Of a stretch of DNA of 64,000 bases, positions 1-64,000 are shown one piece after another. A program made the translations under genes and the position numbers. Each line of letters opens with the position of its first letter. Position 1 is the first letter of the stretch. The notes under the pieces are model-generated. The model made no database searches. It had not been told where the DNA came from and saw nothing but the letters and a program-made list of their open reading frames with translations. Source of the stretch: Alkalimarinus sediminis (GTDB lineage: Bacteria; Pseudomonadota; Gammaproteobacteria; Pseudomonadales; Oleiphilaceae); NCBI RefSeq assembly GCF_026427595.1, contig NZ_CP101527.1, forward strand, positions 3,157,001-3,221,000, in the 5' to 3' direction.

Positions 1-1230
1 TCAATCGCTGCTGATTGCCGTCAGGCGATTCGAATGATAGATCAATTACTAGGGGACGCCACACCTAGCCAAATTGAAAAAGGCGTCCCAATCAAGCGAT
101 CTGAAAAGTCTCCGCCACTAGGCACTATTTCAATTTTGATGAACCCTGTAGACGGTAAAGGCCCTCACCTACCAGAACACCTCAATGATAATAAGATCAT
201 CAATAGCCTTGCTGACCTTCAATCACTTCATAAAAACCGCGAAATTATACTCGTTAGCAAAGACATCAATATGCGTTTGAAAGCGAGAGGTTTCGGAGTT
301 GAAGCACAAGATTACCATAACGATCAACTCATTGATGACGTAGAGTTACTTCCATCAGGTTATACCGAATTCAAAAACTCTTTTTGGGATAACATTAGCA
401 AAGTAGAAACGATCCAAAGAGAGGGGGTAACAGAGCACATTTTAAAGCGCGAAGGCATACTTGAAACACTTCATATTAATGAATTCGTTATTGATGAGCA
501 TGGTTTTGTTGGTAAAGTCATAGACCTTGATGATGAAAAAATAGTGCTCGAAGACATGCACCACGATGACCTAATGCAACAAGAGGCTTGGGGGCTCATA
601 CCAAGAGATATCTATCAGGCAGTTGCGCTTCATTTGTTGCTATCACCAGAAATACACTTGGTTAACCTCACCGGCGCAGCAGGTTCAGGGAAGACCATTC
701 TTGCACTTGCCGCGGCAATCGAAATGACAGTAGCGAGCAAACTATACAAACGCATTATTGCCACTCGCAGCGTGCAGGGTTTAGATGAAGATATTGGGTT
801 TCTACCAGGCACCGAAACGGAGAAGATGGAGCCATGGCTAGGTGCTATTACAGACAATTTAGAAGCACTACACCAAGACGACGAAAATACCCACGGGAGT
901 GTTGAATATATCCTCGACAAGGTACCTCTTCAATTCAAATCGTTAAACTATATTAGAGGGCGTAGCTTTCAATATAGTTTAATCCTGATCGATGAATCCC
1001 AAAACCTTACCCCTCATCAAATTAAAACCATTATTACCCGAGCGGGAACCGGTAGCAAAGTAGTTTGTTTAGGCAATCTCGCCCAAATTGACACACCATA
1101 TCTCAGCCCCCTAAGCTCGGGGTTAACCTACATGACAGAGCGGTTTAAATGCTTTAAACATGGAGGGCATATTCACCTTAAGGGTGTACCCCGTTCAATC
1201 CTCGCCGAGTTTGCCGAAGCTAATTTATAA
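1..1230 (+). CDS. PIN-PhoH family ATPase, 5' end outside the window
   Basis: The reading frame is open from base 1, so the gene enters from upstream and the visible part is the end of the N-terminal PIN domain plus the whole PhoH ATPase domain. The PhoH part has a clear Walker A (GAAGSGKT, about residues 231-238 of the visible part) and a Walker B-like segment (LILIDESQN). Proteins of this PIN-PhoH (PhoH2-type) family are cytoplasmic RNA-binding or RNA-helicase/ribonuclease-like ATPases; the exact substrate here is unknown. An internal ATG at 34 exists, but the codons before it continue the PIN-like sequence, so it is not the start. A perfect hairpin follows the stop codon. Family assignment is confident; function is inferred. 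Confidence 0.9.
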   Translation, partial: SIAADCRQAIRMIDQLLGDATPSQIEKGVPIKRSEKSPPLGTISILMNPVDGKGPHLPEHLNDNKIINSLADLQSLHKNREIILVSKDINMRLKARGFGVEAQDYHNDQLIDDVELLPSGYTEFKNSFWDNISKVETIQREGVTEHILKREGILETLHINEFVIDEHGFVGKVIDLDDEKIVLEDMHHDDLMQQEAWGLIPRDIYQAVALHLLLSPEIHLVNLTGAAGSGKTILALAAAIEMTVASKLYKRIIATRSVQGLDEDIGFLPGTETEKMEPWLGAITDNLEALHQDDENTHGSVEYILDKVPLQFKSLNYIRGRSFQYSLILIDESQNLTPHQIKTIITRAGTGSKVVCLGNLAQIDTPYLSPLSSGLTYMTERFKCFKHGGHIHLKGVPRSILAEFAEANL

Positions 1231-1231
1231 C

Positions 1232-1274
1232 CTACAAATGATTAGAGAGTTTAATACTCTCTAATCATTTGTAG
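1232..1274. terminator. Perfect 19-bp inverted repeat between convergent genes
   Basis: Bases 1232-1250 are perfectly complementary to 1256-1274 around a 5-nt loop (TTAAT). It begins one base after the PhoH stop codon and lies just past the stop of a small minus-strand ORF. No U-run follows directly on either strand (a T7 run lies about 17 bases on, on the plus strand), so it may be a bidirectional terminator or an RNA-stabilising hairpin. Confidence 0.65.
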
Positions 1275-1280
1275 CAGCTC

Positions 1281-1367
1281 TTATCGGGCCATTTTTTTGG
1301 TGTGAACTGGGTCATAACCTTTAAAACTAACCACAATTTCACAATTGATCACAATTGATACTTCCAT
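1281..1367 (-). CDS. Putative 28-residue small protein
   Basis: This is a short minus-strand ORF starting at ATG 1367 and ending with TAA at 1283-1281. The start is preceded by a consensus ribosome binding site, AGGAGA (1375-1380 on the plus coordinates), with a 7-nt spacer, and the stop is followed after 6 bases by the 19-bp hairpin. The peptide begins MEVSIVINCEIVV and ends KKMAR: a short beta-like hydrophobic stretch with one Cys, then a basic tail. The 5' part of the coding sequence contains a direct repeat of CACAATTGAT (plus strand, 1339-1348 and 1349-1358 region). I recognise no family. Support comes only from the strong ribosome binding site plus hairpin; conservation was not tested. 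Confidence 0.4.
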   Translation of the reverse strand: MEVSIVINCEIVVSFKGYDPVHTKKMAR

Positions 1368-1382
1368 ACCCAAGTCTCCTTA

Positions 1383-1855
1383 AAATGAAATTATCAGCCA
1401 CCTGCAAAAAACTCACTTTCGAGCATTATTCAACACATACTCACCATATATAAACAATTGTTTCGTTTATGATTATTTTACAGCTCAATTTGTTCTTTTA
1501 TTAACCCTCCATATACCCCACTAACTATAATCCTACTCTAGCAACTTATATTTGTGTACTCCTGTACATTATATATGGCATTTTTGGCCGAAAGCCTTGT
1601 CAACTCAGCCAATAGTTCTCACCTTACAATTCAATTATATTCCTTCCATCAAAGAGTCAATTCAAACTATAAAAACAATCAGAACAATAAAAAACAGAAC
1701 GCTCGTACTCCACGCGTAATGGATAGAAGTTTAAAAACGCCGAACATGGTATACACCATCCGTCACATTAGTTATTAGAGTTACAGTTGTACTCTTAAAG
1801 CTTGCAGGGGAAATGACGGACAAGACCATTCATATGGATATTGGAGACAATAGAT
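1383..1855. other. AT-rich intergenic region
   Basis: About 470 bp without a convincing gene. It is AT-rich and presumably holds the promoter for the three-gene secreted-protein set and one for the minus-strand small ORF, but I see no promoter good enough to place. A 74-codon frame at 1554-1778 has no ribosome binding site and no family-like sequence and was not accepted. Confidence 0.5.
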
Positions 1856-2986
1856 ATGACGCTTAGTATAAATAGCAGCAGCAAGATATTTGCCTTTATG
1901 GCCTCAACCTTAATAGCAGGTATGAGCCATGCAGACTTAAAACCGTTAGAAGAGGGCGACCTGCGCGCGGTTACTGGCCAGTCTGCAATACAGTATTCTG
2001 CAACTGATATTAGCTATGACCTTGATCATCTAGTTGGCGTAGATTTCGCAAAAAAAGCAGGTGTTGGCTTTACCCGTACAGAGAAACGCTCAGCGTCGGA
2101 ACGCGTTAATGCCACTGTTCACCGTTTACAGATAAATGGCGATGGTGAGTTTCATGCATTTGCCGAAGAGTTAGTACTCGGCGACTACGGCGGCACCAAC
2201 AACTCAATATACAAAGATGCAAATGGTCAAGGTGTGCCTGATGTAGCACTGCGCAACTTTGGCTTCGGTGAATCTGCCGACAAGCCATTTTATATTGAAG
2301 ACCCCTATATAGAGATCCAGCAGCAAAACCACCCAGATGGTACCCAGACCTTTAGAGGGTTCAGAATCGGCTTTGGTAAAGCTGAAGGTCACACCCCAGT
2401 AACTATCGACTCTATTTCAGGCTATATCCCAACACTTAGCGTACTACCCGATTCAGGCGGTCTCATTCGAGCCCAAGTGTATGGTAGCGGTACAAAAGAC
2501 AGCTTTGGTAATATCATAGGTGATACACCAGATGGCACCGGAAACTACGCCCAAACGGCGGAGGCAGGTACCTGGGTATGCAATGGAGCCTGGTGTGGAA
2601 TAACCCCCAATAACGTACAATTAGCCGGCAATACCGCAATAGGACAAAGTAAAGGCGGCAAAGAGATCAACCTCGAACACATTGAAAGTCTTGACTTGGT
2701 GAATGTAGAGAACTTCTATATCTCACTGACGCAAGGTGGCGGCAACTCGTTTGTAAACGCTGACGGAACTGTAAACGGCGCAAAATGGTCTCAACATTTA
2801 AATGGCGTTATCCCATCTAACCGCCCAGACTTACCTGGTTGGAACTTGGCTATTCCGTTTAATGATCCAAACAACACCACTGCCGGATACGCAGAAGCCC
2901 ACACAGATATCGGAGCATCTCTTGGGCAAATACTATTTGCCACCGGTGACAACAACCCACGTCAACAATACCGTCCAGTATTTTAA
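1856..2986 (+). CDS. Secreted protein with post-signal V-x-G-Q motif, paralogue 1
   Basis: The product has 376 residues from ATG 1856, chosen because GGAG at 1843-1846 lies 9 nt upstream; a longer TTG start at 1841 would overlap that site. Residues 1-26 look like a Sec signal peptide ending AGMSHA. Directly after it comes LEEGDLRAVTGQ (about 31-42), a motif repeated in the next two genes. The mature part is rich in Asn, Gly and Asp, with alternating hydrophobic stretches as in surface beta proteins. I suspect the DUF6160/FilA-like group of pseudomonads, from the same motif, but cannot confirm. It is the first gene of an apparent operon (20 bp to the next). Function unknown. Confidence 0.75.
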   Translation: MTLSINSSSKIFAFMASTLIAGMSHADLKPLEEGDLRAVTGQSAIQYSATDISYDLDHLVGVDFAKKAGVGFTRTEKRSASERVNATVHRLQINGDGEFHAFAEELVLGDYGGTNNSIYKDANGQGVPDVALRNFGFGESADKPFYIEDPYIEIQQQNHPDGTQTFRGFRIGFGKAEGHTPVTIDSISGYIPTLSVLPDSGGLIRAQVYGSGTKDSFGNIIGDTPDGTGNYAQTAEAGTWVCNGAWCGITPNNVQLAGNTAIGQSKGGKEINLEHIESLDLVNVENFYISLTQGGGNSFVNADGTVNGAKWSQHLNGVIPSNRPDLPGWNLAIPFNDPNNTTAGYAEAHTDIGASLGQILFATGDNNPRQQYRPVF

Positions 2987-3006
2987 GTCGAGCGAGGGAG
3001 TAGACG

Positions 3007-4029
3007 ATGAAATTAACTATGGTTAAGACACTTATAGCGGCTACAGTATCATTGCCATGTATTACTGCCCAGGCGCTAGAAGCGATGTCGGATGAGCAAT
3101 TGAGTGGTGTAAACGGTCAAGGAAAGTTTAACTTTGCCTTGGAAAACATCGACTTTAAAGGCGAAGCCATTCCAGGCGTTGCAGAAGCGGGTAGTTTCAA
3201 TACAGTTGCTGTAGATGGGTCAAGTCTTCGTCGAGAGAACTTCCAGTTCTCCGCAGACAGTATCGGTACTCGCACATCACCGCTAAGCACCAGCACTGTA
3301 AGACTAAACCCTACTGTGAATAGCATATCCGATGGCAATGTTACAAAAAATGGAAGGGTTCTAGCTGAGCAAGATTTTCTAAGGATAGACCTACCGGATC
3401 GCGCGGGATGGAACAACGTCGACATACAGTACGACGCGATCTACAGCAACCCATTTGTGGTAGATGCAAACAACCCTAATATCGCAGCTGGGGGCACCCC
3501 ATCAGATAAGTTAGACTTTGGCAGAATCACAATCGACAATATAGCGGTCATCGGAAGCCTCGAAATTAGCGGTATTCCTGATGGTTATAAAATTGAGAGC
3601 GTGCTATTGAACGATGGTAGCCGAGGAGCAAACTCAAGAGAAGGTATTTTGCTCAACGCAAATATTGAGGAAATATCTATCGACCAATGGCTGTTTGAAA
3701 CAGAACAAGCTGATGGCATATTTGATGCTGACCGAGATATGGTCATAAAGGATTTAAGCATTACTAATTTGAACCTTAAATCCGCAACGTTCGAAACAAC
3801 CTCCACAGGCTATAGAATTGCCTATTCCGATCCTCAGCCTTTTACTCATCCAGAGGGGCTGTTGATTAAATCCGGTGGTGGTTTCCCTGACGTAGGACAT
3901 GCGGCTTACGATGCCAGCCGCCCTAAAACCAATATAACACTTACAACTCAAATGCCGCACGGCCAAATGAGCCAATCGCGAATACATGGGGTCACGCTAG
4001 ACCACTTAGTATTCAACTTGCGCAACTAA
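3007..4029 (+). CDS. Secreted protein with post-signal V-x-G-Q motif, paralogue 2
   Basis: The product has 340 residues. ATG 3007 has a good purine-rich ribosome binding site (GAGGGAG) just upstream, only 20 bp after gene 1. The signal peptide runs about 1-24 (ending TAQALE), followed by MSDEQLSGVNGQ (27-38), the same motif as in its neighbours. The remainder is Asn/Asp/Gly-rich with repeated statements of the type I-x-I-x-N/D, suggesting a beta-rich exported protein. The C-terminus ends in LVFNLRN. It probably works with genes 1 and 3 at the cell surface or periplasm, but no enzymatic motif is visible. Confidence 0.75.
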   Translation: MKLTMVKTLIAATVSLPCITAQALEAMSDEQLSGVNGQGKFNFALENIDFKGEAIPGVAEAGSFNTVAVDGSSLRRENFQFSADSIGTRTSPLSTSTVRLNPTVNSISDGNVTKNGRVLAEQDFLRIDLPDRAGWNNVDIQYDAIYSNPFVVDANNPNIAAGGTPSDKLDFGRITIDNIAVIGSLEISGIPDGYKIESVLLNDGSRGANSREGILLNANIEEISIDQWLFETEQADGIFDADRDMVIKDLSITNLNLKSATFETTSTGYRIAYSDPQPFTHPEGLLIKSGGGFPDVGHAAYDASRPKTNITLTTQMPHGQMSQSRIHGVTLDHLVFNLRN

Positions 4030-4063
4030 CGTCTGTAGCTATTGAGAATAAGGTAAAAATACA

Positions 4064-4591
4064 ATGAAAACAAAACAAGTGTTATATGTTGTTAGTAGCT
4101 TACTTATCAGCTCCACGCCGCTGCTAACTTATGCGGAAATGGTAGGATTGGAAGAAACAGAGCTTTCTCAGGTTGCAGGTCAATCAGGGCTTTCTATTGA
4201 AATACCACACGTCAGAATTAACGCCCATAACAGCGGTAGCGTTGATAACCCAAACACCTCTGCAGATGAGAGTGATGGTCGCAGAACCAAAGGTTACAAA
4301 TCCGACTATATTACTCGCGAACATAATGGTGGTAACGAAACACACTACTTTGTCGAAGAAGTATCATTAGCAGCAGACATAGAGGGCGCTATCACCCTAG
4401 ATATTGGAGGTGACGGAACTCTCGTAATTGGCCTACCAGACAGCATTAATTTTGTCGGAGACGGTTATAGCGCTAAGGGCATTTACCTAAACAACACAGG
4501 GCTAACCTCTGGTGGCGGTCAGATGCTAGATGAGATTAGCATTCAGGGTAATTTCAATACAGGCGGCACAATTTCAATATGGGGTGAATGA
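4064..4591 (+). CDS. Secreted protein with post-signal V-x-G-Q motif, paralogue 3
   Basis: The product has 175 residues, the smallest of the set. ATG 4064 follows an AAGG ribosome binding site. The signal peptide is about 1-25 (ending LTYAE), then LEETELSQVAGQSG (29-42), the cleanest copy of the shared motif, followed by a short beta-rich region (SIEIPHVRINAH) as in DUF6160-like proteins. It lies 34 bp behind gene 2 and ends 4 bp from the stop of the convergent LysR gene, leaving no room for a separate terminator. Function unknown; co-expression with genes 1 and 2 is inferred from spacing. Confidence 0.75.
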   Translation: MKTKQVLYVVSSLLISSTPLLTYAEMVGLEETELSQVAGQSGLSIEIPHVRINAHNSGSVDNPNTSADESDGRRTKGYKSDYITREHNGGNETHYFVEEVSLAADIEGAITLDIGGDGTLVIGLPDSINFVGDGYSAKGIYLNNTGLTSGGGQMLDEISIQGNFNTGGTISIWGE

Positions 4592-4595
4592 TAGC

Positions 4596-5441
4596 TCATA
4601 AAAACCAATGAGCATCTTCATCAGCCAGTAACCGCAGACCTTGCAATGCTTTTTGCAACCCCTCGGTCATTTCACCTTGTCTATAGACAAGGTAGACCGG
4701 ATGGGTGAACTCAGGCGCACCTGGGACCCGCTCCAACACGCCTCGCTCTAAATACTGCTTAACAACACGAGTACGAAAGTAGCCATTCCCTCCCCTCTGA
4801 AGCATCACCTGCAACGCTAATGGACCAAAGTTAAAAGAGTATGTCGTTTGCCTTGGCTGCGGCAGAACGGCATCAAACTGATCACGAAAGTCAGGCCCCC
4901 AATCGACAAAAAGATCCGGAGTAGGATTATTCACCGATCGCACATGAATCAACTTCTCCTCCATTAACTGCTCCACCACAAAACCTGAATAGTAGTTAGG
5001 GCGATGAACAATTATGGCATCCAAGCTACTGGTCCTTAATTTTTCTATCAAGTTCTCAGGGTCGGCCACTTCAGTATGCAGTGCAATATTTTCAATATTA
5101 TTCTGAGCCCATAATACCCAGTTCACCAACAAGGGAGTCCATAAACTCGTTTCCCCTCCCACACAAAGCCTTGTTTCAACACCTGAAGGCAGTTTCATTT
5201 CGATCTGAGCTCTATCCCACACCTGCACAAGTGATGTGGCGTAATCTACAAAACGCTCGCCATCAGCTGTCAACTTGGCTCCTGAACGGTTTCGAATAAA
5301 CAACTTACAATCTAGCTTGGCTTCCAGACTGTTTATACGCGCAGTGACAGCGGTCTGGGTTACATGCAACCGTTCCGCAGCCTCCAAAAAGCTACCTGCA
5401 CTCATTATTTCAAGAAACGTTCTCGCTAATTCAACATCCAT
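4596..5441 (-). CDS. LysR-family transcriptional regulator
   Basis: The product has 281 residues, slightly short for the family (about 300). The N-terminal winged HTH is typical (residues 1-60, including FLEAAERLHVTQTAVTARINSLE and LFIRNRSGAKLTADGE). The rest is a LysR substrate-binding domain of the HdfR-like type (ETSLWTPLLVNWVLWAQ region), suggested by resemblance only. The ATG at 5441 starts right at the HTH as in relatives. It converges with the secreted-protein operon, so it is not obviously its divergent regulator; the target genes and effector are unknown. Confidence 0.88.
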   Translation of the reverse strand: MDVELARTFLEIMSAGSFLEAAERLHVTQTAVTARINSLEAKLDCKLFIRNRSGAKLTADGERFVDYATSLVQVWDRAQIEMKLPSGVETRLCVGGETSLWTPLLVNWVLWAQNNIENIALHTEVADPENLIEKLRTSSLDAIIVHRPNYYSGFVVEQLMEEKLIHVRSVNNPTPDLFVDWGPDFRDQFDAVLPQPRQTTYSFNFGPLALQVMLQRGGNGYFRTRVVKQYLERGVLERVPGAPEFTHPVYLVYRQGEMTEGLQKALQGLRLLADEDAHWFL

Positions 5442-5555
5442 AACTGCAGTCGCTACTTTATATCAATTTTATTGAATTATTTTGACAATTATATTCATTA
5501 TACAACTATTAATATCAATTATAGACTGCTCTCCAGTGGTTATTTGTGCTTTTTT

Positions 5556-5603
5556 GGTGCGAGCGCTTCATTGTAGTGCCCTTCCTCACCCGAGCCTCGC
5601 ACC
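5556..5603. repeat. Inverted repeat GGTGCGAG...CTCGCACC
   Basis: GGTGCGAG at 5556-5563 is matched by CTCGCACC at 5596-5603, with a 32-bp spacer. It lies between the divergent LysR and HPP genes, just before the 9-bp array. It resembles the GGTGCGC-type palindromes found elsewhere in the window (49887 and 54651-54972) and may be a decayed REP-like element. It could also be a regulatory hairpin. Confidence 0.4.
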
Positions 5604-5611
5604 ACAGAGTC

Positions 5612-5664
5612 ACTTAACCACTTAACCCACTTAACCCACTTAACCCACTTAACCCGCTTAACCA
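5612..5664. repeat. 9-bp tandem repeat array (ACTTAACCC)
   Basis: Six consecutive units are visible: one 8-bp variant (ACTTAACC), four perfect ACTTAACCC units from 5620 to 5655, and a terminal GCTTAACCA. The array ends 37 bp before the ATG of the HPP gene, inside its likely promoter/leader. Copy number could vary between strains and so affect expression, but that is inference. Confidence 0.85.
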
Positions 5665-5701
5665 AGCATATTTTAGATATAAGGTAAGGCACCAGAGAGT
5701 T

Positions 5702-6673
5702 ATGAAAGCCGATTGGTTACGAGAAACAGCTCTAGTTCTAGGAGTTGAACAAAACAATACTTCACATGCGGAAAAACTAGTGTCGTCATTAGGCGGCCTT
5801 ATAGGCATTGCAGTGGTCTATTTTTTATCTTTAGAACACGAAAGCGCACTATCCTCAGCGCTTATTGTAGCGTCAATGGGAGCTTCTGCAGTATTAGTAT
5901 TTGCTGTGCCTCATGGAGCACTATCACAACCTTGGCCAGTATTGGGTGGGCACTTGATCTCAGCAATTATAGGGGTCAGCTGCTTTAAGCTCTTTGATAA
6001 TATTTTAGTCGCCAGCTCAGCCGCTGTTGGTCTCGCTATTTTATCGATGTATTACATGAGATGCCTACACCCGCCAGGAGGAGCAACAGCGCTGCTTGCA
6101 GTCATCGGTGGCCCTTCCATTAATAGCATGGAATTTGCGTTTGTGATCAACCCGATTTTATCAAATATATCGATTCTGCTTTTAACCGCCATTGCGTTTA
6201 ACTCTCTTTTTAGATGGAGGCGCTACCCCGCTCATGGAATTACAACATCTCAGCGCATTGCTGCTCATAAGCGTGCCACACCTGAACATAACCTAACTCA
6301 AGAAGATTTTACTGCAGCATTGCAGCAACTAGACTCGTTTATTGATGTCTCCGCTGAGGATCTTAGCGATATTTTTGAACGGGCTCTTAGACACACCGAA
6401 AACCATGACACAACTATTGCTCCAGCATCTATTGCTACAGGAGCCTGCTACAGCAATGGTAAACTGGGGTTCCACTGGTCGATTCGTCAGATAACCCAAC
6501 TATCAGGCAACCTTATCGAATACGAAGTGGTAAGCGGGCAAAATAAAGGGGAAACAGCCCACTGCACACGAGAGCAGTTTGTTATTTGGGCTCGGTATAG
6601 AGTGAAGCGCCAAGAGAAACAGTGGGTAAGAGAGTTCCAGTTGCTATCATCGGAGGAGGTGCAACCTTGTTAG
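5702..6673 (+). CDS. HPP-family integral membrane protein with extra C-terminal domain
   Basis: The product has 323 residues. The N-terminal 175 residues form the HPP transmembrane domain with several hydrophobic helices and the signature RCLHPPGGATAL (about 120-131). HPP proteins are inner-membrane proteins; some plant and cyanobacterial members transport nitrite, so transport of a small anion is possible but unproven here. Residues about 180-323 form a soluble cytoplasmic domain I do not recognise; it lacks the CBS pair often seen in this family. The last 7 nt overlap the next gene, whose ribosome binding site lies inside this coding sequence, indicating translational coupling to a Crp/Fnr-type regulator. 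Confidence 0.85.
   Translation: MKADWLRETALVLGVEQNNTSHAEKLVSSLGGLIGIAVVYFLSLEHESALSSALIVASMGASAVLVFAVPHGALSQPWPVLGGHLISAIIGVSCFKLFDNILVASSAAVGLAILSMYYMRCLHPPGGATALLAVIGGPSINSMEFAFVINPILSNISILLLTAIAFNSLFRWRRYPAHGITTSQRIAAHKRATPEHNLTQEDFTAALQQLDSFIDVSAEDLSDIFERALRHTENHDTTIAPASIATGACYSNGKLGFHWSIRQITQLSGNLIEYEVVSGQNKGETAHCTREQFVIWARYRVKRQEKQWVREFQLLSSEEVQPC
6652..6659 (+). promoter_or_regulatory. Ribosome binding site that decides a TTG start
   Basis: GGAGGAGG lies 7 nt upstream of TTG 6667, inside the end of the HPP gene. It is a near-perfect anti-16S match and fixes the start of the downstream regulator at the TTG rather than at the upstream in-frame GTG 6622. Confidence 0.8.
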
Positions 6674-7464
6674 ATTTAATCTGCCCCTATGATACGGGGC
6701 TATCACTCAAAATCAAAAGCACCCGAGCTCAATCGATCAATGCAATCACCTGGCCACACCCTCTATCTAAAGCTGTAAAACAGAGCCTTTATGAGAATGG
6801 TGTATTTAAAGTGTTTCAAAAAGGCGATTCGATCACCGAAATTATGACGAAACCTGGCGCGATATGTGTTGTAGTGAGCGGCGTATTGAAATCCCAAATT
6901 TCAGACATTAACGGTAGGGTAATGGTTCTCGGATTCTATCTTCAAGGTGACATCGTAGGGTTTGATGGCGCAGCTATGGAAAAGTCAACTTATGAAGCCG
7001 TTGCCTTGAGTACGACATGTCTTTTTATTTTGCCAATGAACGACTATTGGCAGCTTCCGGAAGACCCTATAGTGCTATCACAATGCCACGCAAAATTAGC
7101 AGGACAAGCGCTTTTTGAGGCAAACCGCAGAACAGCAATTATTGGCCATCTCGACTCAGACCAAAAACTAGCCTACTTTCTGCTAAATATTGCAGCAAGA
7201 ATGCACTACCAAAACTACGCAAGGAACCACTTTAATTTGCCGATGTCTCGCGTTGAGATTAGCCAATACCTGTTTGTAACAGCAGAAACCGTTAGCCGAA
7301 CACTCTCACGCTTTCAAGAGAGCGGTCTGCTAGTAGTGAAACGAAGCGATATTCAGATACTTAATAGTGAGTCATTACTCGCCTTGTTGCATAAACATAA
7401 CGCTACAACTCAGCTGACAAGTAATTATTGTCATTTCGAAGCTTGCCATTATGGCAGCATGTAA
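6667..7464 (+). CDS. Crp/Fnr-family transcriptional regulator
   Basis: The product has 265 residues from TTG 6667. The cyclic-nucleotide-binding beta-roll spans about residues 25-150 (MTKPGAICVVVSGVLKS). The C-terminal HTH includes RVEISQYLFVTAETVSRTL, whose recognition helix E-T-V-S-R-T resembles that of FNR. It lacks the N-terminal Cys cluster of true FNR (only one Cys near the N-terminus), so it is not a typical iron-sulphur oxygen sensor. It overlaps the HPP gene by 7 nt and probably regulates that operon or responds to the same stimulus. Ligand unknown. Confidence 0.85.
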   Translation: MLDLICPYDTGLSLKIKSTRAQSINAITWPHPLSKAVKQSLYENGVFKVFQKGDSITEIMTKPGAICVVVSGVLKSQISDINGRVMVLGFYLQGDIVGFDGAAMEKSTYEAVALSTTCLFILPMNDYWQLPEDPIVLSQCHAKLAGQALFEANRRTAIIGHLDSDQKLAYFLLNIAARMHYQNYARNHFNLPMSRVEISQYLFVTAETVSRTLSRFQESGLLVVKRSDIQILNSESLLALLHKHNATTQLTSNYCHFEACHYGSM

Positions 7465-7505
7465 CCATCAACGTGATTGATGAGTCGCCCTCTATTGAAG
7501 GCAGC

Positions 7506-8276
7506 CTAGGCAGGCTTGGAACAAATCTGACACTGTGGGTCTTTTTTTAACTTCATGGTTCGCCACTCCATTGTCATAGCATCCAGGACCAATAACTTTC
7601 CTGTAAGGGGCTGTCCCATCCCAGAAAGAATTTTCACCGTCTCCATAGCCTGCACAGAACCAATAATACCAACTAATGGCGCCATCACCCCAGCCTCTGA
7701 GCAACTGAGCTGTTCTTCAGAAATATCTGAATATAAACACTGGTAGCAAGGTGCATTATTCTGACTAGTGTCGAAAACCGATACCTGCCCCTCCATGCGA
7801 ATTGCCGCCCCCGAGACTAGGGGAGTATTACTCTTAACACAGGCCTGGTTAATCGCAAACCGCGTGGCGAAGTTGTCAGTGGCATCTACCACCACATCTG
7901 CCTGAGAGACTGTGCTAAGCAGAAGATCCTCGTCTAACAACTCAGACTGCGTAATGACATTAACTTCAGGATTTATCTGGGTGATCGACTTTTTGGCAGA
8001 CTCGACTTTCTTATCACCCAGATCTGCCATCGTATGGGATATCTGTCTCTGCAGATTTGATAGATCAACTTCATCAAAGTCAGCTAAATGTAGCGTTCCT
8101 ACTCCCGCTGCTGCGAGATAAAGCGCTATCGGTGAGCCCAAACCACCCAACCCAATGATCAATACCCGACTTGTCGCCAAACGAGACTGTCCCGCAACAT
8201 CAAATGCCGGCAGCATTATTTGACGACTGTAGCGTATTAACTGTTCATCGTTAAAATCGTAATCATCACGTGACAT
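7506..8276 (-). CDS. moeB: Molybdopterin-synthase adenylyltransferase MoeB (ThiF/HesA family)
   Basis: The product has 256 residues. It activates the C-terminus of the MoaD sulphur carrier by adenylation (or ThiS, if it doubles as ThiF). Visible are the ATP-binding Rossmann motif GLGGLGSP (about 43-50), the RQI and DATDNFATR segments, and two CxxC zinc pairs (CYQC and CQIC near the C-terminus). Its ATG overlaps the prmC stop by 1 nt, placing it last in hemA-prfA-prmC-moeB, the order known in Pseudomonas. MoeB would support the molybdenum hydroxylase encoded at 56428-59130. Confidence 0.92.
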   Translation of the reverse strand: MSRDDYDFNDEQLIRYSRQIMLPAFDVAGQSRLATSRVLIIGLGGLGSPIALYLAAAGVGTLHLADFDEVDLSNLQRQISHTMADLGDKKVESAKKSITQINPEVNVITQSELLDEDLLLSTVSQADVVVDATDNFATRFAINQACVKSNTPLVSGAAIRMEGQVSVFDTSQNNAPCYQCLYSDISEEQLSCSEAGVMAPLVGIIGSVQAMETVKILSGMGQPLTGKLLVLDAMTMEWRTMKLKKDPQCQICSKPA

Positions 8277-9127
8277 TATTGCTGCCTTTTTTCTAGTCCT
8301 TGCCAGCGCCCTACTGTGACGCGATCATTGCCTGATAAATCCTGATAACTCGCTACCTGCCCATACCCACAGCCTTTAAATATCTGTCGTACTGCGCTCG
8401 CTTGCTCAAACCCATGCTCGACCATCAACCAGCCGTGAAACTTTAAACAAACACTTGATTGTTTAGCAATATCAACAATATCCGACAAGCCGTTTTCTGC
8501 TGCTACTAATGCAGTTAAGGGCTCAAAGCGAACATCACCTTGGGTTAGATGAGGGTCAGACTCTGCTATATAGGGAGGGTTACTCACAATCAAGTCAACG
8601 CTTTCTGGCGCCAAACTATCGCACCAAGAACCCACTTTAAATGCGACTCGCTGCAACTGGTTTAGGTCAGCATTCTTTTTCGCCAGACTAACCGCTTCCT
8701 CAGATTGATCAATACCGGTAATAGACCACTGCTCCCTTTCTGATGCTAGTGCCAAGGCTATCGCACCGGTACCGGTACCCAAGTCGACAACAGTCAGAGG
8801 CTTATTAGGTAATAGTTCAAGCGCTACTTCGACTAACCGTTCAGTATCAGGTCGAGGAATAAGCGTCGAAGGGTGGACGTTTAAAGGAAGAGACCAAAAC
8901 TCTCTGATACCCGTTATATAAGCGATAGGCTCGCCACTATTGCGACGTTCAAGAAGTGATGAAAAAGAGGCTAACTGAGCGTCATCAAGAGTCTTCTCAG
9001 GCCAAGTGTAAAGGTAAGCTCTGTCTTTGTTTAACACATAACAGAGCAATACCTCTTTATCCAGTTCAGGGGTATCAGACTCAGGTAGCACTGCCTGACG
9101 GAGCAGTTCTGCAATCGATACCGTCAT
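8276..9127 (-). CDS. prmC: Release factor glutamine N5-methyltransferase PrmC
   Basis: The product has 283 residues. It methylates the Gln of the GGQ motif in peptide-chain release factors in the cytoplasm, using S-adenosylmethionine. Seen: the SAM motif VDLGTGTGAIALALA (about 113-127) and the catalytic NPPY motif in IVSNPPYIAE. It overlaps prfA and moeB by single nucleotides (TAATG junctions), so it is translationally coupled to its substrate gene prfA. Confidence 0.95.
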   Translation of the reverse strand: MTVSIAELLRQAVLPESDTPELDKEVLLCYVLNKDRAYLYTWPEKTLDDAQLASFSSLLERRNSGEPIAYITGIREFWSLPLNVHPSTLIPRPDTERLVEVALELLPNKPLTVVDLGTGTGAIALALASEREQWSITGIDQSEEAVSLAKKNADLNQLQRVAFKVGSWCDSLAPESVDLIVSNPPYIAESDPHLTQGDVRFEPLTALVAAENGLSDIVDIAKQSSVCLKFHGWLMVEHGFEQASAVRQIFKGCGYGQVASYQDLSGNDRVTVGRWQGLEKRQQ

Positions 9128-10212
9128 TACTCTTCACTTAATGACGCCAGAAGATCAGCCTGATACTCCTGTAATAAGGGCTCGATAATAGGGTTCAAAT
9201 CGCCCTCTGTCACCTCAGCCAGCTTATACAACGTAAGGTTAATTCGGTGATCAGTAATGCGACCCTGCGGGTAGTTGTAAGTTCGTATACGCTCTGACCG
9301 GTCACCGCTACCCACCAGACTCTTACGTGCATCTGCCTGCTCTTTAGCTGCCGCATCTTGTTGAGATGAGTTGAGCTTGGCTTGTAGTAGCGACATCGCT
9401 CTCGCTTTGTTTTTGTGCTGAGACCGTTCATCCTGACACTCAACCACAATACCCGATGGCAAGTGAGTAATACGAATAGCTGAATCAGTTTTGTTAACGT
9501 GCTGGCCACCTGCACCCGACGCCCTAAAGGTATCGATTCTCAAGTCGCCTTTATTAATATCAATCTCTTCCAGAGAGTCTGCTTCTGGCATCACCGCGAC
9601 TGTACAAGCAGAAGTGTGGATTCGTCCCTGAGACTCTGTTTCAGGCACTCGTTGAACCCGGTGAGCACCCGACTCAAACTTTAGCTGACCATAAACACCA
9701 TCACCTACCAATCGAGTAATAATCTCGCGGTAGCCACCGTGCTCACCTAGGCTTTCACTAACGACTTCAACCTTCCATCGCTGAGACTCTGCATAGCGGG
9801 AATACATTCTAAATAGATCACCCGCAAAAATAGCCGCTTCATCACCACCAGTACCTGCTCTAATCTCAAGAAACACGTTATGGGTATCATTCGGGTCTTT
9901 GGGTAATAGTAGTTTTTGCAGCTCGAGACCTAACACTTCTTTGCGTGCTTCTGCTTCAGCTAACTCTTCCTGAGCCATTTCACGCATATCAGCATCGCCA
10001 TCTTGAAGCAGCATATTAGCTTCTTCAATATCATCATCGACCTGCTTGTAGTCACCAAAGCACTTAACAACTGGCTCTAGCTCAGCATACTCTTTAGATA
10101 AGTCGCGAAACTTGTCCTGATCTGAAATTACGCCTGGGTCACTGAGCAGAGCAGCGATCTCTTCGTAGCGCTCACTAATATTGTCCAGTTTTGCAGCTAT
10201 AGATGGTTTCAT
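9127..10212 (-). CDS. prfA: Peptide chain release factor 1
   Basis: The product has 361 residues, the usual length. RF1 terminates translation at UAA and UAG. The GGQ catalytic loop is in [15 protein letters not shown], and the codon-reading P-x-T tripeptide is PET in [10 protein letters not shown]. It is coupled to prmC and lies 126 bp downstream of hemA, as in many gammaproteobacteria. Confidence 0.97.
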
Positions 10213-10338
10213 CTTGGTTTGTTTACCATTGTTCTATTAAATCAAGTTGCCGTATTCTATACGATTAAAGCAGAAATAATCATAAATAACTGAGAAAAAT
10301 GTAATGCTCGACAGAGCAAAATGAAGACTCGGCAGATA

Positions 10339-11625
10339 TTAACGCTTGTCAGTTGTGGACGAGCCCTGCTTTGATGTAGGCAGCTCAAACAGCTCTCTTA
10401 GCCAGTCTGTAACTTCTACTCTACCTTCAGCAGAGGCCTTACGAACCTGAACTGTTGGACTATGTATTATTTTATTCGTCAAACCACGCGCCAACCCTTT
10501 CAATGCCGCTTCTGGGTCCCCACCGTTACGAATAACTCTTAAAGCCTTCTCGACTTCGGTATCTCTTATATTTTCTACCTGCCCCCGAAACTGCTTTAAA
10601 GTGCTGGTGGCAGAAAGAGCTCTAATCTGAAACATAAATTCAGCAGCGCCACTTTCTACCAAGTGCTCTGCTTCTCGAGCAGCACCCTCTCGGGATTTAA
10701 CATTTTCATCAATCACCTGCTTTAGGTCGTCAACCGTATATAGGTAGACATCCTGCAGGTCACTCACCTGAGGCTCTATATCACGAGGAACGGCTATATC
10801 TACCATAAAAATAGGTCGATGTTTGCGCATTTTTAGCGCACGCTCAACAGCCCCCTTACCCAAAATAGGCAACTGACTGGCAGTAGAGGCAATAACAATA
10901 TCTGCGTACGGAAGGCGATCTGGGATATCAGATAACAGAATTGCATCACCTTGGATTTCTTGCGCTAGCTCCTGAGCCCTTGATAAGGTTCTATTGGCAA
11001 CCGTAATATCGCGAACACCCGCTTCTTTAAGGTGTCGCGCAACCAACTCAACTGTTTTGCCTGCACCAATGAGTAGTGCCCGGTTCTGGCTCATATCAGA
11101 AAATAGATGATTTGCCAGATGCACAGCTGCATACGCAACAGAAACAGGGTTCTCACCGATCGCAGTATCGGTTCTTACACGCTTGGCGACAGAGAAGGTC
11201 TGCTCGAAAAGACGCCCTAACTCGCCACCAACCGTTTCAGCGTCCCGAGCGGTAGCATAAGCAGACTTTAACTGCCCTAAGATTTGAGGTTCACCTAGGA
11301 CTAACGAATCTAAGCCGCTGGCAACCTTCATCATATGTCTGGCGGCTTCTTCATTCCAGTATGCATAACTACATGACTCTAGCTCACCGACCTGTAGGTC
11401 ATGGTATTGCCCTAGCCATTCAAGTAACGCACGACTACCTTCCAACTCTGTGGCGCAATAAAGCTCTGTTCGGTTACATGTCGATAATATAGCGACCTCA
11501 CTCACAGCAGACACCTGCTGAGCTTCCTGAAGCGCAGGCACTATTCGCTCTGGCGAAAAAGCCACTTTTTCGCGTACTGCAACCGAAGCAGTTTTGTGAT
11601 TAATACCTAACGCCAACAACGCCAT
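10339..11625 (-). CDS. hemA: Glutamyl-tRNA reductase
   Basis: The product has 428 residues from ATG 11625. The frame stays open to 11727, but relatives start with [13 protein letters not shown], which matches residue 1 here. It makes glutamate-1-semialdehyde from Glu-tRNA(Glu), the first step of C5 tetrapyrrole synthesis. The catalytic Cys lies in STCNRTELY (about residue 50), the NADPH Rossmann part in [16 protein letters not shown], and a helical dimerisation domain forms the C-terminus. It is the first gene of hemA-prfA-prmC-moeB and divergent from the TPR lipoprotein gene. Confidence 0.96.
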
Positions 11626-11940
11626 ATAATCTGAAGAACCTTTACTAAATTTTGAAAATCCGCATTTTACAGGGCGCACGGCAATAAGACCACTCAACCC
11701 TGCCTTACAGTTGTGAATAATTGTCACAGGAGCTAAAGAATAATAAAAACACCATCCCTATTCCTTGATTAAAGCCAATAAATAGGCCAAAGAATAGAAA
11801 CACCCTCTAACCCCTTCACTCTGCTGAGTCACCGAGTGTTAAGTATTCGTTACCGTCATTTAATTTTTACTTTTGATGGTAGGCTTATTTTTTTTCTTGT
11901 GTCATCATAAAGCATAATAATTGCTGCGAATAAACAACAA
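11626..11940. other. Divergent intergenic region hemA / TPR lipoprotein
   Basis: About 315 bp, AT-rich, between two divergently read operons; it must hold both promoters. The hemA frame stays open over the first 100 bp, but that part lacks the family sequence. I see no hairpin, repeat or recognisable operator strong enough to place. Confidence 0.5.
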
Positions 11941-13734
11941 ATGAAACTCAGTACATATAATATTCTTCGATCAGTATCCTTAGTAACACTTTCGATTCTG
12001 ATATCAGGCTGCTCTCTTCAGTCTCTTAACACTCAAGCAGATGCAAACCAAGCAACTGACCTCACAACTGAACAAAACATAGAGCAGTTTCCCTCTGCTG
12101 ACCCTGCAATAGAGTATTCTGATTTTGACCCAGAAACCATGTATGCGCTATTAACTGCGGAGATAGCAGCACAGCGGGGACGCTATGACATAACCCTTCT
12201 AAACTACGTTCAGCAAGCCACTAAAACCAAAGATATAGCCGTAACAAAACGCGCTTTCAGGATTGCTCAATATCTAAAGGCGAGCAACGCACAACTTCAG
12301 CTATCTAAAGTCCTAGCAGAAATAGAGCCCAATGACATCGAAGCTAACCAACTCGCGGCTTTTCATCACGCTCGTAATAAAAAGTATGAAGCAGCTATGG
12401 GCTACATGGAAAAGATCATCGAACTTGAAGGCGATGCAGATTTAGAAAGGTTAGCAGCTCACTCAAAAACACTATCAAAAGAAGAGCAGGAAACACTGCT
12501 CAACTTATATACCTCCTTATATCAACGCCACCCCAACAACAAAGACGTTATATATAGCTTGGCAGTGATACAAAAAAACACCGGTCACACCGATGAAGCA
12601 GTAGCCACTCTTGCACCATTACTGGTTAAAGAACCAGAATTCCAGCCAGCTATTTTGCTACAGGCAGGCCTTCTCTACGACCAACAAAAACTATCAGAAG
12701 CAATAGAGTATCTTGAAGAGCAAACCGATAACTTCCCAGAAAACCGTAAGATGGGCACGCTCTATGGCCGACTTTTAATAGACGACAAGCAGCTTGATGA
12801 AGCGCAATCAGTATTTAAAGACCTGATGGAGCGCTTCCCTGAAGTCGCCGGACTCAGACTCTCTTATGCACTGGTCTCGCTAGAAAATAAAGACCAAGAC
12901 GAAGCCATCAAACAGTTTAACCTGCTACTCGACTCTCAACAGCACACCAATGAGTCACACTTTTACCTCGGCAGAATCGCTGACAACGAAAACAAGACAG
13001 AAGAAGCCATTCAACACTATTTGAGCGTAGAAAGTGGCACCCATTTTTACTCGTCCGTTTCCAGAGCTAGCTTCCTTATGGCCCAAGAAGGTCTTCTTAA
13101 CGAAGCACTAACAGGACTTGAAAAGTTACGGCAGGCAGCACCAGACCAAGCTGAGAACTTTTGGTTAATTGAAGTTAATTTACTGCTCGACCTAAAGGAA
13201 GACGATCTTGCATTAGGCTCTATTAATATCGCACTAATGGATTTTCCTACTAACACTAAGTTGCTTTACTCTCGCTCAATGCTGCTTGACAAAGCAGGTC
13301 GACTAGATGAGATGGAGCAAGACCTACGCACTATACTAGAAACAGAACCTAACAATGCCGTTGCGCTCAACGCATTGGGCTACACACTTGCCGATAAAAC
13401 AACACGCTTTATGGAAGCCTTTGATCTCATTTCTAAGGCCTACCAACTAAACCCTAACAATCCTGCCATCCTGGATAGTATGGGGTGGGTATACTACCGA
13501 ATGGGCAATCTGGAAAAGTCTCTCGAGTTTTTACAGTTAGCCTACTCTCAGTTTCCCGACCCTGAAGTAGCCGCCCATTTAGGGGAAGTGTTATGGCAAA
13601 AAGGTGATAAAGAAGGTGCCCAAGCAATTTGGCAAGAGTCACTCAAGGGCGAAAGCAGCAACACCATTGTAGTAGAGACAATGAAAAGACTAGGCGCACC
13701 CACACCCCCTATCTCAACCACTGAGCAACCCTAG
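11941..13734 (+). CDS. Tetratricopeptide-repeat outer-membrane lipoprotein
   Basis: The product has 597 residues. The signal peptide ends in the lipobox LISGC (Cys about residue 24), and the residue after Cys is Ser, consistent with outer-membrane sorting. The rest is a long array of TPR helices (for example DEAIKQFNLLL, AVALNALGYTLADK and AILDSMGWVYYRMGN). The homologous gene sits in this position, upstream of lolB, in Pseudomonas. A scaffold role in envelope assembly is inferred; no catalytic motif is seen. It is 12 bp from lolB, in the same operon. Confidence 0.88.
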   Translation: MKLSTYNILRSVSLVTLSILISGCSLQSLNTQADANQATDLTTEQNIEQFPSADPAIEYSDFDPETMYALLTAEIAAQRGRYDITLLNYVQQATKTKDIAVTKRAFRIAQYLKASNAQLQLSKVLAEIEPNDIEANQLAAFHHARNKKYEAAMGYMEKIIELEGDADLERLAAHSKTLSKEEQETLLNLYTSLYQRHPNNKDVIYSLAVIQKNTGHTDEAVATLAPLLVKEPEFQPAILLQAGLLYDQQKLSEAIEYLEEQTDNFPENRKMGTLYGRLLIDDKQLDEAQSVFKDLMERFPEVAGLRLSYALVSLENKDQDEAIKQFNLLLDSQQHTNESHFYLGRIADNENKTEEAIQHYLSVESGTHFYSSVSRASFLMAQEGLLNEALTGLEKLRQAAPDQAENFWLIEVNLLLDLKEDDLALGSINIALMDFPTNTKLLYSRSMLLDKAGRLDEMEQDLRTILETEPNNAVALNALGYTLADKTTRFMEAFDLISKAYQLNPNNPAILDSMGWVYYRMGNLEKSLEFLQLAYSQFPDPEVAAHLGEVLWQKGDKEGAQAIWQESLKGESSNTIVVETMKRLGAPTPPISTTEQP

Positions 13735-13746
13735 TCGACTATTAAA

Positions 13747-14388
13747 ATGGCCTATTCGATCCACTCAAACATTCGCCTATGGGCCATATGCTTGCTATTC
13801 GCCTCATTGATACAAGGCTGTGCAACCACTACCGAAATACCCTTAACTCAAACCGAGCCTCCCCAATGGCAAGAGACCATATCTCAATTAGCCAATATCG
13901 ATCACTGGGAGTTTTCAGGAAAAATAGGCGTTAAGGTACCTGAAAGAATAGATAGCGCTGTTATCAATCGCTGGATGCAAGCAGATGCAGAGTTCACCAT
14001 AGACCTGTCATCTGCCATATTTGGACTCGGCGCTACCAGAATAAACGGTACTCCAGACTACATTGTGATAACCGAGTCTGGCGAACCCCCTATCACCTCT
14101 TTAGAGCCCACCCGACTTATCGAACAACACATTGGATGGCCCCTACCTATCGCTAAACTAAGATACTGGGTTAAAGGTATGCCCGCTCCGACAGAAACAG
14201 ACGAAGATAATGTTCAAGCACTAAAATTCAATAACTCGGGCGAACTATCAGAACTCAAACAAAACGGTTGGCAGATTAACTACTCCAAATATACTCTATT
14301 CAACAACATTAACCTCCCTCGAAAAATCGTTTTACGACAACAACAAGCCAAAATCACCGTAATCATTAATGAATGGCAGTTACCCTGA
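13747..14388 (+). CDS. lolB: Outer-membrane lipoprotein receptor LolB
   Basis: The product has 213 residues. The lipobox LIQGC gives a lipidated Cys at about residue 25. LolB receives lipoproteins from LolA and inserts them into the inner leaflet of the outer membrane. The family segment around HWEFSGKIGVK and the hydrophobic loop region (SSAIFGLGATRI) are visible. It lies in the canonical order lolB-ispE-prs and its end is within a few bases of ispE. Confidence 0.9.
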   Translation: MAYSIHSNIRLWAICLLFASLIQGCATTTEIPLTQTEPPQWQETISQLANIDHWEFSGKIGVKVPERIDSAVINRWMQADAEFTIDLSSAIFGLGATRINGTPDYIVITESGEPPITSLEPTRLIEQHIGWPLPIAKLRYWVKGMPAPTETDEDNVQALKFNNSGELSELKQNGWQINYSKYTLFNNINLPRKIVLRQQQAKITVIINEWQLP

Positions 14389-14395
14389 CACCACT

Positions 14396-15238
14396 ATGAC
14401 TCAGACCACCATTACTCTTCCGGCTCCCGCCAAATTAAACTTATTTCTTCATATTAACGGCAGGCGTCCTGATGGTTATCATGAACTACAAACACTCTTT
14501 CAGTTTTTAGATCGCTGTGACACCCTTCAATTTACCGTGACGGAAGAAGACAAAATAGAGATAGCTCCTGCTATTGAAGGAGTCGACCTGCAAGATAACC
14601 TAATCTACAAAGCAGCCATGCTGCTCAAACCTCATAGAAAAGTAACAAAAGGCATACGGATCACGCTCGACAAAGTCTTGCCCATGGGTGGCGGGCTCGG
14701 TGGCGGCAGTTCAGATGCCGCCACCACACTAGTAGCACTGAATACATTATGGCAATGCCAACAAAGCACAGCACAATTAATGAGACTAGGCTTAGTACTC
14801 GGCGCTGATGTACCGGTATTCGTAAACGGCCAAGCAGCTTGGGCAGAGGGAGTAGGCGAAATTTTGACCCCCGCAAAACCTGCTGAACCTTGGTACATCG
14901 TGGTCACACCCAACTGTCACGTCAACACAGGTGAAATTTTTTCTCACCAACGCTTGACAAGAGACACGCCAAAGTTGAAAATAGCGCCCGCTCTTGAGGG
15001 AGACGTCAAGAACTACCGCAACGACTGTGAGAACATCGTGAGCGAACTTTACCCAGAGGTAAAGCAAGCCCTAGAAGCTCTTAATCAGTTTGGTAATTCA
15101 AGACTAACCGGTACCGGTGCTTGTATTTTTGCAGCATTTGATACCAAAGAAAAAGCTGAATCAGCCTTTTCTAAACTTCCCAAAAGCATTAAAGGTTTCA
15201 TAAGTAAAGGACTCAACTCCTCCCCCTTATTATGTTGA
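14396..15238 (+). CDS. ispE: 4-diphosphocytidyl-2-C-methyl-D-erythritol kinase
   Basis: The product has 280 residues from ATG 14396, chosen because family members begin a few residues before PAPAKLNLFLHI. An in-frame ATG at 14369, overlapping lolB, would add nine residues; neither has a strong ribosome binding site. This GHMP kinase phosphorylates CDP-methylerythritol in the MEP isoprenoid pathway. The ATP loop PMGGGLGGGSSDAATTL and the C-terminal SRLTGTGACIF motif are present. Confidence 0.95.
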   Translation: MTQTTITLPAPAKLNLFLHINGRRPDGYHELQTLFQFLDRCDTLQFTVTEEDKIEIAPAIEGVDLQDNLIYKAAMLLKPHRKVTKGIRITLDKVLPMGGGLGGGSSDAATTLVALNTLWQCQQSTAQLMRLGLVLGADVPVFVNGQAAWAEGVGEILTPAKPAEPWYIVVTPNCHVNTGEIFSHQRLTRDTPKLKIAPALEGDVKNYRNDCENIVSELYPEVKQALEALNQFGNSRLTGTGACIFAAFDTKEKAESAFSKLPKSIKGFISKGLNSSPLLC

Positions 15239-15286
15239 GACCAAACAGAACTGAAGAAACTGAAAGAGTATCATAAATGATATTAC

Positions 15287-15361
15287 TGGGGTGTCGCCAA
15301 GCGGTAAGGCAACGGGTTTTGATCCCGTCATGCGTTGGTTCGAATCCAGCCACCCCAGCCA
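15287..15361 (+). tRNA. tRNA-Gln (anticodon TTG)
   Basis: The acceptor stem TGGGGTG pairs with CACCCCA at 15351-15357, then discriminator G and an encoded CCA. The anticodon arm ACGGG/CCCGT holds the TTG anticodon at 15319-15321, and the T-arm contains GGTTCGAATCC. The sequence is close to E. coli tRNA-Gln. It lies between ispE and prs, as in Pseudomonas. Confidence 0.97.
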
Positions 15362-15415
15362 TTATTCTATCTCCTCCTCATACTAAATTCGATAATTATC
15401 CTGAAGGTATTCGTC

Positions 15416-16360
15416 GTGTCTAAGTTAATGGTATTTACTGGTAACGCCAATCCGAAACTGGCTGCTCAAGTCGTTGAGGCTCTCCACATCCCTATGGGAA
15501 ATGCAGTCGTTGAGAAGTTTAGCGATGGGGAAATCTCAGTAGAAATCAATGAAAATGTTCGAGGAAGAGATGTTTTCATTATTCAGCCCACTTGCTACCC
15601 AACCAATGACAACATCATGGAGCTTATCGTAATGGCAGACGCCTTACGCCGAGCATCCGCTACACGAATTACAGCTGTTGTCCCTTATTTTGGTTATGCA
15701 AGACAAGATCGACGAGTACGCTCGAAGCGTGTAGCGATCAGCGCCAAAGTAGTTGCAGATATGATGACAGGCGTTGGCATAGATCGTCTTTTAACCGTTG
15801 ACCTTCACGCTGACCAAATCCAAGGCTTCTTTGATATTCCAGTAGACAACATTTACGCTACCCCCGTCTTGGTTGATGACATCGAGCGAGCCAACTATGA
15901 GAACTTCATGGTGGTATCACCAGACGTAGGCGGTGTTGTTCGCGCAAGAGCCATGGCAAAACGCCTGAATGATGTAGACTTAGCAATCATTGATAAGCGC
16001 CGCCCAAAAGCAAACGTATCCCAGGTAATGCACATTATCGGAGACGTAAAAGGCAAAACCTGTATTCTAATCGACGATATCGTTGATACTGCTGGCACAT
16101 TATGCAAAGCAGCTGAAGCACTTAAAGAACATGGCGCAGAAAAAGTTGTTGCCTATATCACACACCCAGTGCTTTCAGGCCCAGCAATTGAAAACATAAC
16201 ATCGTCATCTCTAGATGAACTAATTGTGGCAGACACCATTCCACTTAGTGACAAAGCACAAAAGTGTGGTAAAATCCGCCCCCTCTCAATGGCAAGCCTG
16301 CTTGCAGAGTCTATTCGACGAATCTGCAATGAAGAGTCTATCAGTGCAATGTTTGACTGA
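15416..16360 (+). CDS. prs: Ribose-phosphate pyrophosphokinase
   Basis: The product has 314 residues from GTG 15416, supported by GAAGG 8 nt upstream and by the family start [12 protein letters not shown]. Frames running further upstream would pass through the tRNA. Prs makes PRPP from ribose-5-phosphate and ATP. The ATP/Mg signature [12 protein letters not shown] and the PRPP-binding [13 protein letters not shown] are both intact. It is followed by a strong hairpin before rplY. Confidence 0.96.
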
Positions 16361-16408
16361 TTAGAGCAGCTTCTGGTCACTAAAACGCCATTATGAGTAA
16401 ACAGTTTT

Positions 16409-16439
16409 GACAGCGAGCTTCCTTTGGAAGCTCGCTGTC
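16409..16439 (+). terminator. 14-bp hairpin between prs and rplY
   Basis: A perfect stem of 14 bp (16409-16422 with 16426-16439) and a TTT loop lie 49 bp after the prs stop. There is no long U-run after it, so it may be a partial terminator or an RNA-stabilising element that separates prs from rplY expression. Confidence 0.65.
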
Positions 16440-16535
16440 GTATTAGCCGGCGGCTTTAGTCGTCATTTAACACCCATACTGCTGACCTGGTCGCAAGGTC
16501 ACAGTAGAGGTCTATTTTACATTGAGGAATAACAA

Positions 16536-17165
16536 ATGACTGATGCATTTGTAGTAAACGCAGAAGTTCGTACAGACAAGGGGAAAGGTGCGAGCCGCCG
16601 CCTTCGTCGTTTAGATAACTTGGTTCCAGCTATCATTTACGGTGGCGACAAAGAGCCTGTATCTTTAACTTTGAAGCACAACGAGATCATCAAATCTCTA
16701 GACAACGAAGCTTTTTACTCTCACATTCTTACCATTAACATCGCCGGTAAAGAAGAGAGCGCAATCCTAAAAGATCTTCAGCGTCACCCTGCTCGCCACG
16801 AAATTTTACATGCTGACTTTTTGCGCGTAAGCAAAAACCAGCCTATCAACGTACACGTACCTCTTCACTTCACAAACGAAGATGCTTGTGTTGGTGTTAA
16901 AATGGAAGGCGGTGCAATCTCTCACCAGGCTTCAGATGTTGAAATCACCTGTCTACCAGGCGACCTTCCTGAGTTCATCGAAGTCAACATGGCTGATGTT
17001 CATGTTGAGAATATCGTTCACTTGTCAGACCTTGTTCTTCCTGAAGGTGTGACTATTACTGCACTTCAGCACGGCGAAGACCACGATCTTCCTGTTGCAG
17101 CAGTACACAAGCCTAAGGGCGAGAAAGCTGCAGAAGAAACAGAAGAGGAAGCAGGCGAAGAATAA
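16536..17165 (+). CDS. rplY: 50S ribosomal protein L25 / general stress protein Ctc
   Basis: The product has 209 residues: an N-terminal L25 domain (RTDKGKGASRRLRR) that binds 5S rRNA, and a C-terminal CTC beta domain ending in an acidic tail (AAEETEEEAGEE). The ribosome binding site GAGG lies just upstream of ATG. It is in the operon order prs-rplY-pth-ychF. Confidence 0.95.
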   Translation: MTDAFVVNAEVRTDKGKGASRRLRRLDNLVPAIIYGGDKEPVSLTLKHNEIIKSLDNEAFYSHILTINIAGKEESAILKDLQRHPARHEILHADFLRVSKNQPINVHVPLHFTNEDACVGVKMEGGAISHQASDVEITCLPGDLPEFIEVNMADVHVENIVHLSDLVLPEGVTITALQHGEDHDLPVAAVHKPKGEKAAEETEEEAGEE

Positions 17166-17201
17166 GCCTGCATCACTGCTGTAATAAGAGAGCCTCAGAT
17201 C

Positions 17202-17789
17202 ATGACGGACCATATTCGACTCATTGTTGGCCTGGGAAACCCAGGTAAAGAATATGAGAATACCCGACATAACGCTGGGGCTCTTTTTGTTGAGGAGCTA
17301 GCTAAGAGCGCTGGCAGCAGCCTCAGACCAGAAAGAAAATATCACGGCCTCTATACCAAGATTAACTTTCATGGCAACGACTTACACCTCCTAAACCCTA
17401 CGACATTTATGAATCGTAGCGGCTTATCCGTCAACGCACTCTGCCAATTTTTCAAGATCAAACCAGAAGAAGTGTTGGTAGCTCACGACGAACTCGACAT
17501 TCCATGCGGCACCCTTAAACTTAAACAAGGTGGCGGTCATGGTGGGCACAACGGGTTAAGAGATATCATCAGTCATTTCGGCGGCAATAAACAGTTTTAC
17601 AGACTACGCCTAGGGATCGACCACCCAGGCAGCAGTGAGCGAGTAACCGGGCATGTGCTCGGAAAAATCGGCAAACAAGAGACCGAAAAGCTTAATGCAG
17701 TCTATGACGAGATTAACCGAGTACTCCCTGAGATCATAAATGGAGAATGGCAAAAAGCGATGAACCGCCTCCACGCATTTAAAGCGTAA
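17202..17789 (+). CDS. pth: Peptidyl-tRNA hydrolase
   Basis: The product has 195 residues. It cleaves peptidyl-tRNA released from stalled ribosomes. Motifs visible include [17 protein letters not shown], with the catalytic His, PTTFMNRSG and the [12 protein letters not shown] loop. It is 36 bp after rplY and 139 bp before ychF. Confidence 0.96.
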
Positions 17790-17859
17790 CTATTTCACCC
17801 TCTTCGATCTTAAAAAACCTCTTACCTCTATTGATTCACAGCCATGCACCGGCACGCCA

Positions 17860-17888
17860 TTTATTTGCGCTCTGACTGCAGGTATAAT
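17860..17888 (+). promoter_or_regulatory. Candidate promoter for ychF
   Basis: A perfect TATAAT lies at 17883-17888, 40 bp before the ychF ATG, with a weak -35 TTTATT at 17860-17865 (17-bp spacer). The -10 is convincing by eye, the -35 is not. Confidence 0.4.
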
Positions 17889-17928
17889 GTCGCATCTTTT
17901 TTATACACTCTTGTTAGAGATTACGTTT

Positions 17929-19020
17929 ATGGGTTTCAAATGTGGCATTGTCGGCCTGCCAAATGTAGGTAAATCGACTCTTTTTAACGCACTTACGAAA
18001 GCAGGCATAGGCGCAGAAAACTTCCCCTTCTGCACCATCGAACCAAATGCTGGTGTTGTACCTATGCCCGACCCGCGCCTAGATAAGCTAGCAGCCATCG
18101 TCAACCCTGAGCGCGTCATTGCAACCACCATGGAATTTGTTGATATTGCAGGCTTGGTAGCGGGAGCATCTAAAGGTGAAGGACTTGGCAACCAGTTTTT
18201 AGCCAACATCCGTGAAACAGATGCAATCGCACACGTTGTTCGCTGCTTTGATGATGAAAATGTTATTCACGTAGCCTCAAAAATAGATCCAGCAGCAGAC
18301 ATAGATGTTATTAACACCGAGCTAGCCCTCTCCGACCTCGATAGTGTCGAAAAAGGGATCAAGCGCCTTAGCCGCGCAGTAAAAGGTGGCGATAAAAAGG
18401 CTAAAGCACAGGTCGAAATACTTGAGCGACTTTTACCTCATCTTAATGAAGCAAAGCCAGTACGAGCGGCAGGCCTTTCTGAAGATGAGCTAGCCCTGTT
18501 ACACGAGTTTCACCTTCTAACTATCAAGCCTACCATGTATATTGCGAATGTTGACGAAGATGGCTTCGAAAACAACCCACACCTCGATACCGTGAAAGCG
18601 ATTGCAGCCGAAGAGGACGCACTGGTGGTGCCAATCTGCAATAAACTTGAAGCTGAAATAGCCGAACTCGATGAAGAAGAGAAAGAAGAGTTTCTTGCAG
18701 ACCTAGGCATGGACGAAGCAGGTCTAGATAGAGTAATTCGCGCAGGATACTCACTCCTAGGACTGCAAACCTACTTCACCGCTGGCGTAAAAGAAGTCAG
18801 AGCGTGGACCGTTGCTATTGGCGCAACAGCCCCTCAGGCAGCTGGAGTGATCCACACAGACTTCGAGAAGGGCTTTATTCGTGCTGAAGTAACCTCATAC
18901 GATGACTATATTCAGTACAACGGTGAGCAAGGCGCTAAAGAAGCAGGAAAGTGGCGTTTAGAAGGAAAAGAGTACATCGTTAAAGACGGCGACGTTATGC
19001 ACTTCCGATTCAATGTCTAA
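17929..19020 (+). CDS. ychF: Redox-regulated ATPase YchF (Obg-family)
   Basis: The product has 363 residues from ATG 17929, exactly the E. coli length; an upstream in-frame ATG (17887) would add 14 unrelated residues over the TATAAT box. G1 is [14 protein letters not shown], and the G4 variant NKLE (in ICNKLEAE) gives YchF its ATP preference. A C-terminal TGS domain is present (around [15 protein letters not shown]). It is a ribosome-associated cytoplasmic protein. A short hairpin follows the stop. Confidence 0.96.
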
Positions 19021-19063
19021 TTTATCGTCTTTTATCGCAACTTGTTGTAGATTCATGAGATAA

Positions 19064-19080
19064 GGGGGTTGACAACCCCC
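19064..19080 (+). terminator. Short GC hairpin after ychF
   Basis: GGGGGTT (19064-19070) pairs with AACCCCC (19074-19080) around a 3-nt loop. There is no U-run behind it. It physically contains the TTGACA used as the likely -35 of the tRNA-Met promoter. Confidence 0.5.
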
Positions 19081-19099
19081 AGCAAAAACAACAAAATAC
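19069..19099 (+). promoter_or_regulatory. Candidate promoter of tRNA-Met
   Basis: A perfect -35 TTGACA lies at 19069-19074, inside the preceding hairpin, and an A/T-rich -10-like stretch at about 19092-19099 is followed by GCGC. It is 17 bp before the tRNA, the right place for a stable-RNA promoter. Confidence 0.5.
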
Positions 19100-19115
19100 G
19101 CGCCTCAAATGTTGC

Positions 19116-19192
19116 GGCTACATAGCTCAGTTGGTTAGAGCACATCACTCATAATGATGGGGTCCCAGGTTCGAATCCCGGTGTAGCCACCA
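19116..19192 (+). tRNA. Elongator tRNA-Met (anticodon CAT)
   Basis: The acceptor stem GGCTACA pairs with TGTAGCC at 19182-19188, then A and an encoded CCA. The anticodon loop CTCATAA has CAT at 19150-19152. The D-arm GCTC-AGTTGGTTA-GAGC and the rest are nearly identical to E. coli elongator tRNA-Met, including the A-C mismatch in the T-stem. It is not the initiator type because the first base pair is G-C. Confidence 0.96.
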
Positions 19193-19227
19193 CTTATTCA
19201 GTTTTACCTAGCGTAAAGCGCATAAAG

Positions 19228-19258
19228 ACCGCATAACCCGTTGGGATGCGGTTTTTTT
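19228..19258 (+). terminator. Rho-independent terminator after tRNA-Met
   Basis: ACCGCAT (19228-19234) pairs with ATGCGGT (19246-19252), extended inward by CCC/GGG, and is followed by a T-run to 19258. It is a textbook intrinsic terminator. Confidence 0.9.
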
Positions 19259-19431
19259 GTATCTGAGACACTCTCTAGAACTCACTCACCCTATTACTTC
19301 AAGCGCCTCACTGAACCCTCTATCGTCCTTTGGGCAACTAAAAGAGGGGCGCACAAAGCACTATTAATAGATAAATAGGCTCAGTGCACACTATAAATAA
19401 CACTCACGCGCAGCACAGATGAAAAGCTGAC

Positions 19432-19911
19432 TTATATATCTCGACACGCTGCGGGCAAAAAAGCTTTTTCTATGTCTGTTCGATTATCTCCCATGGCCGT
19501 CATGCCTGAAACGGCCTGCGAATAACCACACAGCCAAGAGAATGGACTGGCCGGGCTACCTGCAACAACAACTGGGCGCAAAGTCAGCACTTTATCCTTA
19601 AGGTTAATATTTACCTTGTTACCCATCGTAATGTGAAATGCCCCTTCAGATAACTCTATAGATGAAACATAGTTACCTATTAACTGGTTAGGCATGGGTA
19701 TTCCCGCTTGAGCATTATCTCTTGGAAAGAGACCTTTGAATTTATAGTAATCTTTTATGCTTGTCTTAAGCTCATCAGCAATGACTAGAGCCTCACTAAC
19801 CTGGGCTCTTGTTACATAGGTTTGGTAGGAGGGTATGGCCACCGCAGCCAAAATGCCAATAATTGAAACTACAATCATCAATTCAATAAGAGTAAAACCA
19901 CGCTCGTTCAT
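19432..19911 (-). CDS. Type IV pilin-like protein
   Basis: The product has 159 residues from ATG 19911, chosen because AAGGA lies 7 nt before it while the ATG at 19917 is too close to that site. A short class III leader (MNERG) precedes the [22 protein letters not shown] helix region, with Glu5 of the mature protein present. A Cys pair near the C-terminus (WLCG and FLPAACR) gives the disulphide-bounded D-region seen in PilA-type pilins. It is the last gene of a tight three-gene minus-strand cassette; no assembly ATPase or prepilin peptidase is nearby, so it would depend on machinery encoded elsewhere. Confidence 0.88.
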
Positions 19912-19921
19912 ATGCATATCC

Positions 19922-20914
19922 TTAAGCCACCTGTCCCATTTGAAATATTGGAAGATACATTGCTATTACCACTGCGCCAACAATGAGAGCGAGCGACACC
20001 TGTGTAAATAGCATTATTTTTTCTCTGAGTTTTGCCAGTTCACTCATATACTCGTATTCAATCTGTCCAAATGCATACTCTATTTCTGCACCCAAGGTAC
20101 CAAGCTCTCGCGCAATAAATATATCCTTTAGATAGCCATTTCTCGCGTTTTCTATGCCCGCTGCATCATCAGTTTCACCGATTAGCCGTAATGCACGTTT
20201 AAACGCCTCCTCACTTTGCAGTCCTCCTGCCATGAGAATATAACTATAACTAACCAGTAGGTATTTGAGGTGTAAACTACTGAGACGTTTGACTCCCGGC
20301 ACTCGCTTTATACCGCGACCAAGGGGCTCCAGCGCTGCTATCTTTTGACCTAATTTGGCAAACTGAACAACTACCCATAATACGAGAGGGATGATTACTA
20401 ACCACCATTGAACAAGAAACTGACTGACACCCAAAACCGTCTGAGTAAATGCAGGTAGCTCTGCCCCCATCGAGTCGAACATCGCTTGAAACTGTGGCAA
20501 AACCTTTAAAATATAAATGCCAGTGCAAACAAAGGCTAAAGACAAAATAACGAACATATAAATTGATAACGCTTTTAGCCCTTTCCATACCTGACTAGCA
20601 TAATCTCGATTCATCGATAAACAGACTTGAAGCGCTTTTAACGATGTATTGATGCTCGCACCAGATGACACAAGCAGCTGCAATAACTTTCTCATCGACG
20701 TTTCTGTCGCTAGCTTGTAAGGGCTCAACTGACCACTATCTACGCTTTGGCCCTTTAACAAGCATTCTAGGTAAGTTACCTTGCCGGTATCAATCCTGTT
20801 AAGATTTTTTAATTTAGCGATCGATTCTTCTACACTTAAGCCTGCACTCACCTGGCTATCTATGTGTCGAATGATTCTATTGAGGTCATTTTGCGCCTGG
20901 GAATTCAATATCAC
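19922..20914 (-). CDS. GspF/PilC-like inner-membrane platform protein
   Basis: The product has 330 residues, shorter than usual PilC/GspF (about 400). GTG start at 20914 with AGAGGA 6 nt upstream, a site that overlaps the stop of the preceding gene. The conserved stretch [20 protein letters not shown] and the C-terminal [19 protein letters not shown] are diagnostic of the T2SS F family; three hydrophobic helices lie near 118-140, 168-188 and 305-325. The N-terminal cytoplasmic half is reduced. Such proteins anchor the pilus or pseudopilus assembly motor. Gaps to its neighbours are 3-4 bp. Confidence 0.88.
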
Positions 20915-20917
20915 GGA

Positions 20918-21871
20918 TTATCCTCTACATACCGAAGGTAAAAACACTTTATTAATGGTCCTTGTGCCAACCTGCTCACCTACCCCACCCTTACACTGCC
21001 ACCGATTAACATGCATGGGTCCGGTAAAACCGTCGTACTTAATCAGAAAGCTTAATAAGTCACCCTGCGTAAACGGTGGCTGCTGCTTTAGCTCTACATG
21101 AATAGCGCCACTAGACGAGACACTAACGCCATGAGTAATCGACGAACCAAAACCACCCAATAGATAGTCAAAGTTTTGGTCACTCCACCGCCCTTTTAGT
21201 GCATATGCTTCACCTGCATCAACCTTGGCTGCAGCTGCCAACATTAAGGCTTCAGATAACTTTGCTTTTGCAAAAGCAATTTCAGCGTCCCGTAGCGCAA
21301 AGGCCACACTAGTAATAGATACCACCACAAATATCGCCAACTCAAAGGTGTACTGGTATGGCAAAATAAAGCCTTGGGAGTTAAATGGTTTATTGAGCAT
21401 ACTCGCACTGCCAAAACTAACCTGAAAAGCGCTATCACCAGTAAGGCCTGAGTTTGAATGGTCGCTATATTTTAGAGCTGCCTGATTAATCACTGAGGCT
21501 TTTCTTTGTAGTAGAAAAACAGGCGGAAGAGAGAGCAAAAATACCAATGCATATAGCTCTGCGGTTACAAACCAGGCTAGCAACGATAAAACAAGGTATA
21601 AAACACCAACCGATACTTTGACAGTACCAGGCTTAATACCCGCGATAACAGAAGAGTCTCTGAGTATTGATATCAAAGAAAGAATAAAAAAAGGATAGAA
21701 GAAACCTCTCAACAAAGGGGATAACGATAAGTCACCCGACCTGATTTGAATAGCCTTCCAATTTTGGTAGTGCCAGTAGTGCGCATATAACCCAAGCGTC
21801 AACGCATACAGCAAAATAATCGTCGTCGCCTTTGTCTCATAAAAGGGACTACTCTGCTTACTAAGTTCCAT
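20918..21871 (-). CDS. Multi-pass membrane protein fused to a degenerate pilin domain
   Basis: The product has 317 residues. Residues 1-125 form about four membrane helices; the start (TLGLYAHYWHYQNWKAI) resembles DUF4234-like membrane proteins. Residues about 173-225 (FELAIFVVVSITSVAFALRD, then AKAKLSEALMLAAAAKVDAGEAY) align with the pilin N-terminal helix, including Phe-Glu-Leu at the Glu5 position and the SEALxxA segment of the pilin at 19432. A C-terminal Cys pair (WQCK about 293, FLPSVCRG about 315) matches the pilin D-region. No prepilin leader or cleavage glycine is present, so it is probably not processed. First gene of the cassette. Confidence 0.75.
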   Translation of the reverse strand: MELSKQSSPFYETKATTIILLYALTLGLYAHYWHYQNWKAIQIRSGDLSLSPLLRGFFYPFFILSLISILRDSSVIAGIKPGTVKVSVGVLYLVLSLLAWFVTAELYALVFLLSLPPVFLLQRKASVINQAALKYSDHSNSGLTGDSAFQVSFGSASMLNKPFNSQGFILPYQYTFELAIFVVVSITSVAFALRDAEIAFAKAKLSEALMLAAAAKVDAGEAYALKGRWSDQNFDYLLGGFGSSITHGVSVSSSGAIHVELKQQPPFTQGDLLSFLIKYDGFTGPMHVNRWQCKGGVGEQVGTRTINKVFLPSVCRG

Positions 21872-22098
21872 TTAGTTCACTGCATCCTGCAATATAACGT
21901 TAAATCAATTTACCTGCGCATCTTACCAACAAATAGCCACAATAGATAATGGAGTGAGTTAAATCTACTCTTCACAGATTAACATTACCGACTATTAATT
22001 TTCACAATGCCTAATTAACCTGTAAATAGTATACACTTTTGATAAGCGCAAACAGCCATGCAACCTCTTGGGGCAGAGTCCGATCTATATTTGAACCT

Positions 22099-22968
22099 AT
22101 GAAAACAGTCACTACTCTTTCAGTCACTACTCTTTCAATCACGCTCTTACTATTTAGTAGCCTTATATCCGCTGCGCCTGCCTGTACACTAACGATGACT
22201 TATAAGGATGTAGGCAAGCCAGGATACATGGCGCCATCACCAGACAATACCGGGCTATACCAAGCACTTTATTTAGAAGCAGCTCAACGAATTGGATGCT
22301 CACTTATCATCAAACGCTTCCCGAAAAAGAGATCCCTAAGACAGTTACAAGCAGGCAAAATTGATATTTATCCAAGCACCGGTTTTGAAGAGAGTCGCTC
22401 GTTATACTTGCACTACATACCAAATGGTCTTTTTCGCAATGAGACATATTACGGCCTCTCACCCTTAAATACCGTTGAACTGGAAAGTATCGATGATATT
22501 AAAGATACCGAATTAACATGGATTATCGAAGCAGGCCGAACAACCGTGAATAGCGCAAAAGAAAAAAACATTCCTTATCAGGCATTGGTGGGGTTGACCC
22601 ATACCAAAGCGATAAAAATGATTGTTTGGAAGCGTAAAGTGTTCTATCAGATAGACACAGAAGACTACAACCGCTATCTCAAAGAGCAGGGTACAAGTGA
22701 TTTAACTCACCTAAATATCAAAACTCATAAATACTGCTGCGACGCTAAATCTCAAAAACTCTATGCGGGCATTTCTCGCTTCTCGCCAATCTACCAAGAA
22801 GAGCAGAACCCCGATTACGACCCGTTAATGCCACTATCACCAGAAAATTTCCCAACTCGATTAGTGCCAGGCTCTATCGGCCACCAACTCTCTCAGGCAT
22901 TAGAAGATATTTACACAAGCGGTAGACTGAACCAACTATTGAACGAATACAATATTGATTTGAATTGA
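22099..22968 (+). CDS. Periplasmic solute-binding protein, family 3-like
   Basis: The product has 289 residues from ATG 22099, which begins a proper signal peptide ending SLISAAPA; a longer TTG frame from 22039 would bury it. The fold-defining pieces of bacterial extracellular solute-binding family 3 are visible (GLYQALYLEAAQRIGCSL, LQAGKIDIYPSTGFEESR and a C-terminal YTSGRLNQLLNEY helix). A perfect 15-bp tandem duplication (22107-22136) repeats TLSVT inside the signal peptide. It is 56 bp before a lytic transglycosylase-like gene; together they have the two domains found fused in MltF, so a joint role in the cell wall is possible. An amino-acid sensor is the alternative. Confidence 0.75.
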   Translation: MKTVTTLSVTTLSITLLLFSSLISAAPACTLTMTYKDVGKPGYMAPSPDNTGLYQALYLEAAQRIGCSLIIKRFPKKRSLRQLQAGKIDIYPSTGFEESRSLYLHYIPNGLFRNETYYGLSPLNTVELESIDDIKDTELTWIIEAGRTTVNSAKEKNIPYQALVGLTHTKAIKMIVWKRKVFYQIDTEDYNRYLKEQGTSDLTHLNIKTHKYCCDAKSQKLYAGISRFSPIYQEEQNPDYDPLMPLSPENFPTRLVPGSIGHQLSQALEDIYTSGRLNQLLNEYNIDLN

Positions 22969-23024
22969 GCTCACTTAAACCTTATAACTAATCAACCTAG
23001 ACTTTATGTTGCGAGCACTCTCCC

Positions 23025-24092
23025 ATGAAACACCCATCAAACCTCAATAGGCGCAACTTTCTTTTAGCAGGGTCAGGTCTTGCGATCACATCTATCGCTG
23101 CCGATGCCTTTGGCCAAAACAGCTCAAATCAAACCACCGAAGATACCTCTTTACGTTTCTTAATCGACCGAAATAGCTCATTCGAGCTATCTGACAACGA
23201 GAGAGTTAAGCTAGAGAGAGCTGTTTTCGACTTTATGAAAACTCACTATTCGGGTATGTCTCTGCAGTTTTGGCAACAACCTTTTGAACAAATTGACTTT
23301 GAGAACCGGTTTACCAATATTATTTATTGGATCAATAAGGCAGTTAAGCATCATGAATCTCTCTATCCAGTCGACCCAATATGGGTAATCTCGCAAATTA
23401 AAGCAGAGTCACTATTCTGTGAGTTCGCACTCTCTCGCTCACTTGCCGCGGGCCTCTGCCAATTTATGCCCTACACCGCAAGAGCAGGCCATCAAATGAT
23501 TGTTGCCGGAGACCTTCCAGAACACCATCTCGCGCCTTATAAAAAACCCGAACTGGCCGACTCTTTAAAGCAGTATGAAGCCCTGATAAAAAAACGAAGC
23601 CATTTTATTAAAACAAATAAAAGTGCCAGATCTTTCAGCCTTGAGAAAGCCCTCAGTTATATGGCTGAGGGTCAAGACGCAAAAGAAGAAGCCCAGAAAC
23701 AATTAGACTATATGGCTGAGCTTAACACCATAAATGACAGTATCGCAGCAGCAAAAGACAACTACGTTGATTACATAGAGACCAACATCACCGAGCTTGG
23801 CAAACGTGATTTATTTGGCCACACGACTTTCTTTACTCAATTTGATGAACGATTCACCTACCAAAAGCCTATTTTCGCCATGGTTAAAATGCTAGCCAAC
23901 GCGTTACGGGTGAGAAGCGGCAATATACTTTCAGCCTCTGCAGCCTATAATGCTGGCTTGTCTAAAACTTGGACAAACCAACCTATCTACACACAGTATG
24001 GCTTAATGCCTGCCTATGAAGAAACAAGCCTGTACGTCAGCAAAATAATTGCGAACTATGAAGAGATCTCTGAACGCTATCATGCCGCTTAA
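23025..24092 (+). CDS. Tat-exported lytic transglycosylase-like (SLT) protein
   Basis: The product has 355 residues. The N-terminus has a twin-arginine signal (RRNFLLAGSGLAI) with cleavage near AFGQ. The SLT domain (about 118-180) shows the catalytic-Glu motif in QIKAESLFCEF followed by AAGLCQFMPYTARAG, and a later ASAAYNAGLSK segment matches the family. It would cleave peptidoglycan glycosidic bonds in the periplasm. A helical insertion sits between the two halves (about 185-260). Tat export is unusual for lytic transglycosylases. The neighbour upstream is a family 3 binding protein. Confidence 0.8.
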   Translation: MKHPSNLNRRNFLLAGSGLAITSIAADAFGQNSSNQTTEDTSLRFLIDRNSSFELSDNERVKLERAVFDFMKTHYSGMSLQFWQQPFEQIDFENRFTNIIYWINKAVKHHESLYPVDPIWVISQIKAESLFCEFALSRSLAAGLCQFMPYTARAGHQMIVAGDLPEHHLAPYKKPELADSLKQYEALIKKRSHFIKTNKSARSFSLEKALSYMAEGQDAKEEAQKQLDYMAELNTINDSIAAAKDNYVDYIETNITELGKRDLFGHTTFFTQFDERFTYQKPIFAMVKMLANALRVRSGNILSASAAYNAGLSKTWTNQPIYTQYGLMPAYEETSLYVSKIIANYEEISERYHAA

Positions 24093-24194
24093 AGCAATTG
24101 ATCGCTATTCACCTACAATAAACATCAAGCCATCACTATAATTGTTTAAGGTTAAACGCCTCTAAGATAATAAACTAAAAAAAGAGAGATTTAG

Positions 24195-26021
24195 ATGCCC
24201 TACTTTCATCGATTCAGCATAATAATGTTAATGGCATTGTCGTCCTCTTTTTGCGTTGCCGCAGTACCCGAGACTCAAGGCCCAGAGGCGAAAGCACTTG
24301 AGGCCAAAGCACTTGTGGCGAAAGTACCTGCAATTAAAGCACCAGAGGCCGAAACGAGAGACCCCGAAGCGGCAACAGGCGTTCAACTAAAGCGATCTGT
24401 CAAAGCCAATAGATATATGGTTTCTGCGGCCAACCCTTATGCAGTAGATGCAGGCTATCGAGTTCTAAAGCGAGGCGGTAGTGCGGTAGATGCTGCAATC
24501 GCCGTACAGATGGTACTAACACTTGTAGAGCCCCAATCATCAGGTATTGGAGGGGGAGCATTCCTTCTACACTGGGATAACAGCAACCACAAGCTAACCA
24601 CGTTGGACGGCCGCGAAACAGCCCCCTCTGCAGCAACAGAAACGCTATTCTTAGATAGCAAAGGCCAGCCTATCAATTGGTGGAATGCATTAGCGGGCGG
24701 TCGCTCGGTTGGTACTCCCGGTGTCATCGCAATGCTCGCCAAAGCTCATCAACAACACGGCAAATTACCTTGGAGCACTCTCTTTGAAGATGCCATAGCA
24801 CTATCCGAAAATGGGTTCCAAGTATCAGAGCGCTTACACCTTCTGGTAGCAAAAAAAACCAACCCAGCGCTAGGACGATATGAACAAGCATCGGACTATT
24901 TCTTTCCAAAGGGTCAACCGCTAGCCATAGGCTCGACGCTTCGCAACCCTGAACTAGCCGATACACTTAAACGAATTGCCACCGTTGGTCCAAAAGCATT
25001 TTATTCAGGTGACATCGCCAAGGACATTGTTCGCACTGTTCAGGGCGCACAAGACAACCCTGGGCTACTGACCGAACAAGACTTGGCTGCCTATCAGGCA
25101 AAGGAGCGGCCACCTGTCTGTGCCAATTACCACCAATATAGAGTTTGCGGTATGGGGCCTCCGACTTCCGGAGGAATTACCACACTGCAAATTCTATCAC
25201 TACTTGAGCCATACACACTTAGCCGCTACGCACCTATGGATGCAGATGCAGTCCACCTATTTAGCCAAGCCTCACGACTCGCTTATGCAGATCGAGACCT
25301 CTATATTGCAGATAGCGACTTTGTAGAAGTACCCGTTACAGGCCTGCTTGACCCGCAGTATCTAAAAACGCGATCAGCTCTTATCAACATAGAGCGTGAT
25401 ATGAGTAAGGCGACTGCAGGAGATGTTCCTAGCAGAGCTGCATTTTCAACAGGCAACACCCATGCGCAACCTTCAACTTCCCACATTTCTATTGTAGACG
25501 CATCAGGCAACGCAATATCGATGACCACCAGTATTGAAATGGCATTCGGCTCAACATTGATGGTGAGAGGCTTTTTACTTAATAACCAACTGACCGATTT
25601 CTCTTTCCGTCACCAACAACAAGGTAAACCGGTCGCAAATAGAGTTGAAGGACGCAAACGTCCGCGCAGCTCAATGTCTCCGATGATGATATTTGATAAA
25701 AACGATAAGCTAGTATTAGTCGTCGGCTCCCCCGGTGGAAGCAGGATTATTAACTATGTGGCCAAAACGATTATCGGCATTCTTGATTGGCAGCTCGACA
25801 TTCAACAGGCAATAGACTTACCCAATATATCCAATCGAAACGGCACGACTGACTTAGAAGTTGATACTCCTGCAGCTGACCTAAAACCAGAATTAGAGAG
25901 TAAAGGCCATGTGGTTAAATTGCGTGAGCTTAATAGTGGAATACACGCCATTTTAATCACACCTGATGGTTTAATTGGGGGAGCAGATTCTCGCAGAGAG
26001 GGAGAAGTAAAAGGCCAATAG
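24195..26021 (+). CDS. ggt: Gamma-glutamyltransferase
   Basis: The product has 608 residues. It cleaves or transfers the gamma-glutamyl group of glutathione in the periplasm; the precursor self-cleaves before a Thr, here the Thr in QPSTSHISIVDASG. The GSPGGSRIINYV and SSGIGGGAFLLHWD motifs are in place. The signal peptide is about 1-22, followed by a low-complexity repeat (AKAL/AKVP units, 24284-24343) not found in the family. The ribosome binding site is AGAGAG before ATG. Large and small subunits are both complete. Confidence 0.92.
   Translation: MPYFHRFSIIMLMALSSSFCVAAVPETQGPEAKALEAKALVAKVPAIKAPEAETRDPEAATGVQLKRSVKANRYMVSAANPYAVDAGYRVLKRGGSAVDAAIAVQMVLTLVEPQSSGIGGGAFLLHWDNSNHKLTTLDGRETAPSAATETLFLDSKGQPINWWNALAGGRSVGTPGVIAMLAKAHQQHGKLPWSTLFEDAIALSENGFQVSERLHLLVAKKTNPALGRYEQASDYFFPKGQPLAIGSTLRNPELADTLKRIATVGPKAFYSGDIAKDIVRTVQGAQDNPGLLTEQDLAAYQAKERPPVCANYHQYRVCGMGPPTSGGITTLQILSLLEPYTLSRYAPMDADAVHLFSQASRLAYADRDLYIADSDFVEVPVTGLLDPQYLKTRSALINIERDMSKATAGDVPSRAAFSTGNTHAQPSTSHISIVDASGNAISMTTSIEMAFGSTLMVRGFLLNNQLTDFSFRHQQQGKPVANRVEGRKRPRSSMSPMMIFDKNDKLVLVVGSPGGSRIINYVAKTIIGILDWQLDIQQAIDLPNISNRNGTTDLEVDTPAADLKPELESKGHVVKLRELNSGIHAILITPDGLIGGADSRREGEVKGQ
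24284..24343 (+). repeat. Four degenerate 15-bp units inside ggt
   Basis: Consecutive 15-bp units encode EAKAL, EAKAL, VAKVP and AIKAP just after the signal peptide. The first two differ at one base. It looks like recent slippage in a linker. Confidence 0.7.
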
Positions 26022-26422
26022 CCGAGAGAGAGCCCCACAACCTCAAAGCCCCCCATTGGTAAAAAACAGAGTTTCGTCGTTTTTTAAAAGAAATTGCCGG
26101 TTTATGGAATAAATTACCTTGTTAGCACACTCACCTGTATTCACTTCGTTAGGACGCGGTCGAGCGCTCTTCATGAAAATATACCCCGCCAGCACAAAGA
26201 TATTTTTTTCTTTTATATTCAATAAGATAAAAACATACCAATAATAAAACGTGATCTAACTCTCGAATTTTGCGACTCTAAATTCGTGCATTTCTATAGT
26301 CGCGAGTTAACATTAAGTCAACAGAAAATCTTCTCGGATACAAATTCTAGGTTGAACATACTAGCATTCTTAACTATATTGCTCACTTTATAAACTTAAC
26401 CAACCCCTGAGTCACAATATCT
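26022..26422. other. Intergenic region after ggt
   Basis: About 400 bp without a gene. AT-rich; GCGACT at 26270-26275 and AGTCGC at 26299-26304 (approximate) form a weak 6-bp inverted repeat. No terminator with a U-run, no convincing promoter and no small ORF with a good ribosome binding site were seen. Confidence 0.45.
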
Positions 26423-26758
26423 ATGCCTGAAAACATCACAATTGACCTGATTGAAAAGCTCGAAGAGATCACCAAAGACGACGAAATTAAAAAGTTAAAG
26501 AAGCAATTGTTAGCCGCCGATCAAAAGGCTGGCGCTGCAGAAAAGAAAGCTGATAAAGCCAACCGAGCAGCAGCAGAATCAAACAAACTTCTTGAGCGTT
26601 CAAAAAGCCAAGTAGCTGAGCAGCGTAAGAAGAACAAAACACTTCAATCTGCTTACAATCAGTTAAAACAGACAAGTGATCAAACAAAGCAAAAACTTGA
26701 AAATGCACTAAAAAGCATTGAAGAGCTTGAAGCTGCAGCAAACAGTGAAGACAAGTAA
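26423..26758 (+). CDS. Small coiled-coil protein of unknown function
   Basis: The product has 111 residues, Lys/Glu/Ala-rich and free of Cys, Trp and signal peptide. It reads as one continuous coiled coil (heptad-like AADQKAGAAEKKADKANRAA and LKQTSDQTKQKLENALKSIE). It probably sits in the cytoplasm. No ribosome binding site of strength and no family recognised. TTGATG/CATCAA just past the stop forms a weak 6-bp hairpin. It stands alone, between the ggt gene and the cytochrome gene. Confidence 0.65.
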   Translation: MPENITIDLIEKLEEITKDDEIKKLKKQLLAADQKAGAAEKKADKANRAAAESNKLLERSKSQVAEQRKKNKTLQSAYNQLKQTSDQTKQKLENALKSIEELEAAANSEDK

Positions 26759-26929
26759 ATTGATGTAGGCCATCAAGTTAACTTCGTTTAATTGTTTTGT
26801 ATTAAGTTGCTATACCCCTCTACCCTCTTCATAACATGAGGGACACAGGTTTATGGATATCTAATAGTTACTTCATTGAAAAGATTTATTCTGCTCACAC
26901 GTACATTTAACAACAGACAGACCTTCTTC

Positions 26930-27814
26930 ATGCGATGGCCCCTTTTTATAACTGTTCAATGCCTACTCATCCTAATTGTTGGCGCAGTCGTCTATGCCCA
27001 CAAAGATAATGTAATCGTCTTTAAAGCACCTCCAGATTCACTCACTCAATGGTACAAACCTGAAAACAAACGACAGGTATGGCTACATACGATGTTTAAT
27101 TTACGTCGTGAAATGCAAGCCGCCAGACACTATGCCGAGATTGGTGATAGCGAGCGGCTCACTAAATGGGTTACTAAACTGAGCGAGCACTATCTCAAAA
27201 TTGGCGATATGGTGCCTGAATGGTCTAAAACGTTAGACCAACAATCTATTTTAGCGCTACAAGCCAATAGCAAAAATGGGCAATTTGATGAGGCCATTTA
27301 TATGCTAGATAAAATAGGCAAAACCTGTGACTCATGCCATCAAGACTATAGAGCTATCACAGCTATTCAGTTTCGTGCGCCAGACTTTTCATCTACAGAA
27401 ATAACGTTACCCGTAACAGGCTCAAGCCACACAACCGAAACGCTTTCGTTCAATGCGCATATGACACAGTTGACCGAACAAGTTAATAACGTAAAGATAT
27501 TTGCAGAGGATGGTCTGGCAGAGCAGGCCTTATCCTCATATTCAGAGCTTGCGGAAGGGTTATCGGCACTGGGGGACGTCTGCTCAGACTGTCATAAAAA
27601 AGACACTAAAGTATTCCCAACTGCAGAAATCAGACAAACCATGTCTAACCTAGAAGAGAGCCTGAAAGACGGAACACTGAAAGAACAAGGCCGTTACTTA
27701 GGCACATTGGCCGTTCAAGCATGCGCCCGATGCCACGGAACCCACCGACTTGCTTTTGATATGAGAGAGCGTGTTTCTAGTGAAATGAAGTGGCTTGAAT
27801 TAATAAAACACTAG
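26930..27814 (+). CDS. Membrane-anchored c-type cytochrome with three heme sites
   Basis: The product has 294 residues from ATG 26930; an in-frame TTG at 26876 would add 18 basic residues. An N-terminal hydrophobic helix (LFITVQCLLILIVGAVVYA) acts as signal or anchor. Three CxxCH heme motifs are visible: CDSCH, CSDCH and CARCH, the first two ending helical segments in cytochrome-c-prime-like fashion (KIGKTCDSCHQDYR). It is likely a periplasmic electron carrier. No partner oxidase or reductase is adjacent. The stop codon lies inside a bidirectional terminator. Confidence 0.78.
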   Translation: MRWPLFITVQCLLILIVGAVVYAHKDNVIVFKAPPDSLTQWYKPENKRQVWLHTMFNLRREMQAARHYAEIGDSERLTKWVTKLSEHYLKIGDMVPEWSKTLDQQSILALQANSKNGQFDEAIYMLDKIGKTCDSCHQDYRAITAIQFRAPDFSSTEITLPVTGSSHTTETLSFNAHMTQLTEQVNNVKIFAEDGLAEQALSSYSELAEGLSALGDVCSDCHKKDTKVFPTAEIRQTMSNLEESLKDGTLKEQGRYLGTLAVQACARCHGTHRLAFDMRERVSSEMKWLELIKH

Positions 27815-27840
27815 CACCTGACCGCGCTAGTGTTTTATTA
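27801..27840. terminator. Bidirectional terminator between cytochrome and DHH genes
   Basis: A perfect 15-bp stem (27801-27815 with 27826-27840) and a 10-nt loop. The outer part is A-rich on one side and T-rich on the other, so it works for both convergent genes. It includes the end of the cytochrome coding sequence. Confidence 0.88.
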
Positions 27841-27865
27841 CACCTTAGAGAGCTTACCTTACCTC

Positions 27866-28801
27866 TTAGCCATCTTGGTTAATACGCTTGATAAGTGCCT
27901 CTAGTACTTTCTCGCTTTGATCATTTTCAACTTGGCAGGTGCCTGCAGCTTGGTGTCCCCCGCCGTTGTACTCCAGCATTAGCTCACCTACATTAGTTTT
28001 AGAGCCGCGATCAAAAATCGACTTACCCGTCGCAAATACCGTATTCTGCTGCTTAAGCCCCCAAAGAATGTGTATCGAGATATTACATTGAGGAAACAGC
28101 GCATAGATAACAAAGCGGTTTCCAGCATGAATAACTTCTTCATTTCGCAGGTCTAGTACCACAAGATTTTTATACACCGTGGAGCAGCGCTTAATCTGCT
28201 CTTTGAACTTAGTATCTTGGTCAAAATAGAGTTCTACTCGCTCTTTTACATCGGGTAAAGCTAGAATCTCATCAATATTATGGTTGCGACAATAATCTAT
28301 GAGATCCATCATCAACGCATAATTTGAGATTCTAAACTCACGAAACCGCCCTAAGCCAGTACGGGCATCCATTAAGAAATTAAGCAGATCCCATCCTTTT
28401 GGATCAAGTACTTCTTCTTTATTAAACTGAGCCGAATCCCCCTTATCGACGGCCTCCATCATATCCTTCCACTCAGTCGGGAAGGTCTTTTCTGCACCGT
28501 AATAATCATAAACAACTCTTGCTGCAGAAGGGGCACCTGGGTCGATAATGTGGTTATCTCTTTTTTCGTTTCGAATGGTTTCTGACAAGTGGTGATCAAA
28601 CGCGAGATGCACACCTTCGACAAACGGTAAATTGGTAGAGATATCGGTGGCAGATATCTCTACTTTGCCATCCTGCATATCTTTAGGATGCACAAATTTA
28701 ATATCATCAACCATATCAAGGTGTTTAAGTAATACGGCACAAACCAAGCCATCAAAATCACTTCTCGTAACTAAGCGAAATTTCTTCGTCGCTTCAGTCA
28801 T
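27866..28801 (-). CDS. DHH-family phosphoesterase
   Basis: The product has 311 residues. Family motifs: TRSDFDG (about 12-18), AFDHHLS (about 67-73) and the C-terminal DHHA1 signature GGGHQAAGTC. Members hydrolyse short oligonucleotides, cyclic dinucleotides or polyphosphate using Mn; this subtype is often named exopolyphosphatase-like, and the real substrate cannot be told from sequence. Cytoplasmic, single gene, convergent with the cytochrome gene. Confidence 0.85.
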   Translation of the reverse strand: MTEATKKFRLVTRSDFDGLVCAVLLKHLDMVDDIKFVHPKDMQDGKVEISATDISTNLPFVEGVHLAFDHHLSETIRNEKRDNHIIDPGAPSAARVVYDYYGAEKTFPTEWKDMMEAVDKGDSAQFNKEEVLDPKGWDLLNFLMDARTGLGRFREFRISNYALMMDLIDYCRNHNIDEILALPDVKERVELYFDQDTKFKEQIKRCSTVYKNLVVLDLRNEEVIHAGNRFVIYALFPQCNISIHILWGLKQQNTVFATGKSIFDRGSKTNVGELMLEYNGGGHQAAGTCQVENDQSEKVLEALIKRINQDG

Positions 28802-29008
28802 ACGGACTTTCTCCTTATTTTTATCGGTATTACAACTCTTTAAGGAGTATAGACGATATCTGAAAGTCGACAGTTATTTACCATTTTAACCAACCAGGCA
28901 TTTTCTACTCCCTTATAGCAACCGTTACCCTTTTACCTCTATTATGTATTGCTGTGCCCCCAAAGCATTTACACCTAGAACCTTATAACCCAACAGAGCG
29001 AATAGATA

Positions 29009-29257
29009 ATGCCTGATATTAAGTTTTCAGCTGACGAAAAGAGACTCTTAATAAACAAAATTCAACGATATTTCGAAAGTGAGCTAGACCATGAAATCGG
29101 CCAATTTGACGCAGACTTTTTGTTAGATTTTTTTGCCAAAGAGATAGGCGCATTTTATTACAACAGAGGATTACATGATGCTCAGGCCGTTCTCGAGAGC
29201 AAACTAGATACAATTAGTGACGCTATCTACGAAATAGAGCAACCTACATCGTTTTAG
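29009..29257 (+). CDS. DUF2164 family protein
   Basis: The product has 82 residues. The pattern IKFSADEKRLLINKIQRYFESELDHEIGxF, then DFFAKEIGAFYYNRGLHDA, matches DUF2164, a small cytoplasmic family of unknown function common in gammaproteobacteria. No ribosome binding site of note. The neighbour converges from the other strand. Confidence 0.85.
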   Translation: MPDIKFSADEKRLLINKIQRYFESELDHEIGQFDADFLLDFFAKEIGAFYYNRGLHDAQAVLESKLDTISDAIYEIEQPTSF

Positions 29258-29322
29258 CTCGTTCACTCAGCAGATCAAGCATACCTTATACCTTTACGAC
29301 GGAACGCTGCACCGACTAATGA

Positions 29323-31938
29323 CTATTTAATTGCACGAGAAGAGATAGACCTGATCTTGCTATTTGATTGCTTTTCAAGCCAGCTCAAAAAAGCCTCTTC
29401 CGGCATAGGGCGACCTATAAAATAGCCTTGCGCCACATCACACCCTAACGTTTGCAACTGCACCATAGTTTCTCTATCTTCTATCCCCTCAGCGACTACT
29501 TTTAAGCCAAGGGTGTGAGCAAGATTGACCGTCATCTCAACAATTTTTTGGTTCTGTGAGTTTTGAACCATATCAGTCACAAACGAACGATCTATTTTAA
29601 GCTCGTCAACCGGCAATTGATTCAAATATGACAGAGACGAATACCCGGTTCCAAAATCATCAATGCTAAGCTGTATTCCAAGGTCACTTAAATCATTTAA
29701 TACGCTAAGGGCTTTCTCGGGGTTATCCATCATGGTGGTTTCGGTCATTTCGAATACGATTCTTTCAGGCGCAACACCATGCTTGACGAGACTATCAAGG
29801 GTATTTGTAACAAAATTAACTTCGGCGATATTTTTCGCCGAGATATTAACTGAAAGCTGAATATTATGCCCAAGGCTTTGGAGCTTTTTATCAAACTGCA
29901 TAACTCTTTCGATGACCCATGCAGTAAGAGATCTTATCAGCCCTGACTTTTCTGCAAGAGGGATAAATTCATCTGGTCGAACAAACCCATGAACATCGTG
30001 ACTCCAGCGGAGCAAGGCTTCTGCACCAACGACTTCTGACGTAGTTAAATCAAACTGAGGCTGAAGGAACAACGTCAGTTCATCTGACTCAATAGCCTTT
30101 GCGAGATCCCCCATTAGAGAGAGGCGACGAGTACTATAGTAATTTTGATCAGATGAATAGGTAGTAATTTTTTGGGATGTTTTCTTAGAGGTTTCAAGGG
30201 CAATAGCAGCATGCTGAACTAGGGCATCCATATCTTGGCCATGGATAGGAAATAAAGCAATGCCCGCAATTGCATCAATATCAATGAACATACCTTCATG
30301 CTCAATTGGTTTCTTCATCACATCTAACAGTTTTTCAGCAACATGATTAGGTGCTTGAGTGTCGCTGCTCATACCCACTAATACAGCAAAGCTAACACCA
30401 TCGAGCACAGACAAGAAGTGAAAATAATCGTTGGTCCGATCAACCGGCAACACGTTGTCTACTCGCCCTGCCTCGTGCGATAGCCTGTCTGAAGCTCTAA
30501 TTAGCAACAAGTCGGCATTACTTTTTCCCAACGTTTTGTTAATTTCATGAAAACGATTAAAGTGTATGACCACTAGCCCAAACGATTTAATTGCCCCGTT
30601 GGGTTCCGCTTTTAGATCTTCTATGCATTTGTATAACAATGTACTGTTTGGCAGAGATGTCAAAGTATCATAACTTGCTCGCTCTAATAGTTTCTTCTCA
30701 GCCTGTTGCCACTTTATGATCGAGTGATGTTTAGACTCCAGAGCTTCATATTTGAGCATTCTATCGACTTTTATTCGCTGAGCTAAGCCTAACGACAGCA
30801 GAATAACTTCAGCTGCGGAGCCAAACTGCATTGCAGTCTCGGTGAAAAAGTTGGTAGATACTACACCAAACACACTCGCTAGATAGACTAGAATGCCTCC
30901 AAGAAACAATGACCAAGCAATAAGAAAATAAGGCGCGGTAGGACTTCCTCGTCTAAGTGTTTTTAACCCGGTTATAATTAACACTACAGAAAACAACGCA
31001 GCAATAGAGCCTGACATTTTAGGAAAGCTTACATCAACAAAAATCACGCAGATAAATAGGATGGCAGTAGCCAAAACCGTCATACTAACAATCAACTTGT
31101 CAAAAGAAGGGATTAGCTTACGGGTACCTAAAAACGAGCGGGAAAATTGCAATGCACCTAAAATTGATAAACCACTGAAAACCAGCAATGCATATCGATT
31201 AACTTCTTCACTTTCTGGCCAAATTAATTGAAAGCCTAAACCATTTAAAAAAAGTACAACGCCAGACATGCCCAACAAGTACATAACGTAAAACAAATAT
31301 GTAGGATCTTTAACAGACACATAAAGAAATAGGTTGTACAGCGTCAGAGCTAGCAATATCCCACAAAATATTCCCCACCCATACGAGCTAAGCGTCTCTT
31401 CTTCAAAATAAATTTGGGAGGGCCATAGGGTGAGGGGTATTTGAATAGAACTATCAGACGATATTTTCAACCACAACTCGTATTCGCTTCCCCCTTGATT
31501 AACTAGTGGGTAAGCAAAGTTCCGATAAAGAATCGGCCTAGAGTTAAAAGGCTGATCGGTGCCTGCTTTAATATGCTCAATACTTTCTCCATTAAGCACA
31601 TATAAGTCGATATTTCTTAGAGGGGCATAGTCTAGTGAGACTATCCAGCTTTCAGTACTATTGAGGAAGTCAGCAAACGAAAAAGAGACTCTGACCCAAT
31701 AAACTGAGTCACTAAACCCAAAATTTAGGGTCTCCTCATTATTTTCTACCAATCGTCCATCTCGCTGAAGCTGAACAACATCGTCTAACTCCAATAACCC
31801 CTTTTCATCTTCGTAATAAGACAGGTAGGCATTCAGGGAAATTCGCTGATCGCCAGATGATATTACAAAAGAGTGAGCGGAAGACGATAGGAAAAAAACG
31901 GCCCACACTAAACAGAGGTTTCGAAGGAATAAGCTCAT
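29323..31938 (-). CDS. 7TM sensor with degenerate GGDEF and intact EAL domain
   Basis: The product has 871 residues. Order: signal peptide (1-23), periplasmic 7TMR-DISMED2 domain (about 35-165), seven-helix 7TMR-DISM region (about 180-395), GGDEF-like domain (about 425-585), EAL domain (about 600-855). The GGDEF motif is replaced by GVSFA, so cyclase activity is unlikely. The EAL part keeps EALLRW and DDFGTGYSS, so it should hydrolyse cyclic-di-GMP. It is an inner-membrane sensor for an unknown periplasmic ligand, probably carbohydrate-like from the DISMED fold. The PilZ protein encoded divergently next door is a possible responder to the same second messenger. Confidence 0.9.
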   Translation of the reverse strand: MSLFLRNLCLVWAVFFLSSSAHSFVISSGDQRISLNAYLSYYEDEKGLLELDDVVQLQRDGRLVENNEETLNFGFSDSVYWVRVSFSFADFLNSTESWIVSLDYAPLRNIDLYVLNGESIEHIKAGTDQPFNSRPILYRNFAYPLVNQGGSEYELWLKISSDSSIQIPLTLWPSQIYFEEETLSSYGWGIFCGILLALTLYNLFLYVSVKDPTYLFYVMYLLGMSGVVLFLNGLGFQLIWPESEEVNRYALLVFSGLSILGALQFSRSFLGTRKLIPSFDKLIVSMTVLATAILFICVIFVDVSFPKMSGSIAALFSVVLIITGLKTLRRGSPTAPYFLIAWSLFLGGILVYLASVFGVVSTNFFTETAMQFGSAAEVILLSLGLAQRIKVDRMLKYEALESKHHSIIKWQQAEKKLLERASYDTLTSLPNSTLLYKCIEDLKAEPNGAIKSFGLVVIHFNRFHEINKTLGKSNADLLLIRASDRLSHEAGRVDNVLPVDRTNDYFHFLSVLDGVSFAVLVGMSSDTQAPNHVAEKLLDVMKKPIEHEGMFIDIDAIAGIALFPIHGQDMDALVQHAAIALETSKKTSQKITTYSSDQNYYSTRRLSLMGDLAKAIESDELTLFLQPQFDLTTSEVVGAEALLRWSHDVHGFVRPDEFIPLAEKSGLIRSLTAWVIERVMQFDKKLQSLGHNIQLSVNISAKNIAEVNFVTNTLDSLVKHGVAPERIVFEMTETTMMDNPEKALSVLNDLSDLGIQLSIDDFGTGYSSLSYLNQLPVDELKIDRSFVTDMVQNSQNQKIVEMTVNLAHTLGLKVVAEGIEDRETMVQLQTLGCDVAQGYFIGRPMPEEAFLSWLEKQSNSKIRSISSRAIK

Positions 31939-32153
31939 ATTATGGTATAAATTATGCTTAGGTATATTTTGATAATTGCCTGCGCCAAAATAAAGTCCAA
32001 TTCAGGTATATATTCAAACTGTTACAATAGATTATAGAGCTATTTTCTAGAAAAGAAGCCTAAATACCGAAATAAATGGCAATCTCGTCATGAATGATCA
32101 ATTTTTTGACGAGGATCGATGTAATATTTATACAAAGATAAAAGAAGTGAGTT

Positions 32154-33521
32154 ATGAAAAGCCAAAGAAAAGAAGAAAGGTATGACGTTTATCTCCCTTT
32201 AGTACTTGAATCGAAAGGATCTCGCATTATGGCACGATCTAGAAATTTGTCTAAAGGCGGAGCAAGTATCTCATTGGTAGATCCAATCAACACTGAAGAC
32301 ATTGACGAGCAAGGTTCAATCACTATTCGCACCCGTACCGGAAACATTAAAACGGCGTACGAAGTCACTTATAGAAGAGAAAATATTATTGGTATTCGTT
32401 TTTCTGACATATCAAGGCCACATATTGAAGTGCTCTCCCACTCATTAACAAGCAAACCCATCGAACCAAACCTGCAAGCAGCTAATGAAGACAATAAGAG
32501 AGCAACAACGCTATTAGGCAGCTTAAAGCGTCGAAGCTGGATCTTGCTTAGAATAACGTCAATCCTTACAGCCAACTTGTTTTGGCCTATTCTAAAAAGA
32601 GCTGTCAACCCTGAAGTGGTCTTTGCCGTATATGGTACTCGGGGAGATCAACGAGCATATGTTCCAGACTGGTTTCGACCATTCTTTCCCCCTATAGCAG
32701 TAGCAGCTTATATAAAAGACAGGTCATCAAAAGGTGTAATGGTATCCTCCGTATACTCCGAAGAAGAGCTCGCCTCTGACTCAGATAAAGTCCGAAAATA
32801 CATATCTGATTTACAGAAAGAGTTTCCTAATGTTAAACGCTTTGCACTCGTCGGCCGACTACCCGGCTTTAGCATGAAAGCGGGTATCGAAATCGTACCC
32901 CCATTAGTAGAAGGTGCATATGGTACTCGCTTTGCTATGTACGAATCAGCCATGCAGATAGCAAGCAAACTAAACGATAAAGCAGAGAGGTCGTCCATTG
33001 CTATATTGGGTGGCGCGGGTCGCATTGGCGCCAGCCTGATAGACGACTTAACTGAGAGCTTTCACACTATTATCGCCATTGACCCTCGCTACACCGAAGA
33101 GACAACCAGCATTATTAATGGCTCAAAGGTTCTTTACACCAAACGTGGAGAGCGTTTGCGTGAGGCTAAACTAGTACTAGTGTTGACGGCTAGAGGCAAC
33201 GATATACTGCCAATGATCAGTCACATGACACCAGGCACTGTGGTCGCTGATGACACCCACCCATGCATTAAACGACCTGCACGGGAGTTGCTTAGCAAGC
33301 AAGGTGTTGATTTGTGGAAAACAGTCGTCACAAGTGATGACTATAATATGTATCCAAGAATGCCCAACTTTCACAATAACAATATACCCGGCTGTTTGCT
33401 TGAAGCGTTGGTACTTAATGCAACGGGGGATGATGCCCTGAGCTCTCCTCAAAGGTTCTTTGACGAAGCAAAGAAATGCGGCTATAAAACACTACTGATA
33501 CGCCACCCGGATGACTCATAA
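32154..33521 (+). CDS. PilZ domain fused to a Rossmann-type dehydrogenase-like domain
   Basis: The product has 455 residues. Residues 1-105 form a PilZ domain with the RKEERYDV and NLSKGG cyclic-di-GMP-binding motifs. The rest has a nucleotide-binding GGAGRIGAS motif (about 282-290) and a layout (substrate half, GxGxxG Rossmann core, late IPGCLLEALVL segment) recalling cyanobacterial acyl-ACP reductases; that is resemblance only. A hydrophobic stretch near 127-143 may touch the membrane. It sits 9 bp before a DUF302 gene and divergent from the EAL protein, consistent with a cyclic-di-GMP-controlled function. The catalytic residues could not be assigned. Confidence 0.7.
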   Translation: MKSQRKEERYDVYLPLVLESKGSRIMARSRNLSKGGASISLVDPINTEDIDEQGSITIRTRTGNIKTAYEVTYRRENIIGIRFSDISRPHIEVLSHSLTSKPIEPNLQAANEDNKRATTLLGSLKRRSWILLRITSILTANLFWPILKRAVNPEVVFAVYGTRGDQRAYVPDWFRPFFPPIAVAAYIKDRSSKGVMVSSVYSEEELASDSDKVRKYISDLQKEFPNVKRFALVGRLPGFSMKAGIEIVPPLVEGAYGTRFAMYESAMQIASKLNDKAERSSIAILGGAGRIGASLIDDLTESFHTIIAIDPRYTEETTSIINGSKVLYTKRGERLREAKLVLVLTARGNDILPMISHMTPGTVVADDTHPCIKRPARELLSKQGVDLWKTVVTSDDYNMYPRMPNFHNNNIPGCLLEALVLNATGDDALSSPQRFFDEAKKCGYKTLLIRHPDDS

Positions 33522-33530
33522 GGACTTTCT

Positions 33531-34001
33531 ATGCGCACACTTCTGTTTTGTTTAATCACTGTTTTTGCCATCTCATCAGCGGCCATAGCGGGCGAATCTT
33601 CTGCTCCGACCAATAGTGGCGTTATAAGCATCAAAAGTAATCATGATGTTAAATCAACCGCCGACAAGCTGGTGAATATTCTCGAAACAAAAGGCATGAC
33701 CGTTTTTGCCCGCATTAATCATGCAGAAGGTGCACAAAAAGTTGGTAAGCTACTGCGCCCCACTGAACTCGTCATTTTTGGTAATCCAAAAGTTGGCACG
33801 CCGCTTATGCAATGCGAACAGCGGGTCGCAATCGACCTACCCCAAAAAGCATTAATCTGGCAAGATGAAAAAGATGATGTTTGGTTTAGCTACAATGACC
33901 CCGCATACTTATCAGAACGTCATCAGATTAAAGATTGTCAAAAAGTGCTTAGCAAGATTGGCAATGCGCTAGCCAACTTTTCCGCTGCGGCGACTAAATA
34001 G
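33531..34001 (+). CDS. Secreted DUF302 protein
   Basis: The product has 156 residues. Signal peptide about 1-20 (ending AIAG), then a complete DUF302 domain (ADKLVNILETKGMTVFARINHAEGA, LLRPTELVIFGNPKVGTPLM). DUF302 is an alpha/beta fold of unknown role. It follows the PilZ-Rossmann gene by 9 bp in what looks like a two-gene operon and ends before a bidirectional terminator. Confidence 0.88.
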   Translation: MRTLLFCLITVFAISSAAIAGESSAPTNSGVISIKSNHDVKSTADKLVNILETKGMTVFARINHAEGAQKVGKLLRPTELVIFGNPKVGTPLMQCEQRVAIDLPQKALIWQDEKDDVWFSYNDPAYLSERHQIKDCQKVLSKIGNALANFSAAATK

Positions 34002-34057
34002 TAGGTTAGGCTTAACCTTCTGTTCAATAAAGCCTCAGTCAGACCCTGTCGCCTATT

Positions 34058-34086
34058 AAATGCCTTGATTTTCACTCAAGGCATTT
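34058..34086. terminator. Bidirectional terminator DUF302 / RND adaptor
   Basis: AAATGCCTTGA (34058-34068) pairs with TCAAGGCATTT (34076-34086) around a 7-nt loop, between two convergent genes. A/T-rich ends serve both strands. Confidence 0.85.
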
Positions 34087-34119
34087 ATGTTGTAGCCGTT
34101 AGAAATCATATTAAGTTGA

Positions 34120-35232
34120 TTATAAAGGCGGGGGCAGCAGCCGGTCTCCCTCAGACAAACCTGCCAACACTTCAACGGTTTCAACTTCATCAGCATTGTC
34201 GCTGTTAAATGTTTTACCAAGTCGAATATAACGACGATAGACGTGATCATCTTGCTCTACCCAAACCAGATCTAACTGTCCGGCTTGAACTACCCGATTT
34301 TTGGGAATAATAATAGTGTTCTCAACTCGGGACGGAATCAGTACTCTCGCATACATACCCGGTAGCAAAGACTCTTGGTAATCTATACGAGCCTTGACTA
34401 AAAAGCTACGTGAGCCAGTATCGGCAGCAGGCACGATTTCTTCGATAACCGCTGCAACCTGCTTGTTCAGAGAAGGAATATTCACGTCTAGCGCCTGACC
34501 AATCTCAAGCGATAACGCCAACTGTTCTCGCACATGGGTCTCGATTCTTAAAGATAAAGGGTTATACAGCGAAAGCAGCGGTGTACCGGGAGTCGCAGTA
34601 TCACCTGGCTCTGCAAAACGGTCGACCAAGCGACCATCAATTGGGGAACGGATATCGGTGTAACTTAGAGCGGTCCCGGCTTCCTGCTCTTGCTGTTTAG
34701 CTAGCGCCAACTCTGCCATCAGGGCTGCTTCATTAGCTCGAGCTTTATCTAAATCTGCCAATGCCACCAAGCGCTGCTCATTCAGCTTTTCGATACGCTT
34801 CAGGTTCTGTTTCGCCTCGGTCAAACGAGCTTCGACCGCCCTGCTATTCTCTTTGGCCTGCTCTGTTTTTGCCAATAGATCACTTTTTTCTAGCGACACT
34901 AACACTTGACCCGCCTTAACGCTATCACCAGCTCTAGCGTGTACATCAGTAATTCTAGCCAATAAACGTGATGATATTAGTGTGGCAAACTTAGCTTCAA
35001 CAGAAGCCGGTACAGGCTCATAAATTGTTAGCGCTTGTGCTTTCACAACTACCACATCTGACCTGTCGACACCGTTGGTAATTGGATCATTCAAGCCTGG
35101 CTGAACTTTTTCGTCAAACAAACCTGCCATCCACGCGACCATCATCAACAAGATAACCATCGCAACAATAGGCAGTAACCAAGCTCTAATAGCGGCTTTT
35201 TGTTCAGGTATTTTTTTAGCAGGTTCTGACAT
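34120..35232 (-). CDS. RND efflux periplasmic adaptor (membrane fusion protein)
   Basis: The product has 370 residues. A membrane helix (about 18-40) anchors it. Biotinyl-lipoyl-like halves (RAGDSVKAGQVLVSLEKSDL and SYTDIRSPIDGRLVDRFAEPGD) flank a coiled-coil hairpin (about 120-195), followed by beta-barrel and membrane-proximal domains. It links the inner-membrane RND pump to an outer-membrane channel. The pump gene lies 4 bp upstream; no outer-membrane factor is in the window. Confidence 0.93.
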   Translation of the reverse strand: MSEPAKKIPEQKAAIRAWLLPIVAMVILLMMVAWMAGLFDEKVQPGLNDPITNGVDRSDVVVVKAQALTIYEPVPASVEAKFATLISSRLLARITDVHARAGDSVKAGQVLVSLEKSDLLAKTEQAKENSRAVEARLTEAKQNLKRIEKLNEQRLVALADLDKARANEAALMAELALAKQQEQEAGTALSYTDIRSPIDGRLVDRFAEPGDTATPGTPLLSLYNPLSLRIETHVREQLALSLEIGQALDVNIPSLNKQVAAVIEEIVPAADTGSRSFLVKARIDYQESLLPGMYARVLIPSRVENTIIIPKNRVVQAGQLDLVWVEQDDHVYRRYIRLGKTFNSDNADEVETVEVLAGLSEGDRLLPPPL

Positions 35233-35236
35233 ACGA

Positions 35237-38200
35237 TTACACGCGTCCCTTAACAGGTTTATCGAAAACTAATAAGTACACTATCGGCACGACAATTAAG
35301 GTAAAAAGGGTCGAGGCGATAATACCGAATATGATGGCCAACGCCAGGCCACTAAACACCGGGTCGAGTATAATCACTAAGTTACCTAACATTGTTGTAC
35401 CTGCGGTTAGCAGAATCGGCCTCATACGGATCGCCCCAGCCTGGATCAGCGCCTCTTTTACGGGCATCCCCTCAGCACGAGCCTGGCTAATATACTCGAT
35501 TAGAATCAGCGAATTTCGCACGACGATACCAGCAAGAGCAATCATTCCAATCATCGCTGTAGCTGTAAATAACACCGGCTCAGGAGCTCCCGCGATTTGC
35601 CGCTCACCAAACTGATTTAACAGCCAGAACCCTGGCATAATGCCAATGACCGTTAGTGGGATCGCAGACATAATAATGAGCGATAGTGCGGATGAGGACG
35701 TTTGAGCCCTTAAAACAAAAAATATCGCCACAAGTGCAAACGCAAATGCGAGGCCCATATCACGAAACACATCGACAGTAATCTTCCACTCACCTTCACC
35801 GCGCCAACTCACCTCAATATCTTGAGGTAGCGACCAAGTATCTCCTCCACCATTATCCAGATAAGTGCGCGCCTGCCAGTCGGATGGTGATGCTTCATAC
35901 CCTTCAGACTCTTGTTGATTCAGCTCTGTTTGGTCAGCATTAACATCAGCGATAACCTCCGCCGGTGTTCTACCAGACAACTCAGCCATTACATACACAA
36001 CCGGCTTGAGATCTTTTTTGAATATGGGCTCATCTGCTATACCCGGCTCAAACTGCCCCAGCTCACCTATCGCGACTAATGGCTGTGGCGCAGTTTCAAG
36101 CCCTTGCGCGGTCGTCGATTGCACCACACCTGAACGCCCTCTAACCTGTAAGCGCTCAAAGTCAGTCAGTGAACTTCGCTGACCTGGAGCTAACCTTAAC
36201 TCTATCGGCAACGGTACGGCCTCCCTGGGCTGTTGCAAGAACCCCGCCGACATTCCAGCATTCGCCATCACTAGCGTTTGACTAATATCATCAGCAGAAA
36301 TACCAGAAAGTGCCGCCTTCTGCTGATCGGTTACAAAGCGCATTCGCTCTCGCGGGTTCTCAACAGTCGAGTCTACCTCCACCACATAGGGCTCTCTTTC
36401 CAAACGAGCTATTAGCGTTTGAGCCGCTCGCTTTTGCGTTGCATAAGGCGTCAGAGTATCGCCATAAATCTCAGCGACTACCGTACTTAACACAGGCGGC
36501 CCTGGGGGCACCTCTACAACCTTAATTTTAACCCCATCTTGCATCAACGGCTCCAATAATGCCCTCACTCGTAACACTACGCCATGGGATTGATGCTCCC
36601 GCTCAGTTTTATCAAGCAGCGTTAGTCTCAAGTCTGCCAAGTTTGGCGCTGTTCGCTGATAATACCGTCTTACCATACCGTTAAAGTCGATTGGCGAAGA
36701 AGTACCAACATAGGCTGCAATAGCCTTTACTTCAGGCATCAGGCTTACTTGAGATGAGATGCGGCGAGCCATTTCAGCAGTGTTTTCCAGGCTACTGCTT
36801 TCAGGCATGTCAATTAAAATCTGCACTTCATTTTTATTATCAAATGGCAATAGTTTTAATGGCACCATTCTTAATACCGGCAAAATGGCTGCTAACACAA
36901 ACAGTACCAGCACCAACCAAAGCACCTTTTTTGCCTTACGGCGATCATTCAATAACGGGCTGATAATACGTCGATAGCCCCTCAATAAACTCGAGCTTTC
37001 AGCATTATATTGCGTGGCCGACTCAGACTCTGTGGCAGACTTGACGTTAAGTAATTTACTAGCCAACCAGGGCGTTACGAAAAATGCCACTAACGTACTC
37101 GCGATAACACTCACAGGTACATTAAATGCCATGGGTGCCATATAGGGGCCCATCATGCCGGTAATAAACGCTAGCGGAACAAAGGCTAGAATAATGGTTA
37201 AGGTCGACATCAGTAGAGGCGTTCGAATCTCTGCAACTGCACCTACAATATGAGACTGAACATCCGCTCCGCCTTTTTTCAAAAAACGAGAGATATTATC
37301 AACACCGGTAATAGGGTCATCGACCAATAACCCCAGTGATAAAATGAGAGCAAAGAGCGTGACTCTGTTAATGGTATAACCAAACGCCATATCAAGCGCT
37401 AATGTAATCCCATAACAAATTGGTACAGCTAAGCCCACAACCAAAGCAGAGCGCCACCCCAGAAACACCCCAATAAATATAACCACTGTCACCACAGCAA
37501 AACTAAGGCTTGAGGCAAGGTTATTTACCTTTTCATTAGCTGTTTCGCCATAATCTCGAATAACCTCAATATCCACTCCACTCGGTAATAGATCCTGTTT
37601 GAGGTCAGCGATAACCTGGTGTACATCCGAGGCAACCTTTACAGCGTTACTACCACGCTGCTTAGCCACACTAATACTTACCATAGGGTAGCCGTTGTTA
37701 GCCTTTTCGAACGCAGGGTGCGCTGCGGAAAAGTCTATCCAGGTATAGCTATCTGGCTCCGCAGGGCCATCAAGAATATCCGCAACATCTTTAAGAAAGA
37801 TAGGCGTACCATCAATAACATTAATAACCAGGTTCTCAAGCTGCTCAACAGAGGCTATAAAGTCGCCTCCTTCGATTAGGATAGAGTGATTATTAAATGC
37901 CCATTGACCTGCATTCTGGCGCACATTCGATACTTTAATCCCATTGATTATATCGATGGGTGTGGTTTTTCTGGCTGCAAGGCTTTCGGGTTTGATCATC
38001 ACTCGAATTGTACGAGGACGCCCACCTGAGACATTCACTTCACTGGTAGACGGGATACCCTGAATAGCCGTTGAAACATCGTCTGCTAAACGCCTTAACT
38101 CATAATCGCTATAGAGCGATGGATCTTGACTCCATAACGACAATACCATAATTGGCACATCATCCACTTCAACAGGCTTAACTAGCCAGTTTTCGACGAC

Positions 38201-38575
38201 CCCGGGGATTTTCTCTTGATTTGAATAAAGCTTGTTATAAGTATTAAGAATAGATAGTTCTCGATCTTGCCCTACCAAAAACCGCAGCGTTACGGAGGCT
38301 TGTCCAGTCATTGAGCTAGAGTAAACATTTTCAACACCAGGAATTTGCGCCAACAGTTTTTCTAAAGGGGTCGTTACTTGCCTTTCTATCTGCTGCGCAC
38401 TCAGGCCTGGCGCATTCACGATCACATCAACCATTGGCACCACGATTTGAGGCTCTTCCTCGCGAGGTGTGAAGTTCAACGCTAACAGGCCTGCAATTAT
38501 AGAGAAGGCAAAAACAAAAAGTGGTGCCCCCCCTGTCAGCGAGGATTTAACTAATAGATCAATCGGGTGCTTCAT
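35237..38575 (-). CDS. RND efflux transporter permease
   Basis: The product has 1112 residues from ATG 38575; a TTG 21 bases upstream is the alternative, and ribosome binding site evidence is poor for both. It is a full RND permease with 12 helices and two large periplasmic loops; the N-terminus has FTPREEEPQIVVPMVDV, and charged residues in the fourth helix (LVDDPITGVDNISRFLKKG) carry proton coupling. Substrate not predictable. It forms an operon with the adaptor gene. Confidence 0.93.
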   Translation of the reverse strand: MKHPIDLLVKSSLTGGAPLFVFAFSIIAGLLALNFTPREEEPQIVVPMVDVIVNAPGLSAQQIERQVTTPLEKLLAQIPGVENVYSSSMTGQASVTLRFLVGQDRELSILNTYNKLYSNQEKIPGVVENWLVKPVEVDDVPIMVLSLWSQDPSLYSDYELRRLADDVSTAIQGIPSTSEVNVSGGRPRTIRVMIKPESLAARKTTPIDIINGIKVSNVRQNAGQWAFNNHSILIEGGDFIASVEQLENLVINVIDGTPIFLKDVADILDGPAEPDSYTWIDFSAAHPAFEKANNGYPMVSISVAKQRGSNAVKVASDVHQVIADLKQDLLPSGVDIEVIRDYGETANEKVNNLASSLSFAVVTVVIFIGVFLGWRSALVVGLAVPICYGITLALDMAFGYTINRVTLFALILSLGLLVDDPITGVDNISRFLKKGGADVQSHIVGAVAEIRTPLLMSTLTIILAFVPLAFITGMMGPYMAPMAFNVPVSVIASTLVAFFVTPWLASKLLNVKSATESESATQYNAESSSLLRGYRRIISPLLNDRRKAKKVLWLVLVLFVLAAILPVLRMVPLKLLPFDNKNEVQILIDMPESSSLENTAEMARRISSQVSLMPEVKAIAAYVGTSSPIDFNGMVRRYYQRTAPNLADLRLTLLDKTEREHQSHGVVLRVRALLEPLMQDGVKIKVVEVPPGPPVLSTVVAEIYGDTLTPYATQKRAAQTLIARLEREPYVVEVDSTVENPRERMRFVTDQQKAALSGISADDISQTLVMANAGMSAGFLQQPREAVPLPIELRLAPGQRSSLTDFERLQVRGRSGVVQSTTAQGLETAPQPLVAIGELGQFEPGIADEPIFKKDLKPVVYVMAELSGRTPAEVIADVNADQTELNQQESEGYEASPSDWQARTYLDNGGGDTWSLPQDIEVSWRGEGEWKITVDVFRDMGLAFAFALVAIFFVLRAQTSSSALSLIIMSAIPLTVIGIMPGFWLLNQFGERQIAGAPEPVLFTATAMIGMIALAGIVVRNSLILIEYISQARAEGMPVKEALIQAGAIRMRPILLTAGTTMLGNLVIILDPVFSGLALAIIFGIIASTLFTLIVVPIVYLLVFDKPVKGRV

Positions 38576-38761
38576 TCTATAGCAAAACCTTATCAAAAAA
38601 ACCTATATAACCATATAGAGATATTACTATTCAAGTAATTCTTACCGGATAGGCCAACATATTTACTCCACAAATCTCAAATAGACTTTTGTCATATTTA
38701 ATAATAGTCCCAAACTTAGTTAGAATAGACACTATTACTTAATTAATGATCGAGAGAACTA

Positions 38762-39979
38762 ATGCGAAGAGTAGTCATTACCGGCATGGGCATTGTGTCC
38801 TGCTTAGGCAATACAACAGAAGACGTCCTGCACAGCCTAAAAGAAGGCAAATCAGGTATTCGCTTTAACGAGTCCTATAAAGAAAAAGGTTTCCGTAGCC
38901 AAATTTCAGGCTCAGTCGAGATCGATAAAGCCGCCCTGATCGACCGCAAAACGCTACGCTTTATGGGTGACTCATCTGCATTCGCCTATATCTCCATGCA
39001 ACAGGCAATCGAAGACGCTCAACTCTCTTTAGAGCAAATTTCCAACCCCAGGGTCGGTTTAATTGCAGGGTCTGGTGGTGCATCATGTGAAAACCAATTA
39101 AATGCCGCTCACATTATGGAAGAGAAAGGCGTAAAGCGCATTGGCCCTTATATGGTGCCTAGAGTCATGACCAGCACTGTCTCTGCATGCCTGGCGACAG
39201 CCTTTAAAATAAAAGGTATCAATTACTCTATATCCTCTGCCTGCGCAACAAGCTCACACTGCATCGGTCACGCCATGGAACAAATTCAATCTGGTAGACA
39301 CGATATTATTTTTGCCGGTGGCGGAGAAGAAGAGCATTGGTCTCAGTCAATGTTATTCGACGCAATGGGGGCGTTATCCACAAAATACAATGATGCACCT
39401 GAAACAGCCTCTCGACCTTTCGATCAGACGCGAGATGGTTTTGTTATTGCTGGCGGCGGTGGAATGTTAGTACTAGAAGAGTATGAACATGCGGTTAAAC
39501 GCGGCGCGCCCATTTATGCTGAATTAGTGGGTTATGGCGCCACATCTGATGGCTACGACATGGTTGCACCTTCTGGTGATGGCGCAATTCGATGCATGCA
39601 ACAAGCCTTAGAAACCGTCGACAGCCCTATCGATTATATTAATGCCCACGGCACTAGCACCCCTGTAGGCGATGTATCTGAGCTTCGTGCCGTTAAGACG
39701 GTATTTGAAGGTGCTATACCAATGGTTTCATCAACCAAGTCTTTGTCAGGCCACTCATTGGGAGCAGCGGGTGTTCACGAAGCAATATACTCATTGTTAA
39801 TGCTCAAGCATGGCTTTATATCAGCCACAGCAAACGCACACCAGCTTGCAGACGAGGCAGAGGACGTGCCTGTTGTTACGGGTAAGGCAGTAGAAAAAGA
39901 ACTCAATACCGTAATGTCCAATAGCTTTGGTTTTGGAGGAACAAACGCCACCCTCGTATTTCAAAAAATTAACCACTAA
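38762..39979 (+). CDS. fabB: Beta-ketoacyl-ACP synthase I
   Basis: The product has 405 residues. It elongates fatty acids and is needed for unsaturated chains with FabA. The catalytic Cys is in [10 protein letters not shown], the two His are in [11 protein letters not shown] and SGHSLGAAG, and the SFGFGGTNA motif is near the end. No fabA lies next to it, unlike the Pseudomonas fabAB operon. A strong terminator follows. Confidence 0.94.
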
Positions 39980-40000
39980 TATCGTCCCCCCTCTAAATAA

Positions 40001-40035
40001 AAAGGGGCACTCATAAGCATGTGCGCCCCTTTTTT
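40001..40035 (+). terminator. Rho-independent terminator after fabB
   Basis: AAAGGGGC (40001-40008) pairs with GCCCCTTT (40025-40032), and six T residues run from 40030 to 40035. The loop is 16 nt. Confidence 0.88.
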
Positions 40036-40176
40036 CTAGACTCTACTAGGATAAGTTCGGTCAGATTAACGACTCCACATCGTTTAACAAGATCGGCTAA
40101 TGGGCGCTCCAATCAGCGGATTTCAGTGCCACAGAACATCTGGGTTTTCAAATTTACCCTTCCAACCCCGTCTCTA

Positions 40177-40190
40177 TTGATACAAATCAA
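40177..40190 (+). promoter_or_regulatory. Perfect FNR/ANR box
   Basis: TTGATACAAATCAA is an exact match to TTGAT-N4-ATCAA. Its centre (40183.5) lies about 41 bp before the start point expected from a -10-like TAGACT at 40212-40217, the class II layout used by FNR-type activators. It precedes the HemN-derived gene by 95 bp. The probable binding protein is encoded at 41630-42391. Confidence 0.85.
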
Positions 40191-40211
40191 CGTCCCCTTG
40201 TACGCATTGGG

Positions 40212-40217
40212 TAGACT
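40212..40217 (+). promoter_or_regulatory. Candidate -10 element of the HemN-like gene
   Basis: TAGACT matches four of six positions of TATAAT and is placed so that the FNR box centre falls near -41.5. Transcription would start at about 40224-40225. Confidence 0.5.
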
Positions 40218-40284
40218 AATGCCTCTAAGATAGCAGCTAGTGAGTATGCCTTTCCTCAGGCTATGACTTAATTTAGGAATGATA

Positions 40285-41400
40285 ATGGGATCTCCGTTTG
40301 AGAACATCACCCCCATAAAGAGCAGTCACAAAACGATACAGGATGTTTTTGGGGTTTCCTCATACCCAACAAGCCGCACTATGAGACAAATTTTTTCACA
40401 CAAAGACTGGCTATTTTGCACAAATAGCTTCCGGTACGACTCACCAGACAAGCCAGGTTTGTTTGTTGAAGATAGAGGATTTAGTTTAAAAAGCTATACA
40501 GACATTATAACCAACAGCAACAGAACCAACACCGAACTCGCTTTAAGCCTATCGATGCCCTTGCAAAACACGCTTTGCAGCTATCCAACCCCTAACCATA
40601 ACACTCTGAATAACTCTCCAGTTAGAAACTATATCAACCATCTATTGAAAGAGATCAGCCTAGTCAGCAAACTCATTCCAGAAGAGCGCAGTATAAATTA
40701 TATTCATTGGCAGGGAGAGATCGCACAACTGCTCACCCCTGCTGAGATGACGGAGATTATGTACTCCCTCAATAAAGCCTTTACCTTACAAGATGAGCGA
40801 AAAGGGACTTATGTTATTGAGCTTGAGAGAGTACCTGCAGACGACGCAATCATAGCGTTAATAAAAGGCTTGGGGTTTAATCATATTTGCCTGGGGACAC
40901 AGAATAGAGATAACGCCCCCATTGATTTTAAGTTTCTAGCGGAACAGATAAAAGTCTTTAGACAGTATGGATTTAAAACGATCAATGTAAGGTTTCTGAC
41001 CACCAAACATGAATCCTGTAAAGAGCTGAGCAAAAAATTAGAGGGCCTTATTGCCATCGACCCTGATACAATTTACCTGATCGACGAAGAAGAGCGAGAG
41101 TCGGTTCTTTCAGGTGTTGAAGCAGAAGACACGAGCCAATGTAACTGTCACCAAGAGTTTGAAAACCGACTTATTCAAGCGAACTTCAAGAAGCTCAATC
41201 ATGTTAAATTTTCAAAGAATAGCTCTGTATCTAAAGGCATTTCGGGAGATTTAATCGGTATCGGACTGGGTGCAACAAGCTTAATCGAAAACTCGTTCTC
41301 TCATAACGTAGACCAACTTGATCAGTATTATCAGAAGCTAGAACTTAACCAACTTCCATTTGGCTACGGCGGCTATATAAAGCCCAAATACCAAACTTAA
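40285..41400 (+). CDS. HemN-derived protein lacking radical-SAM residues
   Basis: The product has 371 residues from ATG 40285 (TAGGA 6 nt upstream; the ATG at 40279 touches that site). The whole N-terminal to central length aligns by eye with oxygen-independent coproporphyrinogen oxidase: SYPT near the start, a core where the HemN IPFCxxLCxxC segment reads MPLQNTLCSYP, IHWQGEIAQLL in place of HWGGGTPTxL, GFNHICLGTQ, and GDLIGIGLGATSLIENSFSHN near the end. Two of three iron-sulphur Cys and the GGGTPT SAM motif are lost, and the roughly 75-residue HemN C-terminal domain is missing. A new CNC pair sits near 286-288. It has a perfect FNR box and lies upstream of anr, as hemN does in pseudomonads. 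Catalysis by the known mechanism is very unlikely. Confidence 0.8.
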   Translation: MGSPFENITPIKSSHKTIQDVFGVSSYPTSRTMRQIFSHKDWLFCTNSFRYDSPDKPGLFVEDRGFSLKSYTDIITNSNRTNTELALSLSMPLQNTLCSYPTPNHNTLNNSPVRNYINHLLKEISLVSKLIPEERSINYIHWQGEIAQLLTPAEMTEIMYSLNKAFTLQDERKGTYVIELERVPADDAIIALIKGLGFNHICLGTQNRDNAPIDFKFLAEQIKVFRQYGFKTINVRFLTTKHESCKELSKKLEGLIAIDPDTIYLIDEEERESVLSGVEAEDTSQCNCHQEFENRLIQANFKKLNHVKFSKNSSVSKGISGDLIGIGLGATSLIENSFSHNVDQLDQYYQKLELNQLPFGYGGYIKPKYQT

Positions 41401-41629
41401 GCGCTAAATCTGCAACTAAACGATTCCGGATTTAAGATTCAAAAGTAGCGATGCTATAAATCTTAAAAACCGAGTTTGATTGTTACAGATCACAATAACT
41501 ATCTCATTTTTGTGTCATCATCTCTGGCTCTACTCTATATATATGTTAGAATCGCCTAATCTGTATTCCCTTAGTGATAAAAATTGATTATTCTTTGGGA
41601 ATAAAAGCTATTAACCGAGTAGAACAAAG

Positions 41630-42391
41630 ATGAGCGAAAAAATCGCAGCGGTAGACACGCAACCCACTTCAGGTATTCATCAGTCCTGCTTCCAGTGCAG
41701 CCTGAGTAACCTTTGCATCCCAATTGCCGTCAATAAAGATGAAATAGATCGCCTTGAAGACCTTATAAAACAAGGTAAAACTATTAGTCGTGGCGATCAC
41801 ATTTTCAAAGAGCACTCACCTTTCAAGTCACTATTTGCTGTACGTAGTGGTGCAATCAAAACTTACTCCGTAACTGAAGATGGCGAAGAACAAGTAACAG
41901 GGTTCTATCTACCTGGTGAAATTATTGGCCTTGATAGCACCAACACTGACTCTTATAGCTGCTCAGCAAAAGCACTTGAACGCGCCAGTGTCTGCGAGAT
42001 CCCTTTCTCTCAACTCGAAACTTTAGCAACCAAAATACCCACACTTCAGCATCACTTCTTCTCATTAATGAGTAAAGAGATTCAAGGTAGCCGACAGCTC
42101 ACAATGCTACTAAGCAAAAACACGGCTGAAGAACGAATCGCATCACTACTATTAAGCCTTTCAAGTCGCTTTAAGCTGCGCAAGCTATCAGGTACACACT
42201 TCAGACTCCCGATGCCTAGAAATGATATTGGCAATTACCTTGGCTTAGCAGTTGAGACCGTAAGCCGAGTATTCACTCGCTTCCAAAAAAGCGGCTTAAT
42301 ATCCGTTCAAGGGCGGGAAATCGTACTTGAAGATATGGACGCACTGGTCGACATTGTCAAGAATCACGGCAAGTGCATGAAACCTGAGTAA
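41630..42391 (+). CDS. fnr: FNR/ANR-type oxygen-responsive regulator
   Basis: The product has 253 residues. It has the N-terminal Cys cluster C-x2-C-x5-C (SCFQCSLSNLC) and a further Cys in the sensory domain (SCSAKALERASVC) for a [4Fe-4S] cluster. The cNMP-binding fold is followed by the HTH with RNDIGNYLGLAVETVSRVF, the FNR recognition type reading TTGAT-N4-ATCAA. It should switch genes on under low oxygen; likely local targets are the HemN-like gene (box at 40177) and ompW (imperfect box at 42578). It ends before an intrinsic terminator. Confidence 0.93.
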   Translation: MSEKIAAVDTQPTSGIHQSCFQCSLSNLCIPIAVNKDEIDRLEDLIKQGKTISRGDHIFKEHSPFKSLFAVRSGAIKTYSVTEDGEEQVTGFYLPGEIIGLDSTNTDSYSCSAKALERASVCEIPFSQLETLATKIPTLQHHFFSLMSKEIQGSRQLTMLLSKNTAEERIASLLLSLSSRFKLRKLSGTHFRLPMPRNDIGNYLGLAVETVSRVFTRFQKSGLISVQGREIVLEDMDALVDIVKNHGKCMKPE

Positions 42392-42419
42392 CAAGCCAGG
42401 TTACAAGCTCATATTTATC

Positions 42420-42444
42420 AAAGAGGCCATAGGCCTCTTTTTTT
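42420..42444 (+). terminator. Rho-independent terminator after fnr
   Basis: AAAGAGGCC (42420-42428) pairs with GGCCTCTTT (42432-42440) around ATA, followed by TTTT. Confidence 0.92.
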
Positions 42445-42577
42445 ATACCTATAAAGGATATAAAAATCGACCTACCAACAACCTAAAATACCTATTATGA
42501 GGTGTTTTTACTTTATTTGACCTACCTCATTTTATTGTGCGTCTAACATCTACAGAAGCTATCTCAGTTATTATTTA

Positions 42578-42591
42578 TTGCGATATATCAA
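42578..42591 (+). promoter_or_regulatory. Imperfect FNR/ANR box before ompW
   Basis: TTGCGATATATCAA matches TTGAT-N4-ATCAA at eight of ten positions (left half TTGCG). A -10-like TAAACT at 42613-42618 puts its centre near -41. In E. coli ompW is controlled by FNR, which makes this site plausible. Confidence 0.55.
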
Positions 42592-42666
42592 AAACGCTTT
42601 TTCTACCAAAGCTAAACTGCCCCCAATTACTATTCATAACATTCGACAATCATTCAGGGGAGCCAT

Positions 42667-43410
42667 ATGATTAAACGTACCTTAACCTCATCACTCATTG
42701 CCGGGTCAATGCTACTAAGCCAATCGGCATTCGCGTATGAAGCAGGCGATTTCTTTATCAAAGGTGGTATTGCAGTCGTTGATCCACAAGAAACAAGCTC
42801 TGACATCGTTATCAACACCCCACCATTAGGGCCTGCGACTGGCGCAAAAGTTGGTTTAAATTCAGATGCTCAGTTAGGACTTGTATTTACGTATATGGCA
42901 ACAGATCGCATAGGTATTGAGCTATTGGCTGCAACGCCTTTTGAACACGATATTTCTGGTGCTGGCGCAATCGCAGGTGCGGGTAAGCTAGGCGACACCC
43001 AACACCTACCACCTACATTAAGTGTTCAATACTACTTGGCCGAGCCAGATTCAAAGTTTCAACCTTATGTGGGTGCAGGCATTAACTACACAATCTTCTT
43101 TAATGAAGGTACCACTCAGACATTAACAAACTCTATTGGAGCTTTAGCTGATATTGCGGCGGGCGCACCAACTGGGGTAGTAGCTACGAGCACTAAACTT
43201 GATATTGACGACTCAATTGGTGCGTCAGTGCAGGCTGGCTTTAACTATGAAGTAACGGAGAATATGGGGTTAACTGCAGCGGTGTGGTGGATTAATATCG
43301 ATGCTGACGCAGAGATCACAGCTGAAACGAATGCAGGCACAGTAAAAGCCAATGTTAATGTTGAAGTAGACCCACTTGCCTATATGTTAGGCGCTTACTA
43401 CAAATTCTAA
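42667..43410 (+). CDS. ompW: Outer-membrane protein OmpW
   Basis: The product has 247 residues. Signal peptide ends SQSAFA (about 23), followed by YEAGDFFIKGGIAVVDP, the usual OmpW start; the eight-stranded barrel ends in the membrane-insertion tripeptide YKF. OmpW forms a narrow hydrophobic channel. A loop near 150-175 (LTNSIGALADIAAGAPTG) looks longer than usual. It is preceded by a possible FNR box and followed by a terminator. Confidence 0.92.
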   Translation: MIKRTLTSSLIAGSMLLSQSAFAYEAGDFFIKGGIAVVDPQETSSDIVINTPPLGPATGAKVGLNSDAQLGLVFTYMATDRIGIELLAATPFEHDISGAGAIAGAGKLGDTQHLPPTLSVQYYLAEPDSKFQPYVGAGINYTIFFNEGTTQTLTNSIGALADIAAGAPTGVVATSTKLDIDDSIGASVQAGFNYEVTENMGLTAAVWWINIDADAEITAETNAGTVKANVNVEVDPLAYMLGAYYKF

Positions 43411-43435
43411 ACACTTGAGAGTAAGCTACTTATAC

Positions 43436-43469
43436 ATGCCCAACAACGGTGTTTGCTGGGCATTGTTTT
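43436..43469 (+). terminator. Terminator after ompW
   Basis: ATGCCCA (43436-43442) pairs with TGGGCAT (43457-43463), followed by TGTTTT. It also overlaps the 3' side of the convergent membrane-protein gene. Confidence 0.75.
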
Positions 43470-43476
43470 ATAGCCG

Positions 43477-43890
43477 TCAAACCGCAGGCTCAGATTCATC
43501 AAATGCCGATACTCGACGAGCAAAAACCCCACCCAATGACGAAAACAGCGTCCCCAAGACAACAATAACAACCGCCATAAAGGTTATATCGCCACTTTCG
43601 GCTGACGAAACAACTGATGCAATACTCGCAAGAAGACCAACAGCTGCGGCATGTGAGACTTTAAATTGGGTCGCAATAGTACCTGTTAATAGCCCTCCAA
43701 AGGCCATCGTTAAACAGTAGACAAGTATCGCAAAAATAAACCAAATCTCTTGTTTATAAGTAGAGAAAAAAGTGTAATCACTTGCCGCCATTCCGATATA
43801 AGATGCCAACAACACATATATGGCTTGGCCAAAAAGCCCCACTAAGATGGTTACCACCAGCCCGATAATAAGTGCCTTCCAACTAATCAT
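43477..43890 (-). CDS. Small integral membrane protein, unknown
   Basis: The product has 137 residues with four hydrophobic helices (about 5-28, 48-70, 74-95 and 102-125) and a short charged C-terminal tail (ARRVSAFDESEPAV). No family recognised. Its ATG 43890 lies about 75 bp from the alr stop. It converges with ompW. It reads better as a gene than the overlapping plus-strand frame because of the clean helix pattern. Confidence 0.75.
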   Translation of the reverse strand: MISWKALIIGLVVTILVGLFGQAIYVLLASYIGMAASDYTFFSTYKQEIWFIFAILVYCLTMAFGGLLTGTIATQFKVSHAAAVGLLASIASVVSSAESGDITFMAVVIVVLGTLFSSLGGVFARRVSAFDESEPAV

Positions 43891-43964
43891 TATGTTACCC
43901 AGATAATAGATTTCAGATTGAAGATAAAAGCTTATAGCAAAAGACTCGCCGTAGAATTGACTTA

Positions 43965-45062
43965 CTACAGCTCACTCAGACTATTCAGATATTGCCGAGG
44001 CACTCTTGCTGTAACCCCAGTCAACAACTCGTAGCTGATTGTACCTGATGATTTGGCTACTTCATCGACAGAAACGTTTTTACCCCACAACTCGACAACA
44101 TCACCCACTTTGGCATCGGGATGAAAGCTAAGGTCAACATTTAACATATCCATAGACACCCGACCAATTAAAGGTACCACTCTATCACCAATCCATACCG
44201 GAGTGCCTATTTCCGCGTGACGAGGGTAGCCATCGCCATAACCAATCGCGACAGTTGCAATGCGTGTCGCACGACTTGCACGCCAAGTACCACCATAGCC
44301 AACACATTCATCGGTTTCTATCTCGTGTATTGCCATAATACGCGACTCTAAAGACATTACAGGCTTTAAACCAAGTGATTCAGACGATCTGTGAGCAAAA
44401 GGAGAAGAGCCGTATAACATAACCCCCGGCCTGACACTATTAAAGTGCGATGCGTTATAAGCTAAAAGCGCAGCAGAGTTCGCCGCTGTGAGCAAAAGGC
44501 CATCGGCCGCATTGCCGAGAGACTTTACCGTCGATGAAAAAAGCGCTAACTGACGCTTGGTTTCAGATGTGTCGATTTCGTCGGCGCAGGCAAAATGCGT
44601 CATCAAACCCAACACTTGAGCCGAAGAGAGCCCTCTGAGCATTGAAAGTGCCTGACTGACAGCAGGTGGAGCAAAGCCCAGACGGTTCATCCCCGTGTTA
44701 ATCTTCACCCATACATCTATATCAGCCGCAACAGTCTCAAGCTGCTCTATTTGGTAGCCCGCATGAATAATCAACTGTAACTTTAGGTCAGCAGCTATAC
44801 GTGCCTCCTCTACCGAGAAGGCTCCCTCTAGCACGACAATCGGGTTGTCGACCCCTGAAGCGCGTAACTGCACTGCCTCATCAACACATGCTACAGCCAA
44901 TGTTGAGAGAGGCAATTCCTTGGCAATTTCGCAGATCCCGTGTCCATAGCCATTCGCTTTAATAACCGCAACACACTGAGCATCACCAGAAAGCGATGCC
45001 GCAAGTTGATAGTTGGCTCTAAATGCCTCAAGGTCAATAAACGCAACCGCAGGCCTAGTCAT
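43965..45062 (-). CDS. alr: Alanine racemase
   Basis: The product has 365 residues. PLP-dependent racemisation of L- to D-alanine for peptidoglycan. The PLP Lys is in AVIKANGYGHG (about 33), the second catalytic Tyr in ECVGYGGTWRA, and the C-terminal beta domain ends GVTARVPRQY. Its ATG overlaps the dnaB stop by 1 nt. Last gene of the rpsF to alr block. Confidence 0.95.
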   Translation of the reverse strand: MTRPAVAFIDLEAFRANYQLAASLSGDAQCVAVIKANGYGHGICEIAKELPLSTLAVACVDEAVQLRASGVDNPIVVLEGAFSVEEARIAADLKLQLIIHAGYQIEQLETVAADIDVWVKINTGMNRLGFAPPAVSQALSMLRGLSSAQVLGLMTHFACADEIDTSETKRQLALFSSTVKSLGNAADGLLLTAANSAALLAYNASHFNSVRPGVMLYGSSPFAHRSSESLGLKPVMSLESRIMAIHEIETDECVGYGGTWRASRATRIATVAIGYGDGYPRHAEIGTPVWIGDRVVPLIGRVSMDMLNVDLSFHPDAKVGDVVELWGKNVSVDEVAKSSGTISYELLTGVTARVPRQYLNSLSEL

Positions 45063-46441
45063 CAGAACTCAGCACCATAATCAACATGAGCTAAATCTTC
45101 AAACTTAGTAAACTGCCCCTGAAAGCCTAGCTTAATAGTCCCCGTAGGACCATTTCGCTGCTTACCAATGATAATCTCTGCAATCCCTTTATCTGGGCTA
45201 TCTTCGTTATAGTAGTCATCTCGATAGATGAACATAATAATATCGGCATCCTGCTCGATCGCACCAGACTCACGCAAATCTGAGTTAATGGGACGCTTAT
45301 TCGGTCGCTGCTCCAAACTACGGTTAAGCTGAGATAGTGCCACCACTGGGCATTTTAGCTCCTTTGCTAACGCTTTTAGGGACCGAGAAATCTCGGATAT
45401 TTCAGAGGTACGACCCTCTGTGTTCCCTGGTACCTGCATTAACTGAAGGTAATCGATCATTATCAAGCCAAACTCTTGCTTGGTTTCCCGCGCGATTCTT
45501 CTAGCTCTTGATCGAACCTCTGTAGGGCTTAACCCTGCGGTGTCATCAATGTAGAGCGGTTTATCTTTTAAAAGACTTACCGCAGACGTCAAACGAGGCC
45601 AATCATCTTCTTCCAGTTTACCGCTTCTCACACGCCCTTGGTGAATCCGTCCCATCGACGATAACATACGCATAACAATGGCGTCCGAGGGCATTTCCAT
45701 ACTAAATACCAAAACCGGTTTACCCGCACCAAAGAGTGCATTCTCTACCAAGTTCATAGCAAAAGCGGTTTTACCCATAGAAGGTCTAGCGGCTACAATG
45801 ACCAAATCTGATGGCTGCAAACCACCAGTATTGGCATCTAGATCTCTAAATCCGGTAGTGGTTCCGGTCAGAGGGTCATCGGTATTGAATAATTCATCAA
45901 TACGCTCAAGAGTTTGAGTTAAGATGGGGTTAACATTTTGAGGCCCACCCTCAGAGGCTCTGGACTCTGATATTTGGAAAACTTTACGCTCTGCCTCATC
46001 CAGCAACTCAGCACTGGTTCGACCTTGTGTATTAAAAGCAGAGTCGGAAATCTCGCCTGACGCAGTAATCAGCTTTCTAAGGATCGCTCGCTCGCTAACG
46101 ATTTCAGCGTATGCTCTTATATTGGAAGCACTCGGTGTATTTTTAGCCAAGTCCCCTAAATACGAAAGCCCTCCTGCATTTTGAAGCTCTCCAAGCTTTT
46201 CTAGCTCTTCAGATAAGGTAACAACATCGAGGGGCTGGGCCTCTCCAGCCAATCGTGCAATAACCCTGTAAATCAACCGGTGCTCATGACGATAAAAGTC
46301 ATCTTCGACCACTTTATCGGCTACTACATCCCACTTGCTGTTATCCAGCATTAAACCGCCCAATACAGACTGCTCGGCTTCTATCGAGTGAGGAGGAACC
46401 TTTAACTGGCTCATTTCTTTATCAGCATTCATATTATTCAT
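45062..46441 (-). CDS. dnaB: Replicative DNA helicase
   Basis: The product has 459 residues; the ATGs at 46432 and 46414 are alternative starts. DnaB unwinds DNA at the replication fork. N-terminal domain (PPHSIEAEQSVLGGLMLD), Walker A ARPSMGKTAF, Walker B LIMIDYLQLM, then LSQLNRSLEQRPNKRP. It is preceded by a strong hairpin that separates it from rplI. Confidence 0.96.
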   Translation of the reverse strand: MNNMNADKEMSQLKVPPHSIEAEQSVLGGLMLDNSKWDVVADKVVEDDFYRHEHRLIYRVIARLAGEAQPLDVVTLSEELEKLGELQNAGGLSYLGDLAKNTPSASNIRAYAEIVSERAILRKLITASGEISDSAFNTQGRTSAELLDEAERKVFQISESRASEGGPQNVNPILTQTLERIDELFNTDDPLTGTTTGFRDLDANTGGLQPSDLVIVAARPSMGKTAFAMNLVENALFGAGKPVLVFSMEMPSDAIVMRMLSSMGRIHQGRVRSGKLEEDDWPRLTSAVSLLKDKPLYIDDTAGLSPTEVRSRARRIARETKQEFGLIMIDYLQLMQVPGNTEGRTSEISEISRSLKALAKELKCPVVALSQLNRSLEQRPNKRPINSDLRESGAIEQDADIIMFIYRDDYYNEDSPDKGIAEIIIGKQRNGPTGTIKLGFQGQFTKFEDLAHVDYGAEF

Positions 46442-46528
46442 GATCTATCGTTACATCTGAAAACACAAAAGGCTATCTTAATGCGCAAAGCGTAGAAATA
46501 AAACAAAACCATATAGCAGAAACAAATA

Positions 46529-46575
46529 CGGCCCAAGGGCAACTAAAGTAGTTTACTTTAATTGCCCTCAGGCCG
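46529..46575 (-). terminator. Long hairpin between rplI and dnaB
   Basis: GGGCAACTAAAGTA (46537-46550) pairs with 46554-46567 with one mismatch around a 3-nt loop, extended outward by CGGCC/GGCCG (46529-46533 with 46571-46575). No U-run is evident, so it may be a partial terminator or processing site within the operon. Confidence 0.7.
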
Positions 46576-46650
46576 CACTCACAACTCATCAAGATCCGCC
46601 TCGCAAATACAGTTAAGTATCTACGAGTGGCAAGCTGATTCTAAGTAATA

Positions 46651-47097
46651 TTACTCAGAAACAACTGTTAACTTAACGATTGCATCCACATCGCTATGAA
46701 GGTGAACAGTAATTTCATACTCACCTACTGCACGAAGTGGTCCTTCTGGAAGACGAACTTCACTCTTGTTTACTTCAACACCAGCAGCAGTGATTGCATC
46801 AGCAACGTCACGTACACCGATTGAACCAAACAATTTACCTTCGTCACCCGCTTTAGAAACAATTGTTACTTCTAAAGCATTTACTTGCTCTGCACGCGCT
46901 TGTGCAGCTGCAAGTTTTTCAGCTGCAGCTTTTTCAAGCTCAGCACGACGAGCATCAAACTCTGCAATATTTGTTGCAGTAGCAGGAACAGCCTTACCAT
47001 AAGGGATAAGGTAGTTACGACCGTAACCTGATTTTACGCCAACCTTGTCACCAAGGCCGCCGAGTTTACCGACTTTCTCGAGCAGGATAACTTCCAT
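46651..47097 (-). CDS. rplI: 50S ribosomal protein L9
   Basis: The product has 148 residues. N-terminal rRNA-binding domain ([19 protein letters not shown]), connecting helix rich in Ala/Glu, and C-terminal domain. It is in the standard order rpsF-rpsR-membrane protein-rplI. Confidence 0.97.
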
Positions 47098-47140
47098 CTC
47101 GCAAACCTCTTTAAACCGTCTGTGATAGCTGTATTGTTTA

Positions 47141-48004
47141 TCAGTCTACTGGAGTCGTCTTAATTCGACCTCTAAAGTCGAACCAACTATCCAATATTGC
47201 CATAAAAACAATCAGCAAAAACAAGCTAGGCCCTAATATTAATGTGCTCAAATAAAACACAAATAACCAGTGCCCGCCCAAATTCCGTTTAGCCACACTA
47301 CCGTGAACCAATGCAATGCCAGCTAGTGTCAGCGGTACCAACATAATCAGTACCAAAAGAACAACATTTAAGCTAATCGAAGGACCAAAAAGCGTTAAGC
47401 CAACTGCAGACAGTGAAAACACTGGCGATAACTTAAAACCATGAAACTCCTCACGAAAACCTCCGGGGTTATAAAGTGTAGACTGCCAGCTTCTAGCCAG
47501 TACCACTGCCCCTAATGCTATTGCCAGATATGTAGTAGCCAAGCTGCCAACCATGAGAGAGGTGAACGCAGGTTCTAACTCTCCACTGAGCTGTTTAACC
47601 ATCTCAGGGTCGATCTGCCTATAAACTTCTTTGGCCATATCAATTAACTGCTGTACCACCTCTGGTAATAACACAGGCAATAAAAGCCCTGTTATAAACG
47701 CAATGACAACACCTGCAATTAATGTCTTCTCCCAAGATACTGTCTGTCTTAATGCGACAGCCATCACCCAAGAGAACACTAACACTAACACTATTCCCGG
47801 ATCACCGAGCTGAATCCACCATGCAATCGCAGGTAATAAAGCCCAGACTAAAACATTTGTTCCTTCCCCAACCCCTTTACGCAAAGTAACCAGAGTTAGA
47901 GCAGCCGCACTTAACCAAAACATCAACGGCAGTGCTGCGGCAATCACCGCCACGATTACGGCCTGTTTAGGGCCGCGCATCAAAAATTCTGCTAATGCAC
48001 GCAT
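47141..48004 (-). CDS. DUF2232-like membrane protein in the rpsR-rplI interval
   Basis: The product has 287 residues with about eight hydrophobic helices and a Lys-rich short tail ([10 protein letters not shown]). A membrane protein of unknown function occupies the same place between rpsR and rplI in Pseudomonas; DUF2232 is my best guess. Spacing to rpsR is 24 bp and to rplI 43 bp, so it is read with ribosomal genes. Confidence 0.8.
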
Positions 48005-48028
48005 ACAGGGTAATCGCTACTTTATAAC

Positions 48029-48259
48029 TTACTCGTGGTGGTTATCTGTAAAAGGTAACAGAGCCACGTAACGTGCACGTTTAATCGCTGTTGCCAACTG
48101 ACGCTGGTAACGAGCTTTAGTACCAGTAATACGGCTAGGAACGATTTTACCGGTTTCAGATACGTAACCTTTTAATGTTTCGATATCTTTGTAATCTATT
48201 TCTTTAACCCCTTCAGCAGTGAAGCGGCAAAACTTACGACGACGAAAAAAACGAGCCAT
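48029..48259 (-). CDS. rpsR: 30S ribosomal protein S18
   Basis: The product has 76 residues. Typical start [13 protein letters not shown] and core [32 protein letters not shown]18 pairs with S6 on the 30S platform; rpsF is the next gene upstream. Confidence 0.97.
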
Positions 48260-48318
48260 TGTAATTTCTCCAAATTAAAAATTGTAACTAATATTTAACC
48301 AATCAATGAAAATGAAGA

Positions 48319-48759
48319 TTACTCTTCGCCTTCAGCCTGGTCGTCAGTATCAGCAGCATCAGTAGCTTCAGCTGGACTCTCTTCAGCAGCTTCAGGAGCA
48401 GGACGACGATCTTCACGATCATATCTACGCTCTTCACGGCCTTCAGATGCTTTAATTAGAGAAACTTCAGTGATCGCTTCTTTACGACGGATGATCATGT
48501 CACGAATGATCGCATCGTTGAAACGGAAGTTGTGAGATAGCTCATCCAACGCTTCACCAGTACATTCAATGTTCATAAGAACATAATGTGCTTTGTGAAT
48601 CTTGTTGATAGGATAAGCCATGTGGCGACGACCCCAATCTTCTAAGCGATGAACTTCACCACCAGCATCAGCGATGATGCCTGTGTAACGCTCAACCATT
48701 GCTGGAACTTGCTCGCTTTGATCCGGGTGCACCAGAATTACGATTTCGTAATGACGCAT
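48319..48759 (-). CDS. rpsF: 30S ribosomal protein S6 with acidic tail
   Basis: The product has 146 residues. S6 core ([38 protein letters not shown]) followed by a long basic-then-acidic tail (about 105-146, ending DDQAEGEE). S6 normally ends in a Glu tail; here it is longer and rich in Ala, Glu and Asp. First gene of the ribosomal set. Confidence 0.96.
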
Positions 48760-48912
48760 TGTATCTCCCTACGGGTTATAAGCCTCCCACAAGCGGTGAA
48801 TCACTTTGAGAAGCAAGGAGTTGAATTGATGTGTTTTAAGAACCGCGCATTTTAGTGTTTAAGCAAGGGGGTTGCAAGCAGAATCTGAACAAAAAACAAA
48901 CGATGAGAAATA

Positions 48913-49003
48913 AAGTGGCAAGTGGCAAGTGGCAAGTGGCAAGTGGCAAGTGGCAAGTGGCAAGTGGCAAGTGGCAAGTGGCAAGTGGCAAGTGGCAAGT
49001 GGC
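48913..49003. repeat. Thirteen perfect copies of the 7-bp unit AAGTGGC
   Basis: The array is uninterrupted over 91 bp, between rlmB and rpsF and close to the likely rpsF promoter. Inverted matches ACTTGCC occur just beyond it at 49044-49050 and 49084-49090, so the transcript could fold back. It is a likely length-variable locus. The rest of the 48760-49092 interval holds no gene. Confidence 0.97.
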
Positions 49004-49092
49004 AATAAATTATGGCTTCGCTTAATTACATGTCAAGCTTTTGACTTGCCCCTTGCCTCTTTAACTTATACTTGTCTCTTTTAACTTGCCCC

Positions 49093-49833
49093 TTATAAGC
49101 CTCTTTGCCTCACAGCTTCAAACAAACAAATGCCCGTCGCCACTGAAACATTTAAACTACTGACCGACCCAGCCATGGGAATCTTAACCAAATCATCACA
49201 ATGCTCTTTGGTCAATCGGCGCAGCCCTTTACCTTCAGCTCCCATAATCAATGCCACTGAACCTTTAAAATCATTCTCATAAATTGTCTTTTCGGTTTCT
49301 CCTGCTGCGCCAACTAACCAAATGCCATATTGCTTTAACCACCTAAGGGTTCTGGCTAAATTAGTTACCTTTATATAGGGCACATGTTCAGCAGCTCCAC
49401 AGGCGACCTTTCGAGCAACACCATTTAGCGGGGCAGACTTGTCTTTCGGTGCAATCACAGCATGAACACCCGCAGCATCTGCAGAGCGTAAACAGGCACC
49501 AAGATTATGAGGGTCTGTTACACCATCAAGAATTAACAAGAATGGCTTTTCAGTTAATGCTTGAAGCAGTTCTTCTAAATCTTCTTCGCCCATCTCTGTG
49601 ATAGCATCACACTCTGCTATTACCCCCTGATGATTACCCACCACCAGTTTGTCGAGTTTGTGTCGCTCCATATTTGCTATGCTGACACCACGTTTTCTAG
49701 CAACAACCAATAGACTTTCAAGTCGCTGATCTTTACGCCCAGTCAACACCAATAAGCGTTTAATTTTTTCGGGTTCTTTCTCAAGCAATGCAGATACTGC
49801 ATGCAATCCAAAAACAGTTTGAAGCTCAGACAT
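49093..49833 (-). CDS. rlmB: 23S rRNA 2'-O-methyltransferase RlmB
   Basis: The product has 246 residues. SpoU-class methyltransferase that modifies G2251 of 23S rRNA. L30e-like N-terminal substrate domain, then SPOUT core with motifs [29 protein letters not shown] and [10 protein letters not shown]. It follows rnr by 69 bp; the intervening sequence contains a REP-like palindrome. Confidence 0.95.
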
Positions 49834-49886
49834 TTTTAAGTATTACCATTGAAAGTTACGATCATATACAGATTACATTCAATCAC

Positions 49887-49906
49887 GGTGCGCAAGCGCA
49901 CCCTAT
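49887..49906. repeat. REP-like palindrome at the rnr stop codon
   Basis: GGTGCGCAAGCGCACC followed by CTAT. It forms a 7-bp stem with a 2-nt loop and overlaps the last codon of rnr. The same sequence occurs as arms of the large repeats at 54651-55086, so it belongs to a dispersed family in this genome. Confidence 0.85.
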
Positions 49907-52368
49907 TTCGAGACCTTTCTCTTGCGAGGTGTCGCACTTCCTGCTTTAGCGGTTCGAGGTGCTGATTTTTTAGCTGCGCCTTTTTTCTTTGCACCTTTCT
50001 TAACCGTCTTTTTCTTTTTGCCCTTTTCTGGCATCTTATCTAGCAATGCCTTACGGCTCCCTTTCCCTTTGGGCTTACCTTTGCCTTTATCTGCTTTTCG
50101 CCTAGCTGCACCACCGCTCTTTTCAGGTCTTCGCGTTGGTTGACCGAGTATTTCAAAATCAATTTTACGGTCATCAAGATCAATTCTAATCACCTGCACA
50201 TTGACCGTATCACCTAATCGGTAACTGACTCCGGTTCGCTCGCCCACTAAGCGATGCTTAGCTTGATCATAGTGGTAGTAATCGCTCTTCAAGGAGGAAA
50301 CATGAACCAATCCGTCGATGTAGAGATCTTTGAGTTCAACAAAAAAGCCAAATGATGTCACGCCAGAAATAATACCTTCAAACGTCTCACCCAAATGCTG
50401 CTGTAAAAACTCACACTTTAGCCAGCTAACCACATCACGAGTCGCTTCATCAGCCCGACGCTCCGTCATCGAGCAGTGTTCACCTAACTGGATCATTTGT
50501 GGTAGGTCGTAGTGATAAGGGTTCTCACCAGGCTTTATCACATCCGTTCGCTGCACCTGATTACATACAGCCTCGCTATGTATGACAGACTTAATGGCAC
50601 GATGCACTGTTAGATCGGGGTAGCGCCTAATAGGAGATGTGAAGTGCGCGTAATGAGGGTAGCCTAGCCCAAAGTGCCCTTCTTCTTCTGGGCTGTAAAC
50701 GGCTTGACTCAATGAACGCAACATAACCGTTTGAATAACACTAAAGTCAGGGCGGTCTTTTATCTCAGCTAACAAGGCCTGATAGTCTGCTGGTTTTGGT
50801 TTATCTCGATCTCCATATAGATGCAAGCCTAACTCACCCAAAAACTCTCTTAGGTTCTCAAGTTTTTCAGGGCCTGGCCCTTCATGCACTCGGTAGAGCG
50901 TATGCATTTTATTTTTCTTCAAAAAGCGAGCAGTTGCCACATTGGCTGACAACATACACTCTTCGATAATCTTATGAGCTTCATTTCGCTGAGTGGGTAC
51001 AATTTGTTCTATTTTTCGCTCATCACCAAAGAGTATTCGGGTCTCTACGGTTTCAAAATCAATAGCACCACGTTGGTCTCGTGCAAACCTAAGCGCGTGA
51101 TAAAGGTCGAATAGGTGATGTAAATGCGGCAATATATCAGCATACCGCTGACACAACTGCTGACCTTCGTTACTTTCAGGGTGCTCAAGCATATGGCTCA
51201 CTTTTGTATAAGTGAGTCGAGCATGGGAGTGCATTACACCTTCATAAAACTTATATCCACTCAAGGCACCCTGCTCACTTATGGTCATTTCACATACCAT
51301 GCAGAGCCGATCAACCTCAGGATTTAGTGAGCATAGACCGTTAGAGAGTATCTCTGGCAGCATCGGCACAACATGATCGGGGAAGTAAACTGAATTTCCC
51401 CTGTTGAATGCTTCAACATCTAGCGGCTGCCCCATTTTCACATAATGAGCGACATCAGCAATCGCAACATATAGTCGCCAACCACCAGACTTCTTCGGTT
51501 CACAATAGACCGCATCATCAAAGTCACGGGCGTCTTCACCATCAATGGTAACTAGCGGCAGATGACGAATATCTACCCGATGCTGCTTGTCACTCTCAGC
51601 CACCTCGCCTGAAAATGCTTTTACCGCCTGAATAACTTCGGCTGGCCATACGAATGGAATACTATGAGACCGAATGGCCACATCAATCTCCATACCCGGC
51701 GCCATATGATCACCCATTACTTCAACCACTTTACCCACGGCGCTGGTGCGTACCGTTGGGTGCTGGGTAATTTCTACGACTACATATTGCCCGTGCTTAG
51801 CATCCATACAAGCATCAAGTGGAATCATGACGTCATTGGCAATCTTGGTGTTTTCAGGCGTGACAAATGCTATGCCACTTTCAAGACATAGCCGCCCTAC
51901 AACCTGCTCAGTATTACGCTCTAAAACCTCAACAATAATCGCCATTCGACGGCCACGTTGATCAACATCATCCACTCTGACCAACACTATATCGCCATGT
52001 ACCACCGAGCGCATCTGCCTAGCCGTTAAGAACAGATCGCTAGTTCCATCTTCTGGAATAACAAAGCCAAAGCCATCTTTGTGTCCTTGAACACGCCCTT
52101 TAATTAGACTAATACTACTGGTCGGAACGTATTGTCCTCGACGGTTACAAATAAGCTGACCATCACGACTCATGGCTATTAGTCGTCGTCTAATGGCTTC
52201 TATCGAATCTTCATCTTTTAGATTTAGCGCCTTGCACAACTCGGGGTGAGTCGCGGGTGCTTTTGTGTTTTCCAAATGCTCTAGGATAAACTCTCGACTA
52301 GGCACTGGATTATCGTACTTCTCCGCCTCTCTCTGGGCATAAGGATCACGTACTTTTTTCTTTGACAT
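49903..52368 (-). CDS. rnr: Ribonuclease R
   Basis: The product has 821 residues. 3'-5' exoribonuclease for structured RNA. Order: N-terminal HTH, cold-shock domains (about 85-245), catalytic RNB with DGEDARDFDDAVY, S1 domain (FEGIISGVTSFGFFVELKDL) and a Lys-rich tail (about 740-821) that aids RNA unwinding. It starts the operon with rlmB. The stop codon is inside a REP-like palindrome. Confidence 0.96.
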   Translation of the reverse strand: MSKKKVRDPYAQREAEKYDNPVPSREFILEHLENTKAPATHPELCKALNLKDEDSIEAIRRRLIAMSRDGQLICNRRGQYVPTSSISLIKGRVQGHKDGFGFVIPEDGTSDLFLTARQMRSVVHGDIVLVRVDDVDQRGRRMAIIVEVLERNTEQVVGRLCLESGIAFVTPENTKIANDVMIPLDACMDAKHGQYVVVEITQHPTVRTSAVGKVVEVMGDHMAPGMEIDVAIRSHSIPFVWPAEVIQAVKAFSGEVAESDKQHRVDIRHLPLVTIDGEDARDFDDAVYCEPKKSGGWRLYVAIADVAHYVKMGQPLDVEAFNRGNSVYFPDHVVPMLPEILSNGLCSLNPEVDRLCMVCEMTISEQGALSGYKFYEGVMHSHARLTYTKVSHMLEHPESNEGQQLCQRYADILPHLHHLFDLYHALRFARDQRGAIDFETVETRILFGDERKIEQIVPTQRNEAHKIIEECMLSANVATARFLKKNKMHTLYRVHEGPGPEKLENLREFLGELGLHLYGDRDKPKPADYQALLAEIKDRPDFSVIQTVMLRSLSQAVYSPEEEGHFGLGYPHYAHFTSPIRRYPDLTVHRAIKSVIHSEAVCNQVQRTDVIKPGENPYHYDLPQMIQLGEHCSMTERRADEATRDVVSWLKCEFLQQHLGETFEGIISGVTSFGFFVELKDLYIDGLVHVSSLKSDYYHYDQAKHRLVGERTGVSYRLGDTVNVQVIRIDLDDRKIDFEILGQPTRRPEKSGGAARRKADKGKGKPKGKGSRKALLDKMPEKGKKKKTVKKGAKKKGAAKKSAPRTAKAGSATPRKRKVSK

Positions 52369-52670
52369 TCACTTTCCTGCAGCTCTGCTGCGTCGTTAAT
52401 AACTTTGGTTTCGAAAACTACATAGCCTTCGAAAGTAACCCTGGCTGCGAAACAACCAAGTTTTTTTACAATGCAATTGCCACCATTATAGCGGCAAAGC
52501 TCCATACAAGCTCAACTATTGATATCACTAGTCTAAATACCCATTGACAAAAAAATAGGTGCTAGTTAAAGTTCGGCTCGCATTTGGGGTCACCAACCCC
52601 CACAGTTCAACCTCTATCTACAGTTACGTTGATATTAACGTCACGCATATATGTATTTGATAGACCCTCT
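52369..52670. other. Intergenic region rnr / tRNA-Leu
   Basis: About 300 bp between divergent units. It holds a good promoter candidate at 52544-52572 and no gene; a 74-codon minus-strand frame overlapping the rnr start lacks any support. Confidence 0.55.
52544..52572 (+). promoter_or_regulatory. Candidate promoter of tRNA-Leu
   Basis: TTGACA at 52544-52549, a 17-bp spacer and TAAAGT at 52567-52572. A G/C-rich stretch follows, as in stringently controlled stable-RNA promoters. It would give a leader of about 90 nt before the tRNA. Confidence 0.55.
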
Positions 52671-52757
52671 GCCGAGGTGGTGAAATTGGTAGACACGCTA
52701 GCTTCAGGTGCTAGTGCTCTTCGGGGCGTGCCGGTTCAAGTCCGGCTCTCGGCACCA
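52671..52757 (+). tRNA. tRNA-Leu (anticodon CAG)
   Basis: A class II tRNA with a long variable arm. The acceptor GCCGAGG pairs with the 3' side ending CTCGGC (one G-T pair), then A and an encoded CCA. The anticodon stem CTAGC/GCTAG holds loop TTCAGGT with CAG at 52705-52707. The T-arm contains GGTTCAAGTCC. Confidence 0.96.
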
Positions 52758-52793
52758 CTGTATTACATCCTTCTTGCTTAAACGTCCTTCTAC

Positions 52794-53924
52794 TCAATAC
52801 CGAATCTCAATCTCTACCATCACTGGCGCATGGTCTGAGCATTCTGCATCGGTATCAGGGTGCGGGTTTATAAGATGTGCATCATTAACCTGATAACGAT
52901 CCACACTAGCAATACTATGGTCATAGTCTGCTTTAAAGTCTTTAGATAACAAAATATAGTCCAGCACGTTACCGCGATTCGCAAAGTAATGAGTTGATTT
53001 TCGATCTTTCGGCTCTATTCTTTCTTGTAAGTCAAACGCATCAAATAGTGAAAAACGCTGAATAGCGCGCTGAGACCCTAACGCCATACCCGCTACGTTT
53101 TTACCATCAAGCCTATCGATATTCTTACCACCAACTAATGATTGTAAGACCGGCGATTCCATCGTGTCATTTAAATCACCTAGCACCATCACTGGTCGCT
53201 CTCGTTGCCTCATCTGCTCGATAATATCTTGATAGATCAGTGTGGCTTCTGTACCGCGCTGAATGGTTGACGCCCAACTGCCATGAACCTGAGCGGAGAC
53301 ACTCTCACTAATGCTATCAAACTCAGCCTCATCACCAGTAAGCTGTGGCTCCAGTTGCGAGCGTTTGGACTTCAGGTGTGTAACATACACAAGCACATTA
53401 CCAAAACCTTCGATCTGAATTTCAGCGCGTATGGGTGGCCGGCTAAATTTAAAATTGGGTTGTAGTTGTAATGCCCCAATGAGCGCCAAATCAACATCAA
53501 CTGCTTCAGCAGAGAGAATAGGAAAACGAGAGGCCAACGCCACCACTGGCTTTTCATAAACATGGTGAGCTTTAACTTTTGGTTCAGATACCGTGACAAA
53601 GTGTGGTAATCGGTGCTCTGCGGCTAATAATTTAAGAGCATCAGGGCTAAACACCTCCTGAAAACCAATAATATCAGGGGATAAGTTCGACAACTGTTGC
53701 GAAATCCAGCGTTGTTTTTTCTCCCACTTAGACAACGTGTAGATATTTTCAGTTTCGTAGTAAGCGTTGGGAGGGAGAACGTAATTAAAGAGGTTAAATG
53801 TGCAGACTTTAAAGTGTGTTGTATAGGTGTTCAAAATAGTTCGTGTTGTTCCTTTCTTATTAATGTTGTCATTGAAACAAAAGCGGCCATAAAAGTCTAT
53901 TGGCGTGTATAGAATCGATGACAC
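52794..53924 (-). CDS. Endonuclease/exonuclease/phosphatase family protein
   Basis: The product has up to 376 residues from GTG 53924. Relatives begin near FKVCTFNLFNYV, so a later start such as TTG 53834 is possible, but no good ribosome binding site decides it. Motifs of the EEP fold: FNLFNY, IGFQEV, THLKSKR, GDLND and SDHAPV. It may be a DNase/RNase or a phosphoesterase; the substrate is not clear. No signal peptide is obvious. Its downstream end faces tRNA-Leu. Confidence 0.85.
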   Translation of the reverse strand: MSSILYTPIDFYGRFCFNDNINKKGTTRTILNTYTTHFKVCTFNLFNYVLPPNAYYETENIYTLSKWEKKQRWISQQLSNLSPDIIGFQEVFSPDALKLLAAEHRLPHFVTVSEPKVKAHHVYEKPVVALASRFPILSAEAVDVDLALIGALQLQPNFKFSRPPIRAEIQIEGFGNVLVYVTHLKSKRSQLEPQLTGDEAEFDSISESVSAQVHGSWASTIQRGTEATLIYQDIIEQMRQRERPVMVLGDLNDTMESPVLQSLVGGKNIDRLDGKNVAGMALGSQRAIQRFSLFDAFDLQERIEPKDRKSTHYFANRGNVLDYILLSKDFKADYDHSIASVDRYQVNDAHLINPHPDTDAECSDHAPVMVEIEIRY

Positions 53925-53999
53925 AAATATTCTCGCTGCCTATCACTCAGGCCACCAAAAGAGTTTGGTTATCATCAACATGCCCCGTATTATGGTCAG

Positions 54000-54575
54000 A
54001 TGAATAATCTATCAGGACTTTACATTCTCTTAGCCGCAGGTTTCTCTCGCCGCTTTGGTAGCCCAAAACAGCTGCATACGCTTCCATCAGGTAGCAGTAT
54101 TATTAATACCGCTATCGATGCTTTAACGAAGTCAGGTTGTGATTTTGTAGTAGCCATCCGAGAAGATGATACGGCCCTTCTAGCTCACCTCCACCATTTA
54201 AATATAAGCATTATTAAAGTCAAAAATGCCGAACAGGGGCTTTCAAGTGTTATTGCAGAGGCCACTGAAGCACTACACACAAGAGCCACAGACTGGATCG
54301 GTATTTGCCTGGCCGATATGCCTTACATACAGTCGAAAACGCTCACCGATTTAACCTCTTACGTAACACCTAACACCATTATTCGCCCGAGCTATCAAGG
54401 TAAACCCGGCCACCCCGTTTTGTTTGGGCGCGACTATTTTGATGAACTAACACAGCTAGCAGGTGATGATGGTGCGAAATCGATTATTAAACGATTCCCC
54501 GATGCCTTACAGGCTATTGATGTAGAAGACTCGATGGTTTTGTATGATATCGATAAGCCTGAAAGTGTGCGCTAA
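54000..54575 (+). CDS. mocA: MocA-like molybdenum cofactor nucleotidyltransferase
   Basis: The product has 191 residues. N-terminal LLAAGFSRRFGSPKQL is the CTP/GTP-binding loop of the MobA/MocA fold, with LADMPYI holding the metal-binding Asp and GKPGHPVLFG typical of MocA. MocA makes the molybdopterin cytosine dinucleotide form used by xanthine-dehydrogenase family enzymes, which fits the hydroxylase genes at 55439-59130, though it points the other way and is separated by repeats. Confidence 0.85.
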   Translation: MNNLSGLYILLAAGFSRRFGSPKQLHTLPSGSSIINTAIDALTKSGCDFVVAIREDDTALLAHLHHLNISIIKVKNAEQGLSSVIAEATEALHTRATDWIGICLADMPYIQSKTLTDLTSYVTPNTIIRPSYQGKPGHPVLFGRDYFDELTQLAGDDGAKSIIKRFPDALQAIDVEDSMVLYDIDKPESVR

Positions 54576-54650
54576 CTAATTGGGAGGCAGGCATTACTGA
54601 GCCTCTGCTTCTCGCCCAAAGCAGATAACTGTTATTTGGTTCGATGAATA

Positions 54651-54844
54651 ATATAGGGTGGGCTTGTGCACCATTGGAAGCTTGGAACAATTTCTAACTA
54701 GTGTCATTCGGTGCGCAAGCGCACCCTATAATTCTATGTGACGCATGGTTACTGGATAGTATGCAGCATTTCAACAACGCCTGCTCTAGGTCAGAGGCCT
54801 CCTTTATGACGGATTAAAAGGGCCGAATAGGAGTATTAGCGATA
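54651..54844. repeat. REP-flanked repeat, copy 1
   Basis: Bases 54651-54844 match copy 2 exactly in register (offset 242 bp) with only about a dozen base differences and no indels seen. Two REP-like arms (54652-54672 and 54710-54730) begin it; the left arm is slightly mutated. It continues with a conserved tail (GCCTCCTTTATGACGG region). No coding sequence inside. Confidence 0.92.
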
Positions 54845-54892
54845 GCTATTAAGACGATCACAAAACAGACATTTACATTTCAGTAATTGAAA

Positions 54893-55086
54893 ATATAGGG
54901 TGCGCTTGCGCACCATTGGAAGCTTGGACTAATGTCTAACTGGGAGCATTCGGTGCGCAAGCGCACCCTATAATTCTATGTGACGCATGGTTACTGGATA
55001 GTATGCAGCATTTCAACAACGCCTGCTTTAGGTCAGAGGCCTCCTTTATGACGGATTAAAAGGGCCGAATAGGAGTAAAAGCGATA
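54893..55086. repeat. REP-flanked repeat, copy 2
   Basis: Same unit as copy 1. Here the arms at 54894-54914 and 54952-54972 are a perfect 21-bp inverted repeat, each arm itself being palindromic (GGTGCGC-AA-GCGCACC core). The two copies lie head-to-tail, so the region is a 242-bp tandem duplication. It fills most of the gap between mocA and xdhC. Confidence 0.92.
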
Positions 55087-55175
55087 TATTTCGATGGCTA
55101 CAAAACACGAGATATCAACCTAAAAAAACAGAAATTACTGAACGTCGGCTAATCGCCTATTCCAGTAGCTCCACC

Positions 55176-55315
55176 GTCATTCCCGCGCAGGCGGGAATCC
55201 ATACTTGGTAGCTTGCTTAATTCCTAACTCATGATTAAAGATCAGAGGGTTATACCATTTGACGTCTATGGTCCTAAGAAGATATACAATAGATTCCCGC
55301 CTTCGCGGGAATGAC
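55176..55315. repeat. Inverted pair of GTCATTCCCGC palindromes
   Basis: A 24-bp element at 55176-55199 (GTCATTCCCGC ... GCGGGAATC) reappears inverted at 55292-55315 with one mismatch. Each can fold on itself, and the two can pair across about 92 bp. This is a common intergenic repeat layout. The remaining 123 bp to xdhC hold nothing recognisable. Confidence 0.9.
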
Positions 55316-55438
55316 AGTGAGCGTGGGATATAAACAGCGTCAAAAGTACCACTTTGTACACTTGTTAAATCATTTATCGACTTTCAAAAAGGAGCGCTTT
55401 AGGTCACAACCAGCACTTTTCTAGCTTCTCAAAAGAAG

Positions 55439-56428
55439 CTACCCCTTCAAAAACCGATGCCGCTCAGAAACCACTTCAGCCATAATAGATATCGCAATTT
55501 CTGCTGGTTTTTTACTCCCGATATCAATCCCGATGGGGGCGTGTAGCTGACTGATTTCATCTGGTGTGCAGTCTAATTGAGCCAAACGTTTACAGCGTGC
55601 TTCAGTCGTTTTTAAAGAGCCCATCGCGCCGATATAAAATGCCTCTGTTTTGAGCGCTTCCATCAATGCCATATCGTCCACTCTAGGGTCGTGGGCCAAT
55701 GCCAAAATGGCGCAATACTGATCATTAAAACGCGCTCTGACCAAGTCATCAGGTAGGCATTGGATGACTTCAACACCTTCTTGCTGCCAGCCTTGTAAAA
55801 ATGATTCTCGTGGGTCGCAGAGTGTGACCGCAAAGCCAACAGGTGTAGCCATTTGTGCTACATAGTGCGATACCTCCCCTGCGCCTAATAAAAGCATTTT
55901 AAAAACTGGACCAAACAACACGCTTACTGACTCTGAAGATAATGTAACCGTTTGGCCTGCTACATCTCTCGGTTCGGTAGATAAACTAATGGTTTCGTTT
56001 ACTAATGAAACATCTCTACGAATACGCTGTCGATTATTAAGCGTGTCTAGCATAACCTTAACGTGCTGAAGAGTTTCGGGCGTTGGGGTTAAGCACTCAA
56101 CTAACAGTGTTATTTGGCCGCCACAAGGTAACGAATAGCGGGCCTGATCATCTTCTGAAATCGCATATTCGTACAAATAGGGTACGGTATTAGTGGTTGC
56201 GTCTTTAGAGGCTGCCGATAGTTTTCGTATTAACGCCTCCTCAATGCAACCGCCGGATAACGACCCAACAATGCCATGCTCAGGGTGATACGCAAGCACA
56301 GACCCAGCAGGCCTTGGTGATGAGCCCCATGTCTTTACAACGGTACATAACCAAGCAGATTGTCCTGCACTGAGCCATTGATATAGTGACTCAATGACCC
56401 GGTGCTCAGTACTATGGCCGTTAGCCAT
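55439..56428 (-). CDS. xdhC: XdhC-family molybdenum-hydroxylase maturation factor
   Basis: The product has 329 residues. The N-terminal XdhC/CoxI domain ([18 protein letters not shown] and [10 protein letters not shown]) and C-terminal Rossmann domain ([16 protein letters not shown]) are complete. XdhC binds and sulphurates the cofactor and inserts it into the hydroxylase. It overlaps the large-subunit gene by 1 nt (56428), which ties it to that enzyme. Confidence 0.92.
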
Positions 56429-58653
56429 TACGTTAATCGCAGTGGTAGCGATCGCAATCGATTACCAGTAGCGGCAAATATTGCATTGGCAACCGCTGGC
56501 GCTAGTGGTGGTACGCCGGGCTCACCCACTCCGGTAGGGCTCTCAGTACTCTCTACAATATGTACATCAATGACTGGTGTTTCGTTCATTCGAAGCAACT
56601 TATAATCATCAAAGTTAGACTGCTCTACTCGCCCATTCTTTACGCTTATTTCACCATAGAGCGCAGCCGTCAGGGCGAAGATAATCCCACCCTCCATTTG
56701 CGCTTTTACAATATCAGGGTTAACAACCGTTCCGCAGTCGATAGCACAAACCACTCGATGCACGTTAATAGCACCATCCTCGACTGACAACTCTACAACT
56801 TGAGCGGCATAACTCTTAAAGCTCTTATGTACCGCAACCCCTCTAAAACGTCCTTCGGGTAGAGGTTTACCCCAGCCAGATTGTTCAGCGGCTAATTCAA
56901 GCACTCGACTCTGACGAGGCTGATCTTTTAGCAGCGACTGCCTGAATAATACCGGGTCGGTAGAGGTCTCATGAGCAAGCTCATCGATAAAGCTCTCTAC
57001 ATAAAATGCATTTTGTGAATGCCCCACTGAGCGCCAAAACGAAACCGGCACGCCAATATCAGCATGCGTATGTCTCACCTGAATATTGGCTATGTTGTAG
57101 GGCATACTAACAGCACCCTCAATCGCGGTTTCGTCTTTTGGTACTGCAATACCCTGCATCGCCAACCCAATAGAGCCTAATGTGCCATACATAAACTTGG
57201 GAGCCCAAGGGTACTGCGCCGGAGCTGCATCACGGATATACCAATCGAGCAGATTAGGGGCTACGATTTGATGATCCCAGCCGGTTACGCTTCCTGACTT
57301 ATCAAACGTTGCTTTAAATTTGTGATAAGTGGCTGGTCGATACCAGTCATGCTGAGTATCTTCTTCTCGCGACCACATAAGCTTAATCGGTCGCTTAGCC
57401 TGAACCGCAACTGCTGCAGCCTCTTCAATGAAATCTTGGGTCAGACGGCGACCAAAACCACCCCCTATGGCGGTGACATTAACATCCACATCATCAGGAG
57501 AGAGATCAGTCACTCGCGCAACCGCAATGCGGGCAAGATCAGGTGCTTGAGTCGGCGCCCAAACATTAGCGCGATCTTCATTAACCTCAACCACACAGTT
57601 CATCGGCTCTAGGGTAGCATGTGCCAAAAACGGAGTCTGATATTCGACTTCTATAACGCGGGCAGCGGCATCGACCGCATCATCAAAATCACCGTCATCA
57701 CGAACCCGTTTACCGTCGTCTTCTAGCGCAGTTTTCTTAAAGCTCTGAAACATCTCATCAGATGATAACGTTGCAAGCGGCCCTTCTTCCCACTCTATTT
57801 CGAGCTTCTGCTGTGCTTTTCTGGCCTGCCAGTACTGTTCGGCCACGACCGCGATACCATTATAAACTTCAAACACCGCTACAACGCCTTTTGTATCAAG
57901 TGCTTTGGTAGCGTCAAAAGTCAGCACTTTGCCACCCAAGACAGGGCTTCGACTAATAACCGCATACGCCATGCCTGGTACTTCAGTATCAATACCATAT
58001 TCGGTACGGCCATTTACTTTGTCAGCAATATCAACCCGCTTATTTTGTTTACCAATAAAGCGAAACTCTGAAGCAGCTTTTAAGCGAGGGTTTGAAGGTA
58101 TAGATTGAGATGCGGCCAAACTAGCCAACTCACCGTACCGCAACCGCTTATTGCTGCCCTCAACCAAAACAACCCCATCAACAGCCTGACACTGCTTTAC
58201 CGGTACTTGATGCACTTCAGCTGCCGCTGCCATTAGCATCTCCCTTACAGTAGCAGCCGCTTCTCTTATTTGGCCCCAACTAGTCGATAAGCTATTACTC
58301 CCCCCTGTCATCTGCAAACCATACTCTGGATTGCGGTAATCATTGGCCACCGGCGCATAAATAACGGTGACGGTATCAGGCGCAATATTTAACTCTTCGG
58401 CCACAAGGGTGGTTAACCCTGTTGTAGTGCCCTGCCCCATTTCGACTCGATCTAACGTAAAGACAACTTCTGATTCAGGAGTTATTTCGAGCCAGGCATT
58501 AGCGGTCCAACGGCCTTCATCGGACAAACTTTTGTTACCCAAGACGGCACACCCAGGTAGGAAAACACTTAACGAAAAACCTCCACCGGCTGTCGCGGAT
58601 GCCTTTAGAAATTGACGACGAGAGACTTTAGCGTGACTAGATTGATCATTCAT
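56428..58653 (-). CDS. Molybdenum hydroxylase large subunit (isoquinoline 1-oxidoreductase type)
   Basis: The product has 741 residues. A twin-arginine signal ([21 protein letters not shown]) with a following PGC predicts export. Molybdopterin-binding segments include [17 protein letters not shown] and AIGGGFGRR, and the base Glu lies in [18 protein letters not shown] near the end. IorB-type enzymes oxidise N-heterocycles or aldehydes in the periplasm, passing electrons to cytochromes; the substrate here is unknown. Operon with the small subunit (15 bp upstream) and xdhC. Confidence 0.9.
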
Positions 58654-58668
58654 AATAAGCCTCCTCGA

Positions 58669-59130
58669 TTAGCTATCTTTAAGATTTTCAGCAGCGTGAT
58701 GGATAGCCGCCTTTATTCTCGGGTATGTGCCACAGCGGCAGGCGTTTCCTGACATGGCAGAATCAATATCAGCATCGGTTGGGTTAGCATTCTTCGCCAA
58801 CAATGCACTGGCTGACATTAACTGGCCAGATTGACAGTAACCGCATTGAGGCACATTAAACTCAACCCAACTCGCCTGAAGAGGGTGTGGGCTCTCTTCA
58901 GAACCAATGCCTTCGATAGTGGTAATATTCTGATTTTCAACCGCACTTACGGGAGTGATACAAGAACGAATGGGGTCGCCATTCAGATGCACAGTACAGG
59001 CGCCACAAAGGCCTTTACCACAGCCAAACTTTGTACCTTTGAGCTTTAGTTCATCGCGAATAACCCAAAGAAGAGGCGTATCGGGCTCAAACTCCACCAC
59101 CCGCTCTACACCGTTAACTGCAATCTTCAT
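58669..59130 (-). CDS. Molybdenum hydroxylase [2Fe-2S] small subunit
   Basis: The product has 153 residues. Ferredoxin-type cluster in FGCGKGLCGACTVHL plus a later Cys, and the second cluster in CGYCQSG and CRCGTYP. It carries electrons from the molybdenum site. It has no signal of its own, so it probably leaves the cell bound to the Tat-signalled large subunit. First gene of the three-gene set; there is no separate FAD subunit. Confidence 0.93.
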   Translation of the reverse strand: MKIAVNGVERVVEFEPDTPLLWVIRDELKLKGTKFGCGKGLCGACTVHLNGDPIRSCITPVSAVENQNITTIEGIGSEESPHPLQASWVEFNVPQCGYCQSGQLMSASALLAKNANPTDADIDSAMSGNACRCGTYPRIKAAIHHAAENLKDS

Positions 59131-59307
59131 TTTTTTGCCCCTTATACCGTTGTACTGTTGTTTTTATAAGTAAATTTTAGCAAGGCTAAACATCTTAAAT
59201 GACCCTCGTCCATTTACACAACCCGTATCAATGGATAATTAAGCCAACAGATCATCACTTTGTTTGTTTTAGAGAAGTCGTGAGCGACGTTTAACGAATA
59301 TGACGCA

Positions 59308-60735
59308 CTAATTAAATTCAATAATATGAGTGCTAATTTTTGGTGTCGACAGCATTTTTGTTATCACCCTGTATGCATCTTCATCGAACCTATAGTCACC
59401 CTCTAAACAAGCACGAACATGATCATCAACATTGAAATTGACTAACGCCTCATCACTATTCACCGTACCTAAATGAACCCAACCATATAGAATATGAATA
59501 TCTGTTTTACCAGTAAACGGGTGCCGCTCTTTAACGCCAATTGCACTTTTGTAGGGCCACTTTTTAAGTTGTAGCGAGTGAAAAGCGATCTGCACTCGCA
59601 GATTATAGCGGGTTACATCTTCTTCCCCTAAACAAGCCCCCTTGCAACGTCCTATTTTATGTTGAAAACAAGGGCCCGCACCTCTATCCAATCCAAGTAG
59701 CGTTGCACATAACTCATTCTTGGTGTTAATGCCCTGAATAGCTTTTTCAGCAATTTTTTTACTCTTAAAAAGCCCGTAAAACTCGTTTAACCTCAAAATA
59801 TCAACCTCTTGCACAGGCTGAAGCATTAAATAACCGCTTTTATTAGCTACCAAGGTGAATGAGTGAAGGCTATTAACTGACCGCGAACGCTTATTGTGGA
59901 TAGGCTTGAGTGTTTTAATTTGTTTGAGTTCTAGTAATAACGCACCCAACTCGCCAGCGGTTTCTGTCCATTCGATTCGCCTTACGCTTTGCGACATCAT
60001 TACACCCTTAGCAGTGTTATGGTCAGATATGAAATGAGACATCACTCGCTGATAAATATTGTTGGCCTTCCCCACATAAAGCAAAACTTCATTTTCACCA
60101 AAAAACCGATATACGCCAGATGTTTGTGGTAGCTCATCTAATGCATCAGCCGGAAGATGTGATGGTAAACTAGGCCGCTTTAAGATCTTCCCTATTACAG
60201 TCTCAACTTCAGCTTCGCCACGTTCATTGAGCGCATGAAGAAAAAATGCCAACATCGAATCGACATCTCCCATAGCACGATGACGAGGCCCTGCCGGTAA
60301 CTCGTGTCTGGCAATTAGCGCATCCATACTATGCTTGATGTATTGAGGATATAACTGCCGGGATAACTTAACGGTACAAAGCACTTTGGCAGAAAAAGGC
60401 TGATGGATTCTGCGGAACTCACTTTTGACAAAGCTGTAATCAAAGCGAGCGTTATGGGCCACGAAAACGGCCCCCTCAAGCTTACTCTTTAAGGTGCAAG
60501 CGACTTCAGAGAACAGAGGTGCATCTTGCACCATTTCGTTTGAAATACCCGTATAGTTTTCAATAAAAGGAGGGATTGTTTTCTCAGGATTAACAAGAGA
60601 TTGCCACTCATCAACAACCTCTCCGTCAATCACTTTTTTAAGCCCGATCTCTATAATTCGGTCGCTAGGTGCGCTACCGCCCGTTGTTTCAAGATCAATA
60701 AAAACAAACGTTTGACTTAGCATATTGCTCATCAC
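59308..60735 (-). CDS. DnaQ-like exonuclease fused to GIY-YIG (Cho/UvrC-like) nuclease
   Basis: The product has 475 residues. Residues 1-170 form a DEDD exonuclease (FIDLETTG, HNARFDYSF, HRAMGDVDSM). Residues about 205-290 form a GIY-YIG domain (SGVYRFFGENEVLLYVGKA). After it comes a UvrC-type Cys cluster (CFQHKIGRCKGACLGEE). Such fusions are known and thought to act in DNA repair as UvrC alternates. Single gene; in ATG MMSNMLSQTF several starts are possible. Confidence 0.9.
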   Translation of the reverse strand: MMSNMLSQTFVFIDLETTGGSAPSDRIIEIGLKKVIDGEVVDEWQSLVNPEKTIPPFIENYTGISNEMVQDAPLFSEVACTLKSKLEGAVFVAHNARFDYSFVKSEFRRIHQPFSAKVLCTVKLSRQLYPQYIKHSMDALIARHELPAGPRHRAMGDVDSMLAFFLHALNERGEAEVETVIGKILKRPSLPSHLPADALDELPQTSGVYRFFGENEVLLYVGKANNIYQRVMSHFISDHNTAKGVMMSQSVRRIEWTETAGELGALLLELKQIKTLKPIHNKRSRSVNSLHSFTLVANKSGYLMLQPVQEVDILRLNEFYGLFKSKKIAEKAIQGINTKNELCATLLGLDRGAGPCFQHKIGRCKGACLGEEDVTRYNLRVQIAFHSLQLKKWPYKSAIGVKERHPFTGKTDIHILYGWVHLGTVNSDEALVNFNVDDHVRACLEGDYRFDEDAYRVITKMLSTPKISTHIIEFN

Positions 60736-60801
60736 TGGCGGCTAGCCTTACATTAAACACAAACAATAAACGCAAACAATCCAAATAAGTTAACGTCTCA
60801 A

Positions 60802-61245
60802 TTACTTTTTAGGCTTATTCTCATCATAGAATCTCTTCCAGCACTCTTTCTTGTCGCCGCACTTTTCGCGCGCTTGCTTCATTTTTAAGCTATATTTTTC
60901 ACGCAACTGATCACGGCATGCTTCATCATCACCGCAATGCTGTGCGATACGCTCTTCTCGCTTGGCTCGACGCTGCATGTACTTTGTACGCATTTCTTGT
61001 CGACATGCTTTATCATCACCACACTTTTCTTGCACATATTGCTGATACTTAGCCATACGGTCAGCGTACTCTGCACGCTTCTTTTCTGCGCAAGCTACAT
61101 CATCACCACAAGTTTTCTGCACAAACTGCTCTATGCGACTGTCGAGCGGCTGCCCTGCACCGTGCTTACCTTTTGGTTCAGCCACCGCTTCCATAGATAA
61201 ACCGCTGAACGCCAGCAGTGCTAAACAAATCTTTATTATTCTCAT
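60802..61245 (-). CDS. Secreted protein with four CGD-xxx-C repeats
   Basis: The product has 147 residues. Signal peptide about 1-22 (ending MEAVA). The mature part has four repeats with Cys-Gly-Asp-x3-Cys (CGDDVAC, CGDDKAC, CGDDEAC, CGDKKEC) spaced about 25-30 residues, separated by highly charged helices. Each repeat would close a short disulphide loop, or bind a metal. No family recognised. It lies alone, with its start next to a 25-bp tandem duplication. Confidence 0.75.
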   Translation of the reverse strand: MRIIKICLALLAFSGLSMEAVAEPKGKHGAGQPLDSRIEQFVQKTCGDDVACAEKKRAEYADRMAKYQQYVQEKCGDDKACRQEMRTKYMQRRAKREERIAQHCGDDEACRDQLREKYSLKMKQAREKCGDKKECWKRFYDENKPKK

Positions 61246-61312
61246 ACCAAACCCTCTTCGCCCTTTTTAGGTTATTAAAACAATCTGCACTATAGGATAT
61301 TACTTACCACTT

Positions 61313-61362
61313 TTTTAATCTATCTAACTACACCCTATTTTAATCTATCTAACTACACCCTA
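61313..61362. repeat. 25-bp tandem duplication
   Basis: Two identical units (61313-61337 and 61338-61362) beginning TTTTAATCTATC and ending ACACCCTA. It lies in the 335-bp gap between the CGD-repeat gene and the SGNH lipoprotein gene, which otherwise shows no gene; both promoters must lie here. Confidence 0.93.
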
Positions 61363-61580
61363 TTTGTTTTCTTATCGTAGAACTAAAGCAATAGCTTTAT
61401 AACCTATACCAAAATAAGTCGCGAGAACTTCTTTTGCGGTCGATGCCAACATGTTCAATTAAATTACAAATAGACCAATAGTTAACCAATCTATATGTGA
61501 CGTAAGTAGCACTTTTGCTTAATCTAGTTTGGTACTGTTGTACTGCACCTAACTATAAAAACAAAAAAGAGGAACACAGA

Positions 61581-62360
61581 GTGAAAATAATAATAGATTA
61601 TTGTAACCGCATGACAACAGGCGCTATCAAAAAGCCCGCAAAAATTGCTTCAACCTTGCTAGTCGCTGCCAGCCTAACGGCTTGCGGTGGCCCCGGAAGC
61701 CTTTTAAGTAACGACAAAGTTGCTGATGCCGATAACGATCAAGTCGTTTTTATTGGTGATTCAATTTTCGCGTTATCTGGGGAGCTGCAAGACAACCTTG
61801 AAGCAAATGCAGGTGAGACATTTCGTCGATACACTTTATCTGGCGCTGAACTCACAGGTGGTGCAATTGCAACCGCTATAGATCAGCAGTACCTAGAAGC
61901 TAGAAATGATAATAGCAACATAGACACTATCGTTATGGATGGCGGTGGTAATGATATCCTTATACCTGCTATTTTCTTTGACCCGCACAACTGTAAAACC
62001 GATTGGTGGCAGTGGGGCAGGCTAAGTTCTAGCTGTAAAAACTTCATTGATGATCTCTATGTCGATGGTGTTAACTTACTCAACTCTATGAATGCAGATG
62101 GGGTCGATAATATTGTTTATTTGGGGTACTACTACACTAAAAACGCAGCACTCCGATTAGACAGCCTAGAAGAAGCTGTGGACTATGGTGATCTTAAACT
62201 CTCGCAAGCCTGCGCAAACACCACGGCCAACTGCACCTTTGTTGACCCCCGCTCCACTATCAAAGACCGAGACATCTTAATTGACGGTATTCACCCAACG
62301 AGTTCTGGGTCGCAAAAACTGGCTAACTTGATATGGCCAGTACTGCAGCCTTTACTGTAA
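61581..62360 (+). CDS. SGNH/GDSL-hydrolase lipoprotein
   Basis: The product has 259 residues from GTG 61581, chosen because AGAGGA lies 7 nt before it and because the signal peptide then has a normal length. The lipobox is SLTAC followed by GG. Catalytic blocks: FIGDSIF (Ser), GGGNDIL (Asn) and DGIHPTSSG (Asp-His). It should be a lipid-anchored esterase or lipase-like enzyme. It precedes a lipase-chaperone-like gene and may be its client; that is inference from order. Confidence 0.85.
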   Translation: MKIIIDYCNRMTTGAIKKPAKIASTLLVAASLTACGGPGSLLSNDKVADADNDQVVFIGDSIFALSGELQDNLEANAGETFRRYTLSGAELTGGAIATAIDQQYLEARNDNSNIDTIVMDGGGNDILIPAIFFDPHNCKTDWWQWGRLSSSCKNFIDDLYVDGVNLLNSMNADGVDNIVYLGYYYTKNAALRLDSLEEAVDYGDLKLSQACANTTANCTFVDPRSTIKDRDILIDGIHPTSSGSQKLANLIWPVLQPLL

Positions 62361-62460
62361 CAGTAGAGGCTAGATACTTAATCAATAACGGCTAATTTAC
62401 TCAAGTCTACAGAGCACGTTGTATAGCCACTCATAAAAAACGATAGTTAGGATGCCCACC

Positions 62461-62480
62461 CTGCCCGCACACCCGGGCAG
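62461..62480 (+). terminator. Small GC-rich hairpin
   Basis: CTGCCCG (62461-62467) pairs with CGGGCAG (62474-62480) around a 6-nt loop, between the SGNH and chaperone-like genes. No U-run. Confidence 0.5.
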
Positions 62481-62520
62481 GCACTGGATTAACCCACGAC
62501 AATAATAAAATAAACATCAC

Positions 62521-63594
62521 ATGCTTAAACGACCTGCATTAACAATTGGTATAACCACACTCTTTTTAATGGGTTTTATTCCTTGGTATTTAGATAGCAG
62601 TGTTGAGCCTCGCGAAAGTCTGGCGACTCAAGCTATGACCCAGAATGAAACCGCCCCCCCTTTCAACGACAACACGGTTAATGGTAACAAGTTAAATTCC
62701 AATATTTATGCCGAAAATAGTAAGGGCGTATCAACAACTGATGCGTTTAACACTCAACTTGCTCAAGAACTTTATACAAAGTATGGCGATAAAATCGAAC
62801 ATTTGGCAGTTCAGGCAAATCTCTTCAAAGTGCGTGAATTTGTCATAGGCCGATACCCTGAAGATGGCAGAAACCGTTTTAGCACGATCATTCAGATGGC
62901 CTTTCCTGATCATGCATCCTCTATCATGAATATCATTGCACTGATGGAACAATATACCCAATGGTTAGCTGAAAATTACCGACTCCTAAACGACATGCCA
63001 CCTCTCGAACGTGACGGACATTTGTGGGAAAAGCGAAGAGCCCTCTTTGGGGAGTCGGCAGAAATCATCTGGTCAGATGAGCGTGAGCTACTCGCTCAAA
63101 AACAGCGCAATGTTCAACAAGAAATTCACCGGCTAGGTACAGACACAGATTTAAGTATTGACGAAAAGCTATATCAACTCACCACCACACTATCAGAAAA
63201 CTATGGTGACTTGGCACAAGAGATGGCCATTGACCCAGGTATGATTGCAAGTGTGTTTTTTGGTTTCGACTCAGTTCAGCAAACCCTAAAAAGCCTATCA
63301 CCTCAAGAGCGTCAACAAGAGATTAATCGAGTTCGTCAACAATTAGGGTACAGTGACGCGCAGATCGAGCTAGCAGAAAAAAAAGACCAAATACGTAACC
63401 AACGTTGGACAAATGGGCTCTCTTACATGGCTGAAAGAGAGGCGTTAACCAACCAACTCGAAGGTGATGCCCTAAACTCAGCGCTCTCAGAGCTTAGGGA
63501 GTCATACTTTAAAAGAGAGGCCTATACCATAGCTAAAGAAGAAGAGTCTGGGTTTTATCGCTATGCCAGACCAAGGGTGTACGGTCGTAATTAA
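62521..63594 (+). CDS. Lipase-chaperone-like (LifO-type) membrane protein
   Basis: The product has 357 residues. An N-terminal membrane helix (TIGITTLFLMGFIPWYL) anchors it in the inner membrane. The periplasmic part is helical and aligns by eye with lipase foldases: KRRALFGESAEIIWSDE, DLSIDEKLYQLTTTLSE and the later INRVRQQLGYSDAQIELAEKK with RWTNGLSYM. The usual RxxFDYFLSA motif of true LifO is absent, so it is a divergent member. It would fold a secreted lipase, possibly the SGNH lipoprotein upstream. Confidence 0.65.
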   Translation: MLKRPALTIGITTLFLMGFIPWYLDSSVEPRESLATQAMTQNETAPPFNDNTVNGNKLNSNIYAENSKGVSTTDAFNTQLAQELYTKYGDKIEHLAVQANLFKVREFVIGRYPEDGRNRFSTIIQMAFPDHASSIMNIIALMEQYTQWLAENYRLLNDMPPLERDGHLWEKRRALFGESAEIIWSDERELLAQKQRNVQQEIHRLGTDTDLSIDEKLYQLTTTLSENYGDLAQEMAIDPGMIASVFFGFDSVQQTLKSLSPQERQQEINRVRQQLGYSDAQIELAEKKDQIRNQRWTNGLSYMAEREALTNQLEGDALNSALSELRESYFKREAYTIAKEEESGFYRYARPRVYGRN

Positions 63595-63736
63595 TAGTCA
63601 TAGATTAATAATATGACCTTCTGAAAGCCGTTTAGCATATTGAATGGCAGGGTTTTCGATTCTGTAGGCCTTCGTTTGAAAAACTAACAGTAAGCGCCCA
63701 TACTTGTGGGCTCTATCAATAGCGAAGGCTTTTATC

Positions 63737-64000
63737 ATGGCGCGGCACCTATCGCACTATTGTATTATCGTGTTTTTGTTACTGTCATCCACATTTGCAA
63801 CGGCCAATGAAGAAGCCGTTGCGCTACTAACAAAAATAGACGAGCTATATCGGTCAGACTCATCCATATCAACCATGAAAATGCAGATAGTGACGCCCAA
63901 TTGGGAGCGCACACTTGAGATGCAGAGCTGGACAATCGGTATGGATGACACCTTTATTCGCATTTTATCCCCAAAGAAAGATCAAGGCGTTGCAACGCTT
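63737..64000 (+). CDS. LolA-like outer-membrane lipoprotein-sorting family, 3' end outside
   Basis: The first 88 codons are visible and open to the window edge. GAAGG lies about 9 nt before ATG 63737. Signal peptide (ending TFATA) then EEAVALLTKIDELYRS, with MKMQIVTPNWERTLEMQSW and FIRILSPKKDQGVATL, typical of LolA-like (PF17131-like) periplasmic proteins found next to RND-type transporters. It follows the chaperone-like gene by 142 bp. Confidence 0.75.
   Translation, partial: MARHLSHYCIIVFLLLSSTFATANEEAVALLTKIDELYRSDSSISTMKMQIVTPNWERTLEMQSWTIGMDDTFIRILSPKKDQGVATL

Follow-up and report, generated by a model that had tools for sequence, protein, structure and literature searches.

A three-gene cassette in Alkalimarinus sediminis encodes a type IVa prepilin, a short and divergent PilC-like protein, and a membrane protein fused to a pilin domain that has no recognizable prepilin site. 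In comparison with the other genomes that carry the cassette, the usual pattern of conservation is inverted: the housekeeping pilus is a constant machine with a variable pilin, and the cassette is a constant pilin with a variable machine part. Our preferred reading, to which we give a probability of about 0.45, is that the cassette is a mobile accessory module of type IVa pili, whose prepilin would be fed to the resident type IVa pilus (T4aP) core and whose uncut pilin would serve as a base cap, tether, or loading adaptor. No description of such a cassette was found among the papers listed by the literature searches, which covered mostly open journals.

Organization of the cassette

The window, that is, the whole stretch of DNA analysed, is 64,000 nucleotides long (G000:C1:3157001-3221000) and comes from a genome of a single contig of 4.23 Mb. 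The features that we assigned are as follows.

20918..21871, minus strand: fusion gene, 317 aa, membrane domain plus leaderless pilin domain (ATG open reading frame; Pfam; same gene in four Hahella-group genomes; dN/dS there)
21467..21871, minus strand: N-terminal membrane domain, aa 1 to about 135, DUF4234-like (matches to this part alone; standalone open reading frames; hhalign)
21272..21355, minus strand: pilin-like transmembrane helix, aa 173-200, Glu177 at the Glu5 place, without Gly before position 1 (sequence; hydropathy; hhalign)
20924..21271, minus strand: pilin globular domain, aa 201-316, C-terminal Cys pair Cys293/Cys315 (Pfam PF00114, E 6.2e-9; hhalign)
19922..20914, minus strand: short divergent PilC/GspF/HofC-like platform protein, 330 aa (GTG-start open reading frame; profile comparison)
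19432..19917, minus strand: type IVa prepilin, 161 aa, leader ending in Gly before FTLIEL; distinct conserved pilin clade (ATG open reading frame; Pfam; tree)
19116..19192, plus strand: tRNA-Met, edge of the variable site (sister-genome comparison)

These coordinates bear out the original prediction of three minus-strand genes separated by 3-10 bp: the intergenic gaps are 3 nt and 4 nt, the latter becoming 10 nt if counted from the second in-frame ATG of the pilin gene at 19911, which would give a product of 159 aa. The cassette itself contains no ATPase, peptidase, secretin, or alignment genes. An assembly ATPase had been expected elsewhere; outside the cassette, the genome has one prepilin peptidase, as well as PilB, PilC, and PilA. 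From motifs and gene order, we take the pilus-related clusters of this genome to be a T4aP (PilA, PilB, PilC, and PilD), a type II secretion system (T2SS), and an MSHA-like system. PilB and PilC were also present in the six other carriers for which a pil cluster was fetched (G309, G314, G126, G274, G151, and G620).

Distribution and variants

In a search with the PilC-like protein, all 101 genomes of the family gave a match somewhere, and the full-length short form was found in five of them, namely our own genome and four of one genus. These four, one of which is Hahella sp. HN01 (L072), are termed the Hahella group here. They carry the fusion, PilC-like, and pilin genes in the same order; the original prediction was to be given up if the three genes were never found together elsewhere, and they were seen together in four genomes of one other genus. 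Of seven sampled genomes of that genus, four are carriers, as is one of five from our own genus. The wider searches covered a small part of the database genomes. With the fusion alignment against 369 genomes of the class, our genome was the only full-length match among the matches listed; with the PilC-like alignment against the same number, 8 passed E 1e-18, and the short form was found in our genome and G620. Among 390 genomes of the order, 42 passed E 1e-20 in the PilC-like search; short open reading frames (327-332 aa) were found in our genome, G274, G151, and G126, and the other 38 had PilC-length open reading frames of 405 aa or more. The search of 398 genomes of the phylum gave 7 that passed, with the short form in our genome only. 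Eleven places from the class search were fetched: nine had a pilin match, and those with long open reading frames were ordinary prepilins with an open frame upstream; two were proteins of the N-terminal domain. Nothing was found on plasmids, which were searched with the fusion at E 0.01 and with the PilC-like protein at E 1e-5, or in a scan of viruses with the PilC-like alignment.

Pilin similarity alone led to six further loci, one in the order search (G049) and five in the class search (G743, G411, G611, G555, and G512), all with the same pilin type. A PilC-like neighbour was present at four of them (G743, E 1e-17; G411, E 7e-15; G611, E 7e-11; and G049, a weak match of E 0.002 to an open reading frame of 198 aa), these E-values referring to a small set of open reading frames; none was seen at the G555 and G512 loci. 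G411 has an additional pilin with Asp at the Glu5 place. The core pair of PilC-like protein and pilin was therefore found at 13 loci, one of them weak (G049). As nine of the 13 were found through the PilC-like protein or the fusion, they are not independent evidence for the company that the pilin keeps; in the unbiased set, the pilin has a PilC-like neighbour at four of six loci, or at three of six if the weak one is left aside. In a scan of viruses with the pilin, none of the best 80 of 152 confirmed loci had a PilC-like profile match.

The fusion is not obligatory. In G620 there are four genes, for a membrane protein of 163 aa, a leaderless pilin-like protein of 162 aa, the PilC-like protein, and the pilin. 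The leaderless pilin-like protein of G126 lacks the membrane domain and has a short tail at its N-terminus; the PilC-like protein and the pilin come next. In G743 a leaderless pilin-like gene, again with no membrane domain, precedes the PilC-like gene. G274 and G151 have the PilC-like protein and the pilin only. The strongest sign that the membrane and pilin halves work together is that they are split but adjoining in G620. The contigs of G411, G611, and G049 start at or inside the PilC-like gene, so the position of the leaderless gene is visible at ten core-pair loci, and the gene is present at eight of these. As it is absent from the other two (G274 and G151), the core pair does not require the leaderless subunit.

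The leaderless pilin domain

The Pfam Pilin model PF00114 matched aa 201-316 of the fusion (37.2 bits, cut-off 22; E-value above), and neither PF07963 nor TIGR02532 matched the fusion at E<=1 as a sign of a prepilin leader or peptidase site. The earlier description of a pilin domain without a recognizable prepilin site therefore stands. The same description held that the domain resembles the cassette pilin exactly in its characteristic features. The shared features are indeed present, i.e. FEL with Glu177 at the Glu5 place, SEAL in the helix, and Trp-x-Cys followed by FLPxxCR, but "exactly" is too strong; the two sequences share about 27% identity. The Cys pair is a common feature of type IVa pilins. 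Profile-profile comparison with hhalign gave 98.9% over 146 columns, and together with a gene order that recurs in four genomes, this suggests that the resemblance between the two proteins is more than chance. The weakest profile comparison was made between the cassette pilin and a set consisting only of the leaderless proteins from G620 and G743; it gave 94.6% over 85 columns and covered the globular end only.

That the leaderless domain is a copy of its own cassette pilin is not borne out by the BLAST ranking of collected pilins, in which the own cassette pilin came only fourth for the domain of our genome and eighth for that of G620. For the domains of G309, G314, and G126 it was outside the eight best pilins, and for that of G743 it was unranked too, the five best being cassette-clade pilins. 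Thus, in most lineages the leaderless domain is not closest to the pilin of its own cassette.

With the Glu5 place as reference, position 1 is preceded by Tyr in our genome, by Ser in the Hahella group, by Asp in G126, and by Gln in G620. All four Hahella-group genomes have Ser|Phe-x-x-x-Glu at the would-be site; to judge from this motif, cleavage there is unlikely, though not impossible. Glu5 itself is retained in four of the five leaderless lineages (our genome, the Hahella group, G126, and G620), and in G743 it is replaced by Arg. The absence of Glu5, which characterizes the capping subunit among the HIJK-type tip minor pilins, therefore does not apply to the first four, and the Arg of G743 would agree with it.

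The membrane domain

Our hydropathy script flagged aa 48-80 and 79-128 of the fusion, the latter long enough for two helices, and the pilin helix at aa 172-201. The segment aa 17-33 was not flagged and was counted by eye as a further helix; its counterpart in the separate membrane protein of G620 (aa 26-47) was flagged. A total of about four membrane helices is thus plausible. The nearest Pfam name for the domain is DUF4234, with scores under the cut-off of 25.3 (14.9 bits for the N-terminal domain of our genome, 18.4 for Hahella HN01, and 22.0 for G620), and an hhalign profile comparison with five relatives gave 99.0%. When 293 genomes of the order were searched with the fusion, 29 including our own gave a match; 25 of the other 28 matched the N-terminal part only and three the pilin part only. 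Two standalone open reading frames were examined, of 202 aa (L013) and 290 aa (L017). The membrane domain is related to a standalone family of DUF4234-like membrane proteins of about 200 aa. In Pokkaliibacter, the same membrane domain lies close to the end of a protein of 899 aa.

The PilC-like protein

Compared with PilC, the PilC-like protein is missing roughly the first 50-60 residues and both GE-x-S/A-G motifs. Against T2SSF (PF00482, cut-off 25.2), our protein scored 9.9 bits, that of Hahella HN01 26.3, which is above the cut-off, and that of G274 19.2; the G620 protein was unlisted. All NCBIfam models stayed under their cut-offs (HofC, E 1.6e-17, 63.6 bits against a cut-off of 401). The profile matched a PilC chain in the PDB with E 1.4e-15, and the hhalign alignment with PilC gave 99.6%. 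The GE-x-S/A-G motif, which we defined from the alignment and not from a paper, is present in both halves of all seven PilC sequences, and GE is found in neither half of the eight aligned short proteins. The G411 protein, which is outside these eight, keeps GEKTG in its second half and therefore may be a less derived PilC. The C-terminal YLP[IL]FxxG is retained in the PilC-like proteins. Perhaps the PilC-like protein cannot engage PilB, which would count against the accessory-module reading.

The cassette pilin and the inverted conservation

In the cassette pilin, both models of the N-methylation motif matched above cut-off (PF07963, E 6.3e-10; TIGR02532, E 5.4e-9), and of the fusion and the cassette pilin only the latter, the third product, matched PF07963. 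PF00114 matched it with E 1.3e-17, and the nearest solved chains to its profile were those of Neisseria PilE/PilA (E 8.8e-34 to 5.4e-32). Judged by these matches, the third product is an ordinary type IVa prepilin, with a leader, Phe1, Glu5, a hydrophobic helix, and a C-terminal Cys pair. When a tree was built from 112 pilins of the loci that had been fetched, 14 cassette pilins and two solitary ones formed one branch (96/97, the bootstrap not being fully settled), which was separate from six PilA of the same genomes.

Between genera, the cassette pilins share 55-68% identity, and their mature length is 153-154 in the eight compared. The corresponding identities are 22-36% for the PilC-like protein and 18-32% for the leaderless domain or fusion. 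For the housekeeping proteins of the same genomes, they are 35-50% for PilA, 55-75% for PilC, and 62-76% for PilB. PilA was taken as the pilin beside pilB in six genomes, two of which have a second such pilin; in G620 there was no pilin beside pilB in the fetched stretch.

Genomic site

The cassette adjoins tRNA-Met, and the far side differs among sister genomes. We compared 8.5-kb stretches of four sister genomes with positions 17001-27000 of the window. The match extended to 19195-19198 in G320, G310, and G315, and to 19080 in G299, in whose stretch no tRNA-Met was found. Past that edge, only one match was seen, with G320 (23184-23347, 164 bp, 82%); that genome therefore has part of the downstream sequence in common with ours. 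The next genes are phage-type integrases in two of the four sisters (G310 and G299) and other genes in G320 and G315. The G+C content of the cassette (0.427) is ordinary, 31 of 124 windows of the same size being at or below it. As no repeat of the 3' end of tRNA-Met was found in the window as an attachment site, and the G+C content is ordinary, the case for horizontal movement is confined to the variable site and the patchy distribution. The cassette of G620 is flanked by type I and Mrr-type restriction genes and a gene for a NERD protein.

Proposed role and alternatives

In the accessory module that we favour, the resident PilD would cut the cassette prepilin, and the product would be passed to the resident T4aP core, i.e. 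PilB and its envelope partners. The short PilC-like protein would act as a pilin-specific adaptor or an alternative platform. This reading draws on the recurring gene order and its split, membrane-less, and two-gene versions, on purifying selection on all three genes in the Hahella group, on the Glu5 of four leaderless lineages, on the pilus genes elsewhere in the carriers whose pil cluster was fetched, and on the failure of either orphan ATPase to track the cassette. According to excerpts of PMC10191384, the N-terminal amine of each subunit is paired with Glu5 of the one below it, and assembly proceeds from tip to base, with a tip-capping subunit that lacks Glu5. The Glu5 of the uncut pilin could then dock beneath the lowest subunit of the filament and would offer no free N-terminal amine to the next one; with its N-terminus tied to the membrane domain, the uncut pilin might cap, tether, or hold a short filament at the base. 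Alternatively, it might deliver subunits to the platform, as proposed for TfpY. Because Glu5 is kept without a free N-terminus, we favour a base cap, tether, or loading adaptor over a tip initiator. The fixed tip initiator of the original prediction is disfavoured for the same reason. Several observations are points against the base-cap reading: the two loci with only two genes have no leaderless gene, Glu5 is replaced by Arg in G743, the Hahella group has its Ser|Phe-x-x-x-Glu, and the leaderless domains are mostly not nearest to their own cassette pilins.

A somewhat unlikely alternative is that the fusion is a TfpY/FimB-like chaperone or adaptor that never enters the filament, and that it holds the cassette pilin in the membrane and hands it to the resident tip complex, its pilin domain being a docking copy. 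According to excerpts of PMC11841053, TfpY is a membrane protein with several helices whose gene lies next to pilin genes; optimal assembly requires it, it likely interacts with PilA, FimU, and PilE, and it was not detected in the pilus fraction. The multi-helix topology of the fusion would also make incorporation into a filament awkward. However, a mere chaperone need not retain Glu5, and the leaderless pilin-like proteins of G126, G620, and G743 have a single helix, so that incorporation is unblocked there; furthermore, no accessory family was listed among the sequence matches.

It is improbable that the cassette is a variant pilin set swapped into the main pilus. Such a swap would alter adhesion or sensitivity to phages, and the other two genes would provide compatibility factors. 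The variable tRNA site with its integrases in two of four sister genomes, the position of the G620 cassette between restriction genes, and the role of pili as phage receptors (excerpts of PMC11841053) would agree with such a set. Phage pressure, however, should diversify swapped pilins, yet the cassette pilin is more conserved than PilA; PADLOC listed nothing for the three genes of the window, and the scan of carrier contexts for defence genes covered that of G620.

We also doubt that the cassette is a portable pilus-capping system. In such a system, the uncut, membrane-tethered pilin would dock by Glu5 under the last subunit and, having no N-terminal amine to offer, end polymerization. An ATPase-uncoupled PilC-like base would help to hold the filament, which would be short, fixed, and unable to retract and would consist of one unusually constant pilin; the cell might in this way be protected from phages that depend on pili.

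Equally doubtful is the original proposal that the cassette builds a short pseudopilus of its own on a degenerate platform, with its ATPase elsewhere and the fusion as a fixed initiator. A PilC-like protein is present, and for two PilB-like ATPases of our genome no platform gene was seen in the stretch fetched around them. However, in the 16 genomes tested, neither of these orphan ATPases tracks the cassette: the first has an orthologue in 16 of 16, carriers or not (57% identity or more), and the second (46% or more) is found in three of nine carriers, our own counted, as against four of seven non-carriers. A separate pseudopilus with its own ATPase elsewhere is therefore unsupported. The Glu5 of the fusion domain also conflicts with a tip-capping subunit that lacks it (excerpts of PMC10191384), and the eight aligned PilC-like proteins have lost both GE-x-S/A-G motifs.

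Finally, it is very improbable that the cassette is the decaying remains of a pilin duplicate and a copy of PilC, both drifting and functionless: although the PilC-like protein and the fusion evolve fast and the forms differ between genomes, with parts sometimes missing or short (as in G049), the frames are open, the same order occurs in separate families, and dN/dS in the four Hahella-group genomes (Nei-Gojobori method, our own script, six pairs) was 0.165-0.219 for the fusion, 0.119-0.209 for the PilC-like gene, and 0.052-0.129 for the cassette pilin, which shows purifying selection on all three genes in this group.

If the accessory-module reading is true, the cassette lets the Glu5/N-terminus rule for the assembly of type IV pilins be tested on a natural example, as a pilin domain is kept uncut and yet with Glu5. 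It would also mean that the pilin, and not the machine, is the constant part, the opposite of the housekeeping pilus in the same genomes; a constant pilin would therefore point to a function other than surface variation.

Comparison with known systems

The cassette resembles the type IVa pilus system in its prepilin, which has Gly|FTLIEL and a C-terminal disulfide and whose nearest solved family is PilE of Neisseria, and in its PilC-related protein with the YLP[IL]FxxG end. Unlike that system, the cassette brings no ATPase, peptidase, secretin, or alignment genes, its PilC-like protein is shortened and degenerate, and its pilin is more conserved than the machine. Like TfpY/TfpX/TfpZ (FimB), the fusion is an inner-membrane protein of several helices that carries a periplasmic domain and is encoded next to a pilin gene; it differs in that its periplasmic domain is a pilin domain with Glu5 and that a PilC-like gene is present in the cassette. 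For the cassette proteins, no match to the TfpY/FimB family was listed at E<=1 in libraries that may hold no TfpX/TfpZ model. As far as excerpts of PMC11841053 describe it, TfpY is probably the nearest functional analogue of the fusion.

The modular pilins PilB and PilC of Streptococcus sanguinis likewise have an extra domain joined to a pilin; they carry grafted adhesive domains (excerpts of PMC10191384), whereas the added domain of the cassette fusion is a membrane domain placed before an uncut pilin helix. DUF2628-pilin fusions form a further comparison, for example WP_068674268.1 from a Variovorax plasmid, in which a membrane domain is also followed by a leaderless pilin domain. In contrast to the cassette fusion, it has a zinc ribbon (below cut-off) and DUF2628, not a DUF4234-like domain, and no Glu at the Glu5 place; by annotation only, none of its neighbours is a pilus gene, and most are hypothetical. 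As this plasmid protein combines a membrane domain with a leaderless pilin, the fusion as such is a recurrent architecture. The new part appears to be the conserved module in which it occurs, with a degenerate PilC and an unusually constant pilin.

Sites flanking the cassette

In the window, a ychF-like gene is followed by a tRNA-Met gene, and comparison with the corresponding stretches of four sister genomes (L237-L240) showed that the sequence beyond the tRNA gene varies among them. Phage-type integrases were found at this site in two of the four (G310 and G299). In G620, a cassette carrier with a split fusion gene, the cassette is flanked on both sides by restriction-type genes.

Window 19116-19192: tRNA-Met, with the variable site beyond, seen against L237-L240
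L123 (G620:C1:1992000-2005000): type I R subunit, two Mrr-type nucleases and a NERD protein, flanking the G620 cassette

PilB-like ATPases in the same genome

Two PilB-like ATPases are encoded on the A. sediminis contig (G000:C1), each with no platform gene nearby. The 607-residue protein (707844-709664; L069:3842-5665) has an orthologue in all 16 genomes tested, cassette carriers and non-carriers; the 573-residue protein (1802854-1804572; L070:4855-6576) has a patchy distribution.

Related domains and pilins elsewhere

The membrane domain of the fusion also lies close to the C-terminus of an 899-residue Pokkaliibacter protein (L073:3847-6546). On plasmid 2 of Variovorax sp. WDL1, a 325-residue protein (L249:5416-6393) begins with a zinc-ribbon-like segment and joins DUF2628 to a pilin domain that lacks a leader; it is a separate instance of a membrane-domain-pilin fusion. 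The Pseudomonas plasmid pA62H1 (L250), only 6.9 kb long, codes for a pilin that shares about 40% identity with the one in the cassette. A canonical type IV prepilin of 141 residues is encoded on the IMG/VR contigs L124 (4554-4979) and L126 (2940-3365). Its flanking genes resemble T4-type sliding-clamp and clamp-loader genes, which makes it a pilin carried by a phage-like contig.
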